DNA of 64,000 nt from Onthophagus taurus. Its lineage: Eukaryota > Arthropoda > Insecta > Coleoptera > Scarabaeidae. The stretch is taken from the NCBI RefSeq assembly GCF_036711975.1, contig NC_091976.1:10478001-10542000 (forward strand), written 5' to 3'. Position 1 is the stretch's first letter, and each line of letters starts with the position of its first letter. The notes under the pieces are model-generated. The model was not told the DNA's origin. It worked only from the letters and a program-made list of their open reading frames with translations, and did no database searches. This document shows positions 1-64,000 of the stretch, one piece after another. The position numbers and the translations under genes were made by a program.

Positions 1-2
1 TT

Positions 3-140
3 CCACAATAAAATGGTTGTGCCGAAAGAGCTGTTGCAATAGCAAAACAGTTATTAACGAAGAACAAAGATATTTATATGGCGTTGCTGGCGTATAGAAC
101 TACTCCATCGGAAAGCGGATTCATCCCGTCAGAGTTATTA
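3..140 (+). pseudogene. Ty3/gypsy integrase C-terminal fragment (gypsy-B, part 1)
   Basis: The frame reads NGCAERAVAIAK, then ALLAYRTTP and SELL, the end of the catalytic core (its glutamate is in AERAV) and the tail of a Mag-like Ty3/gypsy integrase, which joins element cDNA to the chromosome. A stop codon sits in frame at 9-11. The frame is cut after SELL by the Harbinger-1 terminus. The expected continuation (MSRRLRTNLP) is found at 49793 on the minus strand, beyond piggyBac-1. Start lies outside the window. Confidence 0.85.
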
Positions 141-290
141 AAGCTTATCGCTCACTTGCCCGTCACAGCACGGCACAGCACGTGCCGTCAAAATCCGGAT
201 AGAATCGGAACAATGCAATTGAATGAACAACCGCTCACTAGTCCGACACAGCACGGCTCAGACCGGCCGTCGACGGAATCATAGATAATG
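141..290 (+). repeat. Harbinger-1 terminal repeat (left)
   Basis: CGCTCACTTGCCCGTCACAG at 149-168 matches 53714-53733 exactly. A related unit (CGCTCACTAGTCCGACACAG) follows at about 233-252. Subterminal iterations of this kind are usual transposase-binding sites in Harbinger elements; the binding role is inferred. Confidence 0.6.
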
Positions 291-2010
291 TATAGATGTG
301 ACATTAGCGTTGAATTTTTGTCGCTCAGCACTAGCGCCACCAAATGCTTGGTTCCATACTAATATCAAATACCGCCAATTTCAATTGTGGCATATTTTTT
401 ATTGTAAAAAAACTTTTCAGATAATTTTTTGATTTTGGGGCAATTAAGAAGTGTGTTGTATACTTAAAAATTTTATTTAAATATTGAATGTTGTAAAACA
501 AAAGTACAGTTTTGAACAGTAAAAAACTTAAAACTTAGACAATAAATCAATCTTAGATAATAAAGAAAAAGTTTTCTAGTTATAAAGTTTTAAACAGAAA
601 TAATAATAAATAAAATAATTGAAATTTACAATTACAATAGTTGGAAATGTTAACAATATCAGAAAAATTCACATTAATTCAGATATGTGCACTGTAATTT
701 GGAATAAACACTTTATGTTCTATTTTGCATTATAATTTATGTTCAATAAAGACGTTTATTATTAGTATTAACAGTATTCAATATTCTTATTCTATTTTTT
801 TGTTATTTTTCCTAATTCGTTTCCAATTTGAAACCTTTGTCACATTCTGACTATCGGTTCATCCTAAAACGTTCATAAAATAAAAATTTAATGTATAAGT
901 ACAATTGTTACAACAGTCATATTAAAATTTTAACATTGATTTGATGTTACACAAAGGTTAATTGCTGTATATATAAAGATCCAACAAAATTGCTTACAAT
1001 ATGTTACTATGGTATTTTAACTAACACAGAAATTAAATGAATAAAAAGTTATAAGTATAATAAGTATTATAATTATGGTATATTATTATATTATAACATT
1101 TATTTAATTATATATAATATATAACATGCATGTATAAGCCTGTAGGCACAGACCTATGTATAATGTTTATAATATATAAAATATATATATAAACTCATAA
1201 TCTCTTATCATACCATCGGCAAAACTAGAACATACTATTATTCCTTATTACTATTCCCTCCAACATGTTCCTTAGAGAAATGCTTTCCACCATGAACATT
1301 TCTGTAAATTCTGTCTTCATGTTGCCACAATTCTTCCCATCCACTTAGATCAATTGACCTTTGAAATATTTGTGGATAGTTTTGGGTTTGGAAATCGGTA
1401 AAAAGTTCCACACCGTTCTCTGCATTCATCCGTAGCGTAATTCCTTCCACTAATTTTCTATTAAAAAAGATGTACCTACATATTTGTCATTTTTAAATTA
1501 CATTTATAAAAAAAGAAAACTCTTAAATTAAATGTACTTACCATAAGTAAAACTTCGGAAAATAACATCCTTAATAAAATACATAGTAACAAATTACTTA
1601 AAAAACACCGAAAACTTACAAAATTCTTAATCAACTTACACCAACAAACTGTCATTGTCAACAAAACAAAGCTTTCCTAAGTCACCACAAATTACAAACC
1701 GTCACAAGCGACGGTTTGTAATTTTAAAAAATATTTAAAGAATTTTTTATCTCCATAAAACCCATTTTTACAACCGTTACGTGCTTATATATTTTATTTT
1801 ATTTTTAATGAAATGAATTGTGCCACATATTGTTATTGCACAATAATTACTAAGTGTCAGTCTCAATATTGACTGCCGTATTTCTTTTGCCTTTCCTAAC
1901 TGTTGCCGTTTGCCATGATACGGAACCAGTCCCAGAGAAGTAATTTTTAAATGTATTGCTAATCTCCATTGCAAGTGCAGTTGAAGTTCCACCTATTCCT
2001 GACATATCTG
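291..2010. other. AT-rich interior of Harbinger-1, no recognised gene
   Basis: Mostly A/T with many stops in all frames. A 70-codon minus-strand frame at 1238-1450 (contains GWEELWQHEDRIYRN) is the only region with protein-like composition; I do not recognise it. The first exon of the MADF partner gene would be expected on the plus strand here by analogy with Harbinger-2, but I could not find it. Confidence 0.4.
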
Positions 2011-2713
2011 TTAATCCGTGTGAGGGTTGATTATCTTCGCCGTTTTCGGTCCAATGCCAATATCATTTCGAAGAAAGTTATGCAAACAACATGTAGCAAG
2101 TACAACTTTATCGAGGTGCTCAGGGATAATTTGCAAGCGTCTTTGATAAATACGAAATCTCTTTGTCAAAATTCCGAAAGCATTTTCTGAAACACGTCTA
2201 GCTCTACTGAGCCTGTAATTAAAGATTTTAATTTCTTCGTTATTCAGTATTTCGCCACCTGGATAAGGTCGCATTAAATGTTTGTGTAGAGGAAAAGCAT
2301 CATCTCCTACAAAGACATGAGGCATAATTACATTAGTGCCAGGTAAAGCTTTATCTTGAGGTAAATCCAGATTATTTTTGAACATTTTCTTTCCAATTGC
2401 AGAATTTGCAAATATTCCGCCATCGCTATTTCTTCCATAGGCGCCTACATCAATGGCAGTGAATTTACAATGTGCATCTACAAATGCAAGTAAAACAATA
2501 CTAAATGTCTTTTTGTAGTTAAAATATAATGAGCCACTATTAGGGGGTTTATCGGTAACTACGTGCTTTCCGTCGATGGCAGCAATACAGTTGGGAAAAT
2601 TCCATAATCTTTGGAAATCATGTTCATTTTGTATCCAACTTTCTTTTGAAGGAGAAGGTATTACCAACGGTCCCAATTTTTTCCATATAGCCTCACAAGT
2701 TCCATAAACTATG
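2011..2713 (-). pseudogene. Harbinger-1 transposase, catalytic part (DDE_Tnp_4)
   Basis: This is the catalytic two-thirds of a PIF/Harbinger (HARBI1-like) transposase, the nuclease that cuts and rejoins the element. Motifs in order are ETCEAIWKKL-like VYGTCEAIWKKL, WNFPNCIAAIDGKHV (first Asp), VGDDAFPL (second Asp) and RRVSENAFGILTKRF (Glu). The frame is open through the whole stretch. The N-terminal third is missing here because gypsy-A sequence begins at 2711-2716; exon 1 and the start of exon 2 are at 53869-55029 on the other strand. Not functional as it stands. Confidence 0.9.
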
Positions 2714-2720
2714 TTACGAT

Positions 2721-4952
2721 GTGGTGCACCCGGGGTTACAACGCGAGATTGTCATTCGTGTTCGGGAAAAGGGGCAGCGGGTCGACGATAGATCGGTGTC
2801 GTACCCGTCCCACCTTTCAAAAGCCGATCGGAGTTTTGTTAGATTACGTTTTCGCGTCTGCACGGGACGACGAAAGACCCTATTTATACGTGAATATTTT
2901 GGGGAGACGAATCGCGGGATTGTTGGACTCGCTACTAAAACGATCGCGGGTCGAGAGGGGATACTAATATTGAAAAACTTAGGCATACCTATAACGAGAG
3001 TTAATTCGCAATGTACTGTCGCGAATAATGACCGATGTCAAATTGAAGGTATGATGACCGTACCGATGGTTGTTGAGGGTCGCGTAAGACTCATCGAAAT
3101 TTTGCTGGTACCGACTTTACGACATGCGTTAATTTTGGGAGTAGATTTTTGGAGACGTATGGGTGTGGTACCTGATTTACGTAGGGGGGATTGGTCCTTT
3201 TCATGTGAACCTCCGGATGTCACGGTATCGGCCATACAAGCGCGTGAAAGTTTGTCGGTAGAAGATAAGCATCGGGTACCGGAACTTCTTCAACGGATTT
3301 TTGAACCTAAACATAAAAGTCAGTTAGGTCATACTCATTTAGTATCTCATAAAATTCGGGTTAACGAAAACGTACTTCCGATTAAGCAAAGGTACTACCC
3401 GGTCTCGCCGGCTATACAAAAGATCATCGATCGAGTACTCGATGAAATGATCGCGATGGGCATTGTCGAAAAATCCAGTAGCCCGTGGTCTTCGCCAATT
3501 TTAATGATCCCTAAAAAGGACGGTGGATATCGATTCTGTGTCGATTACAGACAGCTGAATCGTGTGACTTTGTCTGCTTACCTGTTGCCGAATATTTCGT
3601 GGACTCTAGATAGTTTACGGGACGCGAGATATCTGTCGTCCATCGACATTAAATCGGCATACTGGCAAATTCCGATGGATGAGGCCAGCAAGCCGTACAC
3701 AGCTTTCACGGTTCCGGGACGCGGGCTGTTTCACTTTAATCGGATGCCGTTTGGCTTAACTAACGCACCGGCCACGTGGCAGCGTTTTATCGATGGTGTT
3801 ATTGGGGGAGATTTGGCTCCTCACGTTTTCGTCTACCTTGACGATATCGTCGTGGCGACTCCGACCATCGAAAAACATTTTCAGATCCTCGAGCAGGTCT
3901 GTAGTCGGTTGGTAGCGGCAGGCTTGACCCTAAATAAAGAAAAATGTAATTTTTTTCGTGAGTCATTAAGGTATTTGGGATATATCGTGGACGGTGACGG
4001 ATTACACGTGGACTCGGAGAAGGTTAGAGCGATTTTGGAAATACCTACGCCGAAAAAGGTGTCGGAGGTGCGGCGTGTGGTCGGTATGGCGTCATGGTAC
4101 CGGCGATTCGTACCTAATTTTGCGACCGTGGTCTCTCCTCTGACGGCGTTATTAAGGAAGTCGTGTTGTAAGTTCTTGTGGACCGATGAGTGCGAGCGAG
4201 CGTGGAGCACGATTAACGAAAAGTTGGTGACGGCACCGATTTTAACCAGGCCGAACTTCGAACATAAATTTACTATTCAGACGGACGCGTCGGATTACGG
4301 CGTCGGGGCGGTGCTGACGCAGGTGATTGACGGAGCGGAACACGTAATAAGCTACTTGAGCCGATCGTTAACCGCGCAGGAACGGAAATACGGGACTACA
4401 GAGAAGGAGTGTTTGGCGGTTTTGTGGGCGATAGAAAAATTGCGGCCCTATGTGGAAGGAAGCCATTTCACCGTGGTGACCGACCACTATTCTCTGGTCT
4501 GGCTTAACAATTTGAAATCACCTTCTGGTCGTTTGGCGCGATGGTCCATACGATTACAACAGTATGATTTTTCTATTAAACATCGTAAGGGTAAGGAGCA
4601 TGTAGTGCCCGATGCTCTTTCGCGAGCTGTACCGGTGCTGGCGGACGAAGTGTCGGTTGATCGCGTATCGGATCCGTGGTGTCAAAGGTTGGTACAGGCC
4701 GTCAAAGCAAATCCCGATAGATATCCTTCGTATCGGACGGATGGGGACAGGTTGCTTAAAAAGATTCGAGTGACGGATTATCGTTTGACGGACGGGGATA
4801 TGTGGAAAATCGTGGTTCCTCGAGGCGAAAGGGAAAAATTAATTAAAAGGCTCCACGACTCACCTGAGGCAGGGGGTCATTTAGGAGTAGAAAAGACCGT
4901 GTCCAAAATCCTTCACCATTATTACTTATTACTGGCCCAAATATCGTGCTGA
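2721..4952 (+). CDS. pol: gypsy-A pol: damaged protease, reverse transcriptase, RNase H
   Basis: The 743-codon frame carries reverse transcriptase from about residue 235 (SSSPWSSPILMIPKKDG, FCVDYRQLNRV, then the catalytic YLDDIV near 371) and RNase H (TDASDYGVGAVL near 520, TEKECLAVLWAI, TDHYSLVWL). It copies element RNA into DNA. The protease is broken: RPYLYVNILGRRIAGLLDS lies in another frame (2851-2938) and the Asp-Ser-Gly active site is lost at a small indel near 2938. The frame ends early at a short duplication near 4925, just after HLGVEKT of the integrase zinc finger. The first ATG is arbitrary; gag-pol would be read through a frameshift. Confidence 0.9.
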   Translation: MVHPGLQREIVIRVREKGQRVDDRSVSYPSHLSKADRSFVRLRFRVCTGRRKTLFIREYFGETNRGIVGLATKTIAGREGILILKNLGIPITRVNSQCTVANNDRCQIEGMMTVPMVVEGRVRLIEILLVPTLRHALILGVDFWRRMGVVPDLRRGDWSFSCEPPDVTVSAIQARESLSVEDKHRVPELLQRIFEPKHKSQLGHTHLVSHKIRVNENVLPIKQRYYPVSPAIQKIIDRVLDEMIAMGIVEKSSSPWSSPILMIPKKDGGYRFCVDYRQLNRVTLSAYLLPNISWTLDSLRDARYLSSIDIKSAYWQIPMDEASKPYTAFTVPGRGLFHFNRMPFGLTNAPATWQRFIDGVIGGDLAPHVFVYLDDIVVATPTIEKHFQILEQVCSRLVAAGLTLNKEKCNFFRESLRYLGYIVDGDGLHVDSEKVRAILEIPTPKKVSEVRRVVGMASWYRRFVPNFATVVSPLTALLRKSCCKFLWTDECERAWSTINEKLVTAPILTRPNFEHKFTIQTDASDYGVGAVLTQVIDGAEHVISYLSRSLTAQERKYGTTEKECLAVLWAIEKLRPYVEGSHFTVVTDHYSLVWLNNLKSPSGRLARWSIRLQQYDFSIKHRKGKEHVVPDALSRAVPVLADEVSVDRVSDPWCQRLVQAVKANPDRYPSYRTDGDRLLKKIRVTDYRLTDGDMWKIVVPRGEREKLIKRLHDSPEAGGHLGVEKTVSKILHHYYLLLAQISC

Positions 4953-5988
4953 CGTCGTTCGTTATGTTAAAGCGTGCAAGGTGTGCCAACGCACTAAACC
5001 TGAGCAAAGAGCTCCTGCGGGGTTGCTGAGAAGTCATAACGGTATAATACGTCCGTGGCAAGTTATAAGTATAGACATAATCGGACCATTACCTAGAAGT
5101 TCCAAGGGTTATACTCACATACTAGTTGTACTAGACTTGTTTAGTAAATATCCGGTGTGCTTTCCGCTGCGTAAAGCAACAGCTTCCGCTGTGGTACGTA
5201 ACCTCGAAGAAGGTATTCTTTTGACCTACGGTGTGCCGCAGATTATAATTAGTGACAACGGTGTCCAATTTCGGTCGAAATTGTATGAACGTTTACTTCA
5301 AGACTATAATATTAAAGCTAAATTTACTCCGTTTTACCACCCTCAGTCTAATCCGACTGAAAGAGTAAACCGAACGTTGAAGACTATGTTAACCGCTTAC
5401 GTTAGTGACAATCAACGGTTATGGGATTTATACTTACCCAAGGTCACGTGCGCGTTGCGAACTGCCAAAGATACGACTACCGGTTATTCCCCGTATTACA
5501 TCCTTCACGGGCGGGAAATCATTTTGGATGGAGCACTGCATAAAATCGATGAAATACACGAAAAAATTAATACGAAACTTAGGGCAAAAGCATTTAAGAA
5601 TCTGTTCGCGGAGGTACACGCAAGGATTAAAATGGCTTCGACGCGATCTGGTCTTAATTATAATCTCCGAAGACGCGAGACTAGCTTTAATGACGGTGAT
5701 CTGGTTTGGCGAAAGAACTTTGTTTTGTCGGACGCGAATAAAGGTATAGCGGCCAAAATGTCAGATCGGTACATAGGTCCTTTTCGGGTGCGTAAAAAAA
5801 TAGCGGATGACATTTACGAGTTAGAGAAACTTACCGGTGAATTACTGATTGGTCGTTGGCACGTGACACATCTGAAGCCATATTCGGGCAGGTCGGAAAC
5901 GGAACAGGGCGATGACGACGCGGAGGTTTCATCGCAAATACTGTATGATCGTTTTCTCTTCTATATCTTTTTTTTTTATCTGAGCTAA
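4920..5988 (+). CDS. gypsy-A integrase
   Basis: The frame resumes after a ~7-bp duplication at about 4925 and completes the HHCC zinc finger (CKVCQRTK) and the catalytic core: SIDIIGPL (Asp), IISDNGVQF (Asp) and NPTERVNRTLK (Glu). The C-terminal DNA-binding part includes DRYIGPFRVRKKI and HLKPYSG. No chromodomain is visible. The triad is present, but the upstream frameshift separates this region from reverse transcriptase. Confidence 0.88.
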
Positions 5989-6090
5989 TTGCATCATTTC
6001 TTCTCTGTCTTTTCTATCATTTCTTCTTCTTACCTTTTGGGACCTAGAATTTTGATAAAGAAATTTTGGGAAAAATTTCTTTTGGTGGGA

Positions 6091-6100
6091 AAGAGGGGAA
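6091..6100 (+). other. Polypurine tract of gypsy-A
   Basis: AAGAGGGGAA lies immediately before the LTR start TGTTACAG. This is the expected primer site for plus-strand DNA synthesis. Confidence 0.8.
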
Positions 6101-7878
6101 TGTTACAGTTTCTTTTTCCTTGTTTCTTTTCTTACTTTGGATTCTTCATTTTCAAATAATAAATCCAGATGTTCGGTTTTGTTTTGTTTTGTTTCAGCAA
6201 CGTTACCGAGAGTTTCCGTTCTTACTTATCCTTATCCCTAGTTTCACTATTACTTTATAGAGGGCTTTTAAGAAACACGATATTTTTCATTTAAAAATTT
6301 TATTATCACGGTATTTTTCGAGTTTTTTTTTTTTTTGTTTTCGGGTATAAATACGGACGAGTTCCGGAAATCGCTCTCTTTTCTGCAATCGAGTGCGCCG
6401 AGAAAATATTCGAGTTAGTGAATTTTAAATAGACTGGAAGACATTTTGGAATTTTTTTTGAAATTTGGATTTTGGGGTCTTTGTCTATACTCGCAATTAG
6501 CGGATTAATCACGAAACTTCGATTAAATTTTGGAATAAATTGATTGTTCCGAATTTCGGTTGTTTGCCGGATTTATTAACATATTTTCAGTAAACGTTTT
6601 GGCGTGAACCTCGACCAACTGAGGTAAGGGTCGTTCATTTTTTTTTTTTTTTTTAAATTAACTTAAATTTAATTCGGGTAATATATTCAGGTTCTTTTTG
6701 TGGGGAGAGGAAAACTCGGGAACATTTTGTTGGGAGGACAAAAATTTTCCAATTTAAGGCAACACCTGTTAACAACACCTGAAAGAGAACTGGAATTATA
6801 TAATTTGATTCCTGATATCAAACCATTTATCCTTACCATCTCGAGGAGCGTTGCTGAGGACCGGACTTCTATTTTCTACTCCGAAGGATAAAATCTTCGT
6901 TTGAGGGATTCAACTACCGAAGACAAGGTCAGACAAAAATTTGCATAACGAAAAGAGTGGAGTCACTTACTTTCACCTCCCTCTGCTGTATTTTAAGCCC
7001 TTCAGGCTCCTGGAAACTAGTACATATATTATAATCAAGTCGATTAATATTTATCGTATATTATTTTGGTCTCGTTTATGTTTTCTTTTAATTTCAAAAG
7101 TCTAATTTTGTTCATTAATTTAAAGTAATTTGTAATTTTGATTTAGTATTGATATACACCTTTTTTTATATACTTGTTCTTAGTGGTACTTTGTTTTGAT
7201 ACTTTAGTTTGTTGACCTAAGCAAAAAAAAAGGAGAAGGTTAGAGAAAGGGTTATTTTTTTTTTTAAATGCTAGTTTACCTTTTTTTTTGATTTTACACA
7301 TTTTGTAAAAGAAGCTTTATTTGGGATAGACTTTGTTTGATTTTGATTTACACATTAACTTGCTTCGAAACCAAGAGCTCTGGGTGACAGATCAGGTTAG
7401 GTTTTGTCGTGGTCAATTTTGAGGTTAGGATTTTTTTTTTTTTACCCAAATTAGTTTCTTCTTGGATTGAAAAATTATATTTTTTATTAAATTATTATTA
7501 TTTTATACTTTTTCCATTTTGGATTTAATTTTGATATTTTTTTCTTGGTTTCTATGGTATATTTCTTTTATTAAATTATACATTTTGAAACTTACCTAAC
7601 TGGATTTATTATTATTTAATATATTTCTTGTTTACTATTTTCTTTTTTTTGTGCCACTTGCACTATTGGATCTTTTCACATTTTTTTTTACTACTCTTCC
7701 CGTTCAGAGCCAGTTGCGGATTGTCGGATCGGGTGGCGCCAAAAATAAATCGAATCCTCCCTTCTCCGAAAGAGTTAAGCCGGGGAGTTCGCAACAAAAC
7801 CGGGGTCGTGAAAAGAATCTTTTAGTAATAAAACACTATTTTTTTTATTTTTATATTAATATTTTTTTTGGCGTTACA
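6101..7878 (+). repeat. 3' LTR of gypsy-A (1778 bp)
   Basis: Starts TGTTACAG after the polypurine tract and ends GGCGTTACA. Its last 353 bp recur at 55070-55422, with about three substitutions by eye, and its first 391 bp recur inverted at 59633-60020, also about 1% different. A related full-length LTR is at 41123-42774. Long poly-T runs and several short frames are not genes. A possible splice donor (CTGAGGTAAGG) lies near 6619. Confidence 0.85.
6346..6353 (+). promoter_or_regulatory. TATA box in gypsy-A LTR
   Basis: GGGTATAAATACGG sits about 245 bp inside the LTR, a position suitable for the U3 promoter that drives element transcription. Promoter activity is inferred. Confidence 0.5.
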
Positions 7879-8337
7879 ATTGTTATCTTGTATTTTAATT
7901 AAAAACCATTCACAAAATTCCACTCGTGCTGCCAAGTCTCCCTCTTTCAAATGCTGAACATCGTAAAATTTAAACGGTTTCCACTTATGTTTTAATAAAA
8001 TATGGTGGATACTAGTCCAGGGAATTCGAAGAGCTACTTCTGCATCTTTTATGGAATTTTAGGGGTATGCAGTGAAATAGGCAAGAATTATGGTTTCATT
8101 TACCTCTTTGTCAGTAACAGGTTTCGTTTTAATAAATTTTTGAGAAAATGTTCAAAATTCCCGACAATTCTTTAATAGCTTGTTTACAATACCCTTAGTT
8201 GGTACGGGACGAGTTGGAAATCTTTCTGTAAACAGCCGACACGTACGCGCAATTATTCGGTTGCACTCTCCGTAAATTATAATCAGATTCAAATAATCCT
8301 CATTACTAAAACCCAAACGTGACAGTTTTGAGAACAA
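7879..8337 (-). pseudogene. DD41D mariner-type transposase, 5' half
   Basis: Begins MFSKLSRLGFSNEDYLNL and carries a DUF4817-like helix-turn-helix (RLFTERFPTRPVPTKG), the DNA-binding head of a Tc1/mariner-superfamily transposase. After two stops (near 8152 and 8070) the frame continues LRIPWTSIHHILLKHKW and VEFCEWFLIKIQDNN, then meets the gypsy-A LTR at 7878. The next codons (FTKNIIWTDEAKF) are at 60025 on the plus strand and join in frame once one CAAT/CGAT copy is removed. Confidence 0.85.
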
Positions 8338-9089
8338 AACACTACAAAATGTAACTTAGTTATCACACCAACAGAAATAAACTATAGCCTTAGCAAATGT
8401 CAAACTGTTTAGTTTTTCTGTCGTTCATTTGTTTTCTAATGTGCTGCTATTACGGAGGACTATAATAAGGTGGTAAACGCAACGCTTTAAAAATGGACTC
8501 GTCCTTGAGTTAGAAATCAAGTTTACCAAAACAACACCAGAGGGCGCATATGTTACAAACCACGCTCGGTTAACACAGGTGCTAATGGAAAACAAACAAC
8601 TTTTGATCAAAAAATCTTTATAAAATATGTTTTTGTCATAAAGTACCTATTACAATTTGATTAACATTAAAACACAATTTCGTGAATCAAGTAATAATTG
8701 TAATTATTATTAATAGTTGTAAAAAAAATACATATTAAAAATCCAAATTTGTAAAAATGCATGCAATGTCCATGAACAATCACTACACTAATTTTTACAC
8801 AAAAAATTTGAAAAATAAGTTATAATACTTAAAAAAACTTAGGGCGGATTTATAAAAGTCTCATTAATTTTTTTCCAATTATTATAAATATACACAATGA
8901 CGTTTGCGAGATAATTTCACATTAAAATTTGATGACGAATTAACTAATAACTTTAACTATAATTTGATTTCTATAAATTCGTCCATAAGATATAAAATTT
9001 TGATATTAAATTTTAAATACGTTGTCAAATCAAATAATGAAAAGACAAATAAGGAAAAAAAAAAATAAAATTCAAAATTTAGCAAATTT
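8338..9089. other. Intergenic AT-rich stretch inside the DD41D element
   Basis: Would contain the 5' leader of the DD41D transposase and the 3' end of the P-element-like transposon. I see no protein-like frame and could not place the element border. Confidence 0.4.
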
Positions 9090-9812
9090 TCAGTGCAGTT
9101 TTGTTTTTTCTCTATCAGTTTTGTTGATACTATTTACAGTTTTACACAAAATAAACATTCTTGAAATAAGAAAAAAACGGATTAATGTTTCAGTCAAACT
9201 TTCTGCATGTTCAGAACATCCTACTAACGGAACGTGTTCATGTTCGAGTGCTTCAGCTACATTTAAAATCGTTTTTATATTCAAGGTCTGTAACTGAACT
9301 ACCTGCAAAAAAGTTGTTTCTAAGGTTTTTGTAAGCTGAAATAAAAGTTCTGAAGGATATATTAGCTGTCCATGGGAAAGTAATACTCTGAGTTTATCTT
9401 TTCCTGTGGGTTCTTTAATTTTTAATTTTTCATGACAGTCTTCACATTTTGAAAATCGGTTTGATTTCCTGGCCATATATCCAGCAAAGTAGGCTATCAA
9501 TAAATCAGATCTATCTACAGAATAATCATGATCTAAAACAACTTCTTCAGCAGATATATCCGTAAACCAAACAGAATTCTCCATTATACTGTCCAAATGT
9601 GTTGCAAACTCGGCAGAATATTTTTCAGTTTGTTGAATAATTTCACTACCCTGTATTAAAGTTGTTAGTATTTCATCTCCCACAATATTACTGCCTTTAG
9701 GAGGTTTAATGAGAGAGTAAGTACTGATCAATCTAAATACTTGTATGAAGAGGTTTGAATCAGGATGATCATTTGATCCACATGCTCCCCTCGTCATCCC
9801 AAAAAACCTCTA
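9090..9812 (-). pseudogene. P-element-like transposase, C-terminal exon
   Basis: The frame follows an acceptor (TTTTTTTAG) near 9813 and starts RFFGMTRGACGSNDHPDS, the signature GxxxxDHP segment near the end of P-element/THAP9 transposases. It continues through YFAGYMARKSNRFSKCEDC, with a Cys pair that often marks the C-terminus of these proteins. The remainder is open to 9090. Confidence 0.8.
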
Positions 9813-9987
9813 AAAAAAGCACTCTATTAATTAAAAAATATGAGTTACTATATAATGCAGGTAACTCAGTGTTCTAGAAAAAATTCTTGTAGTTTTACAC
9901 AATAACGATTGTATTGAAAAAAAAAATCAAAACCAACAACGGGAACAAAAAGTCAAATGATGTAAATTAATAATGAGTAATGACTAA

Positions 9988-10132
9988 GGCACGGAACTTT
10001 TGTAACAAAAGGATACGATTTCCCCCCTCCACTTGTTCTCAGTGGCTTCCTAGAAAACAAACCCAGAAAACTAGCCAATGAGAACAAGTGGAGGGGGGAA
10101 ATGGTATCGTTTTGTTACAAAAGTTCCGTGCC
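9988..10132. repeat. Fold-back MITE
   Basis: Left arm 9988-10043 and right arm 10078-10132 are almost perfectly complementary (outer end GGCACGGAACTTTTGTAACA) around a ~34-nt loop. The 12-mer AGTAATGACTAA flanks it on both sides (9976-9987 and 10135-10146), consistent with a target duplication. Too short to code. Confidence 0.85.
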
Positions 10133-10254
10133 CTAGTAATGACTAACGAAATTAAATGTGAAAATATCACAGTTTGTTGCTTTTGTTTTACTTTTCTTAA
10201 ATCAACTGTACATTGAGCATACATCAATGCGTCATACCATTTAAGCATAATATT

Positions 10255-10790
10255 TTCTAATAATAATAATAATAATATTCCTTTATTACCCAACAGACAT
10301 AGCCCAAAAAAGGATAACAATATATATTACATAATGTAATAATACAATAATATGTATCTGTATAGGAGAAAAAAAAACAAAAATTACAAAAAATTCAAGA
10401 AATTAACAATTGACCGAATTATAAAGAAAAGTAAAAATAAAAACCAAATAAGTAAAAAACTGAATATACATGCAGGTGATCACTGATTGTCTGGAATCCT
10501 GTTGCCCACTTTACAGAGAGTGTATGTTGGCGCCCGTCTCATAATGTTTGTCCTAGCATAAGGAATGACGAATACGCAGCTATATCTTGAGTTACTCCTT
10601 GGAACAACAAACCCTAGTCGCTCAAGAATGAAAGGGCAATCGATGTTATATTCGATAAGCCTTTGTAGAAACCTTTCATAAAACGCGTTTCTTCTGTCCA
10701 TCAAGGAAACCATATTGTGTCGTGCAAGCAAATCATTAGAACCAATCATAAGACGAGCAATTAATTGTTTTTTACTTTACTACAACGAAA
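10255..10790 (-). mobile_element. 3' end of a Jockey-like LINE
   Basis: The minus frame (10749-10480) reads LMDRRNAFYERFLQRLIEYN, resembling the region just before the stop of Jockey-type ORF2. It is followed by a 3' UTR ending GGGTAATAAAGGAATATT and a (TTA)n tail at 10257-10275. 5'-truncated; no reverse transcriptase motif remains. Confidence 0.65.
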
Positions 10791-11060
10791 AGCTGAAAAA
10801 AGCTTCTACATCTACTTATTAATTCTACATTCTAAAAGCAGTTAGCCAAGCAAATGCCAAGCAAAAATTAAAAAAAAAAACGATAGGAATGGTAGAAACT
10901 CATGCTTTGTAAATCTACAATATTAAATTATAAAAAAAGTGCCTCTAAAGAATCTTGGTTTAATCTTGACGTCATCAGGTAACTAAAGCCGCAGACACTG
11001 GACAAAAAATTTAAAAGTTGCAGCGTTGCTTCCAACGAAATTATTAATCCTAAATAAGTA

Positions 11061-11345
11061 TTATTTGAAAGGAAACAGTAGCCATTTTCTTCTGCAACAG
11101 TCTTCCAATTTTTTAGATAACTTACAAAATTTTCTATAAACTAATATGTTTTTGTTAGCCAAATGATCACAAATTATTCCTTGACATAAAACCTTGACTT
11201 CCACAGAATGTGGTTCTAAACATTTGTCAGTTGGTGTTCTTGAACTCATAATCGTAATCAGCTCAAATAGTTTATTAATTAAATTTATACTTGGTTCACA
11301 ATCATGCAAAGAACTCGATAATGGTTGATAAATCTTCATTGCAAC
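11061..11345 (-). pseudogene. P-element-like transposase exon
   Basis: Reads MKIYQPLSSSLHDCEPSINL and LFELITIMSSRTPTD, a conserved stretch downstream of the GTP-binding region in P-type transposases. It follows the exon ending SVGRAYR at about 11430 with a GTAAGT donor. Confidence 0.75.
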
Positions 11346-11399
11346 TGCAGTCTTATTTCCAAAAAACTTAAAACTTTATGGTTAAAATATATTATAGAA

Positions 11400-12305
11400 A
11401 TTTAAGTTAGGTACTTACTCTATAAGCCCGACCAACACTCATTTTTTGATAAGATTTTGGGTGTACATCATAACAAAGTTTTGGAGAAACTTTCAATCCG
11501 TGAGGATTCTGAATTTGCTCTATTTCAACTACAGCATATTATAACGTCTGCAGTAGTAATGGATTGTCACAAAGCACTGGAGGAGGCCGCGAAATACAAT
11601 CGTGTCAGAATCCAGTGGGTTAAGGGGCATTCCGGCTCCAAGGGTAACAACCACGCTGACAGGCTTGCCAAACGTACTGCCGGTACAGCGCCCTGTGCAC
11701 CCGAGCCGATAATTACCCCCTCTTTAGCTACTCACATCGAGTTAATCAAGCGCATTACCCACAAAAAATTTTTAAACGGGTGGGACCGTACCCCGGGCTG
11801 TCATCTCGCCAAGGAATTGTTAAAATATCCTTCAGCCGCAACAGCCCAGTTCTTCGTAGGGCTCGGTAAAAGTGCCCTTCGCACTGCCACAGGTCTCCTC
11901 ACGGGACACTGTAAGGTAAACAAGCACCTTCAAAACATGAAGCTTGCTGACTCCCCTCTCTGTCGAGCCTGTGAACAGGATGACGAGACGGTTAAACACA
12001 TCTTGTGTGACTGCCCCTCTCTGACCGACCTCAGAATGAGGACCTTCGGGGAGGAATGGCCGACCACAGATGACATCAGGAATGCACCTCTAGGAGCCGT
12101 CCTAGCCTTTGGTAAATCCTTAGGCTGGTTGATGTGACCAGAGTGTGTAATGGGAGGATGCACAAGGGGCCCAATGGGGCCTAAGTGTGGCGTGCGGTTT
12201 TGCATGCACTCCCCAATCCATACATACATACATACATACAACTACAGCATCCCAGTGAGCAACTTTAACAATGCCATCAGGTGTCTATCACATAAATATT
12301 ATAAA
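11400..12305 (-). pseudogene. P-element-like transposase exon split by a LINE
   Basis: On the minus strand PDGIVKVAHWDAVVE (12305-12240) continues as IEQIQNPHGLKVSPKLVM and MSVGRAYR (11537-11430), a typical P-type region with the HW motif. The LINE at 11538-12239 interrupts it between the two copies of AACTACAGCAT. Confidence 0.75.
11538..12239 (+). mobile_element. 5'-truncated LINE with RNase H end (copy 1)
   Basis: An exact 11-bp target duplication, AACTACAGCAT (11527-11537 and 12240-12250), brackets the insertion, which ends in (CATA)n. The open frame (to 12137) covers the last part of an RNase H domain (VKGHSGSKGNNHADRLAK) and a Cys/His cluster (CRACEQDDETVKHILCDC), the C-terminus of I/LOA/R1-type ORF2. 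About two substitutions separate it from the longer copy at 26231-27130. Confidence 0.92.
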
Positions 12306-12343
12306 ACTATAAGAGACCAAATGAGTAGGTACTTACCCAAGTT

Positions 12344-12783
12344 TCTGCCTGCTTAATAATAAAATTTCTAACATTTTTTAGAAGATGAGGAAAATCAGAG
12401 CAAAACCAAAGTTTCCTGTTTTCATCACAAACATGTGGACAGCTTATTTGTTCCTCCGAAATATTGAATTTGTTTCACATAGATCTGTTCCAACTAGCAC
12501 CGTCGGTTGTCACCACATCTATGAAAAAACCTGCTTTTTCCACAAGAATAATAGCTTCTAATATTAAATGATGCAGGACTGTTGAAGAGGCACAACCTTT
12601 ACTAAGAAAACAAGCTAGTGCTTGTACCCAAGACCCCCTGAAAGGTTGAAACATCATTACTAGCGCATGATCACCTTTCTGATTTTTTTGATGTTCAGGA
12701 GAGTATTTTCCTAGGTTAGTAAAACCATTAATCTTCAAAGTTTGTTTATCAAAACTAACTGTTTCGGTAAGTTTCATTTCATC
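12344..12783 (-). pseudogene. P-element-like transposase, catalytic-region exon
   Basis: After an acceptor (ACTTATAG) the frame reads MKLTETVSFDKQTLKINGFT, MMFQPFRGSWVQALACFLSK and VVTTDGASWNRSM. An in-frame TGA near 12477 follows. It then continues ENRKLWFCSDFPHLLKNVRN and QAETW up to a GTAAGT donor at 12343. DGAxxNR and the D-P-H-L segment are hallmarks of P transposases. The stop disables it. Confidence 0.8.
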
Positions 12784-12854
12784 TATAAGTAAAGTGCCTA
12801 AAAGAACAACATTTAGGTTACAAGTTACAAATTTATTTAAAATTAGTTCTTACC

Positions 12855-13196
12855 TCTTCTTTCCTCTGGCGCTATAACTGTTGATTTCATTTTCAATATT
12901 TCGAAAATAGCTGTCTGAAAACCGTAGCATCCACTCACTCTTTTAATATATTTGTTAAGAGTTGCTGCACATGGTAAAGGCAACATTTTACGTAAATGTT
13001 CATATACAGCTTTGCTTTTAATTCTAATTAAAATACACTCATATATCCAAATGAGTGTATAGCGTCTATTTTTTGGATTTGCAACTTTGGCGGATGCAAT
13101 ACAAGTTTTGACAGCTTCTTGTTGATACAATGGCAAATCACTAATGACGTTTTGCACAATTTCGTTACTTACCATAGAGCATTTTTTCTTCAGCAT
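12855..13196 (-). pseudogene. P-element-like transposase, central exon
   Basis: Reads YQQEAVKTCIASAKVANPKN, YTLIWIYECILIRIKSKAVY and LRKMLPLPCAATLNKYIKRV, the region between the THAP/leucine-zipper part and the catalytic part of P-type transposases. It ends at a plausible AGAG|GTAAGA donor. Confidence 0.8.
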
Positions 13197-13268
13197 TTCT
13201 ATTTCCGTATGTCATCACCTAGTTAAAAGAAATAATAACATAAAAGGTAGATAATTGAAACCGTATTT

Positions 13269-13855
13269 TTACCTTCGTTTTATTACAAAATGTTCTTTTA
13301 TTAAAACTTTTTTCTTTATTGTGTGTGAAAAATCCCATTCTAAGAATATTATTTCATTGAACCCCTCCACATATGTTGCACTCCAAAGTGTTGTAGGCAA
13401 AATAACTTTTTCTAAATTACTTCGTGCATATTGAAAAAAATTCTGCTCAACATACAAAGCACTAATAACATTAGTGTTCTCAGGTTCAGTGCAGCTGCTG
13501 CATTCATCAACTTCCATTTGCTGTTCAATTGGTAAAGATTCGGTTTTTTTCATTGAAAGTGATTCATCGGTGAGTACTGATGCCCCAATTCTTGTTTGAG
13601 GAGCCTTTCTCTGGTTCTTAATTGTTGTTAAATATGATGGCAGATTTGGGAAGATACAAGGAATAGCATTGTCTTTTAACTTTGGTTTACCACGTTCTAT
13701 TTTGTTTATGGTACCATCAGGCAATGTAGTTTCATAGTACCTGATTATGTCATCGTCTAAAAAGTGAAGTTCGCAGACGACATCTGAAGACATCAACGTT
13801 TTATCCGCCCTCGGAATTGCACACCGCCACTTTTTTAATAAATCTTTGTTCTTAA
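13269..13855 (-). pseudogene. P-element-like transposase, second half of THAP domain
   Basis: The exon reads KNKDLLKKWRCAIPRAD then VVCELHFLDDDIIRYYETT. The conserved Trp, Pro and C-x2-H of the THAP zinc finger are present, which binds the transposon ends. About 130 residues of low-complexity linker follow. The first Cys pair is in the exon at 14177-14290. Confidence 0.8.
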
Positions 13856-14176
13856 ATGAGGTCCAATAAGTACATTTTTTAAGTAACTACTTTTAAAACT
13901 AGTAAACAAGTTCAAGACTATACATGACCATTTCTCTACTAATATCGGTCAATGTAAGTGTAAACAACATTTAAATTTCGCTATTTCAAGCAAAAAGTCG
14001 TAAAACGTATTTTTTGGGGGTTAGGTTCAGACAATTCGACTAAAAATCACATTTTAAATAAATCTGAATCGACCTCAATCAACATTTCAGCAATTATTCA
14101 ATGAATTATTCTACAATCAACATTATCAACAGTAAAAATTATCAAATTAATGAATAAATATGCTTGAACTACATAC

Positions 14177-14290
14177 CTTAGCTGCTTTGAACAAACTTTT
14201 ATTTTTGATGTTATTCAGTTTATTTCTTTTTACCACCGACGGATAACCACTCTTGCAAGATGGCACAAAACATGAACTTTTTGTATTCAT
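14177..14290 (-). CDS. P-element-like transposase, THAP exon 1
   Basis: Starts at ATG 14290 and reads MNTKSSCFVPSCKSGYPSVV, ending FKAAK at a GTATGT donor. C-x4-C near the N-terminus is the first half of the THAP C2CH zinc finger. This exon is too short for a long-ORF search. Confidence 0.75.
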
Positions 14291-14555
14291 TTTAGTTTTC
14301 TTTGTAACACGATTTAAATATAACAAAAAACAGTTTTAATTCACACACAAATCAACGACCAGTATAAAAATCGCCGTGGTTTGGAACCGCAGCGCACCAA
14401 GTGTCAGTTTTTCAAACTAGCTTTAACCTAGAGTCAAAAAATCATCAAATCTCCGATGTCGATATGCCTCCTTCTTATAGTCCTCCGTAGCTGCTATTTA
14501 GCGATATTTCTTGTGATTTCGCTTAAAAATTGTTTTAACACGATAAACATATATT

Positions 14556-15525
14556 TTAGACATAGGGCATTCTACATAAAGTTGATCCAAAATTTTTCAT
14601 AAAATTCAGATATGAATTCATATGGTAGGGTTGCCATTTGAAAAAATTGACTTTTAGGACTTTTCTTAAGTTCAACTTTGATATTATAATTTGAACACCC
14701 TGTATAGCATTTGGAAGAACTTTACTGATCCTCCGATAATACATAACCACCACAACATTCCCATCACAAAATTTTTTTTCCGGCTGTATATTTTTACATA
14801 TTTAGATTTGTCTGTTTTCAAGGTTTATTGTTTATTTTTCAAAAAACCCTAATTATCTCCCAAACTATTAATGTTAGGTATAGGACATGTAAGATATAAA
14901 AGATGTAATATGAGACACCGAAGACGACTAAGTAATAAAATATGGGGGGTGTCATTTAAAAAAATGAAGTTATGATACTTCCAAATTTCGAAAAGTTAAC
15001 GCGCCGTAGTAAAGTGACCAAACGTTCTAGGTAGCCGTACTCGGTACCAAAAGATACTCCATCATGTTGTTTAAGCATGTTCTGAATCCTAAATTATTAT
15101 CCCAAAAATCGAGTGTTCTCTGATTTTTTAAACAAATGTCTGCTGGAACAAATTTTTCTCGAAAAATTCGAATAACTCGAGAACGACCGAATCAAATTAC
15201 AAAAAGTAAAGTTACTCATAATCCTTGAAAACACACAAATCCAAATATGTAAAAATATACAGGGTGTTCCATTTAAAAAAATAAAGTAAGTGGCAACTTC
15301 CGGTATAACCGGAAGTGCTAGAAGCCTGAAAATATTTTAGTTGAAAAGAACGCTATTGATAATAGTTAAATCTGTATTTTCAAATTTTTATTTTGGCCAG
15401 AACCATAGAAACGTCTAATGGACGTTCGTTGTGGATGACCCTGTATTAGTAAGAAAGCTATTGAGACGTTTTGAGATATAAAAGACGGCAACGTAAGAAT
15501 CGTACTAATACTATTATTTTATATG
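14556..15525 (-). repeat. Long terminal repeat of the DD41D element (TIR-1)
   Basis: Nearly the whole stretch is repeated at 60827-62912 (where another element splits it), with about 80-90% identity, and both copies end at the same base with CGTACTAATACTATTATTTT plus ATGTAG. It includes CAGGGTGTTCCATTTAAAAA, a motif shared with other mariner-type ends in the window. In the pre-inversion order the two copies would be inverted and bracket the DD41D transposase. Host sequence beyond both ends shares CAG. Confidence 0.8.
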
Positions 15526-17150
15526 TAGCTGTATATAAATTAGTATAAGACCCTTTTTTGAATTTGTGAAGTAACTTTATATATTTATGTTTTGCGGCAA
15601 ATGATAAAGCTGCAGCTTCACAACGTATTGTGTCTCTGTTACTATAATTTACAAGTTTGCCTCCAACATATTTAGCTACAGCGGAATTGTATGATTCAAC
15701 AATATTAGTATCCACGTATATCAACAAATTTGAAACATTTTGTGCTGTACGAGTTAAAGCCTCCTGAATATTTGTCCAGAGACCGCATATTTTCATTTCT
15801 TGGACAAGTGGGTTGGTAAGATAAGGTGCCTGGCAGAAATAACCCAAACTTTGACATTGTCGATGTTCATTGAAAATATGTGATGGTGTATTTTCTATAT
15901 CCTTAGACAAACTTATAATTTGTTCAGCTTCACTTCGACCTTCATTTTTTCTATGCTGAATGGCTTTAATCACACTTATGCAGATTCTCGGAATATATTT
16001 CAATAATTCCTCGCGAAGAAAGAGTGGAACTTTTATTCCGGTAGAACTGTTGTATTTCCTTGTTTCTTTAATTTTCCACACATATTTCGCAAAATGTGGT
16101 TTTTGCATTCAATTTTTTTAATTAGAGTTTTGTGACCATATGGTTGACCATAATAGTATATTTTAGCGTAGAGAACGATATCGGATTCCATAGCGGTACT
16201 GCTTTTGTTAAAATATTTATAACATTTATGAGCTGGTATATTTTCTCCCTTTTTTAAATATATTTCACAATATGATCAGTATTTATTGCGAATTCCTACG
16301 AATAATTGTTTTTCTGTTACTGCTCCTATAATACAGGCAACTCCCGATTGCGCGTTATAGTTGGTTTTATGGGACCAACTATACCATCCGAATCGATGTT
16401 ACCTAAAACCGATAAATTTATAAAAACTGATTGTTCATAAGAAATATAAAGAAATTTTTTTAAACTGTCATTTCCCGTTTTAGAAGTTAAAAAATATCTG
16501 ATATTGTGTGTCTATGTCAATTGCTAATATGTGTACCAAAATTTCAATGTAACAACAATTAAATCATGGCACCCTTGAGGTTTTTTCAATTGAACATATA
16601 ATCGATTTTCAACGTGTTTGACATACCAGCTTGTGCAGCTATTGTATGTTCATCTCGGCCTGCCGCTTGCATGGTTTCCAATAAGTTATTATGAACATTA
16701 TCGCCAAAAGAATTAAAATGGTCATAAAATGTATAGATTGACATAGGAGGAATATTCATATGTGCCAGTATTTTATCAAGTTGCGAGAAACCGCAACTAA
16801 CAGAGACAATCCCGGTAACTGCCGCCGCATTTGCGTCTAAAATGTCGTTGTTATTGTCCAAAGAAACTTCAATGTTTTTGTTACACATTACACATTAAAA
16901 CACTACGTAAACCTACACGTTTTTCTTGTATAAAATCACAATTTTGCCATCCACAACTAAATGGGGTATGAACGGATTCCATTATAATTTGCTGAAATAA
17001 TGAACCGATTTCAACAATTCTGCGTCCAGTCAACAAGGTGCCAAACTTTTAGTGGACACTGTATCCTCAACATTGTTGTCATTATCAGTATTGATATCAC
17101 TTGTGTTGGATTTTATATTACCCATCGCAGTGTCTAGTGAAGTAGACGTA
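15526..17150 (-). pseudogene. Mutator-like transposase (PF20700-type), 5' half
   Basis: Right to left: a Ser/Asn-rich head (to about 17210), TGRRIVEIGSLFQQIIMES and FSCGWQNCDF (about 17020-16930), then DANAAAVTGIVSVSCGFSQL, a degraded middle with AMESDI and IECKNHILR (16200-16090), and a last open part with HIFNEHRQCQ, DTNIVESYNSAVAKYVGGK and RDTIRCEAAALSFAAKHKY. This is the insect Mutator-like transposase family that usually carries a C-terminal YqaJ nuclease. It stops at 15526 at the DD41D terminus; the YqaJ half is at 62913-63660 on the plus strand and joins in frame (NLYT|DNNYEP). Several frameshifts. Confidence 0.8.
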
Positions 17151-17239
17151 TGCGGTGAAACAGTCTCAGGACTCTCTTTATTTTTTTGCTGTATTAATCT
17201 ACCAAAGTATAATTACTGTAGCAATATCGATATTTAATA

Positions 17240-17774
17240 ACCAAGTACGAAATATGCAACCTACAGAGTGTCTTACGAGAGTGGAAAATAGGATTTTATA
17301 GCGAAACTACAGCAGCAATGGATACTGACTGCTTGACATATCGATGGGCAAAATATGTTAATGTTTTAAGAGGGTTATTACGTCTCCATCATTTTATGTT
17401 ACACCGGAACTGGCTACTAATTCACTATTTTAATGGAAAATGTAAAATTTTACTTCGCAGTTGGGTGCATTATTTAATTATGAATCACTTTCATACGATA
17501 AATTTGTATCGTTTAAGAATTTTTTTTAAATTGTCTTTCAAAAATGTTTTTATTTTCTGGAAAACTAAACGATGCAAAGATTCGAAGAAAATTTTTTTTG
17601 CAATTTAATTGTCTATAATAAATGCTAAATAATCCGTGTGACACTTGTCTATTTACGTAATAAGTATACTAATATTTATTACCATCTTATACGAGATTTC
17701 ATGCTAATTTTAGGTTTTCTATCGCCATTGTTTATAAAGTGTCACCGAAAATTCAAAGTAAAATAAAGTATAAA
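17240..17774. other. AT-rich flank, no recognised gene
   Basis: Lies between the Mutator-like gene and Harbinger-2. The 96-codon plus frame at 17318-17608 has no recognisable motif and is probably chance. Confidence 0.4.
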
Positions 17775-18482
17775 GGCCTATTCACACTATCGATCAACGA
17801 CCGGTCAAGTCACGGGCCGGTCACGGTCAAAGCAAAATTTCTTTCCTACTAAACGTATGCATTTCACGGCAGTATATTCACACATGCGGTCTTTTTGCGG
17901 TCATGTGACCGCGGCGATCATTTGAAAGGCCTATTCACACTATCGATCAACGATCGGTCAAGTCACGGAGCGATCACGGTCAAAGCAAAATTTCTTTCCT
18001 ACTGAACATATGCATTTCACGGCAATACAGGGTGTTCAGAAATTGGCGGATAATCTACACGTAGCGACATTTTATGACCGATTCTGAATCGAAAATCTTA
18101 ATGTGAAAATGTTGTTCTACTACGTTGAAAAATGTCTTTTTCCTGAAGATGTTATAATGAAAAAATGTTAAAAACGCACTTTAAAGCAAAACAAAATAAC
18201 TTGAACAAAAAAAACTAGTTTTCAAAATTCTTTTTATTCCAAATTATAGCTTATTTATCAACACATATTGAATATTTATGATTATTTATGGATAAATTAT
18301 CCGACCTTTGAGAACCTCGTGAAAACGTATGAAGCATGGTACAACATTTTGCAATTAAGATTTTCGCTTTAGAATCGAACGAAGAATAACACTACGTGTA
18401 GATTATCCGCTAATTTCTGAACACCCTGTATATTCACACATGCGATCTTCTTGCGGTCATGCGCCGGTCATGTGACCGCGAC
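17775..18482 (+). repeat. Harbinger-2 left terminus, tandemly duplicated
   Basis: The terminal unit at 17775-17925 (ends in CATTTGAA) is repeated directly at 17928-18494, with about 90% identity; the second unit is split by a MITE at 18028-18428. Several CGGTCAAGTCACGG-like iterations occur here and at 27920-28005, candidate transposase-binding sites. Confidence 0.75.
18028..18428. mobile_element. Mariner-type MITE (401 bp)
   Basis: Terminal inverted repeats of about 38 bp start CAGGGTGTTCAGAAATTGGC and end GCTAATTTCTGAACACCCTG, flanked by TA on both sides. No coding capacity. Confidence 0.88.
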
Positions 18483-18573
18483 GATCATTTGAAAGAATAT
18501 TTGACCAGCTCAAACCTGTTGATTTCCGACGAGTGCCTGCAAGTCAGAATTCCATTGTAAAAAAGGCGGCAAA

Positions 18574-18730
18574 ATGAAGCGACAAGGAAAATTGTCGTGT
18601 GAAAATGATGAAAAGTTAATAGAAACTGTACGCGAATGTACAGAATTATACGATTTTTCAAATAACAAATATTCAGATAGTGTACACAAAGCAGATGTGT
18701 GGAGGGACATCGGGGAAAAAATAAAACAAG
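18574..18730 (+). CDS. Harbinger-2 MADF partner protein, exon 1
   Basis: ATG at 18574 opens a frame with LIETVRECTELYDFSNNKYS and VWRDIGEKIKQ, the first half of a MADF (SANT-like) DNA-binding domain. It ends at a strong donor, AAG|GTAAGT, at 18730. In Harbinger elements a Myb/MADF protein helps the transposase reach the ends and the nucleus. The rest of the domain (ECKKRW segment) is not found in this copy; a BESS-containing exon is at 26103-27440. Confidence 0.75.
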
Positions 18731-18792
18731 GTAAGTAAATACTTTTTATATACTATTTATATAAGAGGTTATATTATACAGGTTAGTACGTA

Positions 18793-19087
18793 CAGTGTAT
18801 TCCGGATATAACGAACCCTCAAGGGACCTGAAAATCGGTTCGTTATAATCGAAGTTCGTTATAAGCAATAATTTAAAAAAATCATGAATTAAATTTATTT
18901 AAATTGCAATTGACAATAATCTTGTAATATTAAATTGAATGAAATTAAACAATTTGGGAAGAAATTAAAGGAAATCAGTAAGAATAAATGGTAAATTATT
19001 AAATAGAGACATTTTCGGGACTGTTACGTTCGTTCGTTATATCCGGAAGTTCGTTATAACCGGGTGCGTTATAACCGGCTTACACTG
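18793..19087. mobile_element. MITE with CAGTG ends (295 bp)
   Basis: Flanked by TA, starts CAGTGTATTCCGGATATAAC and ends GGTTATAACCGGCTTACACTG with shared CGTTATA iterations. Resembles pogo/Tigger-type MITEs; superfamily is an inference. Confidence 0.7.
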
Positions 19088-19195
19088 TATTTGAAAATAA
19101 TAAGTATTCGTTGCAAAAAGTAAATAATAATATTCTAATATTAACAACAATAAATATTGCGTGGTAATAGCTTTGTGAAATATTTATGAAAAGTT

Positions 19196-19628
19196 TTATA
19201 TCTTTTCCAACTGCCAAGGTACAGATCCCGACTCCGAATTGAAAAAACTTGTAAAATTTTCTCGGACAAAAAATGCTTGTTGTTGAGCGTTGCCACCTTG
19301 CTTTTGAAAATTTTCAAATATACACTGATTTTGTGCATTCACTTGTGTATCGCTTTCAGAGTGTGACAGGTTATTATTTCGCAAATAGTTGTGTAAAATA
19401 CAGGTAGTTAAAATAATTTGTTCGACATAGTCCGGTTTGGAATGAATAGTTCGAAAATAAATTTTGTATCGTTGCGTTAAAATGCCAAACGCATTCTCCA
19501 CAACACGTCTGGCACGACAGTGACGTTAATTAAACACCCTTTTTTCTATGGCATCACATGTTTGGGTTTCTGGGTATGGGCGTAGTAGATTGACTTTCAA
19601 GGGAAATGCAGAATCCCCTAATATGTTT
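19196..19628 (-). pseudogene. Harbinger-2 transposase, 3' part
   Basis: Reads NILGDSAFPLK (second catalytic Asp), LLRPYPETQTCDAIE, then after a frameshift RARRVVENAFGILTQRYKIY (Glu) and TTCILHNYLRNNN. It is the C-terminal half of a DDE_Tnp_4 protein, cut on the right by the gypsy-Y LTR at 19629. The segment with the first Asp (DGKH) is lost between here and 25796. Confidence 0.85.
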
Positions 19629-19781
19629 TGTCTCTACTTATAATAATTAAGACACCACTTTAGTTAACTGTTTATTATCAATTACTGTTACAACTATTAC
19701 ACACGTTCATCTAGTTGTCTAATACTAATGCGTATACTATCCGAAGCACATGCACATGCAATCCATGTTGCATACATAACA
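19629..19781 (-). repeat. 3' LTR of gypsy-Y (153 bp)
   Basis: On the minus strand begins TGTTATG right after the purine tract CTTAAGGGGAAGG (19782-19794) and ends AGAGACA. Very short LTRs are usual for Mag-like Ty3/gypsy elements. The 5' counterpart is absent; the other end carries a different LTR. Confidence 0.75.
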
Positions 19782-20072
19782 CCTTCCCCTTAAGTCATTA
19801 CAAAGTCTTTAAATTTTGCTAGAAGTTTCGGATGTCTTACACTTCTCCTTAAACTGGTATTCGGGTCTACATCAGTCTTATCATTTAGGTTACAATTTGG
19901 TATTGAGTCACAATCAGTTAATTCAAGGACGGCCTTAAATGGTAGCTATTCCTTCTAATTAACTGATTGTTACCTTTATAAATAATATATGATTTTGGCG
20001 TATCAGCTTTACTTATAACTTTAGCATTAACCCACTGTTTTGTTCCCTCTTCACGTACTACCACATTATCTC

Positions 20073-21527
20073 CTAGGCTTTTCTTTCTTTAGTTTTATTG
20101 TCGTAATACTGTTTTGCCAAATCCTGTTTTTTAAGAATTTTTTCTTTAATTTTATTATTGTTATCTTTAGGTGTTGTGGATAACGTTAAACTAGGCAACT
20201 TAGTTCTGAATTTACGGTTGGTCAAAATCAGAGCAGCTGTTAAACCAATTCCTATTATAGCTGTATTGCGATAATTTAACAAAGCTAATTGTAAATCACA
20301 ACCCTTTTTTAAAATCGATTTCGCAATTTTGACCGCACTTTCAGCTTGATCATTTGACCTAGGATATCGAGGACTACTTGTCTTTACTTTAAAGCCCCAC
20401 TCTTCCGAAAACTTTCTAAACTTATACGAACCAAAAGGCATATTGTCAGCTATTAATTCCAAAGGGATTCCGTGCGTGGCAAATACTACTTTAAATTTAT
20501 CTATTAGCTCAGTGGCTGTTTTGCTGTGTATTGGTAGGATTTCCAGCCATTTTGAGAAATAATCAACAATTACCAAATAATCTTTCGCGCCATAACTGCA
20601 AATGTCTGGTGCCAATTTAACAAACGGTTTGTTTGGAATTTTATGATTAATTAACGGCTCTTTGATGTTTGCAGGCCTATACCTTTCGCAGATATGACAT
20701 TTTCTGACATAATGTTCAATATCGCTATTTAGTCCCGGCCAGTATACTGAACTTTTTGACATAGATTTCATCTTGACTATGAAACAGTGATCTTCATGTA
20801 GCACATTTAAGATATCATTGCGTAATCTAGTAGGCACAACTACCCTCTCCTTATAAAATAGCAAGTTCTCAACTAAATGCAATTCGCGTCTGATATTAAA
20901 GAATGTATTCATATGACCCTGAAATTTTTTCATAGGCGAACCATCCATGTAATACTTTTTTACTGTCGCAAGAATTTGATCAGCATTTGTTTCATTCCTA
21001 AACATTTGTTTTTTCTCCTCTGTCATATTTATGTAATTCTTTACACTAATAGTATGAATAACTTCTAACATGTCTGGATCATCATCTACACTATCTTCCA
21101 AAAAGGCTCTCGATAGAGTATCCGCCACAAACATAAATTTTCCCGGTAAATATTGTACTTTAATATCATATTTAAGAAGTTTGATTTTTAGACGTTGTAG
21201 TCTGGGTGATGCAACACTTAAAATACTTTTAGTCATTATTGCTACCAGCGGCTTGTGATCTGTTAGCACAGTTACAGTTCTACCATAAACAAAAAGATGA
21301 AATTTTTTAATTGCAAAAACAATCGCAAGGAACTCCTTTTCAATCTGTGCGTAATTCTTTTCTGACTCAGTTAGTGATCTCGATGCAAAACTGACCGGTT
21401 TACCCTGCTGAAGCAAGCAACACCCCAACCCGTCCTTACTCGCATCAGTTTGAATTGTAATTTCAAGCGTTTCATCAAAATTTCTTATAATCGGAGCGTC
21501 ACATAGCAAATTTTTTACATTATTCAA
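20073..21527 (-). CDS. gypsy-Y RNase H and integrase
   Basis: 484 codons. RNase H begins TDASKDGLGCCLLQQGKPVS near residue 27, followed by EKEFLAIVFAI and TDHKPLVAI. The spacer leads to an integrase zinc finger with one His side altered (HEDHCFIVKM) and CHICERY, then the core: LAPDICSYG, ELIADNMPFG (Asp) and NDQAESAVKIAK (Glu), ending with YRNT and NRKFRTKLPSL. Mag-like type. The frame is long and open, but the Asn in ADNMPFG region and altered finger suggest decay. Confidence 0.88.
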   Translation of the reverse strand: MNNVKNLLCDAPIIRNFDETLEITIQTDASKDGLGCCLLQQGKPVSFASRSLTESEKNYAQIEKEFLAIVFAIKKFHLFVYGRTVTVLTDHKPLVAIMTKSILSVASPRLQRLKIKLLKYDIKVQYLPGKFMFVADTLSRAFLEDSVDDDPDMLEVIHTISVKNYINMTEEKKQMFRNETNADQILATVKKYYMDGSPMKKFQGHMNTFFNIRRELHLVENLLFYKERVVVPTRLRNDILNVLHEDHCFIVKMKSMSKSSVYWPGLNSDIEHYVRKCHICERYRPANIKEPLINHKIPNKPFVKLAPDICSYGAKDYLVIVDYFSKWLEILPIHSKTATELIDKFKVVFATHGIPLELIADNMPFGSYKFRKFSEEWGFKVKTSSPRYPRSNDQAESAVKIAKSILKKGCDLQLALLNYRNTAIIGIGLTAALILTNRKFRTKLPSLTLSTTPKDNNNKIKEKILKKQDLAKQYYDNKTKERKA

Positions 21528-21653
21528 ACAATTTTCATGACCTCCAGTCCAAACAAATTCAATGTCATTTTTCAGTAATTCCCGAAGCTGTGCTGTGGCT
21601 TGTGCAAAATTTGGGACAAAACCTCAAAAGAAATTCAACATACCCAGAATTCT

Positions 21654-22124
21654 TTAGAGGTCTTTTTTATTCTTGGGTGCCTCTATTAATTTAATTGCCC
21701 TTCCACGCTCTTCGTCAATCGAAATTCCCTTATTTGAGAACAACAAACCCAAGTATTTAACTTCGTTAACCCTAAACTGAACCTTGTTCTTGTTAAACTT
21801 TACATTATTGTCCCTGGCCCTTTTTATTACTTCGCCCAGAATTTTATCATGAGTCTCTGAACTGTCAGCAGCTATTAGTAAGTCATCAAAGTAGACAATG
21901 ACCCCCTCAATATCACCAAATATATTTTGATTTATATTTTGAAAGTACTCCGGTGCCAAATTCAGACCAAACGGTAGCCTTTTAAATTTGTAATGTCCAA
22001 ACGGCGTACTAAATGAACACAAGTCACTCGACTCATCCTCTAATTCCACATGATAAAATCCATCTTTAAGGTCAAGTACAGTAAAGTACTGTTTGTTTTT
22101 TAATTTGTTACTAATTTCATCCAT
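21654..22124 (-). CDS. gypsy-Y reverse transcriptase, palm
   Basis: Reads MDEISNKLKNKQYFTVLDLK, GHYKFKRLPFGLNLAPEYFQ and the catalytic VYFDDLLIAADSSETHD. A stop near 21653 separates it from the RNase H frame (the region 21530-21650 encodes the thumb in a shifted frame). Overlaps the upstream frame by 8 bp in a different phase: a frameshift. Confidence 0.88.
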   Translation of the reverse strand: MDEISNKLKNKQYFTVLDLKDGFYHVELEDESSDLCSFSTPFGHYKFKRLPFGLNLAPEYFQNINQNIFGDIEGVIVYFDDLLIAADSSETHDKILGEVIKRARDNNVKFNKNKVQFRVNEVKYLGLLFSNKGISIDEERGRAIKLIEAPKNKKDL

Positions 22125-23037
22125 AGTTGGTATAAGACAGTTTAATCACCTTATTTAAGTCCTGTGGGTCAAGGCGAATACGTAATGAGCCATTAGACTT
22201 TTCTACTACAACCAAATTGCTCACCCAACCAGAAGGCTCCGTTTTTTCTATTATCCCCTGACTTTCTAATTCACTAAGTTTTTTCTTTGACCTATTTCTG
22301 ATAGTTATTGGAACCCTTCTAGGTGGTCTTACAACAGGAATCGCTCCTTCTTTAAGTTCTATTTTCAATTTATTTTTGAATTTACCCACACCAGTAAAAA
22401 TATCTAAATTCCCATTAATAAAATCATCAACCTGATCATAATTTAAGGTATTCACTCGTTTTACTAAGCCTAGCTCTAAACAAGATTTCAACCCCAACAA
22501 TGCAGTTCCTTTTATATCAGTAATAACAAACTCAAGAAATTTTGTAATATTTTTAGACTTACAAGGTAATACTACAATGCCTAGTGGCTTTACTTTTTTA
22601 CCTCCATATGCTTCTAATACTAGTTTACTAGTTTTAAAATCTACATTCTCTATAGAATTAATCTTATCATAAATTTGCTTAGGCAATACATTGACCTCTG
22701 CCCCTGTATCTAACTTAAAACTAATTGAGCTACCACTGACTTCAATTGTTTCTTTCCACTCGCTGACTTTACTAATTTCACTCATAGATTTTATTTTCTT
22801 CCCATCCTGAGCTTTTCTAGGGAAATTTCTTTTTACCTTGATTGAAGATAATTGCAAACACTCTTCTTCTTCTTCACTCGATCTGCTATCTTCTTTTACT
22901 TCTCTTACCTTCTTCCTTTCATTCTGTTTACATCCAACTGCATAATGATTGTATTTTCTACAAATCTTACACTGCCTACCATATGCTGGACAGTTTCTTG
23001 GCCCATGGTTTCTTCCACACTTTCTACAATCATATTG
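22117..23037 (-). CDS. gypsy-Y gag zinc knuckles, protease, start of reverse transcriptase
   Basis: The frame is open from about 23037: two knuckles (CRKCGRNHGPRNC and CKICRKYNHYAVGC), then an aspartic protease with FKLDTGAEVNVLPKQIYDKI, and the reverse transcriptase fingers (PPRRVPITIRNRSKKKL, SNLVVVEKSNGSLRIRLDP). It starts abruptly at the junction with gypsy-X, so the normal gag N-terminus is missing. Confidence 0.85.
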   Translation of the reverse strand, partial: QYDCRKCGRNHGPRNCPAYGRQCKICRKYNHYAVGCKQNERKKVREVKEDSRSSEEEEECLQLSSIKVKRNFPRKAQDGKKIKSMSEISKVSEWKETIEVSGSSISFKLDTGAEVNVLPKQIYDKINSIENVDFKTSKLVLEAYGGKKVKPLGIVVLPCKSKNITKFLEFVITDIKGTALLGLKSCLELGLVKRVNTLNYDQVDDFINGNLDIFTGVGKFKNKLKIELKEGAIPVVRPPRRVPITIRNRSKKKLSELESQGIIEKTEPSGWVSNLVVVEKSNGSLRIRLDPQDLNKVIKLSYTNYG

Positions 23038-25519
23038 TAGAAACCACCGACAGAAGTTCTTTCTCTATCATAGCATAGTTTCTTTCTGCTTTTGTAACTG
23101 TTCTAGATGCGTATGCTACTACTTGATTTTCTTGAAATAAAACTACTCCTAATCCTGATGAACTTGAATCACATTCCATAACAATTGGTTCATTTGGGTT
23201 GTAATACTTTAACGTTTCAATATTTGCTACTTTCTTTTTAAGCTTTTCGAATTCTTCATCTTCATTTTTTCCCCAAATCCACTTTTGATTATTTTGTAAT
23301 AGCTTTCGTAAATAAACTGAACTTGTACTTAGATTTTTTATAAACCTGCTAAGATATGTAACCATTCCCAAAAACCTATAAAGATCTTCTTTATTTACTG
23401 GTTTAGGCATATTTTGAATTGCTTCAATGTTTTGCTCGTCAGCTCTTAATCCGGAATTACTTAAAACATAACCATAAAATTTTACCGAATTTTGACACAA
23501 TTTCAATTTTGACTTATTTAATTTACAGTTGTATTTTCTTAGTCTTTCGAACAATGTTCTAAGATTAGAATTATGATCAATTATTGCGTCTTTCATAGTA
23601 TCTCCTGCTCCATACATCAAAATATCATCGGCCGTAACTTCTACACCTTTTAAATCATGTGTAATTTCATACATTTTCATTTGAAATATTTCAGGACTTG
23701 TTGATAAACCAAATGGTAATTTTACCCATCTGTAACGACCGTAAGGTGTCCAAAAGCACGTTAATTTGCTACTTTTTGTATTAAGTTTAAGTTGCCAAAA
23801 GCCTTTTTTCGTATCTACTGTCGAAAATACCTTCACCTTACCTAACTCAGGCAGTACTTCGTCTATTGTCGTGAATTGATAATGAGGTCTTTTGAGTGCT
23901 TTGTTTAATGGAATCGGATCGAGACAAACACGCAAGGTTTTTTGTTTCTTTACAACTAAAAGATTACTCACCCAGTCTGTGTTTTGTTCTTCTTTAACAA
24001 TAATTCCATCTTTTTCTAGTTTATCCAATTCTTCTTTAACTTCTTTACGTAAACTTAGAGGAATTCTTCTTGCTGGTTGGATTGTTGGTTTTACCATCGG
24101 GTCTACTTCCAAATCAACTTCCCCAGGTAATTCTCCATAGCCTTCAAATAGATTATCATATTCCTTTACAATGTTTTCAGCATCCTTTATAAGATTCTGG
24201 TTATCTTCCTGTTTATGAATAATTACTTCATTGCAAAACTTAACTAGTCCCAAAACTTTACTAGCATTTGCAGATAATAACGGTCCGTGTTCTACATCAA
24301 CAATTTGAAAAACAATATTATAAATTTTATTTTTATATTTGCAAGGTATTGTTGTTTCCCCTTTAAGCGTTATTGGTCCTCCAAATCCTTTCAACTTGTA
24401 ATTAGAATTTCGTAAACCTGGTTTTTCATTTTTAAATTGTCTTATTAAATATTCATATCCCATCAAACAAACAATTGATCCTGTATCAACATCGCATGAA
24501 ACTTGTTTCCAAATGTTGTCAAACTTCAAATTTAAATTTGCAGTCACGTTTCCACCAATTGCAGAATTATCTTGAATTTTATAAACTGTAAAATCCTCTT
24601 CTTTTGCCTCTTCTCCTTCAACTTCTTTAACTTGTTTATGTTTTCCTTTACCCTTTTCTGAATTTCTATCATTGAATTTTTTGTTCTTTTGATAGCAACA
24701 TATTTCAAAATGACCTTTACGTTTACAAATTTTACAAAAATGTTTTAATGCTGGACATACATCTTTCTTAAATGGATGTTGTTTACCACAAAATTTACAT
24801 TTTCTGTCATTTTCCTTACTTCGTCTTTCAATCTTATTAACTTCATTTGTATTTAGACTCTTGAATCTGTCATTTGTGATTTCATTTATTTTACATGCTT
24901 TAATAACATCATCCAAAGTTAACTTCTCGGGATCATCTTTAAGAAATTTCTTTGTTAGTTCTTGATCTTTAATATCAAATGCAATACGATCTCTTAACAT
25001 CACATCTTTAATTGTCGTAGGTTCTATCTTACTAAAATCACAATTATCTATATATCGGGATAATCTAATTAAATAATTATCAAAACTTTCATTATCTAAT
25101 TGATTGCAGTGAAAGAAATTGTATCTTTCATACATTGTGTTTCTTTTAAGCAAAATTTTTTCAGCCATTTTATTGAAAACTAATTTTACGGTACCTTTAT
25201 CCTGTTCCGTTAATCCAAAATTATTATATTTTACCTTAGCTGCATCTCCGATTACTGCTAGTAATATTCCAACTTTTTGACCTTCCTTATCTACCCATTT
25301 ATCCATTCCTGTGGCTTTTTCGTAATTTTCCCAATTATTTTTAAATAATTCGAAATTGATCTGTAATGACTTAAGCCAAGGAACATTTGTATTTTCGTTT
25401 GTTGAATTTAAACTATTTATTTGGCTCTGCATATCTTGTAATTGTTTGTTTAAGAGAGTTATGTTTTCTATCTGAACTTTTAGAAATTCTTCCATCATGA
25501 GTATACAGTTTTCACTCAC
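23030..25519 (-). CDS. gypsy-X polyprotein: gag, protease, reverse transcriptase, start of RNase H
   Basis: 829 codons without interruption from ATG 25519. Gag occupies the first ~300 residues with knuckles CKFCGKQHPFKKDVC and CKICKRKGHFEIC. Protease follows (VDTGSIVCLMGYEYL), then reverse transcriptase (SNLLVVKKQKTLRVCLDP, CFWTPYGRYRWVKLPFGLS, catalytic VTADDILMYG) and RNase H (ECDSSSSGLGVVLF, IEKELLSVV). It is truncated inside RNase H at 23037, where gypsy-Y takes over in another frame. YxDD is changed to TADD here. Confidence 0.9.
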   Translation of the reverse strand: MSENCILMMEEFLKVQIENITLLNKQLQDMQSQINSLNSTNENTNVPWLKSLQINFELFKNNWENYEKATGMDKWVDKEGQKVGILLAVIGDAAKVKYNNFGLTEQDKGTVKLVFNKMAEKILLKRNTMYERYNFFHCNQLDNESFDNYLIRLSRYIDNCDFSKIEPTTIKDVMLRDRIAFDIKDQELTKKFLKDDPEKLTLDDVIKACKINEITNDRFKSLNTNEVNKIERRSKENDRKCKFCGKQHPFKKDVCPALKHFCKICKRKGHFEICCYQKNKKFNDRNSEKGKGKHKQVKEVEGEEAKEEDFTVYKIQDNSAIGGNVTANLNLKFDNIWKQVSCDVDTGSIVCLMGYEYLIRQFKNEKPGLRNSNYKLKGFGGPITLKGETTIPCKYKNKIYNIVFQIVDVEHGPLLSANASKVLGLVKFCNEVIIHKQEDNQNLIKDAENIVKEYDNLFEGYGELPGEVDLEVDPMVKPTIQPARRIPLSLRKEVKEELDKLEKDGIIVKEEQNTDWVSNLLVVKKQKTLRVCLDPIPLNKALKRPHYQFTTIDEVLPELGKVKVFSTVDTKKGFWQLKLNTKSSKLTCFWTPYGRYRWVKLPFGLSTSPEIFQMKMYEITHDLKGVEVTADDILMYGAGDTMKDAIIDHNSNLRTLFERLRKYNCKLNKSKLKLCQNSVKFYGYVLSNSGLRADEQNIEAIQNMPKPVNKEDLYRFLGMVTYLSRFIKNLSTSSVYLRKLLQNNQKWIWGKNEDEEFEKLKKKVANIETLKYYNPNEPIVMECDSSSSGLGVVLFQENQVVAYASRTVTKAERNYAMIEKELLSVVSTI

Positions 25520-25658
25520 CTTCTTTATTTATTTATTTTTTTTAGGTTAGGATCCTGATGTTTCGTTTAATCTCACCAACTTCTTAAAACAAATTAAATA
25601 TCTATCGTTTTTTTTTTCTTTTAACTAACAATTATCTTTTAGTTAAATTGGTTAAACA

Positions 25659-25671
25659 CAACCTGACACCA
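25659..25671 (-). other. Primer-binding site of gypsy-X
   Basis: TGGTGTCAGGTTGT follows directly after the LTR end on the minus strand, the position of the tRNA primer site that starts minus-strand synthesis. Similar to the site of Mag-like elements; the tRNA is not assigned. Confidence 0.6.
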
Positions 25672-25795
25672 TGTTTAATTTTGGGTTTTATTTAGGAACA
25701 AAGAACAACATGTTCTTAACGATAACGTATTTTATTTCTTGACCGTTACAACTTGTCTCTATCATTCTACTAATTCACCACTAGATGGCGTTACA
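25672..25795 (-). repeat. 5' LTR of gypsy-X (124 bp)
   Basis: Minus strand TGTAACGCCATCTAGTGGTG to ATTAAACA, directly before the primer site. It does not match the LTR at 19629-19781, so the two ends of this insertion belong to different families. Confidence 0.7.
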
Positions 25796-25999
25796 AATAA
25801 ACTATTTATTATGACACAATGCATTCAAAATGTTTTGGCAATATCGTGCCAATCGCTTTCAGTTGGCACTGGAATGCATGTAGCCAATAAATTGTTTACA
25901 ATTGCTTTACATACTTCATGCACGATAGAATGCACCGTCGAATGGCCAAGGCGATAACTAAATGCTATCGTCTGAAACGAATCTCCGGTGGCAAGAAAT
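25796..25999 (-). pseudogene. Harbinger-2 transposase, exon 2 (5' part)
   Basis: After an acceptor (CTTACAG) the frame reads FLATGDSFQTIAFSYRLGHS, VCKAIVNNLLATCIPVPTES and DWHDIAKTF, the helix-turn-helix-like and linker region before the catalytic domain. A stop follows and then the gypsy-X LTR. Exon 1 is at 27620-27819. Confidence 0.85.
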
Positions 26000-26102
26000 C
26001 TGTAAGTAAAAGCGAGAATTATTACGCAAATTGTTGCCGTTTTAATATTATAAATTAACGTGATATTTATAAATTGCTTAAATTGATTACTTTTTTGAAA
26101 CG

Positions 26103-27440
26103 ATGAAACAGACGGTTAAAAAATTTTCAGCTGCTGACAAACATACAGCAAAGCAACAAATTTTTACAATGCGTTTCAACGCTCAAAAGCAAGTACATCG
26201 ACCCTCCACCAGTGCAGTCATATCATCAGGACGAAATGGTGCAGGCGCCGGGGTATTCTCTCACGATCCCCCGATTCGCCTCTCGGAACCTTTAGGGTCC
26301 AGCACCACCGTCATACAAGCGGAACTAACTGCTATTAAACTTGCTGCCGACTGCATTGTTGAATCCAACAAGCGGGGTAAGTGCTTCACTATTTTCACAG
26401 ACAGTAAACAATCTCTTTTAGCTCTAAGCAGAGTTATTATAACGTCTGCAGTAGTAATGGATTGTCACAAAGCACTGGAGGAGGCCGCGAAATACAATCG
26501 TGTCAGAATCCAGTGGGTTAAGGGGCATTCCGGCTCCAAGGGTAACAACCACGCTGACAGGCTTGCCAAACGTGCTGCCGGTAGAGCGCCCTGTGCACCC
26601 GAGCCGATAATTACCCCCTCTTTAGCTACTCACATCGAGTTAATCAAGCGCATTACCCACAAAAAATTTTTAAACGGGTGGGACCGTACCCCGGGCTGTC
26701 ATCTCGCCAAGGAATTGTTAAAATATCCTTCAGCCGCAACAGCCCAGTTCTTCGTAGGGCTCGGTAAAAGTGCCCTTCGCACTGCCACAGGTCTCCTCAC
26801 GGGACACTGTAAGGTAAACAAGCACCTTCAAAACATGAAGCTTGCTGACTCCCCTCTCTGTCGAGCCTGTGAACAGGATGACGAGACGGTTAAACACATC
26901 TTGTGTGACTGCCCCTCTCTGACCGACCTCAGAATGAGGACCTTCGGGGAGGAATGGCCGACCACAGATGACATCAGGAATGCACCTCTAGGAGCCGTCC
27001 TAGCCTTTGGTAAATCCTTAGGCTGGTTGATGTGACCAGAGTGTGTAATGGGAGGATGCACAAGGGGCCCAATGGGGCCTAAGTGTGGCGTGCGGTTTTG
27101 CATGCACTCCCCAATCCATACATACATACATCATCAGATTCAGCCGTTTCATGCACATGATAGAATTTCATTTTTGCAACAATCAATGCCATCTCCACAA
27201 GTTTCACCAGTAGCACCTCCACAAGACAACCATTTAGAATATACTGCCTCTACTACTAATAATATTAATTTTTTAACTTGCACACCCAATCAATACCAGT
27301 CATCTAACCATTTTTCACAATCCTCAAATTCCTCTCAGGCATCAAGCACATTACCCCCTGAACACAGACGGCCGAATTCTAGTGCGTCAATGTATTTTCA
27401 AAATTTTTTACCGGGCAAAGAAGCACGAAAATTTGAATAA
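26103..27440 (+). pseudogene. Harbinger-2 MADF-BESS protein, BESS exon, split by a LINE
   Basis: MKQTVKKFSAADKHTAKQQI and FTMRFNAQ form a BESS motif (protein-interaction module paired with MADF). After the LINE at 26231-27130 the frame resumes QPFHAHDRISFLQQSMPSPQ with a Ser/Pro/Gln-rich tail and stop at 27440. ATCATCAG is found at both LINE junctions. The gene lies antisense within the intron of the transposase, as in Harbinger-1. Confidence 0.75.
26231..27130 (+). mobile_element. 5'-truncated LINE with RNase H end (copy 2)
   Basis: Starts in the RNase H domain (GAGAGVFSHDPPIRLSEPLG, FTIFTDSKQSLLAL with the second catalytic Asp) and runs to the stop at 27035, a 100-bp 3' UTR and a (CATA)n tail. 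ATCATCAG flanks both sides. Over the ~690 bp shared with 11538-12239 I see two substitutions. Confidence 0.9.
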
Positions 27441-27619
27441 ATATTATTTTAATTTTGAAATATTTTTTTAATGTATTTATATTAATAAATAACAACATAT
27501 CAAAACTTTATTTTTCTTCTACCTAATCGAACGCGAAGCCATTGCGTTCACCATATATTATAGTAAAAAATATATTTAAAAGATATAAGATATATTTGAA
27601 AATCAGGCATACTACTTAC

Positions 27620-27819
27620 CTTAAACAAACTGCCAGTTTCTGCATTGGAGATATAGCTTCTCGAAATGTTGTATTTTGCTTTTGAATATCAACTTTAATT
27701 ACTTGAAGAATGTCATTGAATTCTTTGACTGACATTCTGAAATATTTAAAATATTTAATTTCGTCGTCTAAGAGTTCATTATATAAGGTGACAAATCCTA
27801 TTTTCTTCTTCCTCTTCAT
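27620..27819 (-). CDS. Harbinger-2 transposase, exon 1
   Basis: Starts MKRKKKIGFVTLYNELLDDE and continues YFKYFRMSVKEFNDILQVIK and FREAISPMQKLAVCLR, the N-terminal region typical of PIF/Harbinger transposases. Ends at a TTAAG|GTAAGT donor. Joins exon 2 at 25999 by a ~1.6-kb intron that now holds the antisense BESS exon and a LINE. Confidence 0.85.
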
Positions 27820-27904
27820 CCAAAATTAGCGCAATTTTTATTAAACTTGTTGTTGACAACATTTTTTCACCACGTTTCCAACACCACACTGACTGCCGGT
27901 AGAT

Positions 27905-28021
27905 CACCAGTGTGAATTAATTGAAAATTGACCGGACCGCGACCGACCCGTGACTTGATCGACCCGTGACTTAACCGGCCCGTGACTTGACCGGTCGTTG
28001 ATCGATAGTGTGAATAGGCCT
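27905..28021 (-). repeat. Harbinger-2 right terminus
   Basis: Complement of the left end, with repeated CCGTGACTTGACCGG-type iterations (three or four) before GATCGATAGTGTGAATAGGCC. Confidence 0.85.
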
Positions 28022-28800
28022 TTAGTTGTTAGAGGTTTAATGAAATCGTCAATCGGCAACTCAATATCTCAACCGTACAAGAGAAAATAAGGCGTATAGC
28101 CTGTGCTACGGTGATAAGAAGAGCAATAAGCAAGAACAACAAAAGGCAACCACTCATCCCAATCCCTTTGAATTTTGAAAATATAGTGCGATAGTATGTC
28201 TTTAATTACACGGTGACTTCGTTCGATCAATCCGTTACATTCCGGGTGATAACGGGTAGTTTGAATTTTTTCAATTTTTAGCAACCTACACGTTTCCTTC
28301 ATTAAATTTGAAACAAAATTACTAGATTGATCCGTCAATAATTGTTTAGGCGTTCCATGACGATAAACTATTTTAGTCACGAAAGCTTAGGCAACTGTTT
28401 CAGCCTTCTGATCTGGCAAAGGTATAGCTTCGATGTACTTCGTAAAGTGATCTTGAAATGTCAAAATATATCGATTCCCGTTATCTGTAGTGACCAAAGG
28501 TCCAACGATATCCATCGATGTACGTTCGAACGGACGATTTATTGCTTGGAATTTTTGTAGCGGTACCCTCTGTAAGTGCGCTGGAGTTTTTCGTCGATTA
28601 CATAACTCGCAATTGTTACAATAATTCTTTATATCGCGGCTCATGTTAGGCCAATAAAATCCATCATACATTACTGCCATCGTTTTTGCCTGACCACTAT
28701 GGCCAGCATACGGTAAGTCATGATAATCTCGAATTGCCCGTTTAACAAAAGAATTTTGGTAAAACCAGTAAATCACGATTGTTATACATTTTATAATATA
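28022..28800 (-). CDS. gypsy-C integrase
   Basis: Two frames (28776-28387 and 28380-28069) are one integrase interrupted by a single stop (ETVA*AF). It has the HHCC finger (YHDLPYAGHSGQAKTM, CNNCELCNRRK) and the D-D-E core: SMDIVGPL, LLTDQSSNFVSN and NGLIERSHRVI. The tail ends DDFIKPLTT at the Harbinger-2 border. The upstream codons (DLLVLPK at about 28775) continue the polyprotein from the macrodomain region at 40326, beyond two insertions. Confidence 0.88.
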
Positions 28801-29070
28801 ATATATTATATTATATACAGTATCTCCCCGGATCGAGTTACAAAGAGAAAAAAAAATGTTGTTACTGATTTTTCAAACTTATCTCAGCATAAATAATGCG
28901 TCGGATATGTTCCAACTCCTAAATCTCACGAATTTTATACTCTAACTATAAAAGTTAACTAATTATTCCAACTTTTGTGTAAAAATTGGACTTTTTTCTA
29001 AATTGAAAATTTTTCAAGTTCAATTTATGATATGTAACCATAGAAACCATAAAACTGGTACTAGTTAATC

Positions 29071-29600
29071 ATGTTTGCGTGTAGTTATACAAAAATTCCA
29101 CCAAAAATATCTCACATTGGGGCTCGCAAACTTATGAAAAAAATTTTGGAAACGGGTTCTGTATTATCCATAAAGACGCGGAGAAAGAGACTAAATGAAG
29201 AAGACGCTGCTTTTCAGATAACTTTTCAACAAATGACATTGTTTCTTCCCAGCATTGTCGTTATTGGAGTGATGTAAATCCAATTACCCTTAAATTTTAT
29301 ACGGTCAATGTACTTTCAGCAAGACAGATGCCCCAGTTAAATTTACAATTTCGTCAAAAATGAATTGGACGAAATGGTCCTATTTGATAGCCAGCACGTA
29401 GTCCTGATCTTACAATTATGGATTTTTATAATTGGGGACGTTTGAAACAAATTGTTTACAGTGAACCATTACAAAATGATACAGAGCTATTAAAACTAAG
29501 AATAATTAATGCGATAGAATCACTACCACTGGCGGAAATTTGTAATTCTTATAAAGCATTTAGAACTGTGTACCGAATTAGGAGGGGATTTGTTTGAATG
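29071..29600 (+). pseudogene. DD41D-type transposase remnant
   Basis: The head MFACSYTKIPPKISHIGARK (29071-29277) resembles the DNA-binding part, and 29390-29600 reads SPDLTIMDFYNWGRLKQIVY, the segment holding the last catalytic Asp, then ESLPLAEICNSYKAFRTVYR. The middle with the other Asp residues is deleted. Confidence 0.65.
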
Positions 29601-29791
29601 AGGATTTGTTCACTTACAAATAAATAATATTTATTACTTACATAGTGTGTTATTACACAAATTTCCATTTAACCACTTAATGCGAGGGTTTTTCTGTGAA
29701 ATGAGGTCAAAAAAAAGCAAGTTTTTTTTTGTTTTTATTTATAACATTGATAAAGTAGAAATCATAAAAAAACGTTAATTTTTTAAAAAAA

Positions 29792-30710
29792 TTAAAAATT
29801 CAACTTTGTATGATAAATCTTAAAACAAGGTGTCAAACATAAACCCACGTTGCAGTCAGGGCAATAATACCGACTTTCACGCCGAATTTTCTTCCCCTTC
29901 TCATTTTGTTTACTGTAGCAGACGGTACATCTTTTTGTTGGAGCCGATTTTTTTTCGGTACTTGGAATTGGTTCCAAGAAGTAACGTTCTGTCAATCTTT
30001 ATGGATTGCTCTAGCTTGGACGACCACTTTTTGATGAATATTGTGGATGATGGTACATTTCTACATATTCATCGATTAGTAGTACGCGAAACTGTAAGTT
30101 ACTCGTAGAGCCCACTTGTTTTGTGTACAAAACAAAAGCATTCCACAATGCTTGCTCCAATAAATGGAAAAACATTTTTTTATAATACTTCTCTTCCCTT
30201 TTGCGCACAACAGGATAATTTGAGAGGTGTTGATCTACTCTATCAACACCTCCCATGGTGAAATTATAGTCCATAACTACTTGTGGTTTGCTCTTTCTAA
30301 TATTTTTCTTTGAATATTCTATGGAGTTGGTGCCATGTATGGTAGAGAGAAAGAACACATCCCTCTTATCCTTCCATCTCATCACCATTATTTTTCTTTT
30401 TCGATATGCTGATGAAATTCCCGGCCCTACTTTTTTTGGAACCGTTAAATTTTTAGGATTTCTGTTTCTATCAGATCATATGGTTCCATAGGTATCGGTG
30501 GTATGTAATACTAGAAGATCTGCCAATTCAACGGATGAATAAAAATTATCAATTGTAAGGCAATAACCTCTGTTTAGTAATGGTTTCATGAGAGCCATTA
30601 CAACTTGCGTTGACATTGGTTAATTGACATTTTGTTGTTCCCCGATAATTGTTCCTTTCCCTGTATAAATAAGTGATGACCATATACAGTGCTAGCGTAA
30701 AGTAACCCCC
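29792..30710 (-). pseudogene. piggyBac-2 transposase, C-terminal part
   Basis: Reads YCLTIDNFYSSVELADLLVL (second Asp of the DDD triad), VVMDYNFTMGGVDRVDQHLS (third Asp) and a C-terminal Cys-rich finger (CTVCYSKQNEKGK, YYCPDCNVGLC). Several frameshifts near 30010 and 30400-30620. The N-terminal part is at 32329-32689, across the mariner-type insertion. Confidence 0.85.
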
Positions 30711-30746
30711 CCTGTTTAACTTCTGAATAGATTGAGATATCAATAT

Positions 30747-32290
30747 GAACAAAAAAAACGTCGGTTTGTCAGAAAATTTTGCTGTCACTTTTAGTTTTTC
30801 CAGAAAATGGATCAACTTTGTTTTTTCAAATGGAACACCCAGTATATTATGTATATATATCTTATATATCTTCCGAAAGAATAAAACAATACGAATCCAA
30901 CGATACCTCACAATCAAATATCGGTTTATTAGTTTTTTACATAAAAATTAAATAAAAAGCGATATTTCGCCGAAAAAACCAACGTATCTTTGTTGACTTG
31001 AAACTGGAAGCGTCGAAGACCGCAAAAGAACTGGTCGTCGTTCAATTTCTGAAGACACACAAGTGCAGATATTAATAGAAGTAGTTAATATAGGTAGTTA
31101 ATTAGATGTCGTCTGCTGCTATCGCATCAGCGTGTAATGTGTTAAATATTTCTGCGTCGTTGTTGGACGACGCGGAAATAGTAGAAGAATAATATCATCC
31201 ATTTTAAATAAAAATGCGAAATTAAATAGAAGAACAGAATTTTGTGAGCTAATGACAAATATGGTTGAACGAAATCGATCGTTTCTTATATTTCATTTCT
31301 TATGTTGACTTTGATTTTTTTCAGGGGTAAATACACAAGAGCTTGACTTTTAATCGGATAATTTTATTTTTACACGAAAGTTTTGTTACCACGGAAATAA
31401 CTCGAAATCAAAAGCATGATAAAATCGCGACAGCTTTAGCTGGAGCGATTTTATCTTTTGTTTTTGATTGAGAGTTATTTCCAAAGGGTAACAAAACTTG
31501 AGTGAATTAAAAATAAAATTATCCTGATTTAAAATCAAGCTCGAGCGTATTTTAGGGAGATTAATACACGACAATTGCACAATTTATCAACAATTTTTAA
31601 TTATTTATTAATTATTTTTGACTTAATTATAGTTGTCAAAAACGGGACGTAAACAAAAGTATATATATGGTAGTCGCGTTTTAATCAGTTATAAAATATC
31701 ACGTGTGATTTATTCAGTTGAAAAACCTAGGTAACTTTTATCCACTTAGAAATTCACGTTATTGGACGAAATTTTAAGCGATCGTTACTCTGATTGGTTA
31801 TATATTATTGGAGTGCATTAATCTTTATAAATATTTTTTGATAAAATATGATTAATTCATAAATTTAATATACTTCCACCCAACTTTCACTTCATTTCTA
31901 AAAAAGATAAGTAATTGAACTTGCAAGTTTAAACCCGTCTTAGCTCGAGCGTATACCGACGTAACATACCGACCGTTAACCTACCGTCCACTATTTACCT
32001 GGTCGATTGAATTTCGACAGGTAGTCGAGGAAGATACGTTGGTTTTTCCGGCGAAATTCCGCATTTTGTTTAATTTTTATGCGAAAAACTAATAAACCGA
32101 TATTTGATTGTGAGGTATCATTGGATTCGTATTGTTCTCATCTTTCGGAAGATACCATAATATACTGGGTGTTCCATTTAAAAAAACAAACTTTATCTAT
32201 TTTCCGGAAAAACTAATAATGATAGCAAAATTTTCCATAAGAAAATATTTGTGCTGATAAAATATAGAAACTGACGTTTTCAACTGTTCA
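30747..32290. mobile_element. Mariner-type (DUF4817) element, degenerate
   Basis: Inverted ends of about 250 bp: 30747-31005 and 32035-32290, sharing AAATGGAACACCCAGTATAT and AACCAACGTATCTT. Inside, the plus strand reads RTGRRSISEDTQVQILIEV and RTEFCELMTNMVERNRSFLI, pieces of a DUF4817-type transposase with stops. Inserted in the piggyBac-2 gene. Confidence 0.75.
31338..31545. repeat. Near-perfect palindrome, ~208 bp
   Basis: Arms 31338-31432 and 31438-31545 are complementary with few mismatches around CAGCTTTAGCTG; outer ends GAGCTTGA and TCAAGCTC. No coding capacity. A fold-back MITE is the likely identity. Confidence 0.8.
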
Positions 32291-32328
32291 TCAACTTAGC
32301 ATAAAACGGTGTGAAAATTGACGGTCTT

Positions 32329-32689
32329 CTAGTCCAGTACAATTTTTCTTCTGGTTTTTGGACAATACTCATAGCCATGGTAACGGCAAAAAAAAATTCT
32401 CATTTCTGACATAGTGGTAGACGATGTATTTTCAACATTGGCGGAAGAAGTTTGTACATAGTACAAATTTGTTTGGTCTACAATATTTTGTACTAATTCG
32501 TCATCGAAAAAGTAGTTGAAAAATTTACTCAATTTCAATATTTATTTCCGTCCATTCGTCGGATATATCGTTTTGCGATTGATTTGAATCTGTTTCATTG
32601 TCGGAACTAGAACTCATAGCTGAACATGTTGAATCGGGTTCAGAATGTTCATTATCGAACTCCTCTCCGCTATCGCTATCGCTTTCCAT
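32329..32689 (-). pseudogene. piggyBac-2 transposase, N-terminal part
   Basis: ATG at 32689 opens an acidic Ser/Asp-rich head (MESDSDSGEEFDNEHSEPDS), followed after a stop and frameshift near 32525 by FFNYFFDDELVQNIVDQTNL, the conserved start of the piggyBac catalytic region (DDE_Tnp_1_7). Confidence 0.8.
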
Positions 32690-33381
32690 TCTGCAAAAAA
32701 ATCAAATAAAATAAATGAAAATTGTTGAATATAGAAATTGATGTATAAATATAAAGTGAAAATTACTTACTTAACGATCAAAAACAATAAATAAAAAATA
32801 TTTGCAAAATAATACACTTAAAATATGCAACTGAAAAACACTGCATAAAACCGTGAATCCAAAGAAAAAGCACGTCTGATCGTGTTTGTTTATGTTTTTT
32901 TTTGTTATACGCATGCGGGCGCATGCCACTGGCGCACGCACTGAACTCGAACGAGCATACAATAAATATACACTAAGCTCTATGAAATACAAACGGGCGA
33001 GAAGGTATCGCTCCAGATAAAAATATAAACGTAATATTTATAAGTGGCGAGAGGTACTCGGGATCAGGGGTGTGGAGTCAGAGTCGGAGTCGGAGTTCGG
33101 AGTCGTGGAGTCTGTGAATTTGTGAGGTGTCGGAGTCGGAGTCATCTTTAATCAATTTAGGAATGTGGTGTCGGAATCGGAGTCGACTATAATTAATCCG
33201 ACTCCGACCTCGACTTCTTAACTTAAATAAATAGAGAAGATATAAAAACAAAAACAAAAGAAATGATACAAACATAATTACACACGACTAAATACTAATT
33301 GATACACAATATTTATTAAATGTAATGTTTTTATAAAATATTTTTATACACAAAATAAAATAAATATTAATTATAAATTAC

Positions 33382-33720
33382 TGAACGTTAGTTCGTAAAA
33401 ATAGTATCGCTTCTAAAATGTCATCTTTGAGTGATGCTCTCAAATCAGATTTTATTATTTTCAATGCGGAAAATAACCGTTCCACACTGACTTGCGTTGG
33501 TGGTAAAGCGGTTACAGCCCATGCACTATTTTGAACTATTTTGGGATATTTTGGAATAGCTTCTTTTACAGTTAATTTACTATACTGTTAAATCTCTCCA
33601 TCAATGCTAATGCATTTTCAAAATTTTGTTTGAATAATGCAACATCATTATCAGATAAATCTGATTTTAAATGAGGTTCACTTCTTTTATTTTCTTCGTC
33701 GTCTAAAAATTGTTCAAAAT
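33382..33720 (-). pseudogene. hAT-1 transposase, C-terminal (hATC) part
   Basis: The frame reads LTVKEAIPKYPKIVQNSAWA, LPPTQVSVERLFSALKIIKS and LRASLKDDILEAILFLRTNV, the hATC dimerisation domain with its SVERLFS core. The acidic stretch before it (DDEENKRSEPHLKSD) is probably also hAT. The catalytic core is missing. Confidence 0.85.
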
Positions 33721-34110
33721 CATTTGTATTTTGCTTTTCAGGTTTGCTTTCAATTTCCGAAGACAGTTTAGAGGGCGAGGTTTCAGTTTTACGTTTTTTG
33801 TTTCTTTTAGCTTGTTTTATTATCCAGTCAGTCTCCAAAGCTAACTCATCTTCGTCTGTGGTATACACCACTTTGTTGGTTACTGGAGGGTTAAGATTTT
33901 GTTGGGTTTTTAGACCTTCTATAATGCCCCTCAGGTCATCTATTTGTTTCTGAAGAGTGGCTTCATCTTTAGTGCGTTGCTCCTTTGTTTGTTCGATTTC
34001 TTTTGTAAGTTCTTTTGTAAGAAAGAACACGTTCCGCGTGTTCTTTCTTTTTTAGGGAATTTAACAGGGAGAATTCCATATCCGTTTTTGGAGTAAACTT
34101 TTCCATGTTA
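33720..34110 (-). pseudogene. Jockey-like ORF1, N-terminal part (inverted)
   Basis: From MEKFTPKTDMEFSLL (34107) through a coiled coil (LTKEIEQTKEQRTKDEATLQ) to NKKRKTETSPSKL, features of Jockey-type ORF1 nucleic-acid-binding proteins. Orientation is opposite to the rest of the ORF1 at 36890-37804. Contains a 13-bp palindromic arm pair AAGAAAGAACACG near 34010-34050. Confidence 0.65.
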
Positions 34111-34254
34111 TTGACCCACTTAATTGTTTGTTTTTATTTCACACACATTATTGCACATTACGCGCATTCCGATTTACTTACTTCGTAATAACAGCAATTA
34201 CGAATTGCTGAATTGTTATTTATTGTTATAAATCGCGTGTATGATTTATATTAT

Positions 34255-36704
34255 ACGTATTTAACTTCAGACGTGCTAATTTCTCTGACATTGATTCGTA
34301 TCTGTCTACTATTAACTGGGATACAGAGCTAAATACTCGTGAAGTAGACCCTGCTGCTGATTTCTTTTATTACCATTTAAATTTTGCCATTCAAAAATTT
34401 ACTCCGATCAAGCGCAAATTCACTAGTGGTTTTCCGATGTGGTTTTCGCGAGATACTATCAGAGTGATCAGAGAAAAGCGAAGGGCTCATGTTAAGTGGA
34501 AACGGTATGGAAAACAAATAGATTATTTGACTTTTTCATTATTGCGAGGGCGTTCTAAGTTTCTCATTCGGCGCGACTATGGGAGGTATGTTGGTGGCGT
34601 CGAGAGCAGTATTAAAAAGCTAATCCTAAATACTTTTGGTCTTATATTAAAAACAAGAAAGGTGCGGATACAATTCCTACACCTATGACATTAAATGGGG
34701 CTGTTGCCGGGGACGGTAAGGGTGTCTGCTCGCTATTTGCAACATATTTCTCTTCGGTGTATGTCCCTCCCTCTGTTAATCCTGTTAATTCAATTAATTC
34801 ACTTCATTCTGCTAATGCTGACCTTAATGATACTACATGTTTGGGTCCGATGCGCTTTGAGCGGTCTGAGGTTGAGGAAGCTCTTATTGCTTTAAACATA
34901 AATAAGGGTCCGGGCACTGATGGTATTCCTCCTATCCTAATAAAATCATGTTTTGAATCTCTTTCTCTACCACTTTCCATCTTATTTAACAAATCTGTAA
35001 AGGAAGGTACGTTTCCTGCCTTTTGGAAACGTGCATATATTTTGCCCATTTTCAAATCCGGTAGTCGTAACCTGTCAGTGTTCGGTAAGGTTTTAGAAAG
35101 ACTGGTTTATACCAGACTCTTCTTTAGGCTTAAATCCAAAATCGATCCTAGACAACATGGCTTTTTTGCGAATCGGTCAGTGGAGAGCAACCTGCTTGAG
35201 TACACAAATTATATTTCAACATCATTTGACCAATATTGTCAAGTTGATTCTGTTTACACCGATTTTAGCAAGGCTTTTGATCGTGTGGATCACAGCCTTC
35301 TTTTATCAAAACTTCATGGTTATGGTGTTCATGGTGGGTTGCTCCGCTGGTTTGATTCATATTTGCGAGGTAGGAGCCAGATTGTATCTGTTAACGGATA
35401 TTGCTCTGACCCTATATCAGTTCCCTCGGGTGTCCCTCAGGGTAGCCACCTCGGACCCTTGCTATTTAATCTTTATGTTAACGATATTTTCAAGGTTGTG
35501 AAACATTGTCAATGTCTAATGTACGCAGATGATCTCAAGCTTTATCTGCGTATCTCCTCTCCGTTGGACTGCTCTAGACTGCAGACTGACCTTCTCAGGA
35601 TTTCTGACTTTTGTACTAAAAATCACTTGACCCTAAATCTGTCTAAATGTAATGTTATTTCTTTTTCGAGAAGGAAGAATACTGTTCATTACGATTACAA
35701 CATCGCTGGCGTAAACTTAACACGCGTTTCCTTTATTAGAGACCTTGGAGTGACTCTTGATCCCAAGCTTCTCTACGCACAGCACATTGACACTACTGTT
35801 AATAAGGCTTGGCGTATGCTCGGTTTCATTATGAGATCCACCTCTTCCTTTGTAAGCGTTGACGCGATTAAAAATTTATATTTCGCATATGTTTACAGTA
35901 TTCTTAATTTTTGCACTGTAGTTTGGAATCCCCAATACCTTATTTATATTGACCGAATTGAAAAAATTCAATCTAGATTTTTGAAATATCTAAACTTTAA
36001 ATCTTCCATACCTTATATTAATTATCATTCGTCTTGCAGATCTTTTCGGTTAATGCCCCTTCGACAACGTCGCCTGTGTAACGACACATTATTCTTCTAC
36101 AAGGTTTTACACAATATGTGTGATTCCACAGTTCTTTTGAATTCGGTCAATATTCATGTACCTCCCCGTCTTCTTCGCTTTAATTTCTTGTTCTGTACGC
36201 CTATTCCTCGCACCAATGCTTTTCGAAACTCCCCTATGTTGCGAATGGCTCGTCAGGCTGATAAGCTCGATATTGATTTGTTTCAGCATTCATTTTCTAC
36301 GTTTAGGCGCATACTTTTTAATGCAGTCAGCGAATTGCCTCCTTCGTTTTGGTAGCTCGTTGGTTTCTGTTTTTGTATAATGTTTAATTTCGCCGTTACT
36401 ATTGCTATTAGGCATTGTTTTATTTTATTTTACTTTTTGGCTTTATTGTATTATTATTATTGTTTTATTTTGTTTTATCTTTTTTTTTGTATATATATAA
36501 TATCTGAATTCCGGTGTTTTTAGTTTAAGTTTAATTTTATTTTTAATTGCTCGCCTTAATTTTGATAATTTTGATTTTTTCTTTATTCATTTTTCCTTGG
36601 TACACGTTTTCTTTTTTTTATTGTAAATTTTTTTCGTGGTACAGATCATTTGGGTTTGTCCTGTTTCTGTACCCATAAATTATAAATAAATAAATAAATA
36701 AATT
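34255..36704 (+). mobile_element. LINE-1 copy of a Jockey/CR1-like family
   Basis: 5'-truncated non-LTR element starting NFRRANFSDIDSYLS and ending in a 3' UTR with an (AAATA)n tail at 36682-36704. It separates the two parts of the Jockey-like ORF1. No clear target duplication. Confidence 0.85.
34437..36355 (+). CDS. Non-LTR reverse transcriptase (LINE-1 ORF2, partial)
   Basis: Two frames (34437-34688, 34685-36355) are one ORF with a frameshift near 34680. Reverse transcriptase motifs are INKGPGTDGIPPILIKSCFE, FKSGSRNLSVFGKVLERL (a few conserved residues before LSVFGK are deleted), FTDFSKAFDRVDH-type YTDFSKAFDRVDHSLLLSKL, PQGSHLGPLLFNLYVNDI and the catalytic LMYADDLKLY. The endonuclease N-terminus is absent. 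It primes reverse transcription at nicked DNA. Related to LINE-2 at 44878-45826. Confidence 0.9.
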
Positions 36705-36889
36705 ATTAATATGTTTATTTTATCAATATCAAAAATATTGTACTGTTTACACTATTTTACATTATTTATATCATCTATAAACGATTTATAAAGCGTAAAA
36801 TAAAACACTTGACGCACGATCGCAAAACATATCCGCTCTTTAGCGATGCACAAATCGAACTGAACCCGTACAATCTGGCGTAAAAAACA

Positions 36890-37804
36890 AAACAAAGGTA
36901 TTACTACCCCCACCAATATTAATTTATAACGTCAAACAATATGATGACATTTATAAATTACTTAAAAGCGTAATTAAAGATGGATTTTTAACACATGCGT
37001 TAAATAACGGCACAGTAAAACTGAATCTTAATTCGGAAGAAAAGTACAGAGAAGCATCAAAGATGCTTACTGAAAAGAATTTGTCCTGGTCAACTTACGA
37101 AAATAAGCAAACCAGAAATCTGAAAGTAGTCGCTAAAAAGGTGCATAAAAGCTGTGATGTTAATGATATCAAAGATGATCTATTGGAGCGCAAGTATAAC
37201 ATTTGTAATGTAACCCAAATGTTAAAATACAAAACAAAAGAGCCTCTTCCTTTATACATCTTGGATTTTGCACCGTCAGAGGATGTAAAAAGAATCCATG
37301 AAATAACAAATATATTAGGAATGCGTGTCAAAATCGAAGAGTACAGAAAGCCAAAACAAATGCCCCAGGTGTCAAGGTTGGAGCCATACCAAAGCTTACT
37401 GCCACAAAAATCCGAGATGTGTTAAATGTGCTGGTGAACACTGGACCAACGAATGCACTAAAGCCAAAGAAATCCCGGCTAAATGTTTCAACTGTGGAGA
37501 AAATCATCCAGCGAACTACCGTGAATGCATTGTGATTAAGGAACTACAAGCCATCAGAAATAAGAAAACAGTAAATTCAAATAAAATAAAGCCAGGCGTC
37601 TCGTATGCCGAAAAAGCAAGTGGTGAAACTACAGAGAAAACTGTAAGTACATTAACCGATAAGAAAGCTGACAGTAAATTAGATCTAATACTAGAAAAAA
37701 TACTTCAACAAGAAGAAATAATAAAAACTTTATATACTCGTCTAGATTTCATTGAAAGCAATTTAAACCAAGGAGCGATTCAAAAAAGAAATCAAAATGT
37801 CTAA
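36890..37804 (+). CDS. Jockey-like ORF1, C-terminal part with zinc knuckles
   Basis: Reads ILIYNVKQYDDIYKLLKSVI and LNNGTVKLNLNSEEKYREAS (the PRE_C2HC-type domain before the knuckles), then, after a small frameshift near 37325, three knuckles: CPRCQGWSHTKAYC, CVKCAGEHWTNEC and CFNCGENHPANYREC. A Lys-rich tail ends at 37804. ORF1 proteins coat element RNA. The N-terminal part is inverted at 33720-34110. Confidence 0.85.
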
Positions 37805-37943
37805 AAAACAGCAACTAAAGATAATGTTGTGGAATTCCAATGGTCTTCGACAGCATCAAAACACACTACCAATAATACTTAAAGAAAACAATATTGATAT
37901 ATGTCTTATCTCCGAAACTCATTTTACACGAGAATCGTATACA
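37798..37943 (+). pseudogene. Jockey-like ORF2, start of endonuclease
   Basis: ATG at 37798 overlaps the ORF1 end; LKIMLWNSNGLRQHQNTLPI and NNIDICLISETHFT are the first motifs (Asn, Glu) of an apurinic-type endonuclease. Truncated at 37943 by a CAGTGTGTCCCCGGAT mariner-type end. Confidence 0.75.
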
Positions 37944-38320
37944 GTGTGTCCCCGGATTGTGTCCCCGTAGGGTATAATTGACTTCGCATAACTTCCACAG
38001 ACCCTAATTCAGTTTACAAAAAAAAGTACCACCCTTTACAATCAACAAACGATAAATTTAAACAAATACTTTCTTGAATAACCTGTATCTCCTAAATTAG
38101 CGACATTGTTATAAAAGTATCAAGTATATTGGTTAAATCGTAATAACATAAAGAATTCACTGTGTCTCTTTATTAGCAAACTTCTGCGTATCGTATAATA
38201 AATAATAATGAATAAAATAGTCAATATTAAATACTCACATACTTAATATTAGAGGAATAGATTAGATTGGTATCGACAACCAATTAATATGTCGGAGTCG
38301 AATTAACAAGAAATTGAGGA
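37944..38320. other. Fragment with mariner-type end; hAT subterminal DNA
   Basis: TA plus CAGTGTGTCCCCGGAT at 37944 matches the ends at 61176 and 62209; no second end is visible. The rest is AT-rich. Confidence 0.4.
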
Positions 38321-38824
38321 GTCGGAGTCATATTAAAACAAAAAAAAATCAGGAGTCGGAGTCGAAGCAAAAAAAAAAATTAGGAGTCGGATGTGGAGTC
38401 GGAGTCGCTGTATTTTTGCGACGACTCCACACCCCTGCTCGGGATAGCGCAAATTGGAACACATTTGATGCGTGAGAAGGTCTCGTTCGAGATGCTTAAG
38501 TGGTTAAAATATTTTATTCAATTAGCTATATTTTAAATTGATTTGTTCGTTTATTTTTCACTAACATAAGTTGTAACTTTTATGGGTTCTATGGTTAAAT
38601 ATTGTAAATTGAACTTAAAAAATTTTTAATTAAGGAAAAGTATAATTTTTACATAAAAATTGGAATAATTAGTTAACTGCTATAGTTAGAATATAAAGTT
38701 CGTGCGATTTGGTGGTTTGACCATATCCGACGCATTATTTATGCTGAGATAAGTTTGAAAAATCGGTAATACATTTCTTTTCCTCTTTGTAACTCGATCC
38801 GGGGACATATTGTATAATACATTA

Positions 38825-40325
38825 TGTAATAACTTAATAAGTGTTCTTCTCTATTAAGTATTGGGAAGATTGGTAAAGGTGATCAATTAATAATTAAAGA
38901 CTGTATCGTTGTCTTAACTTCTATATGACTTCTTTGTAACTATATCTTTTACAATTAATTACACTATACTTATACTAGACTTACTGCTAACGTAGCAGAA
39001 CAAACCTTGTTACGTTTGTCGTACTAACCTTATTAAATAACCTTATTACTCCTAACCTACTTAATATTAATAGCAACATTACTAGTAGTCATACCTTACA
39101 CCTTCCCCGCTAAATAAAAAACAATTGTTTTGTATATATAATAATAATTTTTTTTTCTTCTTTCTATTTTCAAAATTAACTGTAGAGTCCTCAAATTGGA
39201 CTATCTTTCACCATATTCTTTGTCCTATTCTTTTAATAGCGATGCGCGCATCACTTTTAATTATAAATCATTCTTGATTATTTAATTTTCTACATTTTCC
39301 TTCTACATAAGTTAAAAAGGTCTGTCAACGACGAATTTATTGCTGACGCTGATCCAGAATCCAATTTTTGTAGAACTTCTTTATTTTCATTATACATATA
39401 ATATATCATTATCTTCTCAATTATTATTTTTTTTAAGGCCTCTAACTCTGTTCCAATCATTAAAGATTATTTACTGGCATATTTCGCGTTTTTAATCAAT
39501 TCACCACACCAGGGTGATCAAGCCTTTAGTGGAGTATTGGATCAAATTCCTTGGTATCATTTTTCCGTTTTGTTTTGATGATAATGATGATTGAGGTAGT
39601 CGGTACGATTTAACGTAAATAGATATTGTTGATATTTGTAAATGAATTGCTTCTTTGTAAACATTTGTCACCGTGAGCGTGTAGGTTTTCAAATGAAACA
39701 CATCAGCATATTTTCAAGAACTCTTTGTAGTATTTTCTGTTAATATTTTTTTTATATCTTTATCCAGTCAGGAATTGTATAGTTTGATGATGTTGATGGT
39801 GAATGTGGTAGCGGTGCAGGGCTTAGTCATGTTATTTTAGGTGAAAAATATCGTGCAATTGACATTCTTCGTGTTTTCGTTTCTTTTCTTTTTCTTCTTT
39901 ATATTTTTTTTTTACTTTTTTTATATTTCTTCTATTCTTCATATTTCTTTTTCTTTTTTATATTTCTTTTTCTTCTTCATATTTCTTTTTCTTCTGTCTT
40001 CTTAGATGTTAATTGAGTCGCGCAGGCAATCGCGCTGGCAGGATCGCCATGTAATAACTTAATAAGTGTTCTTCTCTATTAAGTATTGGGAAGATTGGTA
40101 AAGGTGATCAATTAATAATGAAAGACTGTATCGTTGTCTTAACTTCTATTTGACTTCTTTGTAACTATATCTTTTACAATTAATTACACTCTACTTATAC
40201 TAGACTTACTGCTAACGTAGCACAACAAACCTTGTTATGTTTGTCGTACTAACCTTATTAAATAACCTTATTACTCCTAACCTACTTAATATTATTAGTA
40301 ACATTACTATTAGTCATACCTTACA
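38825..40325 (-). mobile_element. Small non-autonomous LTR element (TRIM-like, 1.5 kb)
   Basis: Two 276-bp direct repeats (38825-39100, 40050-40325; about eight differences) bracket ~950 bp without a credible gene. On the minus strand a purine tract (GCGGGGAAGG) precedes the 3' LTR and TGGCGATCCTGCCAG follows the 5' LTR as a primer-binding site. Internal pyrimidine-rich TTTCTT runs. It interrupts gypsy-C just after the macrodomain. Confidence 0.88.
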
Positions 40326-40990
40326 ATTCTCTTCATCCACATAATAATTAAAATTTTCTATCTCTCCGGAATTTTGATTTTCGATTGTTTTTAAAATTTC
40401 GGCACAAAAAGCGTCTTTTCTCTGTACATCCGCTATCACTGCTTTATCCCAAACTGGAAGAAATTTATCTTTATTCTTGTCGTTTACCATTGCAACTTGT
40501 TGATTCGTAGGTTCATCCCAAACATAAACTATAATCTGAATATTTGTATCGCTAAATACATTTCTAATTTCTTGTCGTACTAGTTTCCAATCCGATTTAT
40601 CCAGACCACAGCCAAGTCTTGGTATTGCCAAAAATTCGTCGTTTCTATTCAGCATTTTTGCCTTCAAATCTTCTAAACATTTTCGTAAGAAGTTGTAAGT
40701 AGGTTTATGATAATACTCGTTTTTGGTTACCAGATAATAAATAGATCGATTTCCGGATTCAGTTACCGCTACTTCGCCCACTGATTTATTTTGTCCTTTT
40801 AATACGTCTACCCGTCCAAAATTTTGTCTAAAAGTTTTTGCTATTCCCTGAGACATACGAAGATCTTGAGATACACAATGAGCCAATGCATATTTCGGGG
40901 ATGCTGTAAATAAATCCCCCTTCCTTTCCTCTAATTTAAATTTCGATTCTAATTTGACAAGTATTACATGGATCCTACTCAGAGCATCGA
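40326..40990 (-). CDS. TARG1/OARD1-like macrodomain inside gypsy-C polyprotein
   Basis: Frame order is RNase H end (NVDALSRIHVILVKLESKF), KGDLFTASPKYALAHCVSQD, LRMSQGIAKTFRQNFG, GEVAVTESGNRSIYYLVTK, HKPTYNFLRKCLEDLK, IPRLGCGLDKSDW and IQIIVYVW. This is a full macrodomain of the TARG1/OARD1 (ALC1-like) class, which binds ADP-ribose and removes it from acidic residues; the family's catalytic Lys (here in LVTK) and Asp (GCGLD) are both present. It is followed in frame by VIADVQRKDAFCAEILKTIE, the usual linker to integrase, and YYVDEEN, where the TRIM-like element inserted. The frame is open for about 210 codons. The function within the element is unknown. Confidence 0.88.
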
Positions 40991-41122
40991 CATTTCAGTG
41001 TTTCTTTCCGGGACGATGTACTATATCGAAATCGTATTCAGCCAACGTAAAAGCCCATCGAACTAACCTCGAGCTCGGATCCTTTATCGTCAATAAACAA
41101 CGCAATGGACGATGATCAGTAC
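40985..41122 (-). pseudogene. gypsy-C RNase H, C-terminal part
   Basis: Reads STDHRPLRCLLTIKDPSSRL, VRWAFTLAEYDFDIVHRPGK and, after one TGA, NVDALSR. It is the end of a Ty3/gypsy RNase H and connection, in the same frame as the macrodomain. The first half is at 42778-42964, beyond a solo LTR. Confidence 0.88.
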
Positions 41123-42774
41123 TGTTACAGTCTAATTTATTCCAATGTTTTGTATTTATGTTACTTGTAAATTTTTTTTATATTGTAATTTTTTCTTAAG
41201 CGACGGAATCTGGAGATCCTTTTTTCCCTTCCTATTATTCCTTCATTTGTACGGAATTATCATTATAAATTTTCTTTTCTTTCTATTCTTTTCTTATATT
41301 TCGCCTTCTCTTTAATAGATGTCATTTTCTTAATTTTAAATTTCATACGGAAAAGTTATTGCGCGCAGGTCGAGTTTTTTTTTGGTGGCACGAGACTCAA
41401 CGTGTAACGTAGTTGTGTAGGTGTTTTGGTTGACATTTTGAGTGATTCATTTGGTCATAATTTTATTTAACGCATCCGAATTAATCGGGATCATCACATC
41501 GACAATTTATTTGAGAACAAGTTTAAGTTCTTTCTTACGGTTAACCCGGCTATTTTGCGTTTTGAGTCGATTTACTTTTCACACGTGCGAGGCCTTTAAC
41601 ATCTGAGGTATGTGATAGTAATTTAATAGAAATTTAATCATTCAATCATTTATTCAGACACAATCAATACTTATAATATTTGATAATTCAAAAAAAAAAT
41701 TAGTTTAACTTAATAATTTAACAATTTTTTTTCTTTCTTCTCTTTCTCCTCCTTTTCTAATTTTTTGTATCGTCCTTTTACTAATTTTTAGGCCTCCTAT
41801 TTTGGGATATTATTATTCCGGGAATAGTTTCTTTGGATTTTTTACATTGGGATTTTTCCATTCCAAAAGAAAAAAAAATCAAATAATATAATTGTATGGT
41901 GGAGTGCCTCCCCTCTGCTGACTCCGAATACTTTCCCTCTCCAGAGGAATCGCTGCATGAAGAAGAATCTTATCCGTATCAAGGTCAGAACGTATATGTA
42001 AAGTTATTTTGTGTTCATTAATGTGTTGAATCGCTATAAAAAAAAAGAAAAGGTTAATAATAATTATATTTGAGAATTTAGTATAAACATTTAAAAATTT
42101 TACTTACCTTGCAAATAAATTATTTCACATTGTAAGGGTAAAATCTAAATTTTGGGGTGATTTTTTTTTTATTTATTTTTTTTCTCGTCGAATTTTTTTG
42201 GTTTTACTACGTTTCAAAAGACAAGCTTGTACTTTAAACAAAACGTATCGAGATCAATTTGTTTCAGTTTCTTTTGTTGAATTTTTTTTATTACCGAATA
42301 TTTTCTACAGTTTTTTTTTTATTTTCATTTTAAAGTTAATTTTAACTTCTCCCAAAACAGTGGGTTTCCCATTTATTTAAATTTGTGTTATAATACTTTA
42401 GTTTATATTTTCGAATCTTCATTTTTTTTATTATTCAATTTCTTTCTACAATTCAATTTTTTTTTCTTTGTTTTTAATAAACAAAATTATTTTTTTATGT
42501 AATATCAGGTGTTTCATAGAAATTTTGTATATCTGATACTTGTGTGCCTATTCCTATTCCTGAACATCTACATTTCGTAATTGATGGACATCGCTGTAAT
42601 AAATTACGTGGCGCCAGATATAAATTAACGAACCTCCCCGTCTTCACTGAGCTAGTTGTGGTTCGGCGGTGTTTTCATTTTTTTTGGGTTGTCACGGAGG
42701 CGTTAAGGGAAAACCATCTTGGTCAAAAATTTTTTTTGTTGATTCCGGTACGTAACGGCGTTATAGGACTCACA
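41123..42774 (+). repeat. Solo LTR of a gypsy-A-related family (1652 bp)
   Basis: Starts TGTTACAG like the gypsy-A LTR, ends GGACTCACA, and carries similarly placed blocks (GAGGCCTTTAACATCTGAGG, TGCCTCCCCTCTGCTGACTC, ATCAAGGTCAGAACG-like, GGCGCCAGATATAAAT). GTAC before and GTAA after fit a 4-bp target duplication with one change. No internal element domain is present, so LTR-LTR recombination is likely. Coding frames are not credible. Confidence 0.7.
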
Positions 42775-43215
42775 GTAAATTTACGACCATACAAATAACA
42801 TTAATTCCGTATACAACCGCCAAACACTCCTTTTTCCTAGTACTATAATTATTCAGTTCTGCATTTTTCAACCCTCGACTAGCAAAAGCTATAGGAGTCT
42901 CAAAACCGTTCTTAACTTGACTCAATATTGCCCCCAAACCTCGATCGGACACATCAGTCGTCAAAATAAAGGGTTGAGAGAAATCAGGATGCGTTAATAC
43001 ACAATCCTCGGTAATTGCATTTTTAATGCCATAATAGCCTTTATTTCGCTTTCCCCTGTCGAAAAATATACATCCCTTCGCGTTAACCTCGTAAGTGGAG
43101 CCGCCAATTTAGAAAAATTATTTATGAATTTCCGATACCCCCCAACCAAATCAAGAAAAGCTCGAAAATCTCTTTCGTATTTTTAGGAATCGGGTAATTT
43201 TGAACAAAATTTAAC
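42775..43215 (-). pseudogene. gypsy-C reverse transcriptase thumb and RNase H start
   Basis: Right to left: YPIPKNTKEI, then after a shift FRAFLDLVGGYRKFINNFSK and LAAPLTRLTRRDVYFSTGES, a deletion/shift near 43030, and FILTTDVSDRGLGAILSQVK, KKECLAVVYGI of RNase H. YLYGRKFT follows in another frame before the solo LTR. The catalytic reverse transcriptase part lies upstream and is missing. Confidence 0.82.
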
Positions 43216-43680
43216 AAACAAAAATATAACTAATTAAATATACGAAAGACATACCAGTCAACAGAACCAAAAGCAGTTAGTATTGATTTACAAAATATTA
43301 CTTACACAGGTTTAAAAATCTCATTGTGATACGGACCATCGATCTTAATCTTGATTCTCAACTGAAAGAACTGAAACTGGAACTCCAACTCGAGCCCAAC
43401 GCGAACTTACTCGACGGAACTGCCCGTTCTTTTTTTCCGTCTGAGATTTTCTTGAGACCCTTTCTTTCCGAACGCTCTTAATTTAAACAATCGTTTCCAT
43501 TGGCCGACAATTCGGACAGTAGAAACGATCGAACTAAACTAAAGTAGGGGAGAAATCATACAGAGAACCTTTACGAAATTAAAAATTAAAACAAAATCAA
43601 ACAATAACTTTAATTGACCCCACGGTTTGCTACACATTCACCTCAAAATGATAACTTGCCAATAGTCTCCATTCATCATC
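43216..43680. other. Unassigned stretch
   Basis: Not AT-rich like its surroundings (contains CGAGCCCAACGCGAACTTAC) but has no long frame. A purine run AAAGTAGGGGAGAAA near 43540 could be a polypurine tract of an LTR remnant. Confidence 0.35.
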
Positions 43681-44885
43681 ATTTAATTGAGAATCTTTAG
43701 AATCAAAACAACGAGTTGTACAATTTACTAAGGAAGAAAATATTTGTCTTACTTGATGTGAAACTGCATTTTTGGGAGTATGAATATTTGACAGTAAACA
43801 ATCTTCAAAATCGAATCTTTTTTTACTTTTCGTACAGAGAGCGCTATAAAAGTTCTGATATCTTTCATAGAAATTATTAAATGATTAATTAAATGATTAT
43901 TGGAAAGTTCTGGCTTTTTAATTTCATTAAAAACTTGTATTCCCAAATATATTACATTTTTTGGTAAAAATTCTATTCTCAGGATCGATCTGCGATAAAT
44001 TTGTTTCGATAATATACCGTCTTTCCACATAATATAACAGTAACTCTTTGTAAGAGTCTGACATTACACGATGTAAATTACAAATTACAGTTTTGTCAGA
44101 CTAAAGGTATTGGTTGATAGTCGCAATTTTTGGAAGCACACTATTTAGAAACATAAAATATAATTTTGTGAAAGGATCATTCAAGCCTTTATGGATTTGC
44201 TCCACAGAGAGAAGACATTCATCTAACCATTTCGAATTAAAATGTAATTGTAACACCGACTACTGTTCTAAAATTCTCTTTGGCACTATTGCTACAGAAA
44301 GCCATCTGGTCTGCGATGGATGAAGGATCTTATGAACGTCAACTTCAACAAACCTGTGGAATTCTTTAAGTTAAGACTACCTTTTGCTGCTAGACTAAAA
44401 AAGAAAAGATTATTAAAAACAACAGTAATATTTTTAAATTTCCTACCTTAAAGGAGTTGTAAGTATTTCGGGCAAGATCTTCAATAATGGGTAAATGTTT
44501 ACGCGCTTGGCTGCTACATAAATGTAACAAGTAACATAGTATACACTTAAAATTGTGTATTCCTGGGCACAGACTCTTGTTTGAACCGAATTAAATGACC
44601 CTATCATTACATTACAACCATCTGATCCAAATCTAATTATGTTTTTTGTCGAAACTTTATGTTCTTCAAATGTTTTCATAATTACATTGAACAAATGTTC
44701 CGCTGTACACAAAGTTTAATTTCAGCAGTTTTAACATTTTCTTCGTGGGCAGACGATGTACTGGTAGATTGTAGGAATTGTGTTATAAATTTAGAATTAG
44801 AAGAATCAACTTTTATTTTCACATTACTTTGGTCTTTCTTTGAATGTTCATGTAGTACGCATGGGCGGCTACTCTTCACATCCAT
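43681..44885 (-). pseudogene. hAT-2 (ZBED5/DUF4371-type) transposase remnant
   Basis: Pieces on the minus strand in order: EHSKKDQSNVKIKV (44850), CTAEHLFNVIMKTFEEHKVS and IIRFGSDGCNVMIGSFNSV (44712-44560), PSQTRWLSV-like HPSQTRWLSVAIV (44300) and PKNVIYLGIQVFNE (43960). The GSDGCNVM and TRWLS motifs match BED-type hAT transposases and their domesticated relatives. Many frameshifts and stops. Confidence 0.65.
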
Positions 44886-45985
44886 CTATAGTAATTTCTG
44901 GCATGCCTCAGGGCAGTCACCTGGGACCACTACTATTTTAAATATATGTTAATGATATATTCTCTTGTATAACCAATTCACGCTGTTTAATGTATGCTGA
45001 TGATTTAAAAATTTTCTTGCCGGTTCGGACCACAGATGATTGTGTGAAGTTGCAGACTGACCTTGACAGGTTTGACCAGTTCTGTGTTAGAAATCACCTT
45101 ATTCTAAATATTGCCAAATGCCATACTATTTCATTTACTAAAAAACGCGATTACATCAAATATAACTATTGTATTGGTAAGGAAGGCCTGCGTCGAGTGA
45201 CGCATACCGTCGATCTTGGTGTAACACTCGACCAGAAGCTGATATTTGACAGACATGTTGACGGAGTGGTAATAAAATGTTACAGAATGTTAGGCTTTAT
45301 AAAACGATCTACCGAGCATTTCACAAACTCAAGTGCAATTATAAGCATGTATACTGCTTATATTGGCAGTGTCTTAAACTTTGGAAGCATTGTCTGGAAT
45401 CCACAATATGCGGTTTACATCGAACGGTTAGAAAAAGTTCAAAAATGCTCAATTAAATATCTTTGCTACAAAACCAGACGTGAATATGTGGATTATCCCG
45501 CAAGCTGTGAGATGTTCGGATTTCTGACTCTCCGTCAACGACGAGCATATCATGACGTACATTTTCTGTTCAGGCTTGTCAGTGGTCTTTCTGATTCACC
45601 GTCTTTACTGGCTAGGATCGACTTTCATGTTAACCCGCGTCAACTGCGATATGACTTTTTATTTTACGCACCTATGCCGCGAACAAATGCTTATCGGAAT
45701 TCCCCTATTCTCAGAATGGAGCGTACCTCTGATCTCATTAATTGCGATTTATTCGCGTATAATCCAGCTAATGTTAAGCGCAACATCAGAACCGCAATTA
45801 TATCTTTACCTGCCGTATCGCTATGATTGTAATGCCTTAATGCTCTGTCCTTAAGCTTGTTTTAGAAATTAAGATTTTTTTTAGTTGTACTTTATAAATA
45901 TATGTTGTGGAACAACTTTATTGGGTTCGTCCCGTTGGTATTCTCTTGTTCAAATAAATAAATACAAATAAAATAAAATAAACAT
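44878..45985 (+). mobile_element. LINE-2, 5'-truncated in reverse transcriptase
   Basis: Begins at GYSSHPSIVISGMPQGSHLG and ends in a (AAATA)n-type tail at 45950-45985. Same family group as LINE-1 (34255-36704). Confidence 0.85.
44990..45826 (+). CDS. Non-LTR reverse transcriptase C-terminal part (LINE-2)
   Basis: 278 open codons begin at the catalytic motif (MYADDLKIFLPVRTTDDCVK) and continue DLGVTLDQKLIFDRHVDGVV, SIVWNPQYAVYIERLEKVQK and FLTLRQRRAYHDVHFLFRLV to PRTNAYRNSPILRM. The PQGSHLG motif lies upstream, separated by one stop (LLF*IYVNDIFS). Non-functional alone. Confidence 0.88.
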   Translation: MYADDLKIFLPVRTTDDCVKLQTDLDRFDQFCVRNHLILNIAKCHTISFTKKRDYIKYNYCIGKEGLRRVTHTVDLGVTLDQKLIFDRHVDGVVIKCYRMLGFIKRSTEHFTNSSAIISMYTAYIGSVLNFGSIVWNPQYAVYIERLEKVQKCSIKYLCYKTRREYVDYPASCEMFGFLTLRQRRAYHDVHFLFRLVSGLSDSPSLLARIDFHVNPRQLRYDFLFYAPMPRTNAYRNSPILRMERTSDLINCDLFAYNPANVKRNIRTAIISLPAVSL

Positions 45986-46310
45986 AAATTTACAGAGAAG
46001 GAACTGAGTGGCATCTACGAAATAAAATGTTCCAAATGTGATATGTTGTACATTGGTCAAACTGGACGTAATATACTCACAAGATATAAAGAACACCTAA
46101 CGAAAGACAAATCTGCTGTTGTAAACACATTCATAACTTTAACCATAAAATAGATATAAATAATCTGAAACTTCTAAGGAACTTCCATAAGTCTAAAGAA
46201 TTAGATCTTTTAGAAGAATACTACATTCATATTAATAATCACAACAATCAACTTATGAACGATGTTGAAGATCTTAATAACTTCAGACATTTCATTAAAT
46301 TTATAAGATA
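45986..46310 (+). pseudogene. Penelope-like element fragment: GIY-YIG endonuclease (PLE-2)
   Basis: Reads ELSGIYEIKCSKCDMLYIGQ, TGRNILTRYKEHL and LLEEYYIHINNHNNQLMNDV, a GIY-YIG endonuclease with the PLE-type Cys pair between GIY and YIG and the ELxxLE segment. A frameshift near 46120. Reverse transcriptase is absent. Distinct from the intact PLE at 56583-59632. Confidence 0.8.
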
Positions 46311-46740
46311 ATTTCCCACATCTCTTAAGTAATTTTAACTGCGCCGTCTTTTTTCCCAACCACATCAACCGCTTAACATCCTCAGCCCGCTTTCCTGGAC
46401 GTATGACTTCAAATAATTTAACATGCGAAAATCCTTCAAAAAAAGGATAATCGAAATAAAAAACTTTATAAGGTTGTTTTTCTCGATCTTTCAAACAAAT
46501 GTTCACATAATCGGCTGGTACATTGATGTCTGTGTGCCGGAACTGTCTCTCAATCGTTGAATGCATCGAATCGGCCTCCATCTGGGTATGGCCTTTTTCG
46601 AGGTATTTTTGTTCAATAGTTATATCCAGAGTCATCGATAAGTTTATTAATGCGTTAGCCAAAGTGGAATTACGATTTTGGGGTGTACAGCTATCACTGT
46701 GCAATATTACTTTTTGTCCTGGTTCCATATTCATAAAAAC
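46311..46740 (-). pseudogene. DUF7869-like transposase-related gene, 3' part
   Basis: Reads PGQKVILHSDSCTPQNRNST, EKGHTQMEADSMHSTIERQF and VPADYVNICLKDREKQPYKV, a DDE-like fold widespread in insect transposon-derived genes (SDxCxxQN and GHTxxxxDxxH motifs). The N-terminal part is at 48000-48480; pogo lies between. Assignment to DUF7869 is from memory of the motifs. Confidence 0.6.
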
Positions 46741-46925
46741 ATTATCTATTATAAATTTGCAGATTATAGTACCGTCTTTTTCCGAAAATAAGACACTGTC
46801 TTACTTTCTTTTTTGGTCCAAAATACGCGCTAGGGCTTATTTTCGGGGGAGGGCAAAAATAAAAGTATATTTATATATTTTTATTTAATATTTATTTTAC
46901 ACAGAATACAGAAATATAAATTTAT

Positions 46926-47205
46926 TCAATTAGTCATGTCATCTTCTTCTGGAACATCGTTATAAATAAAATTCTGAATTATATTCTGATTTTCTTCCAA
47001 ATCCATTTCCTGTTGAATCATTGGTCCGAATCTCTCATGTCTTGCGATATAGCTATCGTTAAATGAATACTTCTTGTCTAAGTAGCTTGCTCGTAGTGCA
47101 TTGGAAACATCATTATCAGTTATTTTGTCCCATGAATTTTTTATCCTATTCACAACTTCTTGTAAGCCTGGTTTTACAAAATTACCTCGATGATTTCTCA
47201 CTATT
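46926..47205 (-). pseudogene. pogo-type transposase, C-terminal part
   Basis: Reads NRIKNSWDKITDNDVSNALR and SYLDKKYSFNDSYIARHERF, the region after the catalytic core in pogo/Tigger transposases. Between here and 47406 the frame is shifted and encodes MTGYLQ-like QIMIPAGMTGYLQTLDIAIN, with the third catalytic residue region. Confidence 0.75.
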
Positions 47206-47405
47206 CTGTTTTCAATATATTGATTTCCATCCGCAAATGATCCTTGAATGGCTTGTTTATTGCAATGTCAAGTGTCTGGAGGTAACCAGTCATTCCTGCC
47301 GGAATCATTATTTGATCAATCTTCCTCTCAGCAAGAAAGTTTTTCATGTCTTTAGCGCGGTGTACTGGCTGAATCCCAAACTAGTAAACCTCTATTCTGA
47401 CCTCT

Positions 47406-47981
47406 TCACAGTGGTGGCAGCATAAAATCGTGAACTGTCATTTGAGCTCCTTGGCTTAGGAATACCGCGGTCTCATCCATAGCAATCATGTTGGAGAGTT
47501 GGTATTTCGAAAAATCGATGCCATCAACAAAAAGCTTAAACGCAAGTGCACGCTTAACAACTTCATTATCTTCCAGATTAAACAATGTTGTTGATCTCCT
47601 TAGAGACAGTTCATATCGTTTAAGGAAGTTGTCCAACCAGTACGACGATGCTTTAAATTCTTCTGTGGATATATCAAATTCAATTGCTGTTTCAAGGGCT
47701 AATTTTTGAATATCAGCCCTGCGCACAACCAAAGCCATTGCTCTCCTGCCTGCAATCCATTCCCAGATGCAATCTTCCAACTCAGAAAATAACGACTGCC
47801 GACCTGACCCAACTCTGCTTTTTTTCCACCAAAAATGAACAAAAACATTTTCCCTCTCCGTTTCTGAAAAATCGTGACATTTCAGCACCGAATTCTCACG
47901 CAAGGAAGGTTTGCAGTTGCACCACTCTTGCATTTTTCTCTCCTCTTTTGGCAAATCGTATCTCCATTTTCTGTCAACCAT
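47406..47981 (-). CDS. pogo-type transposase, DNA-binding and first catalytic part
   Basis: ATG 47981. After a basic/Trp-rich head, SLFSELEDCIWEWIAGRRAM and ALETAIEFDISTEEFKASSY plus WLDNFLKRYELSLRRSTTLF form the CENP-B/Tc5-type helix-turn-helix; QLSNMIAMDETAVFLSQGAQ holds the first catalytic Asp of the DDE domain. Stops at 47406, so the protein is broken. Confidence 0.85.
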   Translation of the reverse strand: MVDRKWRYDLPKEERKMQEWCNCKPSLRENSVLKCHDFSETERENVFVHFWWKKSRVGSGRQSLFSELEDCIWEWIAGRRAMALVVRRADIQKLALETAIEFDISTEEFKASSYWLDNFLKRYELSLRRSTTLFNLEDNEVVKRALAFKLFVDGIDFSKYQLSNMIAMDETAVFLSQGAQMTVHDFMLPPL

Positions 47982-47999
47982 TTTACTTCCTAAATATTA

Positions 48000-48480
48000 T
48001 TTTCCTTGTTCGCGAAACGACTTTCTTTTATTTTCATTCCATGTTTCGCTGTCTACAAACTGTCTCTTGTTTCTTTTCCTTTTCATCTCTGGTAAGTCAG
48101 ATTGTTGAGCTGTGTCATTGCTTACATCATCCTGGGGATGGGTGGTAGTTTCAGATAATTCGGATCCCCATCATCACTATCTATTTCTTCATCTTCCTCA
48201 TGTTCACTATTTAATTCAGGCACATAATCCGGATCATCCATTTGCACTTCTATCTCTTCTTCAATATTTGTATATGGTAAATGTTCTAAACGCACATTAT
48301 TTTCTAGTCCAGCCTTTTTATTTCCTTCAATATCACATTCTGTACTCGCTAAGGCTTTGCAAACGTTATTTATTTGTAAGGTTATGTCGTCAGTCTTTCC
48401 ATCACTTATTTCTATATTATCATATTGTTGTGTATATCAGTAATTTCTGGAATGTCTAATAATAACAAGCTTTCATCGCC
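48000..48480 (-). pseudogene. DUF7869-like gene, acidic N-terminal part
   Basis: Reads ISDGKTDDITLQINNVCKAL, EVQMDDPDYVPELNSEHEED and, after a shift near 48140, MKRKRNKRQFVDSETWNENK then REQGK. The KRKR...W...K...R..G motif is the usual conserved start of this protein family. It is cut by pogo at about 47998. Confidence 0.55.
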
Positions 48481-48630
48481 TTGTATTAATATCGTTCGTA
48501 ATATGGTCTATTTCTTGATTATAAGGTAACATCATATTAGTTTCAATACTCTGTTCATTATTACAGAAAGGTATTACAGGGTTACTGTAGTATTATGCAT
48601 TGGAGGTAAAATAAAATTACTTGTTTAGAT

Positions 48631-48788
48631 TGTTATACCCAGTTAATAACCACTTTACTTTATTAACAACCTTCGTACATTTAGAACAAAGGAAAAAACC
48701 GAAAAAACCCTCTCTCGTCGGCTATCCCTACTAATCTAACGAACACACCCTTTTTAGTATCTATACAATATAATAGATGGCTCTAACA
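48631..48788 (-). repeat. 3' LTR of gypsy-B (158 bp)
   Basis: Minus strand TGTTAGAGCC to GGGTATAACA, preceded by a purine run (AAAAAAAAGGGATG). Short LTR, as for Mag-like elements. Lies downstream of the gypsy-B integrase tail. Confidence 0.65.
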
Positions 48789-49363
48789 TTACATCCCTTT
48801 TTTTTGTTTTGTTTAAAGAATAGTAAAATTAATCTATTCTAATACATAATCATAATCACTTTCGGAAGGGTGCTGAACTTCCTCGTGTATAGTAGAAACC
48901 ACGAGAGCTGGCAGTGACTTGACGTTTAAAAATGGTATGAATCAAGATATCACCACATACATTTAAATGTGTTAGGTTAGTAATGGAGGTTATATGTCAA
49001 ACATTGTCAAATTTAGGAGGTTAAGCAGCGAAACATCGTTAATATTAATTTATAATAAAATTTATGTAATTATTAATTTATTTAACAAATACTTTAAAAG
49101 GTTATTTACAGGTCGCAAGGGATTGAGTAAGTTTTATTTAAACAGTGGTTATTAATTTATTCATTAATTATTAATTTATTTCATTTTCGGCTTGTGAAAA
49201 CACTGACAGATTCATGACAACATTCACAAGACGTTTCGATTTGAGGTTATAATTATAAAGTTACATCCCTTAGAAGAATAGACGTACTATTTCGACGTGG
49301 CTATTTGAATTGTACAGCAGACATATTAAACTAATGCTATCTCTTTCTAACACACATTACTCT
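48789..49363 (-). other. gypsy-B 3' internal region with a possible insertion
   Basis: On the minus strand SLPALVVSTIHEEVQHPSES and a stop near 48838 look like the polyprotein end. Between about 48930 and 49262 the sequence is AT-rich and unassigned; a second purine run (AAGGGATGTAAC) at 49262-49273 hints at another LTR-element remnant. Confidence 0.4.
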
Positions 49364-49793
49364 CTAGCGGTTTGTGAATTGTAATTTACTACGTATGGCA
49401 TTTGTAAGAGCGGAAAATGATGATTTACTGCCAGCTCTCGTGGCGTCTACATCACAACTAGGTGTTGCATTGACTGTATGTTTCTCATAATAACGAGCTG
49501 TAATTAAGTGCCACCAATTCCGGCGAAACACTCCTCGATTTGTATGGATCATATATGATCGTGGCTCCGCGCACTTTTCAACTACATATCCATAAACCCT
49601 TAAATCAATTACCCCCACACCCATTCTCCAATTTGCAACTCACCCAAGTCCTTTGATTTATGCCTGTCATTGTAATTCTTCTCTTTTCTATTATATAAAT
49701 CTCTTCCCTTTCTCTAAAATGTGCTACATTAACAGTTTCGTTTAATTTCTTTTCAATCATAGGTAAGTTAGTTCTTAATCGTCGCGACATTAC
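49364..49793 (-). pseudogene. gypsy-B integrase tail (part 2)
   Basis: The minus strand starts MSRRLRTNLPMIEKK, the exact sequence expected after SELL at the left window edge, and continues through VNVAHFREREEIYI and, after a shift near 49615, LRVYGYVVEKCAEPRSYMIH and RRNWWHLITA, the C-terminal domain of Mag-like integrases. Interrupted at 49793 by piggyBac-1. Confidence 0.85.
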
Positions 49794-50544
49794 CACTTTG
49801 CCGTCCGCACGTTTCGAAAAAATTTACTCGCTTGGCGCCGGCAGAAAATTCAGATTACTTATCCCTGCAAAAAGTCAAGGCCCCTCACTTTAGAGATCGA
49901 TATCTTCGCAACCGATCGATGAAAAAAATTGCGACAAAGTTTGTTGTAATCACTAAACATTTCTACGTAACATATAATAATTTGAAAATTTTGGGACCCG
50001 CGGTTTTCTTTTTATCGCGAGTTAAATTTTTGAGTGTGCCGGCAACTTTGTCAACTTTGCGATTTTTTTTCTTGAAAACTATTTGACGAAAAAATTTCAA
50101 ATTTGAACTGGTGGTAAACCGATGTGTTCTTAATATGGGGCATATTTTATTTTTTCGATATTCCATATAGTTTCGCGGAAAATCGCGGTTTAGTAGGATG
50201 CGGTTATTTCGAAAACGACCTGGCGGAATTCAACGCGGTTTTTACCAAAATATGTCAAATCATATCGGTTGTCGGATTCCATTATCAGTTTTTCAAAATT
50301 AGGGCTTCCTATTTTTTTAAGGGCCATTTAATGGAATTACAAATTAAAAAGAAACAGAAATAAGTCATGCGGGGAGAGGTGGGGTTCCGGCCAATCGGAT
50401 CAGAGTTGAAGAGATGTTGCTGGCGTGCGCTTCAGACGGGCCGTGGCGTCTTTCCGTCTACGTAGATAAAATGATATTTAAAATTTTAAATAAAATTATT
50501 TTATTTAAAATTCAATACGTATGTATCATTTTTGTATATAAGAC

Positions 50545-51795
50545 ATGAATAATGCATATAAATTTAAACTAAATAGCGTGGCACTATTTTCTTCAAAATT
50601 TTTAATTTTATTTTTAACATATATCAAGAATAATAATAATTTTATTATCACTATGCCGTCCGGCGACACCACAGTGGTGTCGCGCGCAAAATATGGGTCA
50701 ACGACCGGCGACACAACGTTGGTGTCGCGAGCAAAACATCGGTCAACGGCCGGCGACATAACATTGGTGTCGCGCGCAAAACATTGGTCAACGCCCGGCG
50801 ACATAACATTGGTGTCGTGCGCAAAACATCGGTCAACGACCGGCGACACAACATTGGTGTCGCGCGCAAAATATCGTACACCGACAAGTGCAAGCACTTT
50901 AGTTGACTTTAGTAATGCTTTAGTATCGTTTGTATTATGTTGGATAATATCAAGTTGGATATATATCAAGAATAATAATAATTTTATTATCACTATGCCG
51001 TCCGGCGACACCACAGTGGTGTCGCGCGCAAAATATGGGTCAACGGCCGGCGACACAACGTTGGTGTCGCGCGCAAAACATCATGATGAATCAGATGAAG
51101 AACATGCACCGTGGTCAGACATCGATTTACCGAGGACCAATAATGAATTTGAAGGGTCTTTGGGTCCAAACGTATTTCCCAAAGATACACAAAGCGTCGA
51201 GGATGTTGTAAACTTATTTATTGGAAATGATTTATTTGAACATATTAGTAGTGAAACGAACAAGTACCACAATCAAAATTGCAATAAAAGGAAACTAGAT
51301 AATAAAAGTGCCAAATTTGTCGATGTTACGGCAGCCGAAATTAGGAAATGGTTTGGGCTTGCTATCTTGATGGGAATTGTAAAAAAAGCAAAGATAGATG
51401 ACTATTGGTCAATGAATCCGTTGATAGAAACACCAGTATTTCGGAAAACGATGTCACGTAACAGATTTAGACAAATATTATCATTTTTGCATTTTTCCGA
51501 CAATAATTCTAAACCAGATAATGCCGACCGACTTTTTAAAGTGCAACCTATCATAGATTATTTTTCCAAAAAGTTTGAAGAAAAGTTTAATCTTGGCCAA
51601 AACATCTCAATTGATGAAGGAATGATACCGTGGCGTGGACGATTAAATTTTAAAGTTTACAATCCGTCGAAAATAATAAAATATGGCGTACTCACTCGGA
51701 TGCTATGTGATTCCAATACGGGATATATTTCAGCATTCAAAATATATTCTGGCGTTGGACAACCGTTAGCAAAAACAGTGATGGAAACAGTGTAG
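50545..51795 (+). CDS. piggyBac-1 transposase, N-terminal and first catalytic part
   Basis: Residues ~36-115 and ~150-178 are direct translations of tandem 48-bp repeats (units such as GDTTLVSRAKHRST). The normal acidic linker follows (HDESDEEHAPWSDIDLPRTN), then FEGSLGPNVFPKDTQSVEDV, IRKWFGLAILMGIVKKAKI and the first catalytic Asp in NISIDEGMIPWRGRLNFKVY. It ends at KTVMETV. About 40 codons containing the second Asp (DN-Y motif) are deleted there, so the protein cannot be active. The start ATG lies in the inverted repeat. Confidence 0.9.
   Translation: MNNAYKFKLNSVALFSSKFLILFLTYIKNNNNFIITMPSGDTTVVSRAKYGSTTGDTTLVSRAKHRSTAGDITLVSRAKHWSTPGDITLVSCAKHRSTTGDTTLVSRAKYRTPTSASTLVDFSNALVSFVLCWIISSWIYIKNNNNFIITMPSGDTTVVSRAKYGSTAGDTTLVSRAKHHDESDEEHAPWSDIDLPRTNNEFEGSLGPNVFPKDTQSVEDVVNLFIGNDLFEHISSETNKYHNQNCNKRKLDNKSAKFVDVTAAEIRKWFGLAILMGIVKKAKIDDYWSMNPLIETPVFRKTMSRNRFRQILSFLHFSDNNSKPDNADRLFKVQPIIDYFSKKFEEKFNLGQNISIDEGMIPWRGRLNFKVYNPSKIIKYGVLTRMLCDSNTGYISAFKIYSGVGQPLAKTVMETV
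50653..51080 (+). repeat. 48-bp tandem repeats derived from the piggyBac-1 terminus
   Basis: Five units at 50653-50880 and two at 50995-51080, each with an inner palindrome such as CGACACCACAGTGGTGTCG or CGACACAACGTTGGTGTCG and a GCGCGCAAAA tail. The ~110 bp at 50622-50730 are duplicated at 50966-51080. The same unit forms the element's right end. All units keep frame 1 of the transposase, and the opposite strand is open as well. Confidence 0.9.
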
Positions 51796-51803
51796 AACTT
51801 GCG

Positions 51804-52550
51804 GTGAATTTACTTAGAAAGAAAATTCGAGTCTGTGGAACGATGCGACAACATAGAGGATTTCCAGAAAAATTAAAGCGCGCAAAACTCAATGTGTCTG
51901 AAGCTTGCCATCAACGAAAAAGTGAAGTACTCACGCAATTATGGAGACCTTCGAAAACGAAAATTATACGAATAATCTCTACGATACATAACGCCACTTT
52001 GATTGACACTCAAAGAACATGCAGAAAGACCAATTGCAGAATTAAAAAACCCGAAAGTGTATTGGACTACAACAAATACATGAAGGGAGTGGATCGGGCA
52101 GACCAATTTCTCAGTTACTACCCTATATATAGAAAAACCATAAAATGGTCAAAAAAGGTTTCGATGTATCTCTTTAATTGTGCATTATTTAATGCATTCA
52201 GAACATGTCAACATTTCAATGCAAAACACAAGGATCTCCGATTTCATGATTTTTTACTGAAAGTATCTGAATCGTGGATAAAAGATCATGTACCTGCTCC
52301 TGAGGAACACGCGGAGGTAGATACTACATTGCGTACGTCCCATCTTGATGCGATCCACAGACTTTCCGGTCAGGTAAAACAACACCAGCTAATACTCATT
52401 TCCAAAATTAATAAACGTAAACGAAGAAGATGCCGTGTTTGTACCAAAAACAAAAAAAGAACGACAACGAATTTAATGTGCAAGTCTTGTGGAGTTGCGT
52501 TACATCTTGGGGATTGTTTTGCTTCATATCATCAAAAAGAGAAATACTGA
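51804..52550 (+). CDS. piggyBac-1 transposase, C-terminal part
   Basis: The frame is MNLLRKKIRVCGTMRQHRGF, KKPESVLDYNKYMKGVDRAD (third catalytic Asp) and QFLSYYPIYRKTIKWSKKV, ending in a Cys-rich zinc finger (CRVCTKNKKRTT, CKSCGVALHLGDC) that binds the element ends. Upstream codons NSVELAV lie in the same phase at 51789-51803, showing the deletion boundary. Confidence 0.9.
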   Translation: MNLLRKKIRVCGTMRQHRGFPEKLKRAKLNVSEACHQRKSEVLTQLWRPSKTKIIRIISTIHNATLIDTQRTCRKTNCRIKKPESVLDYNKYMKGVDRADQFLSYYPIYRKTIKWSKKVSMYLFNCALFNAFRTCQHFNAKHKDLRFHDFLLKVSESWIKDHVPAPEEHAEVDTTLRTSHLDAIHRLSGQVKQHQLILISKINKRKRRRCRVCTKNKKRTTTNLMCKSCGVALHLGDCFASYHQKEKY

Positions 52551-52849
52551 ATAAGTGCCAAAGAAAATGTAAATCAAGAAACATATATGCCAAAATATGT
52601 ATTTATTTGTTGTGTGGTTTACTTATTAGTTTATTGTTATTATTACTATTGTTTTGTTGTATTTATTTTGTGGTTTCAATAAAAGCACATTATTATTATT
52701 ATTATATAAAACAAACAAATTTTACATTTATTTACATATGTATATCTTCTAAATTTCGTGAAAATAGCTAGACATTATTGAAAATCAGGAGAACTAACAA
52801 TAAGACATAATAATAGAATATAACATAATAAAAATAAAATAATAAAAAT
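52551..52849. other. piggyBac-1 3' UTR, AT-rich
   Basis: Simple TTATTATT and AATAATAA runs; a candidate AATAAA lies at 52677. No gene. Confidence 0.5.
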
Positions 52850-53868
52850 AAAATAATAATAATAATTATTAATATTCTTGATATGTTAAAAACAAAATTA
52901 AAAATTTTGAAGAAAATAGTGCCACCCTATTTTGTTTAAATTTATATACTTTATTCATGTCTTATATACAAAAATGAAACATACATATTGAATTTGAAAT
53001 AAAATCATTTTATCTACGTAGACGGAAAGACGCCACGGCCCATCCGAAGCGCACGCCAGCAACATCTCTTCAACTCTGTTCCGATTGGCCGGAACCCCAC
53101 CTCTCCCCGCATGGCTTATTTCTGTTTCTCTTTAATTTGTAATTCCATTAAATGGTCCTTAAAAAATTAGGGAGTCCTAATTTTGAAAAACTGATAACGG
53201 AATCCGACAACCGACATGATTTGACATATTTTGGTAAAAACCGCGTTGAATTCCGCCAGGTCGTTTTCGAAATAACCGCATCCTACTAAACCGCGATTTT
53301 CCGCGAAACTATATGGAATATCGAAAAAATAAAATAACACATCGGTTTACCACCAGTTAAAATTTGAAATTTTTTCGTCAAATAGTTTTCGAGAAAAAAA
53401 ATCGCAAAGTTGACAAAGTTGCCGGCACACTCAAAAATTGGGTACTTTTTTCATTTAACTCGCGATAAAAAGAAAACCGCGGATCCTAAAATGTTCAAAT
53501 TAACATATGTTACGTAGAAATGTTCAGTGATTACAACAAACTTTGTCGCAATTTTTTTCATCGATCGGTTGCGAAGATATCGCCTTGACTTTTTGCACGG
53601 ATAGTAGATCCATACGTAAGCGGGCGACACCAATGTGGTGACGCCGGCCGTTAAGCGATATTTTTCGCGCGACACCACTGTGGTGTCACCGGACGGCATA
53701 GTGTTAAGCTTGTCGCTCACTTGCCCGTCACAGCACGGCTCGACGCCGTTCATCGCCTGGCAGCGACGGATGGCAGGGTCGCTTACTTCTCCGGCGGTAA
53801 CCGGTAACTATGCTGCGTGATGTGAATGGAAACGTTTTTAGTTTACATCTACCAGCGACAGATTCACC

Positions 53869-54182
53869 ATGTTTGTCAACAGTAGTTCCGACGATGAAGA
53901 AGTTATGATAGTGGCCGCAATACTAGCAGAAGATGAGAGCAAGAAAAAGAGAAAGAGAAGCACTTGGATTCACCCCATTAATAGAAAAAGATTAAATCTT
54001 GGAGAGTTCCATCATCTATTTAATGACCTGAAAGAAGATGAGAATAAATTTTTCCAATATTTTAGAATGTCACCAACTAAATTTTCGGAACTTGGTGATA
54101 TTCTAGAGCATGAATTAACATTCCAGAATACTTCATTTCGAAGAGCAGTATCAAAGGAAGAAAGGCTTGCTGTAGCATTAAG
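53869..54182 (+). CDS. Harbinger-1 transposase, exon 1
   Basis: ATG 53869 opens MFVNSSSDDEEVMIVAAILA, a basic stretch (KKKRKRSTWI), FQYFRMSPTKFSELGDILEH and FRRAVSKEERLAVAL, closely matching exon 1 of Harbinger-2 in layout. Ends at AAG|GTTAGT. The downstream in-frame codons to 54288 are intron. Confidence 0.85.
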
Positions 54183-54243
54183 GTTAGTAATAAACAATTG
54201 TTTTAAGTCGAGTTTACTAAAGAAAATCTCGTCCAGCAAAAAA

Positions 54244-54906
54244 TTAAAAATAATAGTTATTCCTAGAAAAAAAATTATTTTTAGATAACATATAAGAACA
54301 AATTACGCTCTCATCAAAAGCCGTTCCCTGACCAGGCATCGAGCTGAAATTCATATTTCTTCTCTCCGCGTCACTCACTATTGAAAATATTTTGGATTTG
54401 ACCTCTATTTGCAATTGCGGAGAAAATGTTTTTACAGTCTCCGCCATACATTCAAAAAATTTGTTGATGGGGTCAGAAGTATGCGGTATTTCTGGAGTAG
54501 ACTGTCTTCTTTTATCATTTAAATAATTTTGCAATACTTCTGCCGATGATAAGGTAGCATTTTTCTTCTGATGAATGTTGTCCTTTTTTTTGGCTAACAT
54601 TTGCGTTTTATTAAGAGTAGCATTGCACGCTGTAGACGTAGAAGAGCAGCTTGCAATACTGAGAGGACTGACTACTTAGATATTTATGTCCTGCTCCTGC
54701 GCTTCTGTTTCTGACGAGTCAGATATGTCAACATTGCTGATTTGTTTTCTATCTGCCAAAAACGGTTCCAGAAATGACATCTGCTTATCATATCGCCAAC
54801 TTTTCTTTTTTTCTGCTGATTGACCACTTCTGGTTTTCTGAGATTTCATGGATTTTCGGAAACTGTCCCTCAACGTTCCCCATCTTTTTTTGCATTCGGA
54901 AACTAA
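54244..54906 (-). pseudogene. Harbinger-1 MADF-BESS partner protein
   Basis: After an acceptor (CATTTTTAG) the frame reads SECKKRWGTLRDSFRKSM and SWRYDKQMSFLEPFLADRKQ, the second half of a MADF domain; a single stop at 54676 interrupts; then SDPINKFFECMAETVKTFSP is a BESS motif. Stop near 54244. It lies antisense inside the transposase intron. Exon 1 (first half of MADF) would be past the transposase 3' end, but I did not find it. Confidence 0.82.
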
Positions 54907-54965
54907 AAATGAAACAAAAAAAGTATAGCTGATAATTTTCACTACCTAACCAGGTTTTGTTTTAG

Positions 54966-55029
54966 ATTTTTTGCTACGGGGGATACATTTCGAACAATTG
55001 CATTTAGCTACCGACTTGGAGAAACAACA
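54966..55029 (+). pseudogene. Harbinger-1 transposase, start of exon 2
   Basis: After the acceptor TTTTAG (54965) the frame reads FFATGDTFRTIAFSYRLGET and completes the Arg codon split with exon 1. It is cut at about 55029. The next residues of the protein (IVYGTCEAIW) are at 2713 on the minus strand. Confidence 0.85.
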
Positions 55030-55069
55030 TAATTTTATTATAATTATTATTATAATTATTATGTTATTA

Positions 55070-55422
55070 TAATTTTGATATTTTTTTCTTGGTTTCTATG
55101 GTATATTTCTTTTATTAAATTATACATTTTGAAACTTACCTAACTGGATTTATTATTATTTAATATATTTCTTGTTTACTATTTTCTTTTTTTTGTGCCA
55201 CTTGCACTATTGGATCTTTTCACATTTTTTTTTACTACTCTTCCGGTTCAGAGCCAGTTGCGGATTGTCGGATCGGGTGGCGCCAAAAGTAAATCGAATC
55301 CTCCCTTCTCTGAAAGAGTTAAGCCGGGGAGTTCGCAACAAAACCGGGGTCGTGAAAAGAATCTTTTAGTAATAAAACACTATTTTTTTTATTTTTATAT
55401 TAATATTTTTTTTGGCGTTACA
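55070..55422 (+). repeat. gypsy-A 5' LTR, last 353 bp
   Basis: Matches 7526-7878 with about three substitutions. The first 1425 bp are absent; a 39-bp AT-rich filler separates it from Harbinger-1. Ends GGCGTTACA. Confidence 0.92.
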
Positions 55423-55425
55423 AAT

Positions 55426-55443
55426 TGGCGCCCAACGTGGGGC
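55426..55443 (+). other. gypsy-A primer-binding site (tRNA-Lys)
   Basis: TGGCGCCCAACGTGGGGC is complementary to the 3' end of animal tRNA-Lys(CUU) including CCA, three bases after the LTR. This primes minus-strand DNA synthesis. Confidence 0.85.
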
Positions 55444-55559
55444 CTTCAAAAAAAATTAGGTGACGTGGGCCCCATAAGGAAAAGGCCATACAGGGAAAAA
55501 GAATCGCCAGCAAAATATTTTCTTGCGGTCGTGTTGTAGATAGATTACTTGAAATACAC

Positions 55560-56581
55560 TTGCGCGTTGTCCGTTCCCTTCGATTATTTTCTTATCTGGA
55601 AAGGAAATCGGGATTAGATTTGTTAAAATTGATTAAATTATTTATACGGTTGGTACACGGGAATTCGATTGGTAGGGCTAATCGAGCTAACGCGACCGAG
55701 GACGAGGAACGCGAAAACATTTCAAAATACGTGGGGGAAATTGTCTCATTGATGACCCGGTTGGAAATGAAGACACGCGTTACATCCACACCGCAACGGG
55801 GAACCGCGGCGGTTGAATCGATGGAATCGTCCACCGGCATTGGTGATTTTAGCGGAGAATCGGCGGTGACGTCCGGGGACGATGACGTAGTTACTGATAA
55901 GCGCGCGATGCCAGTAATGAAATGGGGCGTTGATTTTTCAGGAGACGGTCGGAGGTCTCTTAGCGCGTTCCTCGAGAGAGTGAATGAGTTGAGGGTGGCT
56001 CGTGGTGTTTCGAAGGCGGTTTTATTCACTTCGGCTGTGGATTTATTCACGGGTTCCGCATTAGTATGGTACCGAGCGAATCGCGATAAGTATACGACTT
56101 GGGAAGAAATCGTTGAGGGACTAAAATTTGAGTTTCAACCCGTCGATTACGATGAAAGGTTAATAGAGGAAATCAAACGACGTACGCAGGGACCTTCTGA
56201 AAGTATAGGAATGTACGTCGCGGTCATGAAAAATTTATTCTCGCGGTTGGGGACAAATATTACGAAATTGGCACAAGTAAAGATTATCGTAAAGAATTTA
56301 ACACCCTCGTTTCAGCGACAATTGGCCCTCGTGGAAATTAAGTCCGTAGATCAATTACTACAGCTTGGCCGAAAGTTAGAGGCGACTCGGACTGCCGTTA
56401 ACGATTATGTTCCTCCTACAAGGATGAACAAAACTTTGGAACCGGATTTGGCTTACGTGTCGGTCGACGTGGACGTGGCGGCGGCGCCAGTGTTAACTGA
56501 GTCGGTGACTCGTACGACAGGGTTGAAATCGGGTGCGTGTTGGAATTGCGGAGTTATCGGGCATAGGGCCCAAACATGTCA
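55560..56581 (+). CDS. gag: gypsy-A gag (partial)
   Basis: A long open frame from ATG 55560. The capsid-like retrotransposon gag domain spans about residues 120-285 (FSGDGRRSLSAFLERVNELR, LVWYRANRDKYTTWEEIVEG, EIKRRTQGPSESIGMYVAVM), followed by a zinc knuckle, CWNCGVIGHRAQTC. Gag packages element RNA into particles. The frame leaves the element at about 56581, where the Penelope-like element begins; the second knuckle is at 2722. Confidence 0.88.
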
Positions 56582-56582
56582 T

Positions 56583-56640
56583 GCAAACTATTGTTGCTTC
56601 ATCAGGCATCATCAGGCCTGATGAAGCAACAATAGTTTGC
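56583..56640. repeat. Terminal hairpin of PLE-1
   Basis: GCAAACTATTGTTGCTTCAT plus CAGGC (56583-56607) is the exact complement of 56616-56640, with an 8-nt loop. Inverted 5' tails of this type are known for PLEs. Confidence 0.9.
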
Positions 56641-56651
56641 GAAATATTGGC
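56617..56651 (+). ncRNA. Hammerhead-like ribozyme motif, PLE-1 left repeat
   Basis: Core CTGATGA (56618-56624), stem II GCAA/TTGC (626-629 with 637-640), GAAA (56641-56644) and a two-base minimal stem III loop before the predicted cleavage after 56648. Stem I is weakened here because the base triplet before the core is GGC rather than GCC. Minimal hammerheads are known from PLE repeats. Confidence 0.6.
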
Positions 56652-56713
56652 ATTGAAAAAATAATTGCGTAAATTTTTTATCACGATCCTATCCTGGAAC
56701 AATCGACTCGTCC

Positions 56714-59251
56714 TTGTTGCTAACGGGATTGAACAACAATCTCCTTGTTTCTGTATATTCTCTCAGGTATATGGGTTTTTACGACGACATTCAACGATCT
56801 TATGGTCACAAAATCAAGATGGACATGAAGACCATCTCCAACAACAACATCAAAATGGCGAAATTGAAAAACAGATTAACCTTCCTTATCAGATGTAGAA
56901 AGCACGGTATCGTTCCCAGACACATCTCCGACGGATCAAAAAACCTTTGCGGTTTGATGGATGGTGCGGCAGGTTCCCTACTACAAAAAATTGGAACCTT
57001 CAGTAAAAGGTTAGCAACACGCACGTTAGGTTTTGAAATTAAAATCACAATAGATAAACTCAATAATTTAACTAATTTAACTGAAAAATTGTTAGAAAAT
57101 ATAAAAAAAGTTTTACCTCATAATATTTATTTGACATTTAATGATAATGTTCATGTTACCTTTAATAAAATTTACAATAATGTCAAAAAATTAAATGTAA
57201 AGAAGTTTGATAACTTAAATAGAGATATAATTAAAGATTTTAAAGCTAATTTCAACTCTGACAATGTTGATAAGTGGTTAGTTAACACCACAGAGGTGGA
57301 GATCCCTGAGAGTGTCAGGATCCTGTTGTCGTTGGGCCCCAAATTTGTGGATCCAGAGTTAAACAAGAAGGCTAGCTCGAAAACCTTGTTGATGGAAATT
57401 GAAAATATAATCTCTTCTTGTCCTAGTAATAAAAAGAACTTAATTAGAGCAAAAGCCACCAACATTCTTACCAATTATTTAACCTCGGAAGTTTTCCCCA
57501 CGGGTATGGAAGCTCACTTGATACGTATGAAGCATGAAACGAAAAAATTTCTCAAAGAAAACCCTAACATCATCGTCACGAAAGCCGACAAGGGCTCAAC
57601 AACAGTTTTGATGGACAAAAAACAATACATAGATAAAGCGGAGTATATGCTCAGGGATGGAACCACTTATTTACAACTAGGCAATAAAGACCTTGCGGGT
57701 ATTACCCAAACCAAGATCAATGGTATGATTAAAGATTTGTTTAATGCCAATTACATCAGTGAAGCTGAACTAAAGAAACTTATCAATAACAACTCTATCG
57801 TTTCCAAAGCATATTTCCTACCCAAAATCCATAAAGTTAATTTACCTCTAAGACCCATCATTTCTGCTGTGGGGTCTGCATCGCATGGTGTTGCCACGTG
57901 GATGTCATCAATTTTAACATCTTCCTTCAACTTCAGAAATGATTATAATGTGAAGAACACTTTTGACTTTGTAAATGAACTAAGAGGACTACAGTTACCC
58001 CCTCATTTTGTGGTGGTTTCACTAGATGTAGTCAGTCTTTTCACTAACATCCCTATAGAACTGGTTGTGAATATAATCAAGGAAAGATGGCATTTCGTAC
58101 AGGAGCATTTCTCGATGGATCAGGGTCTCTTCCTAAGAAGCCTTTCAACTGTATTCAATAACACTGTCTTCACTTTTAACGGAAAAACCTATAAGCAGGT
58201 TTTTGGCACTCCCATGGGATCTCCAATCTCCCCTATCTTAGCGCAAATAGTAATGGACTATACACTAGATATGATTATACCTCAATTGGATTTTCATTTG
58301 CCGTTTATTAAGAAATATGTTGACGATATCATTTTAGCTATACCCGAAGGTTCCCAGGATAGGGTTTTGTCCCTTTTTAATAGTTTCAACAGGCACATTC
58401 AATTCACTATAGAACTAGAAACCAATAAGTATGTACCATTTTTGGACACTAAAGTTATAAGAAATGACAGTAACCAGATTTCTTTTGACTGGTATACCAA
58501 ACCGACGTACTCGGGGAGGTATATCCATTTCTCATCCTTCCACAAAATTAAACACAAAATTAATACGGTCATGGCCATGAAATATAGAATTACGAAGATC
58601 TGTGAACCGCAGTGGGTCAACACCAACCTCAACAAACTCAAAGAAATTTTTATGATCAATAATTACCCTTCCAAACTTTTAAACAAATTGCACTTTAGTT
58701 CTTCACCATCAAACCAAAATTTGGACCTTCAGTCAAACACAGACAACAATCCGTTTACTTATAAGAAAATTACTTATATACCTGAACTTACACAGAAACT
58801 GATCACTATGTTTAAAAGTAATATCCCCAATAATGATATTAAATATATCGAACATTACCCGTCAAAACTGTCTACGGTGTTTTCTAAACTTAAGGACCAG
58901 ACTCCGTTGGAGTACCAGTCAAATGTTATCTATGTTGTACCGTGCTCCTTGTGCGGGGGTAGATATGTGGGACATACATGTCAATGGCTTAAAAAACGTC
59001 TTAGTAAACACAAAAGCGATATTAGAGTTTCGAAGCGTGGTTGTGCTTTGGCACAACATTGCCTTGACAATGACCACCCTTTCAACTTTGATGAAGTTAA
59101 AATTTTGGACAGAGAATCTAATTATCACAACAGATTATTTTTGGAAATGTTCCACATATCTACCCAACCAAACACGATTAATTTTAGGACAGATATAGAC
59201 GCTTTGAGTAGTATTTATTCGCTGGTTTTCGAAATGTACAAATCAACTTAA
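56714..59251 (+). CDS. PLE-1 reverse transcriptase with GIY-YIG endonuclease
   Basis: 845 uninterrupted codons. After an N-terminal segment (GFYDDIQRSYGHKIKMD) the reverse transcriptase has KADKGSTTVLMDKKQYID (~290), YFLPKIHKVNLPLRPIISAV, SLDVVSLFTNIP (~436), GTPMGSPISPILAQIVMDY and catalytic KKYVDDIIL (~532), then FLDTKV. The GIY-YIG endonuclease starts VIYVVPCSLCGGRYVGHTC (~736) with the PLE-type Cys pair, then LKKRLSKH and a C-terminal CxxH-like ALAQHCLDNDHPF with LEMFHI. This enzyme nicks DNA and copies element RNA. A poly-A run follows the stop. All key residues appear present; it could be active. Confidence 0.93.
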   Translation: MLLTGLNNNLLVSVYSLRYMGFYDDIQRSYGHKIKMDMKTISNNNIKMAKLKNRLTFLIRCRKHGIVPRHISDGSKNLCGLMDGAAGSLLQKIGTFSKRLATRTLGFEIKITIDKLNNLTNLTEKLLENIKKVLPHNIYLTFNDNVHVTFNKIYNNVKKLNVKKFDNLNRDIIKDFKANFNSDNVDKWLVNTTEVEIPESVRILLSLGPKFVDPELNKKASSKTLLMEIENIISSCPSNKKNLIRAKATNILTNYLTSEVFPTGMEAHLIRMKHETKKFLKENPNIIVTKADKGSTTVLMDKKQYIDKAEYMLRDGTTYLQLGNKDLAGITQTKINGMIKDLFNANYISEAELKKLINNNSIVSKAYFLPKIHKVNLPLRPIISAVGSASHGVATWMSSILTSSFNFRNDYNVKNTFDFVNELRGLQLPPHFVVVSLDVVSLFTNIPIELVVNIIKERWHFVQEHFSMDQGLFLRSLSTVFNNTVFTFNGKTYKQVFGTPMGSPISPILAQIVMDYTLDMIIPQLDFHLPFIKKYVDDIILAIPEGSQDRVLSLFNSFNRHIQFTIELETNKYVPFLDTKVIRNDSNQISFDWYTKPTYSGRYIHFSSFHKIKHKINTVMAMKYRITKICEPQWVNTNLNKLKEIFMINNYPSKLLNKLHFSSSPSNQNLDLQSNTDNNPFTYKKITYIPELTQKLITMFKSNIPNNDIKYIEHYPSKLSTVFSKLKDQTPLEYQSNVIYVVPCSLCGGRYVGHTCQWLKKRLSKHKSDIRVSKRGCALAQHCLDNDHPFNFDEVKILDRESNYHNRLFLEMFHISTQPNTINFRTDIDALSSIYSLVFEMYKST

Positions 59252-59533
59252 TAAAAAAAAAAAAAAAAAAAAAAAATTTTTTACTTTTTTAAATTTATTT
59301 TTAAATTTTTCGCGCTTCCCGCCTCACGTGAAGTTGTCGATTTAACTTGTAACGTTCGTACGCAGGCGCTTATGCCACAGGTTGTTTTTAACGACTTCTC
59401 ACACGTGTTTTTCGATGCCGAGTTTTACGTTTGATTTCTCTGTTTTTTCGCCTTTTTCCTGGCAATTGTACGTTTTATTGTTTTTGTAATTTCTTACTGT
59501 TACTATTGGTTTTGTTTGTAGTAAATGCTCAAG
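59252..59533 (+). other. PLE-1 3' untranslated region
   Basis: A 23-nt A run, T-rich DNA, then GC-richer sequence before the second direct repeat. No frame of note. Confidence 0.6.
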
Positions 59534-59569
59534 CCCTGATGAAGCAACAATAGTTTGCGAAATATTGGC
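59533..59569 (+). ncRNA. Hammerhead-like ribozyme motif, PLE-1 right repeat
   Basis: Core CTGATGA at 59536-59542, stem II GCAA/TTGC, GAAA, cleavage predicted after 59566. Stem I GCC (59533-59535) pairs with GGC (59567-59569), so this copy has all three helices of a minimal hammerhead. Confidence 0.65.
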
Positions 59570-59632
59570 ATTGAAAAAATAATTGCGTAAATTTTTTATC
59601 ACGATCCTATCCTGGAACAATCGACTCGTCCT

Positions 59633-60020
59633 AGTATAGACAAAGACCCCAAAATCCAAATTTCAAAAAAAATTCCAAAATGTCTTCCCGTCTATTTAAA
59701 ATTCACTAACTCGAATATTTTCTCGGCGCACTCGATTGCAGAAAAGAGAGCGATTTCCGGAACTCGTCCGTATTTATACCCGAAAACAAAAAAAAAAAAC
59801 TCGAAAAATACCGTGATAATAAAATTTTTAAATAAAAATATCGTGTTTCTTAAAAGCCCTCTATAAAGTAATAGTGAAACTAGGGATAAGGATAAGTAAG
59901 AACGGAAACTCTCGGTAACGTTGCTGAAACAAAACAAAACAAAACCGAACATCTGGATTTATTATTTGAAAATGAAGAATCCAAAGTAAGAAAAGAAATA
60001 AGGAAAAAGAAACTGTAACA
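59633..60020 (-). repeat. gypsy-A LTR, first 391 bp, inverted
   Basis: Reverse complement of 6101-6491 with a few differences, including the TATA box. It ends exactly at the LTR start, and CGAT of the DD41D gene follows. This marks the far end of the gypsy-A insertion. Confidence 0.92.
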
Positions 60021-60651
60021 CGATTTTACAAAAAACATAATTTGGACCGATGAAGCAAAATTTTCGAAAAATGGAGGGTATAATCGCCATAACAATCATT
60101 GTTGGGCACCGAAAAATCCTAGAGTCATTCGTGAGCAAAACTTCCAAGAATCGTGGAGTTTTACTGTGTTTTGTGCTACAAAAAACGATAGAATTTTATC
60201 ACTTTTCTTTTACGATGAAAACTTAAATTCAGAGAGATACCAAGCAATTCTACACAATGTGTTGGGGACAGCATTGCGACTTCTTCCAGAATATGAAGCC
60301 CGTGATGCTTGGTATCAAATGGACGGTGCTCCTGCACATAGGACCAATGCAGTGAGACTTGTGCTAAACGCCATGTTTGAAGATAGATGGATTGGAATTA
60401 ACGGGCCATACACATACCCACCACGATCTCCCGACTTAACCCCACTCGATTTTTTTATTTGGGGTTCTATTAAAGACCAAGTCTATGCGGATCCTGTAAG
60501 CGATAAAAACGACATGCAAAATAGAATTCGCGCTGCTTTCAATTCGTTACAAGGCAGTTCTATCCGGGAAGCCATCAACCGTCACATGTTAAGAAGAATA
60601 GAAGCATGTTTAGGAGAAAATGACAATGTTTTTGAACATTTAATTAAATAG
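60021..60651 (+). pseudogene. DD41D mariner-type transposase, 3' half
   Basis: Starts FTKNIIWTDEAKFSKNGGYN (first Asp), RVIREQNFQESWSFTVFC, YQMDGAPAHRTNAVRLVLNA (second Asp) and PPRSPDLTPLDFFIWGSIKD (third Asp); 41 residues separate the last two, a DD41D signature. The C-terminus is open to the stop at 60651. The N-terminal half is at 7879-8337 on the minus strand. Confidence 0.9.
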
Positions 60652-60826
60652 TTATTTTTGTTATTTAGGTAGTAGGTACAGTTTCGTTTAGAATTAAATC
60701 TAATCAATAAAGTTTTGTTTCCTCTAGCAGCTTATTTGTTATCCAATGCGCTTTGGATGTTTTCAATTTAATATGTTGTGGTTTTAAAAAATTTATTTAA
60801 CTCGTTAAAAATATGTTTTACGTGCA
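60652..60826 (+). terminator. DD41D transposase 3' end with polyadenylation signal
   Basis: AATAAA lies at 60709-60714 about 60 bp after the stop, a plausible cleavage/polyadenylation signal for the transposase mRNA. Confidence 0.5.
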
Positions 60827-62912
60827 GGACATTCTACACAAATGAATTCATATGTTAGAGTTGCCATTTGAAGAAATGGACTTTTAGGGCTTTTCTTAAG
60901 TGTAACTTTGACATTATAATTTGAAACCCTGTATAGCATTTCAACGAACCTTACTGATCGTCCGATAATACATTACCACTACAACATTCCTAACACAAAC
61001 CTTGTTTTCCAGCGATCAGAGTAGATAACCACAAGTACCCGGAACCTGAAAATATTTTAGTTAAAAAGCTGGCATTAAACATCATAAGTCTGCAAATTTT
61101 CAAATCCGCACTTCATTTGGTTATTCACTAGCTCACACTAGGTATTCATGGCACACTAGGTTAAATATCGATATACAGTGTGTCCCCGGATAGGTGAAAC
61201 GACTCTTATAAAAGGTAAAATTTTTTAGATATTAATTGTCATTTTCTGTGGTTTAGCCCTGCTTGATTAAAGACTAATTTTGAACATATTTTCAATTTTT
61301 AAAAAAGAAGTGAGCCTTGACAGTGAAAGAAAAACGCTTTTTGTGGCAGGTAAAGTACCTTTACTGTTTACAGTACGTGAAAGTGTTACTAAGAAGATTT
61401 GTTCAGAATGAAAAACTATGGCCATATGCATATTTTCAGAATGATCGGCCTACTTTGAAAAAATCCATATCAAACAATTTTATTTTTAACGAAGACTCCT
61501 ATGGAAAAACAAAATTGCTTTCCTGTTACTGTTAATCTGTCAAACTGTAATTTGTTAAACTTAAACAGTTTTTTAAGTACAATGTTAACATTAGAGGAAA
61601 AAGTATACGTGATTCACTGTTATGGAAGCGGGGAAAACCGATAAATATGATTATTGCTTTATTTAGTGAACAATTTCCAAATACTAGAATTAAAAGAAGT
61701 GTTTGTTGGCGTTTAATCAAAAGATTTCTTACAGCATGAAGTATTCACTCTAAGAAAAAAAATTATGATGAAACTGATTAACTGTTTTCTTTTGTGGGTG
61801 AACACACACTTAATTTTTTGTGAGCATTTTAAGAACAGTTTGTTTATTTCTCCCGAATAATCTGAATCTCAAAACAAAAAATCCTGATAAAGTACTATTT
61901 ACGAAAATAATAAACAATGGGTTTTGTCAAAGTAGGCCGATGATTCCGAAAATTTGCATATGATCATAACTTTTCATTCTGAATAGAATTTCTTAGTAAC
62001 ATTTTACCATACTGTAAATAGAACAGGTACTTTACCTGACACACAAGAAGTTTTCGCTTCAGTGTCAACACACCCTTGTTTTTTAAAATTTGAAAATATG
62101 TTCAAAATTAGTCTTTAACCAAGCAGGGCTGAACCCCAAAAGATGACAATTAGTATAGAAAAAATTTTACATTTTATAAGAGTCGTTTCACCTATCCGGG
62201 GACACACTGTATGTGTACATTTTTCAAAGAACCCTAATTATCTCCCAAACTATAAATGTTAGGTATAGGACATATGGGATATAAAAGATGTAAAATGAGA
62301 CACCGAAGACGACTAAGTAATAAAATATGGGGGGTGCCATTTAAAAAAATGAAGTTATGGTATTTCCAAATTTCGAAAAGTTAACGTGTCGTAGTAAAGT
62401 GACCAAGCGTTCTAGACAGCCGTACTCGGCACCAAAACATACTCCATCATGTTGCTTACGCATGTTCTGAATCCTAACTTGATATCGCAAAAATCGAGTG
62501 TTCTCTGATTTTTTTAAAAAATGTCTGCTGGAGCAGATTTTTTTAGAAAAATTCGAATAACCCGAGAACGGCCGAATCAAATTGCAAAAAGTAAAGTTAT
62601 TCATAAACCTTGAAAACAGACAAACCCAAATATGTAAAAATATATAGGGTGTTCCATTTAAAAAAATAAAGGAGGTGGCGACTTCCGGTATAACCGGAAG
62701 TGCTAGAAATCTGAAAATATTTTAGTCGAAGAGAACGCAATTAATAATACTTAAATCTGAATTTTCAAATTTCTATTTTGGGCAGAACTCTTTACAGTTC
62801 TAATGGACGGTCGTCGTGGATGACCCTGTATTAGTAAGAAAGCTATTGAGACGTTTTGAGATATAAAAGACGGCAACGTAAGAATCGTACTAATACTATT
62901 ATTTTATATGTA
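60827..62912 (+). repeat. Long terminal repeat of the DD41D element (TIR-2)
   Basis: Homologous to 14556-15525 in the same orientation in the window. Split by another mariner-type element at 61176-62209. Contains an extra ~160-bp partial duplication (CTGAAAATATTTTAG at 61046 and 62712). Ends at 62912 next to CAG. Confidence 0.8.
61176..62209. mobile_element. Mariner-type element with ~290-bp inverted repeats
   Basis: Ends CAGTGTGTCCCCGGATAGGT and its complement, flanked by TA (61174-61175, 62210-62211). Repeats extend 61176-61470 and 61920-62209. The core (61590-61740) reads LTLEEKVYVIHCYGSG and FSEQFPNTRIKRSVCWRLIK, a DUF4817-type DNA-binding head, with no catalytic domain: a deletion derivative. 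Confidence 0.88.
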
Positions 62913-63660
62913 GCAGATAATAATTACGAACCTGAAGCCTCTAAAGGAAAAGGTGATTTATGCGGTGGTGATTACAACAAAAAAAAAGATAAATTTTTCA
63001 AGACTTTAGGGCAACGCCAAAATCCTCTTTGGTTTCATCATCAGAAAATACGTTTAACGGCGTCCAATTTTGGAAAGATATGTCGGTTAAGATCTTCAAC
63101 AGTTTGTGAAGGAACTGTAAAAATGCTTCTGTATAGTACTTTTAAAGGTAACGCCGTCACAACTTATGGAATAACCCATGAAGCGTTGGCTATTGAAACC
63201 GTTGAAAGGAAACTCAATAAATGTAAAAGTAAAGAGCTGTGGGCTATTCGTGGATAAACGTCATCCATTTTTGGCTGCAAGTCCAGATGGAAAGACGGAA
63301 GACAATTCCATGATTGAAATTAAATGTCCATTTGTTGCAAGAAACTTAACACCTAGGGAAGCTATTACACAAAAAAAAATACCGTTTGCTTACATCAAAG
63401 ACAACAAGATTTATTTAAAAGAAAATCACCCGTATTATTACCAAATACAAGGTCAGATGCAGGTAACAGATACACATTTTTCTTATTTTGTTATCTATAC
63501 GGAAAAAGATGTTGAAATCATAGAAATACACCGCGATGAAACATTTTGCACAAAAATAATAGAAAAATTGTCATATTTTTATAACAATTGTCTGTTACCA
63601 GAAATCATAGATCCGAGACGTACACTCAGAAAAATATTAGCGGTTATAATAACGAATTGA
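62913..63660 (+). pseudogene. YqaJ nuclease half of the Mutator-like gene
   Basis: Reads DNNYEPEASKGKGDLCGG, IRLTASNFGKICRLRSSTVC, then after a frameshift near 63240 CGLFVDKRHPFLAASPDGKT, IEIKCPF and YYYQIQGQMQVT. These are the YqaJ/lambda-exonuclease-type catalytic motifs (SPDG Asp, E-x-K, Gln), all present. It is the C-terminal module of the protein whose transposase half is at 15526-17150. The ATG at 62856 lies in the transposon terminus and is not the true start. Confidence 0.85.
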
Positions 63661-64000
63661 TACTGTTATTTCATTTTTCTTGATTTTAACGTAAATAATC
63701 GTGGTTACAATAGAAATTCATTTAAATGAAATAAATTTAAATAAGAGGGGATTAAAGCCTACATACATTTCATTTTAAGTCTGCAATTTTCTTAATTCCA
63801 AATATTAAATATAAATTATATAAAATTTATAATCTTTTATTTTAAATATATTTTAGTTATTCGGAAGGAGAATTAGCATTGTTTCCAAATTTATGTGCAC
63901 TGTGTCACTATCCAACTACTACTTAAATTCAATGGTTAGTTAAATGATTTCTAGAAAAATATTCTTTAGTTGAAAAGGAATTTGTGTTGTGTTAAAAGAA
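63661..64000. other. AT-rich flank
   Basis: Downstream of the YqaJ stop; nothing recognised. Confidence 0.4.

What the first reader, a model, noticed from the sequence alone, without database searches (positions are those of the whole stretch)
40326..41122. Ty3/gypsy element with an ADP-ribosyl-hydrolase-type macrodomain between RNase H and integrase
Seen: one minus-strand frame runs from the RNase H end (DFDIVHRPGK, NVDALSR) straight into a complete TARG1/OARD1-like macrodomain (KGDLFTASPK, GCGLDKSDW, IQIIVYVW) and then into the usual linker and, past later insertions, the integrase (28069-28800). Known: TARG1-class macrodomains remove ADP-ribose from acidic residues with a Lys and an Asp, both seemingly present. 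Inferred: the element captured a host macrodomain as a polyprotein module, perhaps to counter PARP-type signalling at DNA breaks or antiviral ADP-ribosylation, or to affect integration. I am not aware of this being a standard gypsy module.
Basis: partly seen in the sequence, partly recalled or inferred. Interest (0 to 1): 0.88.

Follow-up and report, generated by a model that had tools for sequence, protein, structure and literature searches.

The report
Retroelement carrying an ADP-ribose-removing domain
Several families of virus-like jumping elements in this animal genome carry, inside their replication polyprotein, a domain closely resembling the cell's enzyme TARG1 that removes ADP-ribose marks, which suggests they may defend their own proteins or DNA against that marking system.

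The parts
43054..43173 (-). fragment of the reverse transcriptase of the fossil gypsy element
   Evidence: tblastn of the L009 RT piece, residues 182-221, 60% identity, E 1.8e-11
42800..43051 (-). first part of RNase H of the same element
   Evidence: tblastn of the L009 RH piece, residues 2-84, 72.6% identity
40998..41123 (-). RNase H C-terminal part; a TGA stop follows at 40997-40995
   Evidence: Pfam RT_RNaseH E 4.1e-5, just under its cut-off; 87.8% to L009 over residues 99-139
40926..40994 (-). end of RNase H (NVDALSR) and short linker running in frame into the macrodomain
   Evidence: open frame
40521..40925 (-). TARG1/OARD1-type macrodomain
40722..40724 (-). codon of the lysine equivalent to TARG1 Lys84
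   Evidence: model residue 72, offset 12 to chain 4j5q (ranges); column check
40599..40601 (-). codon of the aspartate equivalent to TARG1 residue 125
   Evidence: model residue 113, offset 12 (ranges); column check
40326..40520 (-). pol linker between macrodomain and integrase zinc finger
   Evidence: aligned to L009 through residue 222 of its piece
40049..40325 (-). first LTR of a small nested LTR element that cuts the pol frame
   Evidence: direct repeat D1, 97%
38824..39100 (-). second LTR of the nested element
   Evidence: direct repeat D1
28021..28776 (-). integrase of the same fossil element, continuing pol at the next residue
   Evidence: tblastn of the L009 IN piece, residues 1-260, 76.9% identity, E 2e-137

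Best explanation
The locus is a dead copy of a Ty3/gypsy element family whose pol polyprotein includes a TARG1-like macrodomain between RNase H and integrase. Shown by sequence: the module, its recurrence in several element families, its two alternative positions, retention of the TARG1 catalytic pair in all 17 fetched long-frame copies, and decay in related families. Inferred: the domain is made with RT and integrase, cut out or left attached by the element protease, and carried in the particle. There it hydrolyses mono-ADP-ribose from acidic residues of element or host proteins and/or from terminal phosphates of element RNA or cDNA, both of which human TARG1 does in vitro. That would keep cDNA ends and the integrase complex usable when host PARPs respond to foreign or broken nucleic acid. 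In lineages with lost catalytic residues the fold persists as a spacer or ADP-ribose reader.
Against: No activity, expression or packaging data. The macrodomain changes about twice as fast as RT (dN A-B 0.53 versus 0.23, dS saturated). A versus broken copy L042 gives dN/dS 0.45 (NG86) or 0.78 (YN00), no clear constraint. Within-family variable codons are not depleted of amino-acid changes (macro nonsynonymous:synonymous A 7:3, B 3:1, C 3:2), though numbers are tiny and integrase looks alike. Related families do without the catalytic residues, so catalysis is dispensable for gypsy replication in general. The genome has few PARPs (5 matches), and insects are said to lack most vertebrate PARPs (passage of PMC10221186).
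Confidence: 0.5

Rival explanations
1. The domain is an ADP-ribose reader, not an eraser: it tethers the pol complex to PAR/MAR-marked chromatin or DNA breaks and so helps to choose or reach integration sites.
For: It lies between RNase H and integrase in A, B and the window family. Degenerate versions persist at the same place in open frames, e.g. L046 and L068. TARG1 accumulates at damaged DNA depending on PAR (passage of PMC8053099).
Against: Recently active families keep the catalytic pair exactly. Family C has the domain between protease and RT, away from integrase. Several decayed versions have lost the GCGLD loop.
Confidence: 0.2
2. The domain is a passenger that became a structural spacer of pol: once captured it supports folding or processing, and ADP-ribose chemistry is irrelevant.
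For: Linkers of 150-218 residues persist in 14 of 15 families or copies without a canonical domain whose linker was read at both ends. Six degenerate linkers match the canonical domains by profile (E 1.3e-18).
Against: Lys/Asp are kept in 17 of 17 long-frame copies although only about 45-50% of macrodomain residues are shared between families A, B and C. One linker (L084) is only 21 residues by my motif search and family C has 79, so a long spacer is not required.
Confidence: 0.2
3. A host OARD1 retrocopy inserted by chance into one gypsy copy; the association is local.
For: The window copy is broken, with insertions on both sides.
Against: The same RH-macro-IN order occurs in dozens of copies and several families. 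The window integrase continues at the very next residue. The host-like OARD1 gene (C1:43969010-43969473, with an intron) does not group with the window copy.
Confidence: 0.01
4. Origin only, not exclusive of the above: the macrodomain came from an insect virus rather than from the host, as the chuvirus-type glycoprotein did.
For: TARG1-like macrodomains occur in other insect-associated viruses: a Kadipiro virus VP8 model is 49% identical to the window domain. Families A and C carry a Monjiviricetes fusion protein.
Against: Human TARG1 is about as similar (46%). No tree with viral sequences could be made.
Confidence: 0.25

Closest known systems
TARG1/OARD1 (C6orf130), ALC1-like macrodomain hydrolase
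   Different: a stand-alone cellular protein; here a module inside a retroelement polyprotein
Ty3/gypsy (Metaviridae) pol, PR-RT-RNaseH-IN
   Same: these domains in that order
   Different: extra macrodomain between RNase H and IN, or between PR and RT
Macro-domain ORFs of fish epsilon-like endogenous retroviruses (Basta et al. 2009, as cited in a passage of PMC4977317; the original was not read)
   Same: a reverse-transcribing element carrying a macro domain
   Different: described there as additional open reading frames in Retroviridae relatives, not a module inside gypsy pol
Viral macrodomains of alphaviruses and other RNA viruses
   Same: macrodomain in a viral polyprotein; recurrent loss of catalysis is reported for alphaviruses (passages of PMC10221186)
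   Different: 11-14% identity to the alphavirus rows of the structural alignment; here the TARG1-type Lys/Asp pair
TARG1-like domains in insect-associated RNA viruses (Kadipiro virus VP8; Frankliniella flavi-like virus 1)
   Same: close sequence and fold (49% and 38% identity)
   Different: RNA viruses, not reverse-transcribing
Anakin (BEL-Pao element with chuvirus glycoprotein)
   Same: chuvirus-type glycoprotein gene on an LTR element (passages of PMC7642597)
   Different: BEL-Pao, not gypsy. PMC10084718 found no clear gypsy capture (passage); families A and C here show it in gypsy

Membership tests
Ty3/gypsy (Metaviridae) | pol order PR-RT-RNaseH-IN with H2C2 and rve | tested here: met
   for families A, B, C (one copy each); window pieces
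Ty3/gypsy (Metaviridae) | LTR pair flanking the coding region | tested here: met
   7 B copies and 2 A copies show terminal direct repeats, cut by the fetched ends; not seen for the window copy, nor for C, whose elements run past the fetched stretch
Ty3/gypsy (Metaviridae) | target-site duplication | not tested
TARG1/OARD1 macrodomain hydrolases | macro fold closest to TARG1 | tested here: met
   predicted model
TARG1/OARD1 macrodomain hydrolases | catalytic Lys84 and Asp125 | tested here: met
   window and 17 of 17 long-frame copies; residues named in PMC7050489 (which writes Glu125; the human chain has Asp)
TARG1/OARD1 macrodomain hydrolases | removal of mono-ADP-ribose from acidic residues or nucleic-acid phosphates | not testable with these tools
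   needs an enzyme assay
Errantivirus (env-bearing gypsy) | env gene downstream of pol | tested here: met
   third ORF of L009 and L024, Monjiviricetes_fusion E 3.4e-141 and 1.7e-148; B only remnants; window copy not seen
Errantivirus (env-bearing gypsy) | env of baculovirus F-protein type (origin as stated in a passage of PMC12440569) | tested here: not met
   the ORF matches the chuvirus-type fusion protein instead, so not filed as Errantivirus
Degenerate macrodomain in RH-IN linkers (type i) | profile similarity to canonical macrodomains | tested here: met
   hhalign prob 99.1, E 1.3e-18 over 137 columns, 6 linkers
Degenerate macrodomain in RH-IN linkers (type ii) | profile or fold similarity to macrodomains | tested here: inconclusive

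The most novel reading that the evidence does not exclude
The long linker between RNase H and integrase in most of this clade of gypsy elements is a decayed TARG1-type macrodomain. The ancestral element carried an active ADP-ribosyl hydrolase. Families A, B, D and the window family still have it; type-i families keep a dead one; type-ii families keep a macro fold without its two-helix stretch. If so, ADP-ribose chemistry was once a basic part of the replication of these endogenous-retrovirus-like elements.
Probability: 0.3. Interest if true: 0.88.

Novelty: new variant of a known kind. Interest (0 to 1): 0.77.

Why it matters
Macrodomains are known as weapons of RNA viruses against host ADP-ribosylation, chiefly in vertebrates with many antiviral PARPs. 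Finding TARG1-type domains built into the pol of several gypsy families, at least one of them recently mobile, in an animal with few PARPs, points to an unrecognised contest over ADP-ribosylation in reverse-transcribing elements; the substrate may be nucleic-acid ends. The question becomes directly testable with small recombinant domains, and nature supplies active-type and inactive-type versions at two positions in pol.

Tried and rejected
Chance match or local insertion: rejected. A protein-database search was not possible. The viral contig collection gave no relative (16 pattern matches, none confirmed). Target-site duplication of the nested LTR element: by eye the flanking bases do not match, so its insertion is not shown to be clean. 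On the RT tree, holding the RNase H-side rows together is rejected (p-AU 0.008) and holding the PR-side rows together is not (0.45) (the groups were named after a first tree had been seen). The first would be expected if type-ii linkers are decayed members, but it equally fits repeated gain. Element macrodomains as one clade apart from host and human OARD1: not rejected (p-AU 0.36); long branches make the root unsafe. Rows left out: RT rows L027, L049, L059 for internal stops, near-duplicates L011, L013, L016, L026, and further L012, L057, L065; the macrodomain tree leaves out frameshifted or partial copies. Within-family codon counts were too few; dS was saturated, zero or undefined in most pairs. 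Foldseek on the type-ii linker gave nothing significant. PF20886 hit 2 of 11 type-ii linkers, best E 0.00049, not pursued. Literature: ten searches, seen as listings with starts of abstracts; macrodomain + errantivirus gave 0 papers, macro domain + gypsy + retrotransposon 1 (the fish paper), macrodomain + retrotransposon + LTR 10, none on this by title. The word macro was not found in PMC12440569 (whole word), PMC12992720, PMC13172572. Most subscription papers and preprints are outside the library.

Full report

The window copy is a fossil. RNase H is split (43051-42800 and 41123-40998), the stop lies in its tail, and after 40326 a small LTR element (LTRs 97% alike) and further DNA intervene before the integrase at 28776-28021. 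Against sister copy L009 the macro piece ends at 40326 and the integrase piece begins at 28776 with the very next residue, so the original order was RNase H - macro - integrase without a gap.

Recurrence in the genome. The window's own genome (290.8 Mb, 33 contigs) has 80 matches to the window protein and 86 to the family C domain at E 0.01. Of those 86, 36 lie in uninterrupted frames of 1,241-1,692 codons of families A (5), B (21) and C (10); 3 more such frames (1,312-1,421 codons) hold degenerate versions, and one 1,692-codon B frame has a stop inside the match (counted by hand). Pfam on pieces gives PR, RT, RNase H, Macro, H2C2, rve for A (L009; Macro there E 0.0012, below its cut-off, but TARG1-like by tblastn E 1.4e-39) and for B (L015; Macro E 6.5e-5, over cut-off). 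For C it gives PR, a macrodomain, RT, RNase H, IN (L024; Pfam Macro only E 0.0033, below cut-off, but TARG1 E 2.6e-39). The RNase H-IN linker is 79 residues in C, 240-241 in A and B. So the same kind of domain sits at two places in pol.

Which elements have it. An RT search with family A returned 150 scored matches out of 1,432 candidates. Pairing these with the macrodomains on the same strand within 3.5 kb: at least 90% RT identity 7 of 7, 70-75% 23 of 23 (all downstream of RT), 56-65% 14 of 15 (3 downstream, 11 upstream; the exception lies in a 237-codon frame), 50-55% 2 of 40, under 50% 5 of 65. These are sequence-level detections; the 33 macrodomain pieces without a scored RT nearby include the window copy, whose RT is broken.

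Catalytic residues. All 17 fetched copies of A, B and C with frames of at least 1,241 codons (L009-L013; L014-L019 and L021; L022-L026) keep both residues. Of 30 element copies of canonical type with both positions readable, 28 keep both; the exceptions are L027 and L036, both in shortened or frameshifted copies (counted by hand; host-like gene and degenerate types left out, re-fetched copies counted once; L034 has Ser at the Lys place with the Asp place unreadable; L031, L040, L044 readable only in part). Degenerate types vary: Q/G, K/G, G/D, K/H, N/H, R/L, T/K, gap/N; L046 and L041 have K and D in an altered loop. The column assignment is approximate for these.

Trees. On the RT tree A, B and D form a clade (99/98). 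Type-i and type-ii rows intermingle; the RH-side rows alone are rejected as a clade (p-AU 0.008), the PR-side rows are not (0.45). On the macrodomain tree the window domain groups with A and B (98/97); the host-like OARD1 gene, human OARD1, C and D are unresolved. Number and source of captures are open.

Age and selection. Terminal repeats of family B (cut by the fetched ends) are 98.3-100% identical over 436-534 bp in 7 copies, so B moved recently; 2 A copies show 99.3 and 100% over 287-295 bp. A versus window macrodomain: NG86 dN 0.31, dS 1.73. A versus the broken copy L042: 0.037/0.083 by NG86 but 0.043/0.055 by YN00. A versus B: dN 0.53 for macro, 0.23 RT, 0.17 RNase H, dS saturated. The domain seems constrained but evolves faster than the polymerase. 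Within-family variable codons do not show constraint.

Neighbouring gene. A and C carry a third ORF matching the Monjiviricetes fusion protein (L009 552 aa, profile positions 126-651 of 653, E 3.4e-141; L024, cut by the fetched end, E 1.7e-148). B retains only remnants. Chuvirus-type glycoproteins are known on BEL-Pao Anakin elements (passages of PMC7642597), glycoproteins of the Mono-Chu clade are common in ant genomes (passages of PMC6540820), and clear gypsy capture was reported as not found (passage of PMC10084718). Families A and C look like clear gypsy cases.

How it may work. Human TARG1 removes mono-ADP-ribose from acidic residues and from terminal phosphates of DNA and RNA (passages of PMC8053099). 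A pol-encoded version would be present in particles beside RT and integrase, where cDNA ends and pol proteins are exposed. The genome has five PARP-domain matches over cut-off (searched exon by exon, so this need not be five genes). I favour an eraser protecting the replication complex (about one half), with reader and spacer roles as rivals; decayed lineages show that catalysis is not indispensable.

Novelty. Ten literature searches, seen as listings, listed no macrodomain in gypsy pol. Fish epsilon-like endogenous retroviruses with macro-domain ORFs are mentioned in PMC4977317 citing Basta et al. 2009 (passage; original not read). Kadipiro virus VP8 carries a TARG1-like domain 49% identical to the window's. 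I therefore call it a new variant of a known kind.

Noticed in passing
window 38824-40325 (-): A short LTR element (about 1.5 kb, LTR pair 97% identical, PBS-like TGGCGATCC after the first LTR and a purine tract before the second) with no listed ORF of 80 codons or more inside, at the 3' side of the macrodomain; probably non-autonomous.
   Followed up: partly
L009:7690-9345, L024:8480-10000: Gypsy elements with a nearly complete chuvirus-type fusion glycoprotein ORF, in contrast to the published statement that gypsy capture was not clear.
   Followed up: partly
window 34685-36355 (+) and 44990-45826 (+): Long ORFs that look like non-LTR reverse transcriptases (seen in the ORF list, not searched).
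   Followed up: no
window 3252-5883 (+) and 23932-20310 (-): Other, distantly related gypsy fragments whose RNase H-integrase spacing leaves no room for a macrodomain.
   Followed up: partly
G000 C1:43969010-43969473 and C3:27701151-27701473: Two places that look like the host OARD1 gene and a duplicate; the C1 copy has a short GT-AG intron (seen), and at C3 the match is split near the same place.
   Followed up: partly
L084 (C6:27875900-27876760): A related gypsy copy whose RNase H-integrase linker is only 21 residues by motif search, unlike the 14 others read.
   Followed up: no
BFVD entry A0A8E0KJF2: Kadipiro virus VP8 carries a TARG1-like macrodomain 49% identical to the window's, hinting at repeated viral use of this domain in insects.
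   Followed up: no
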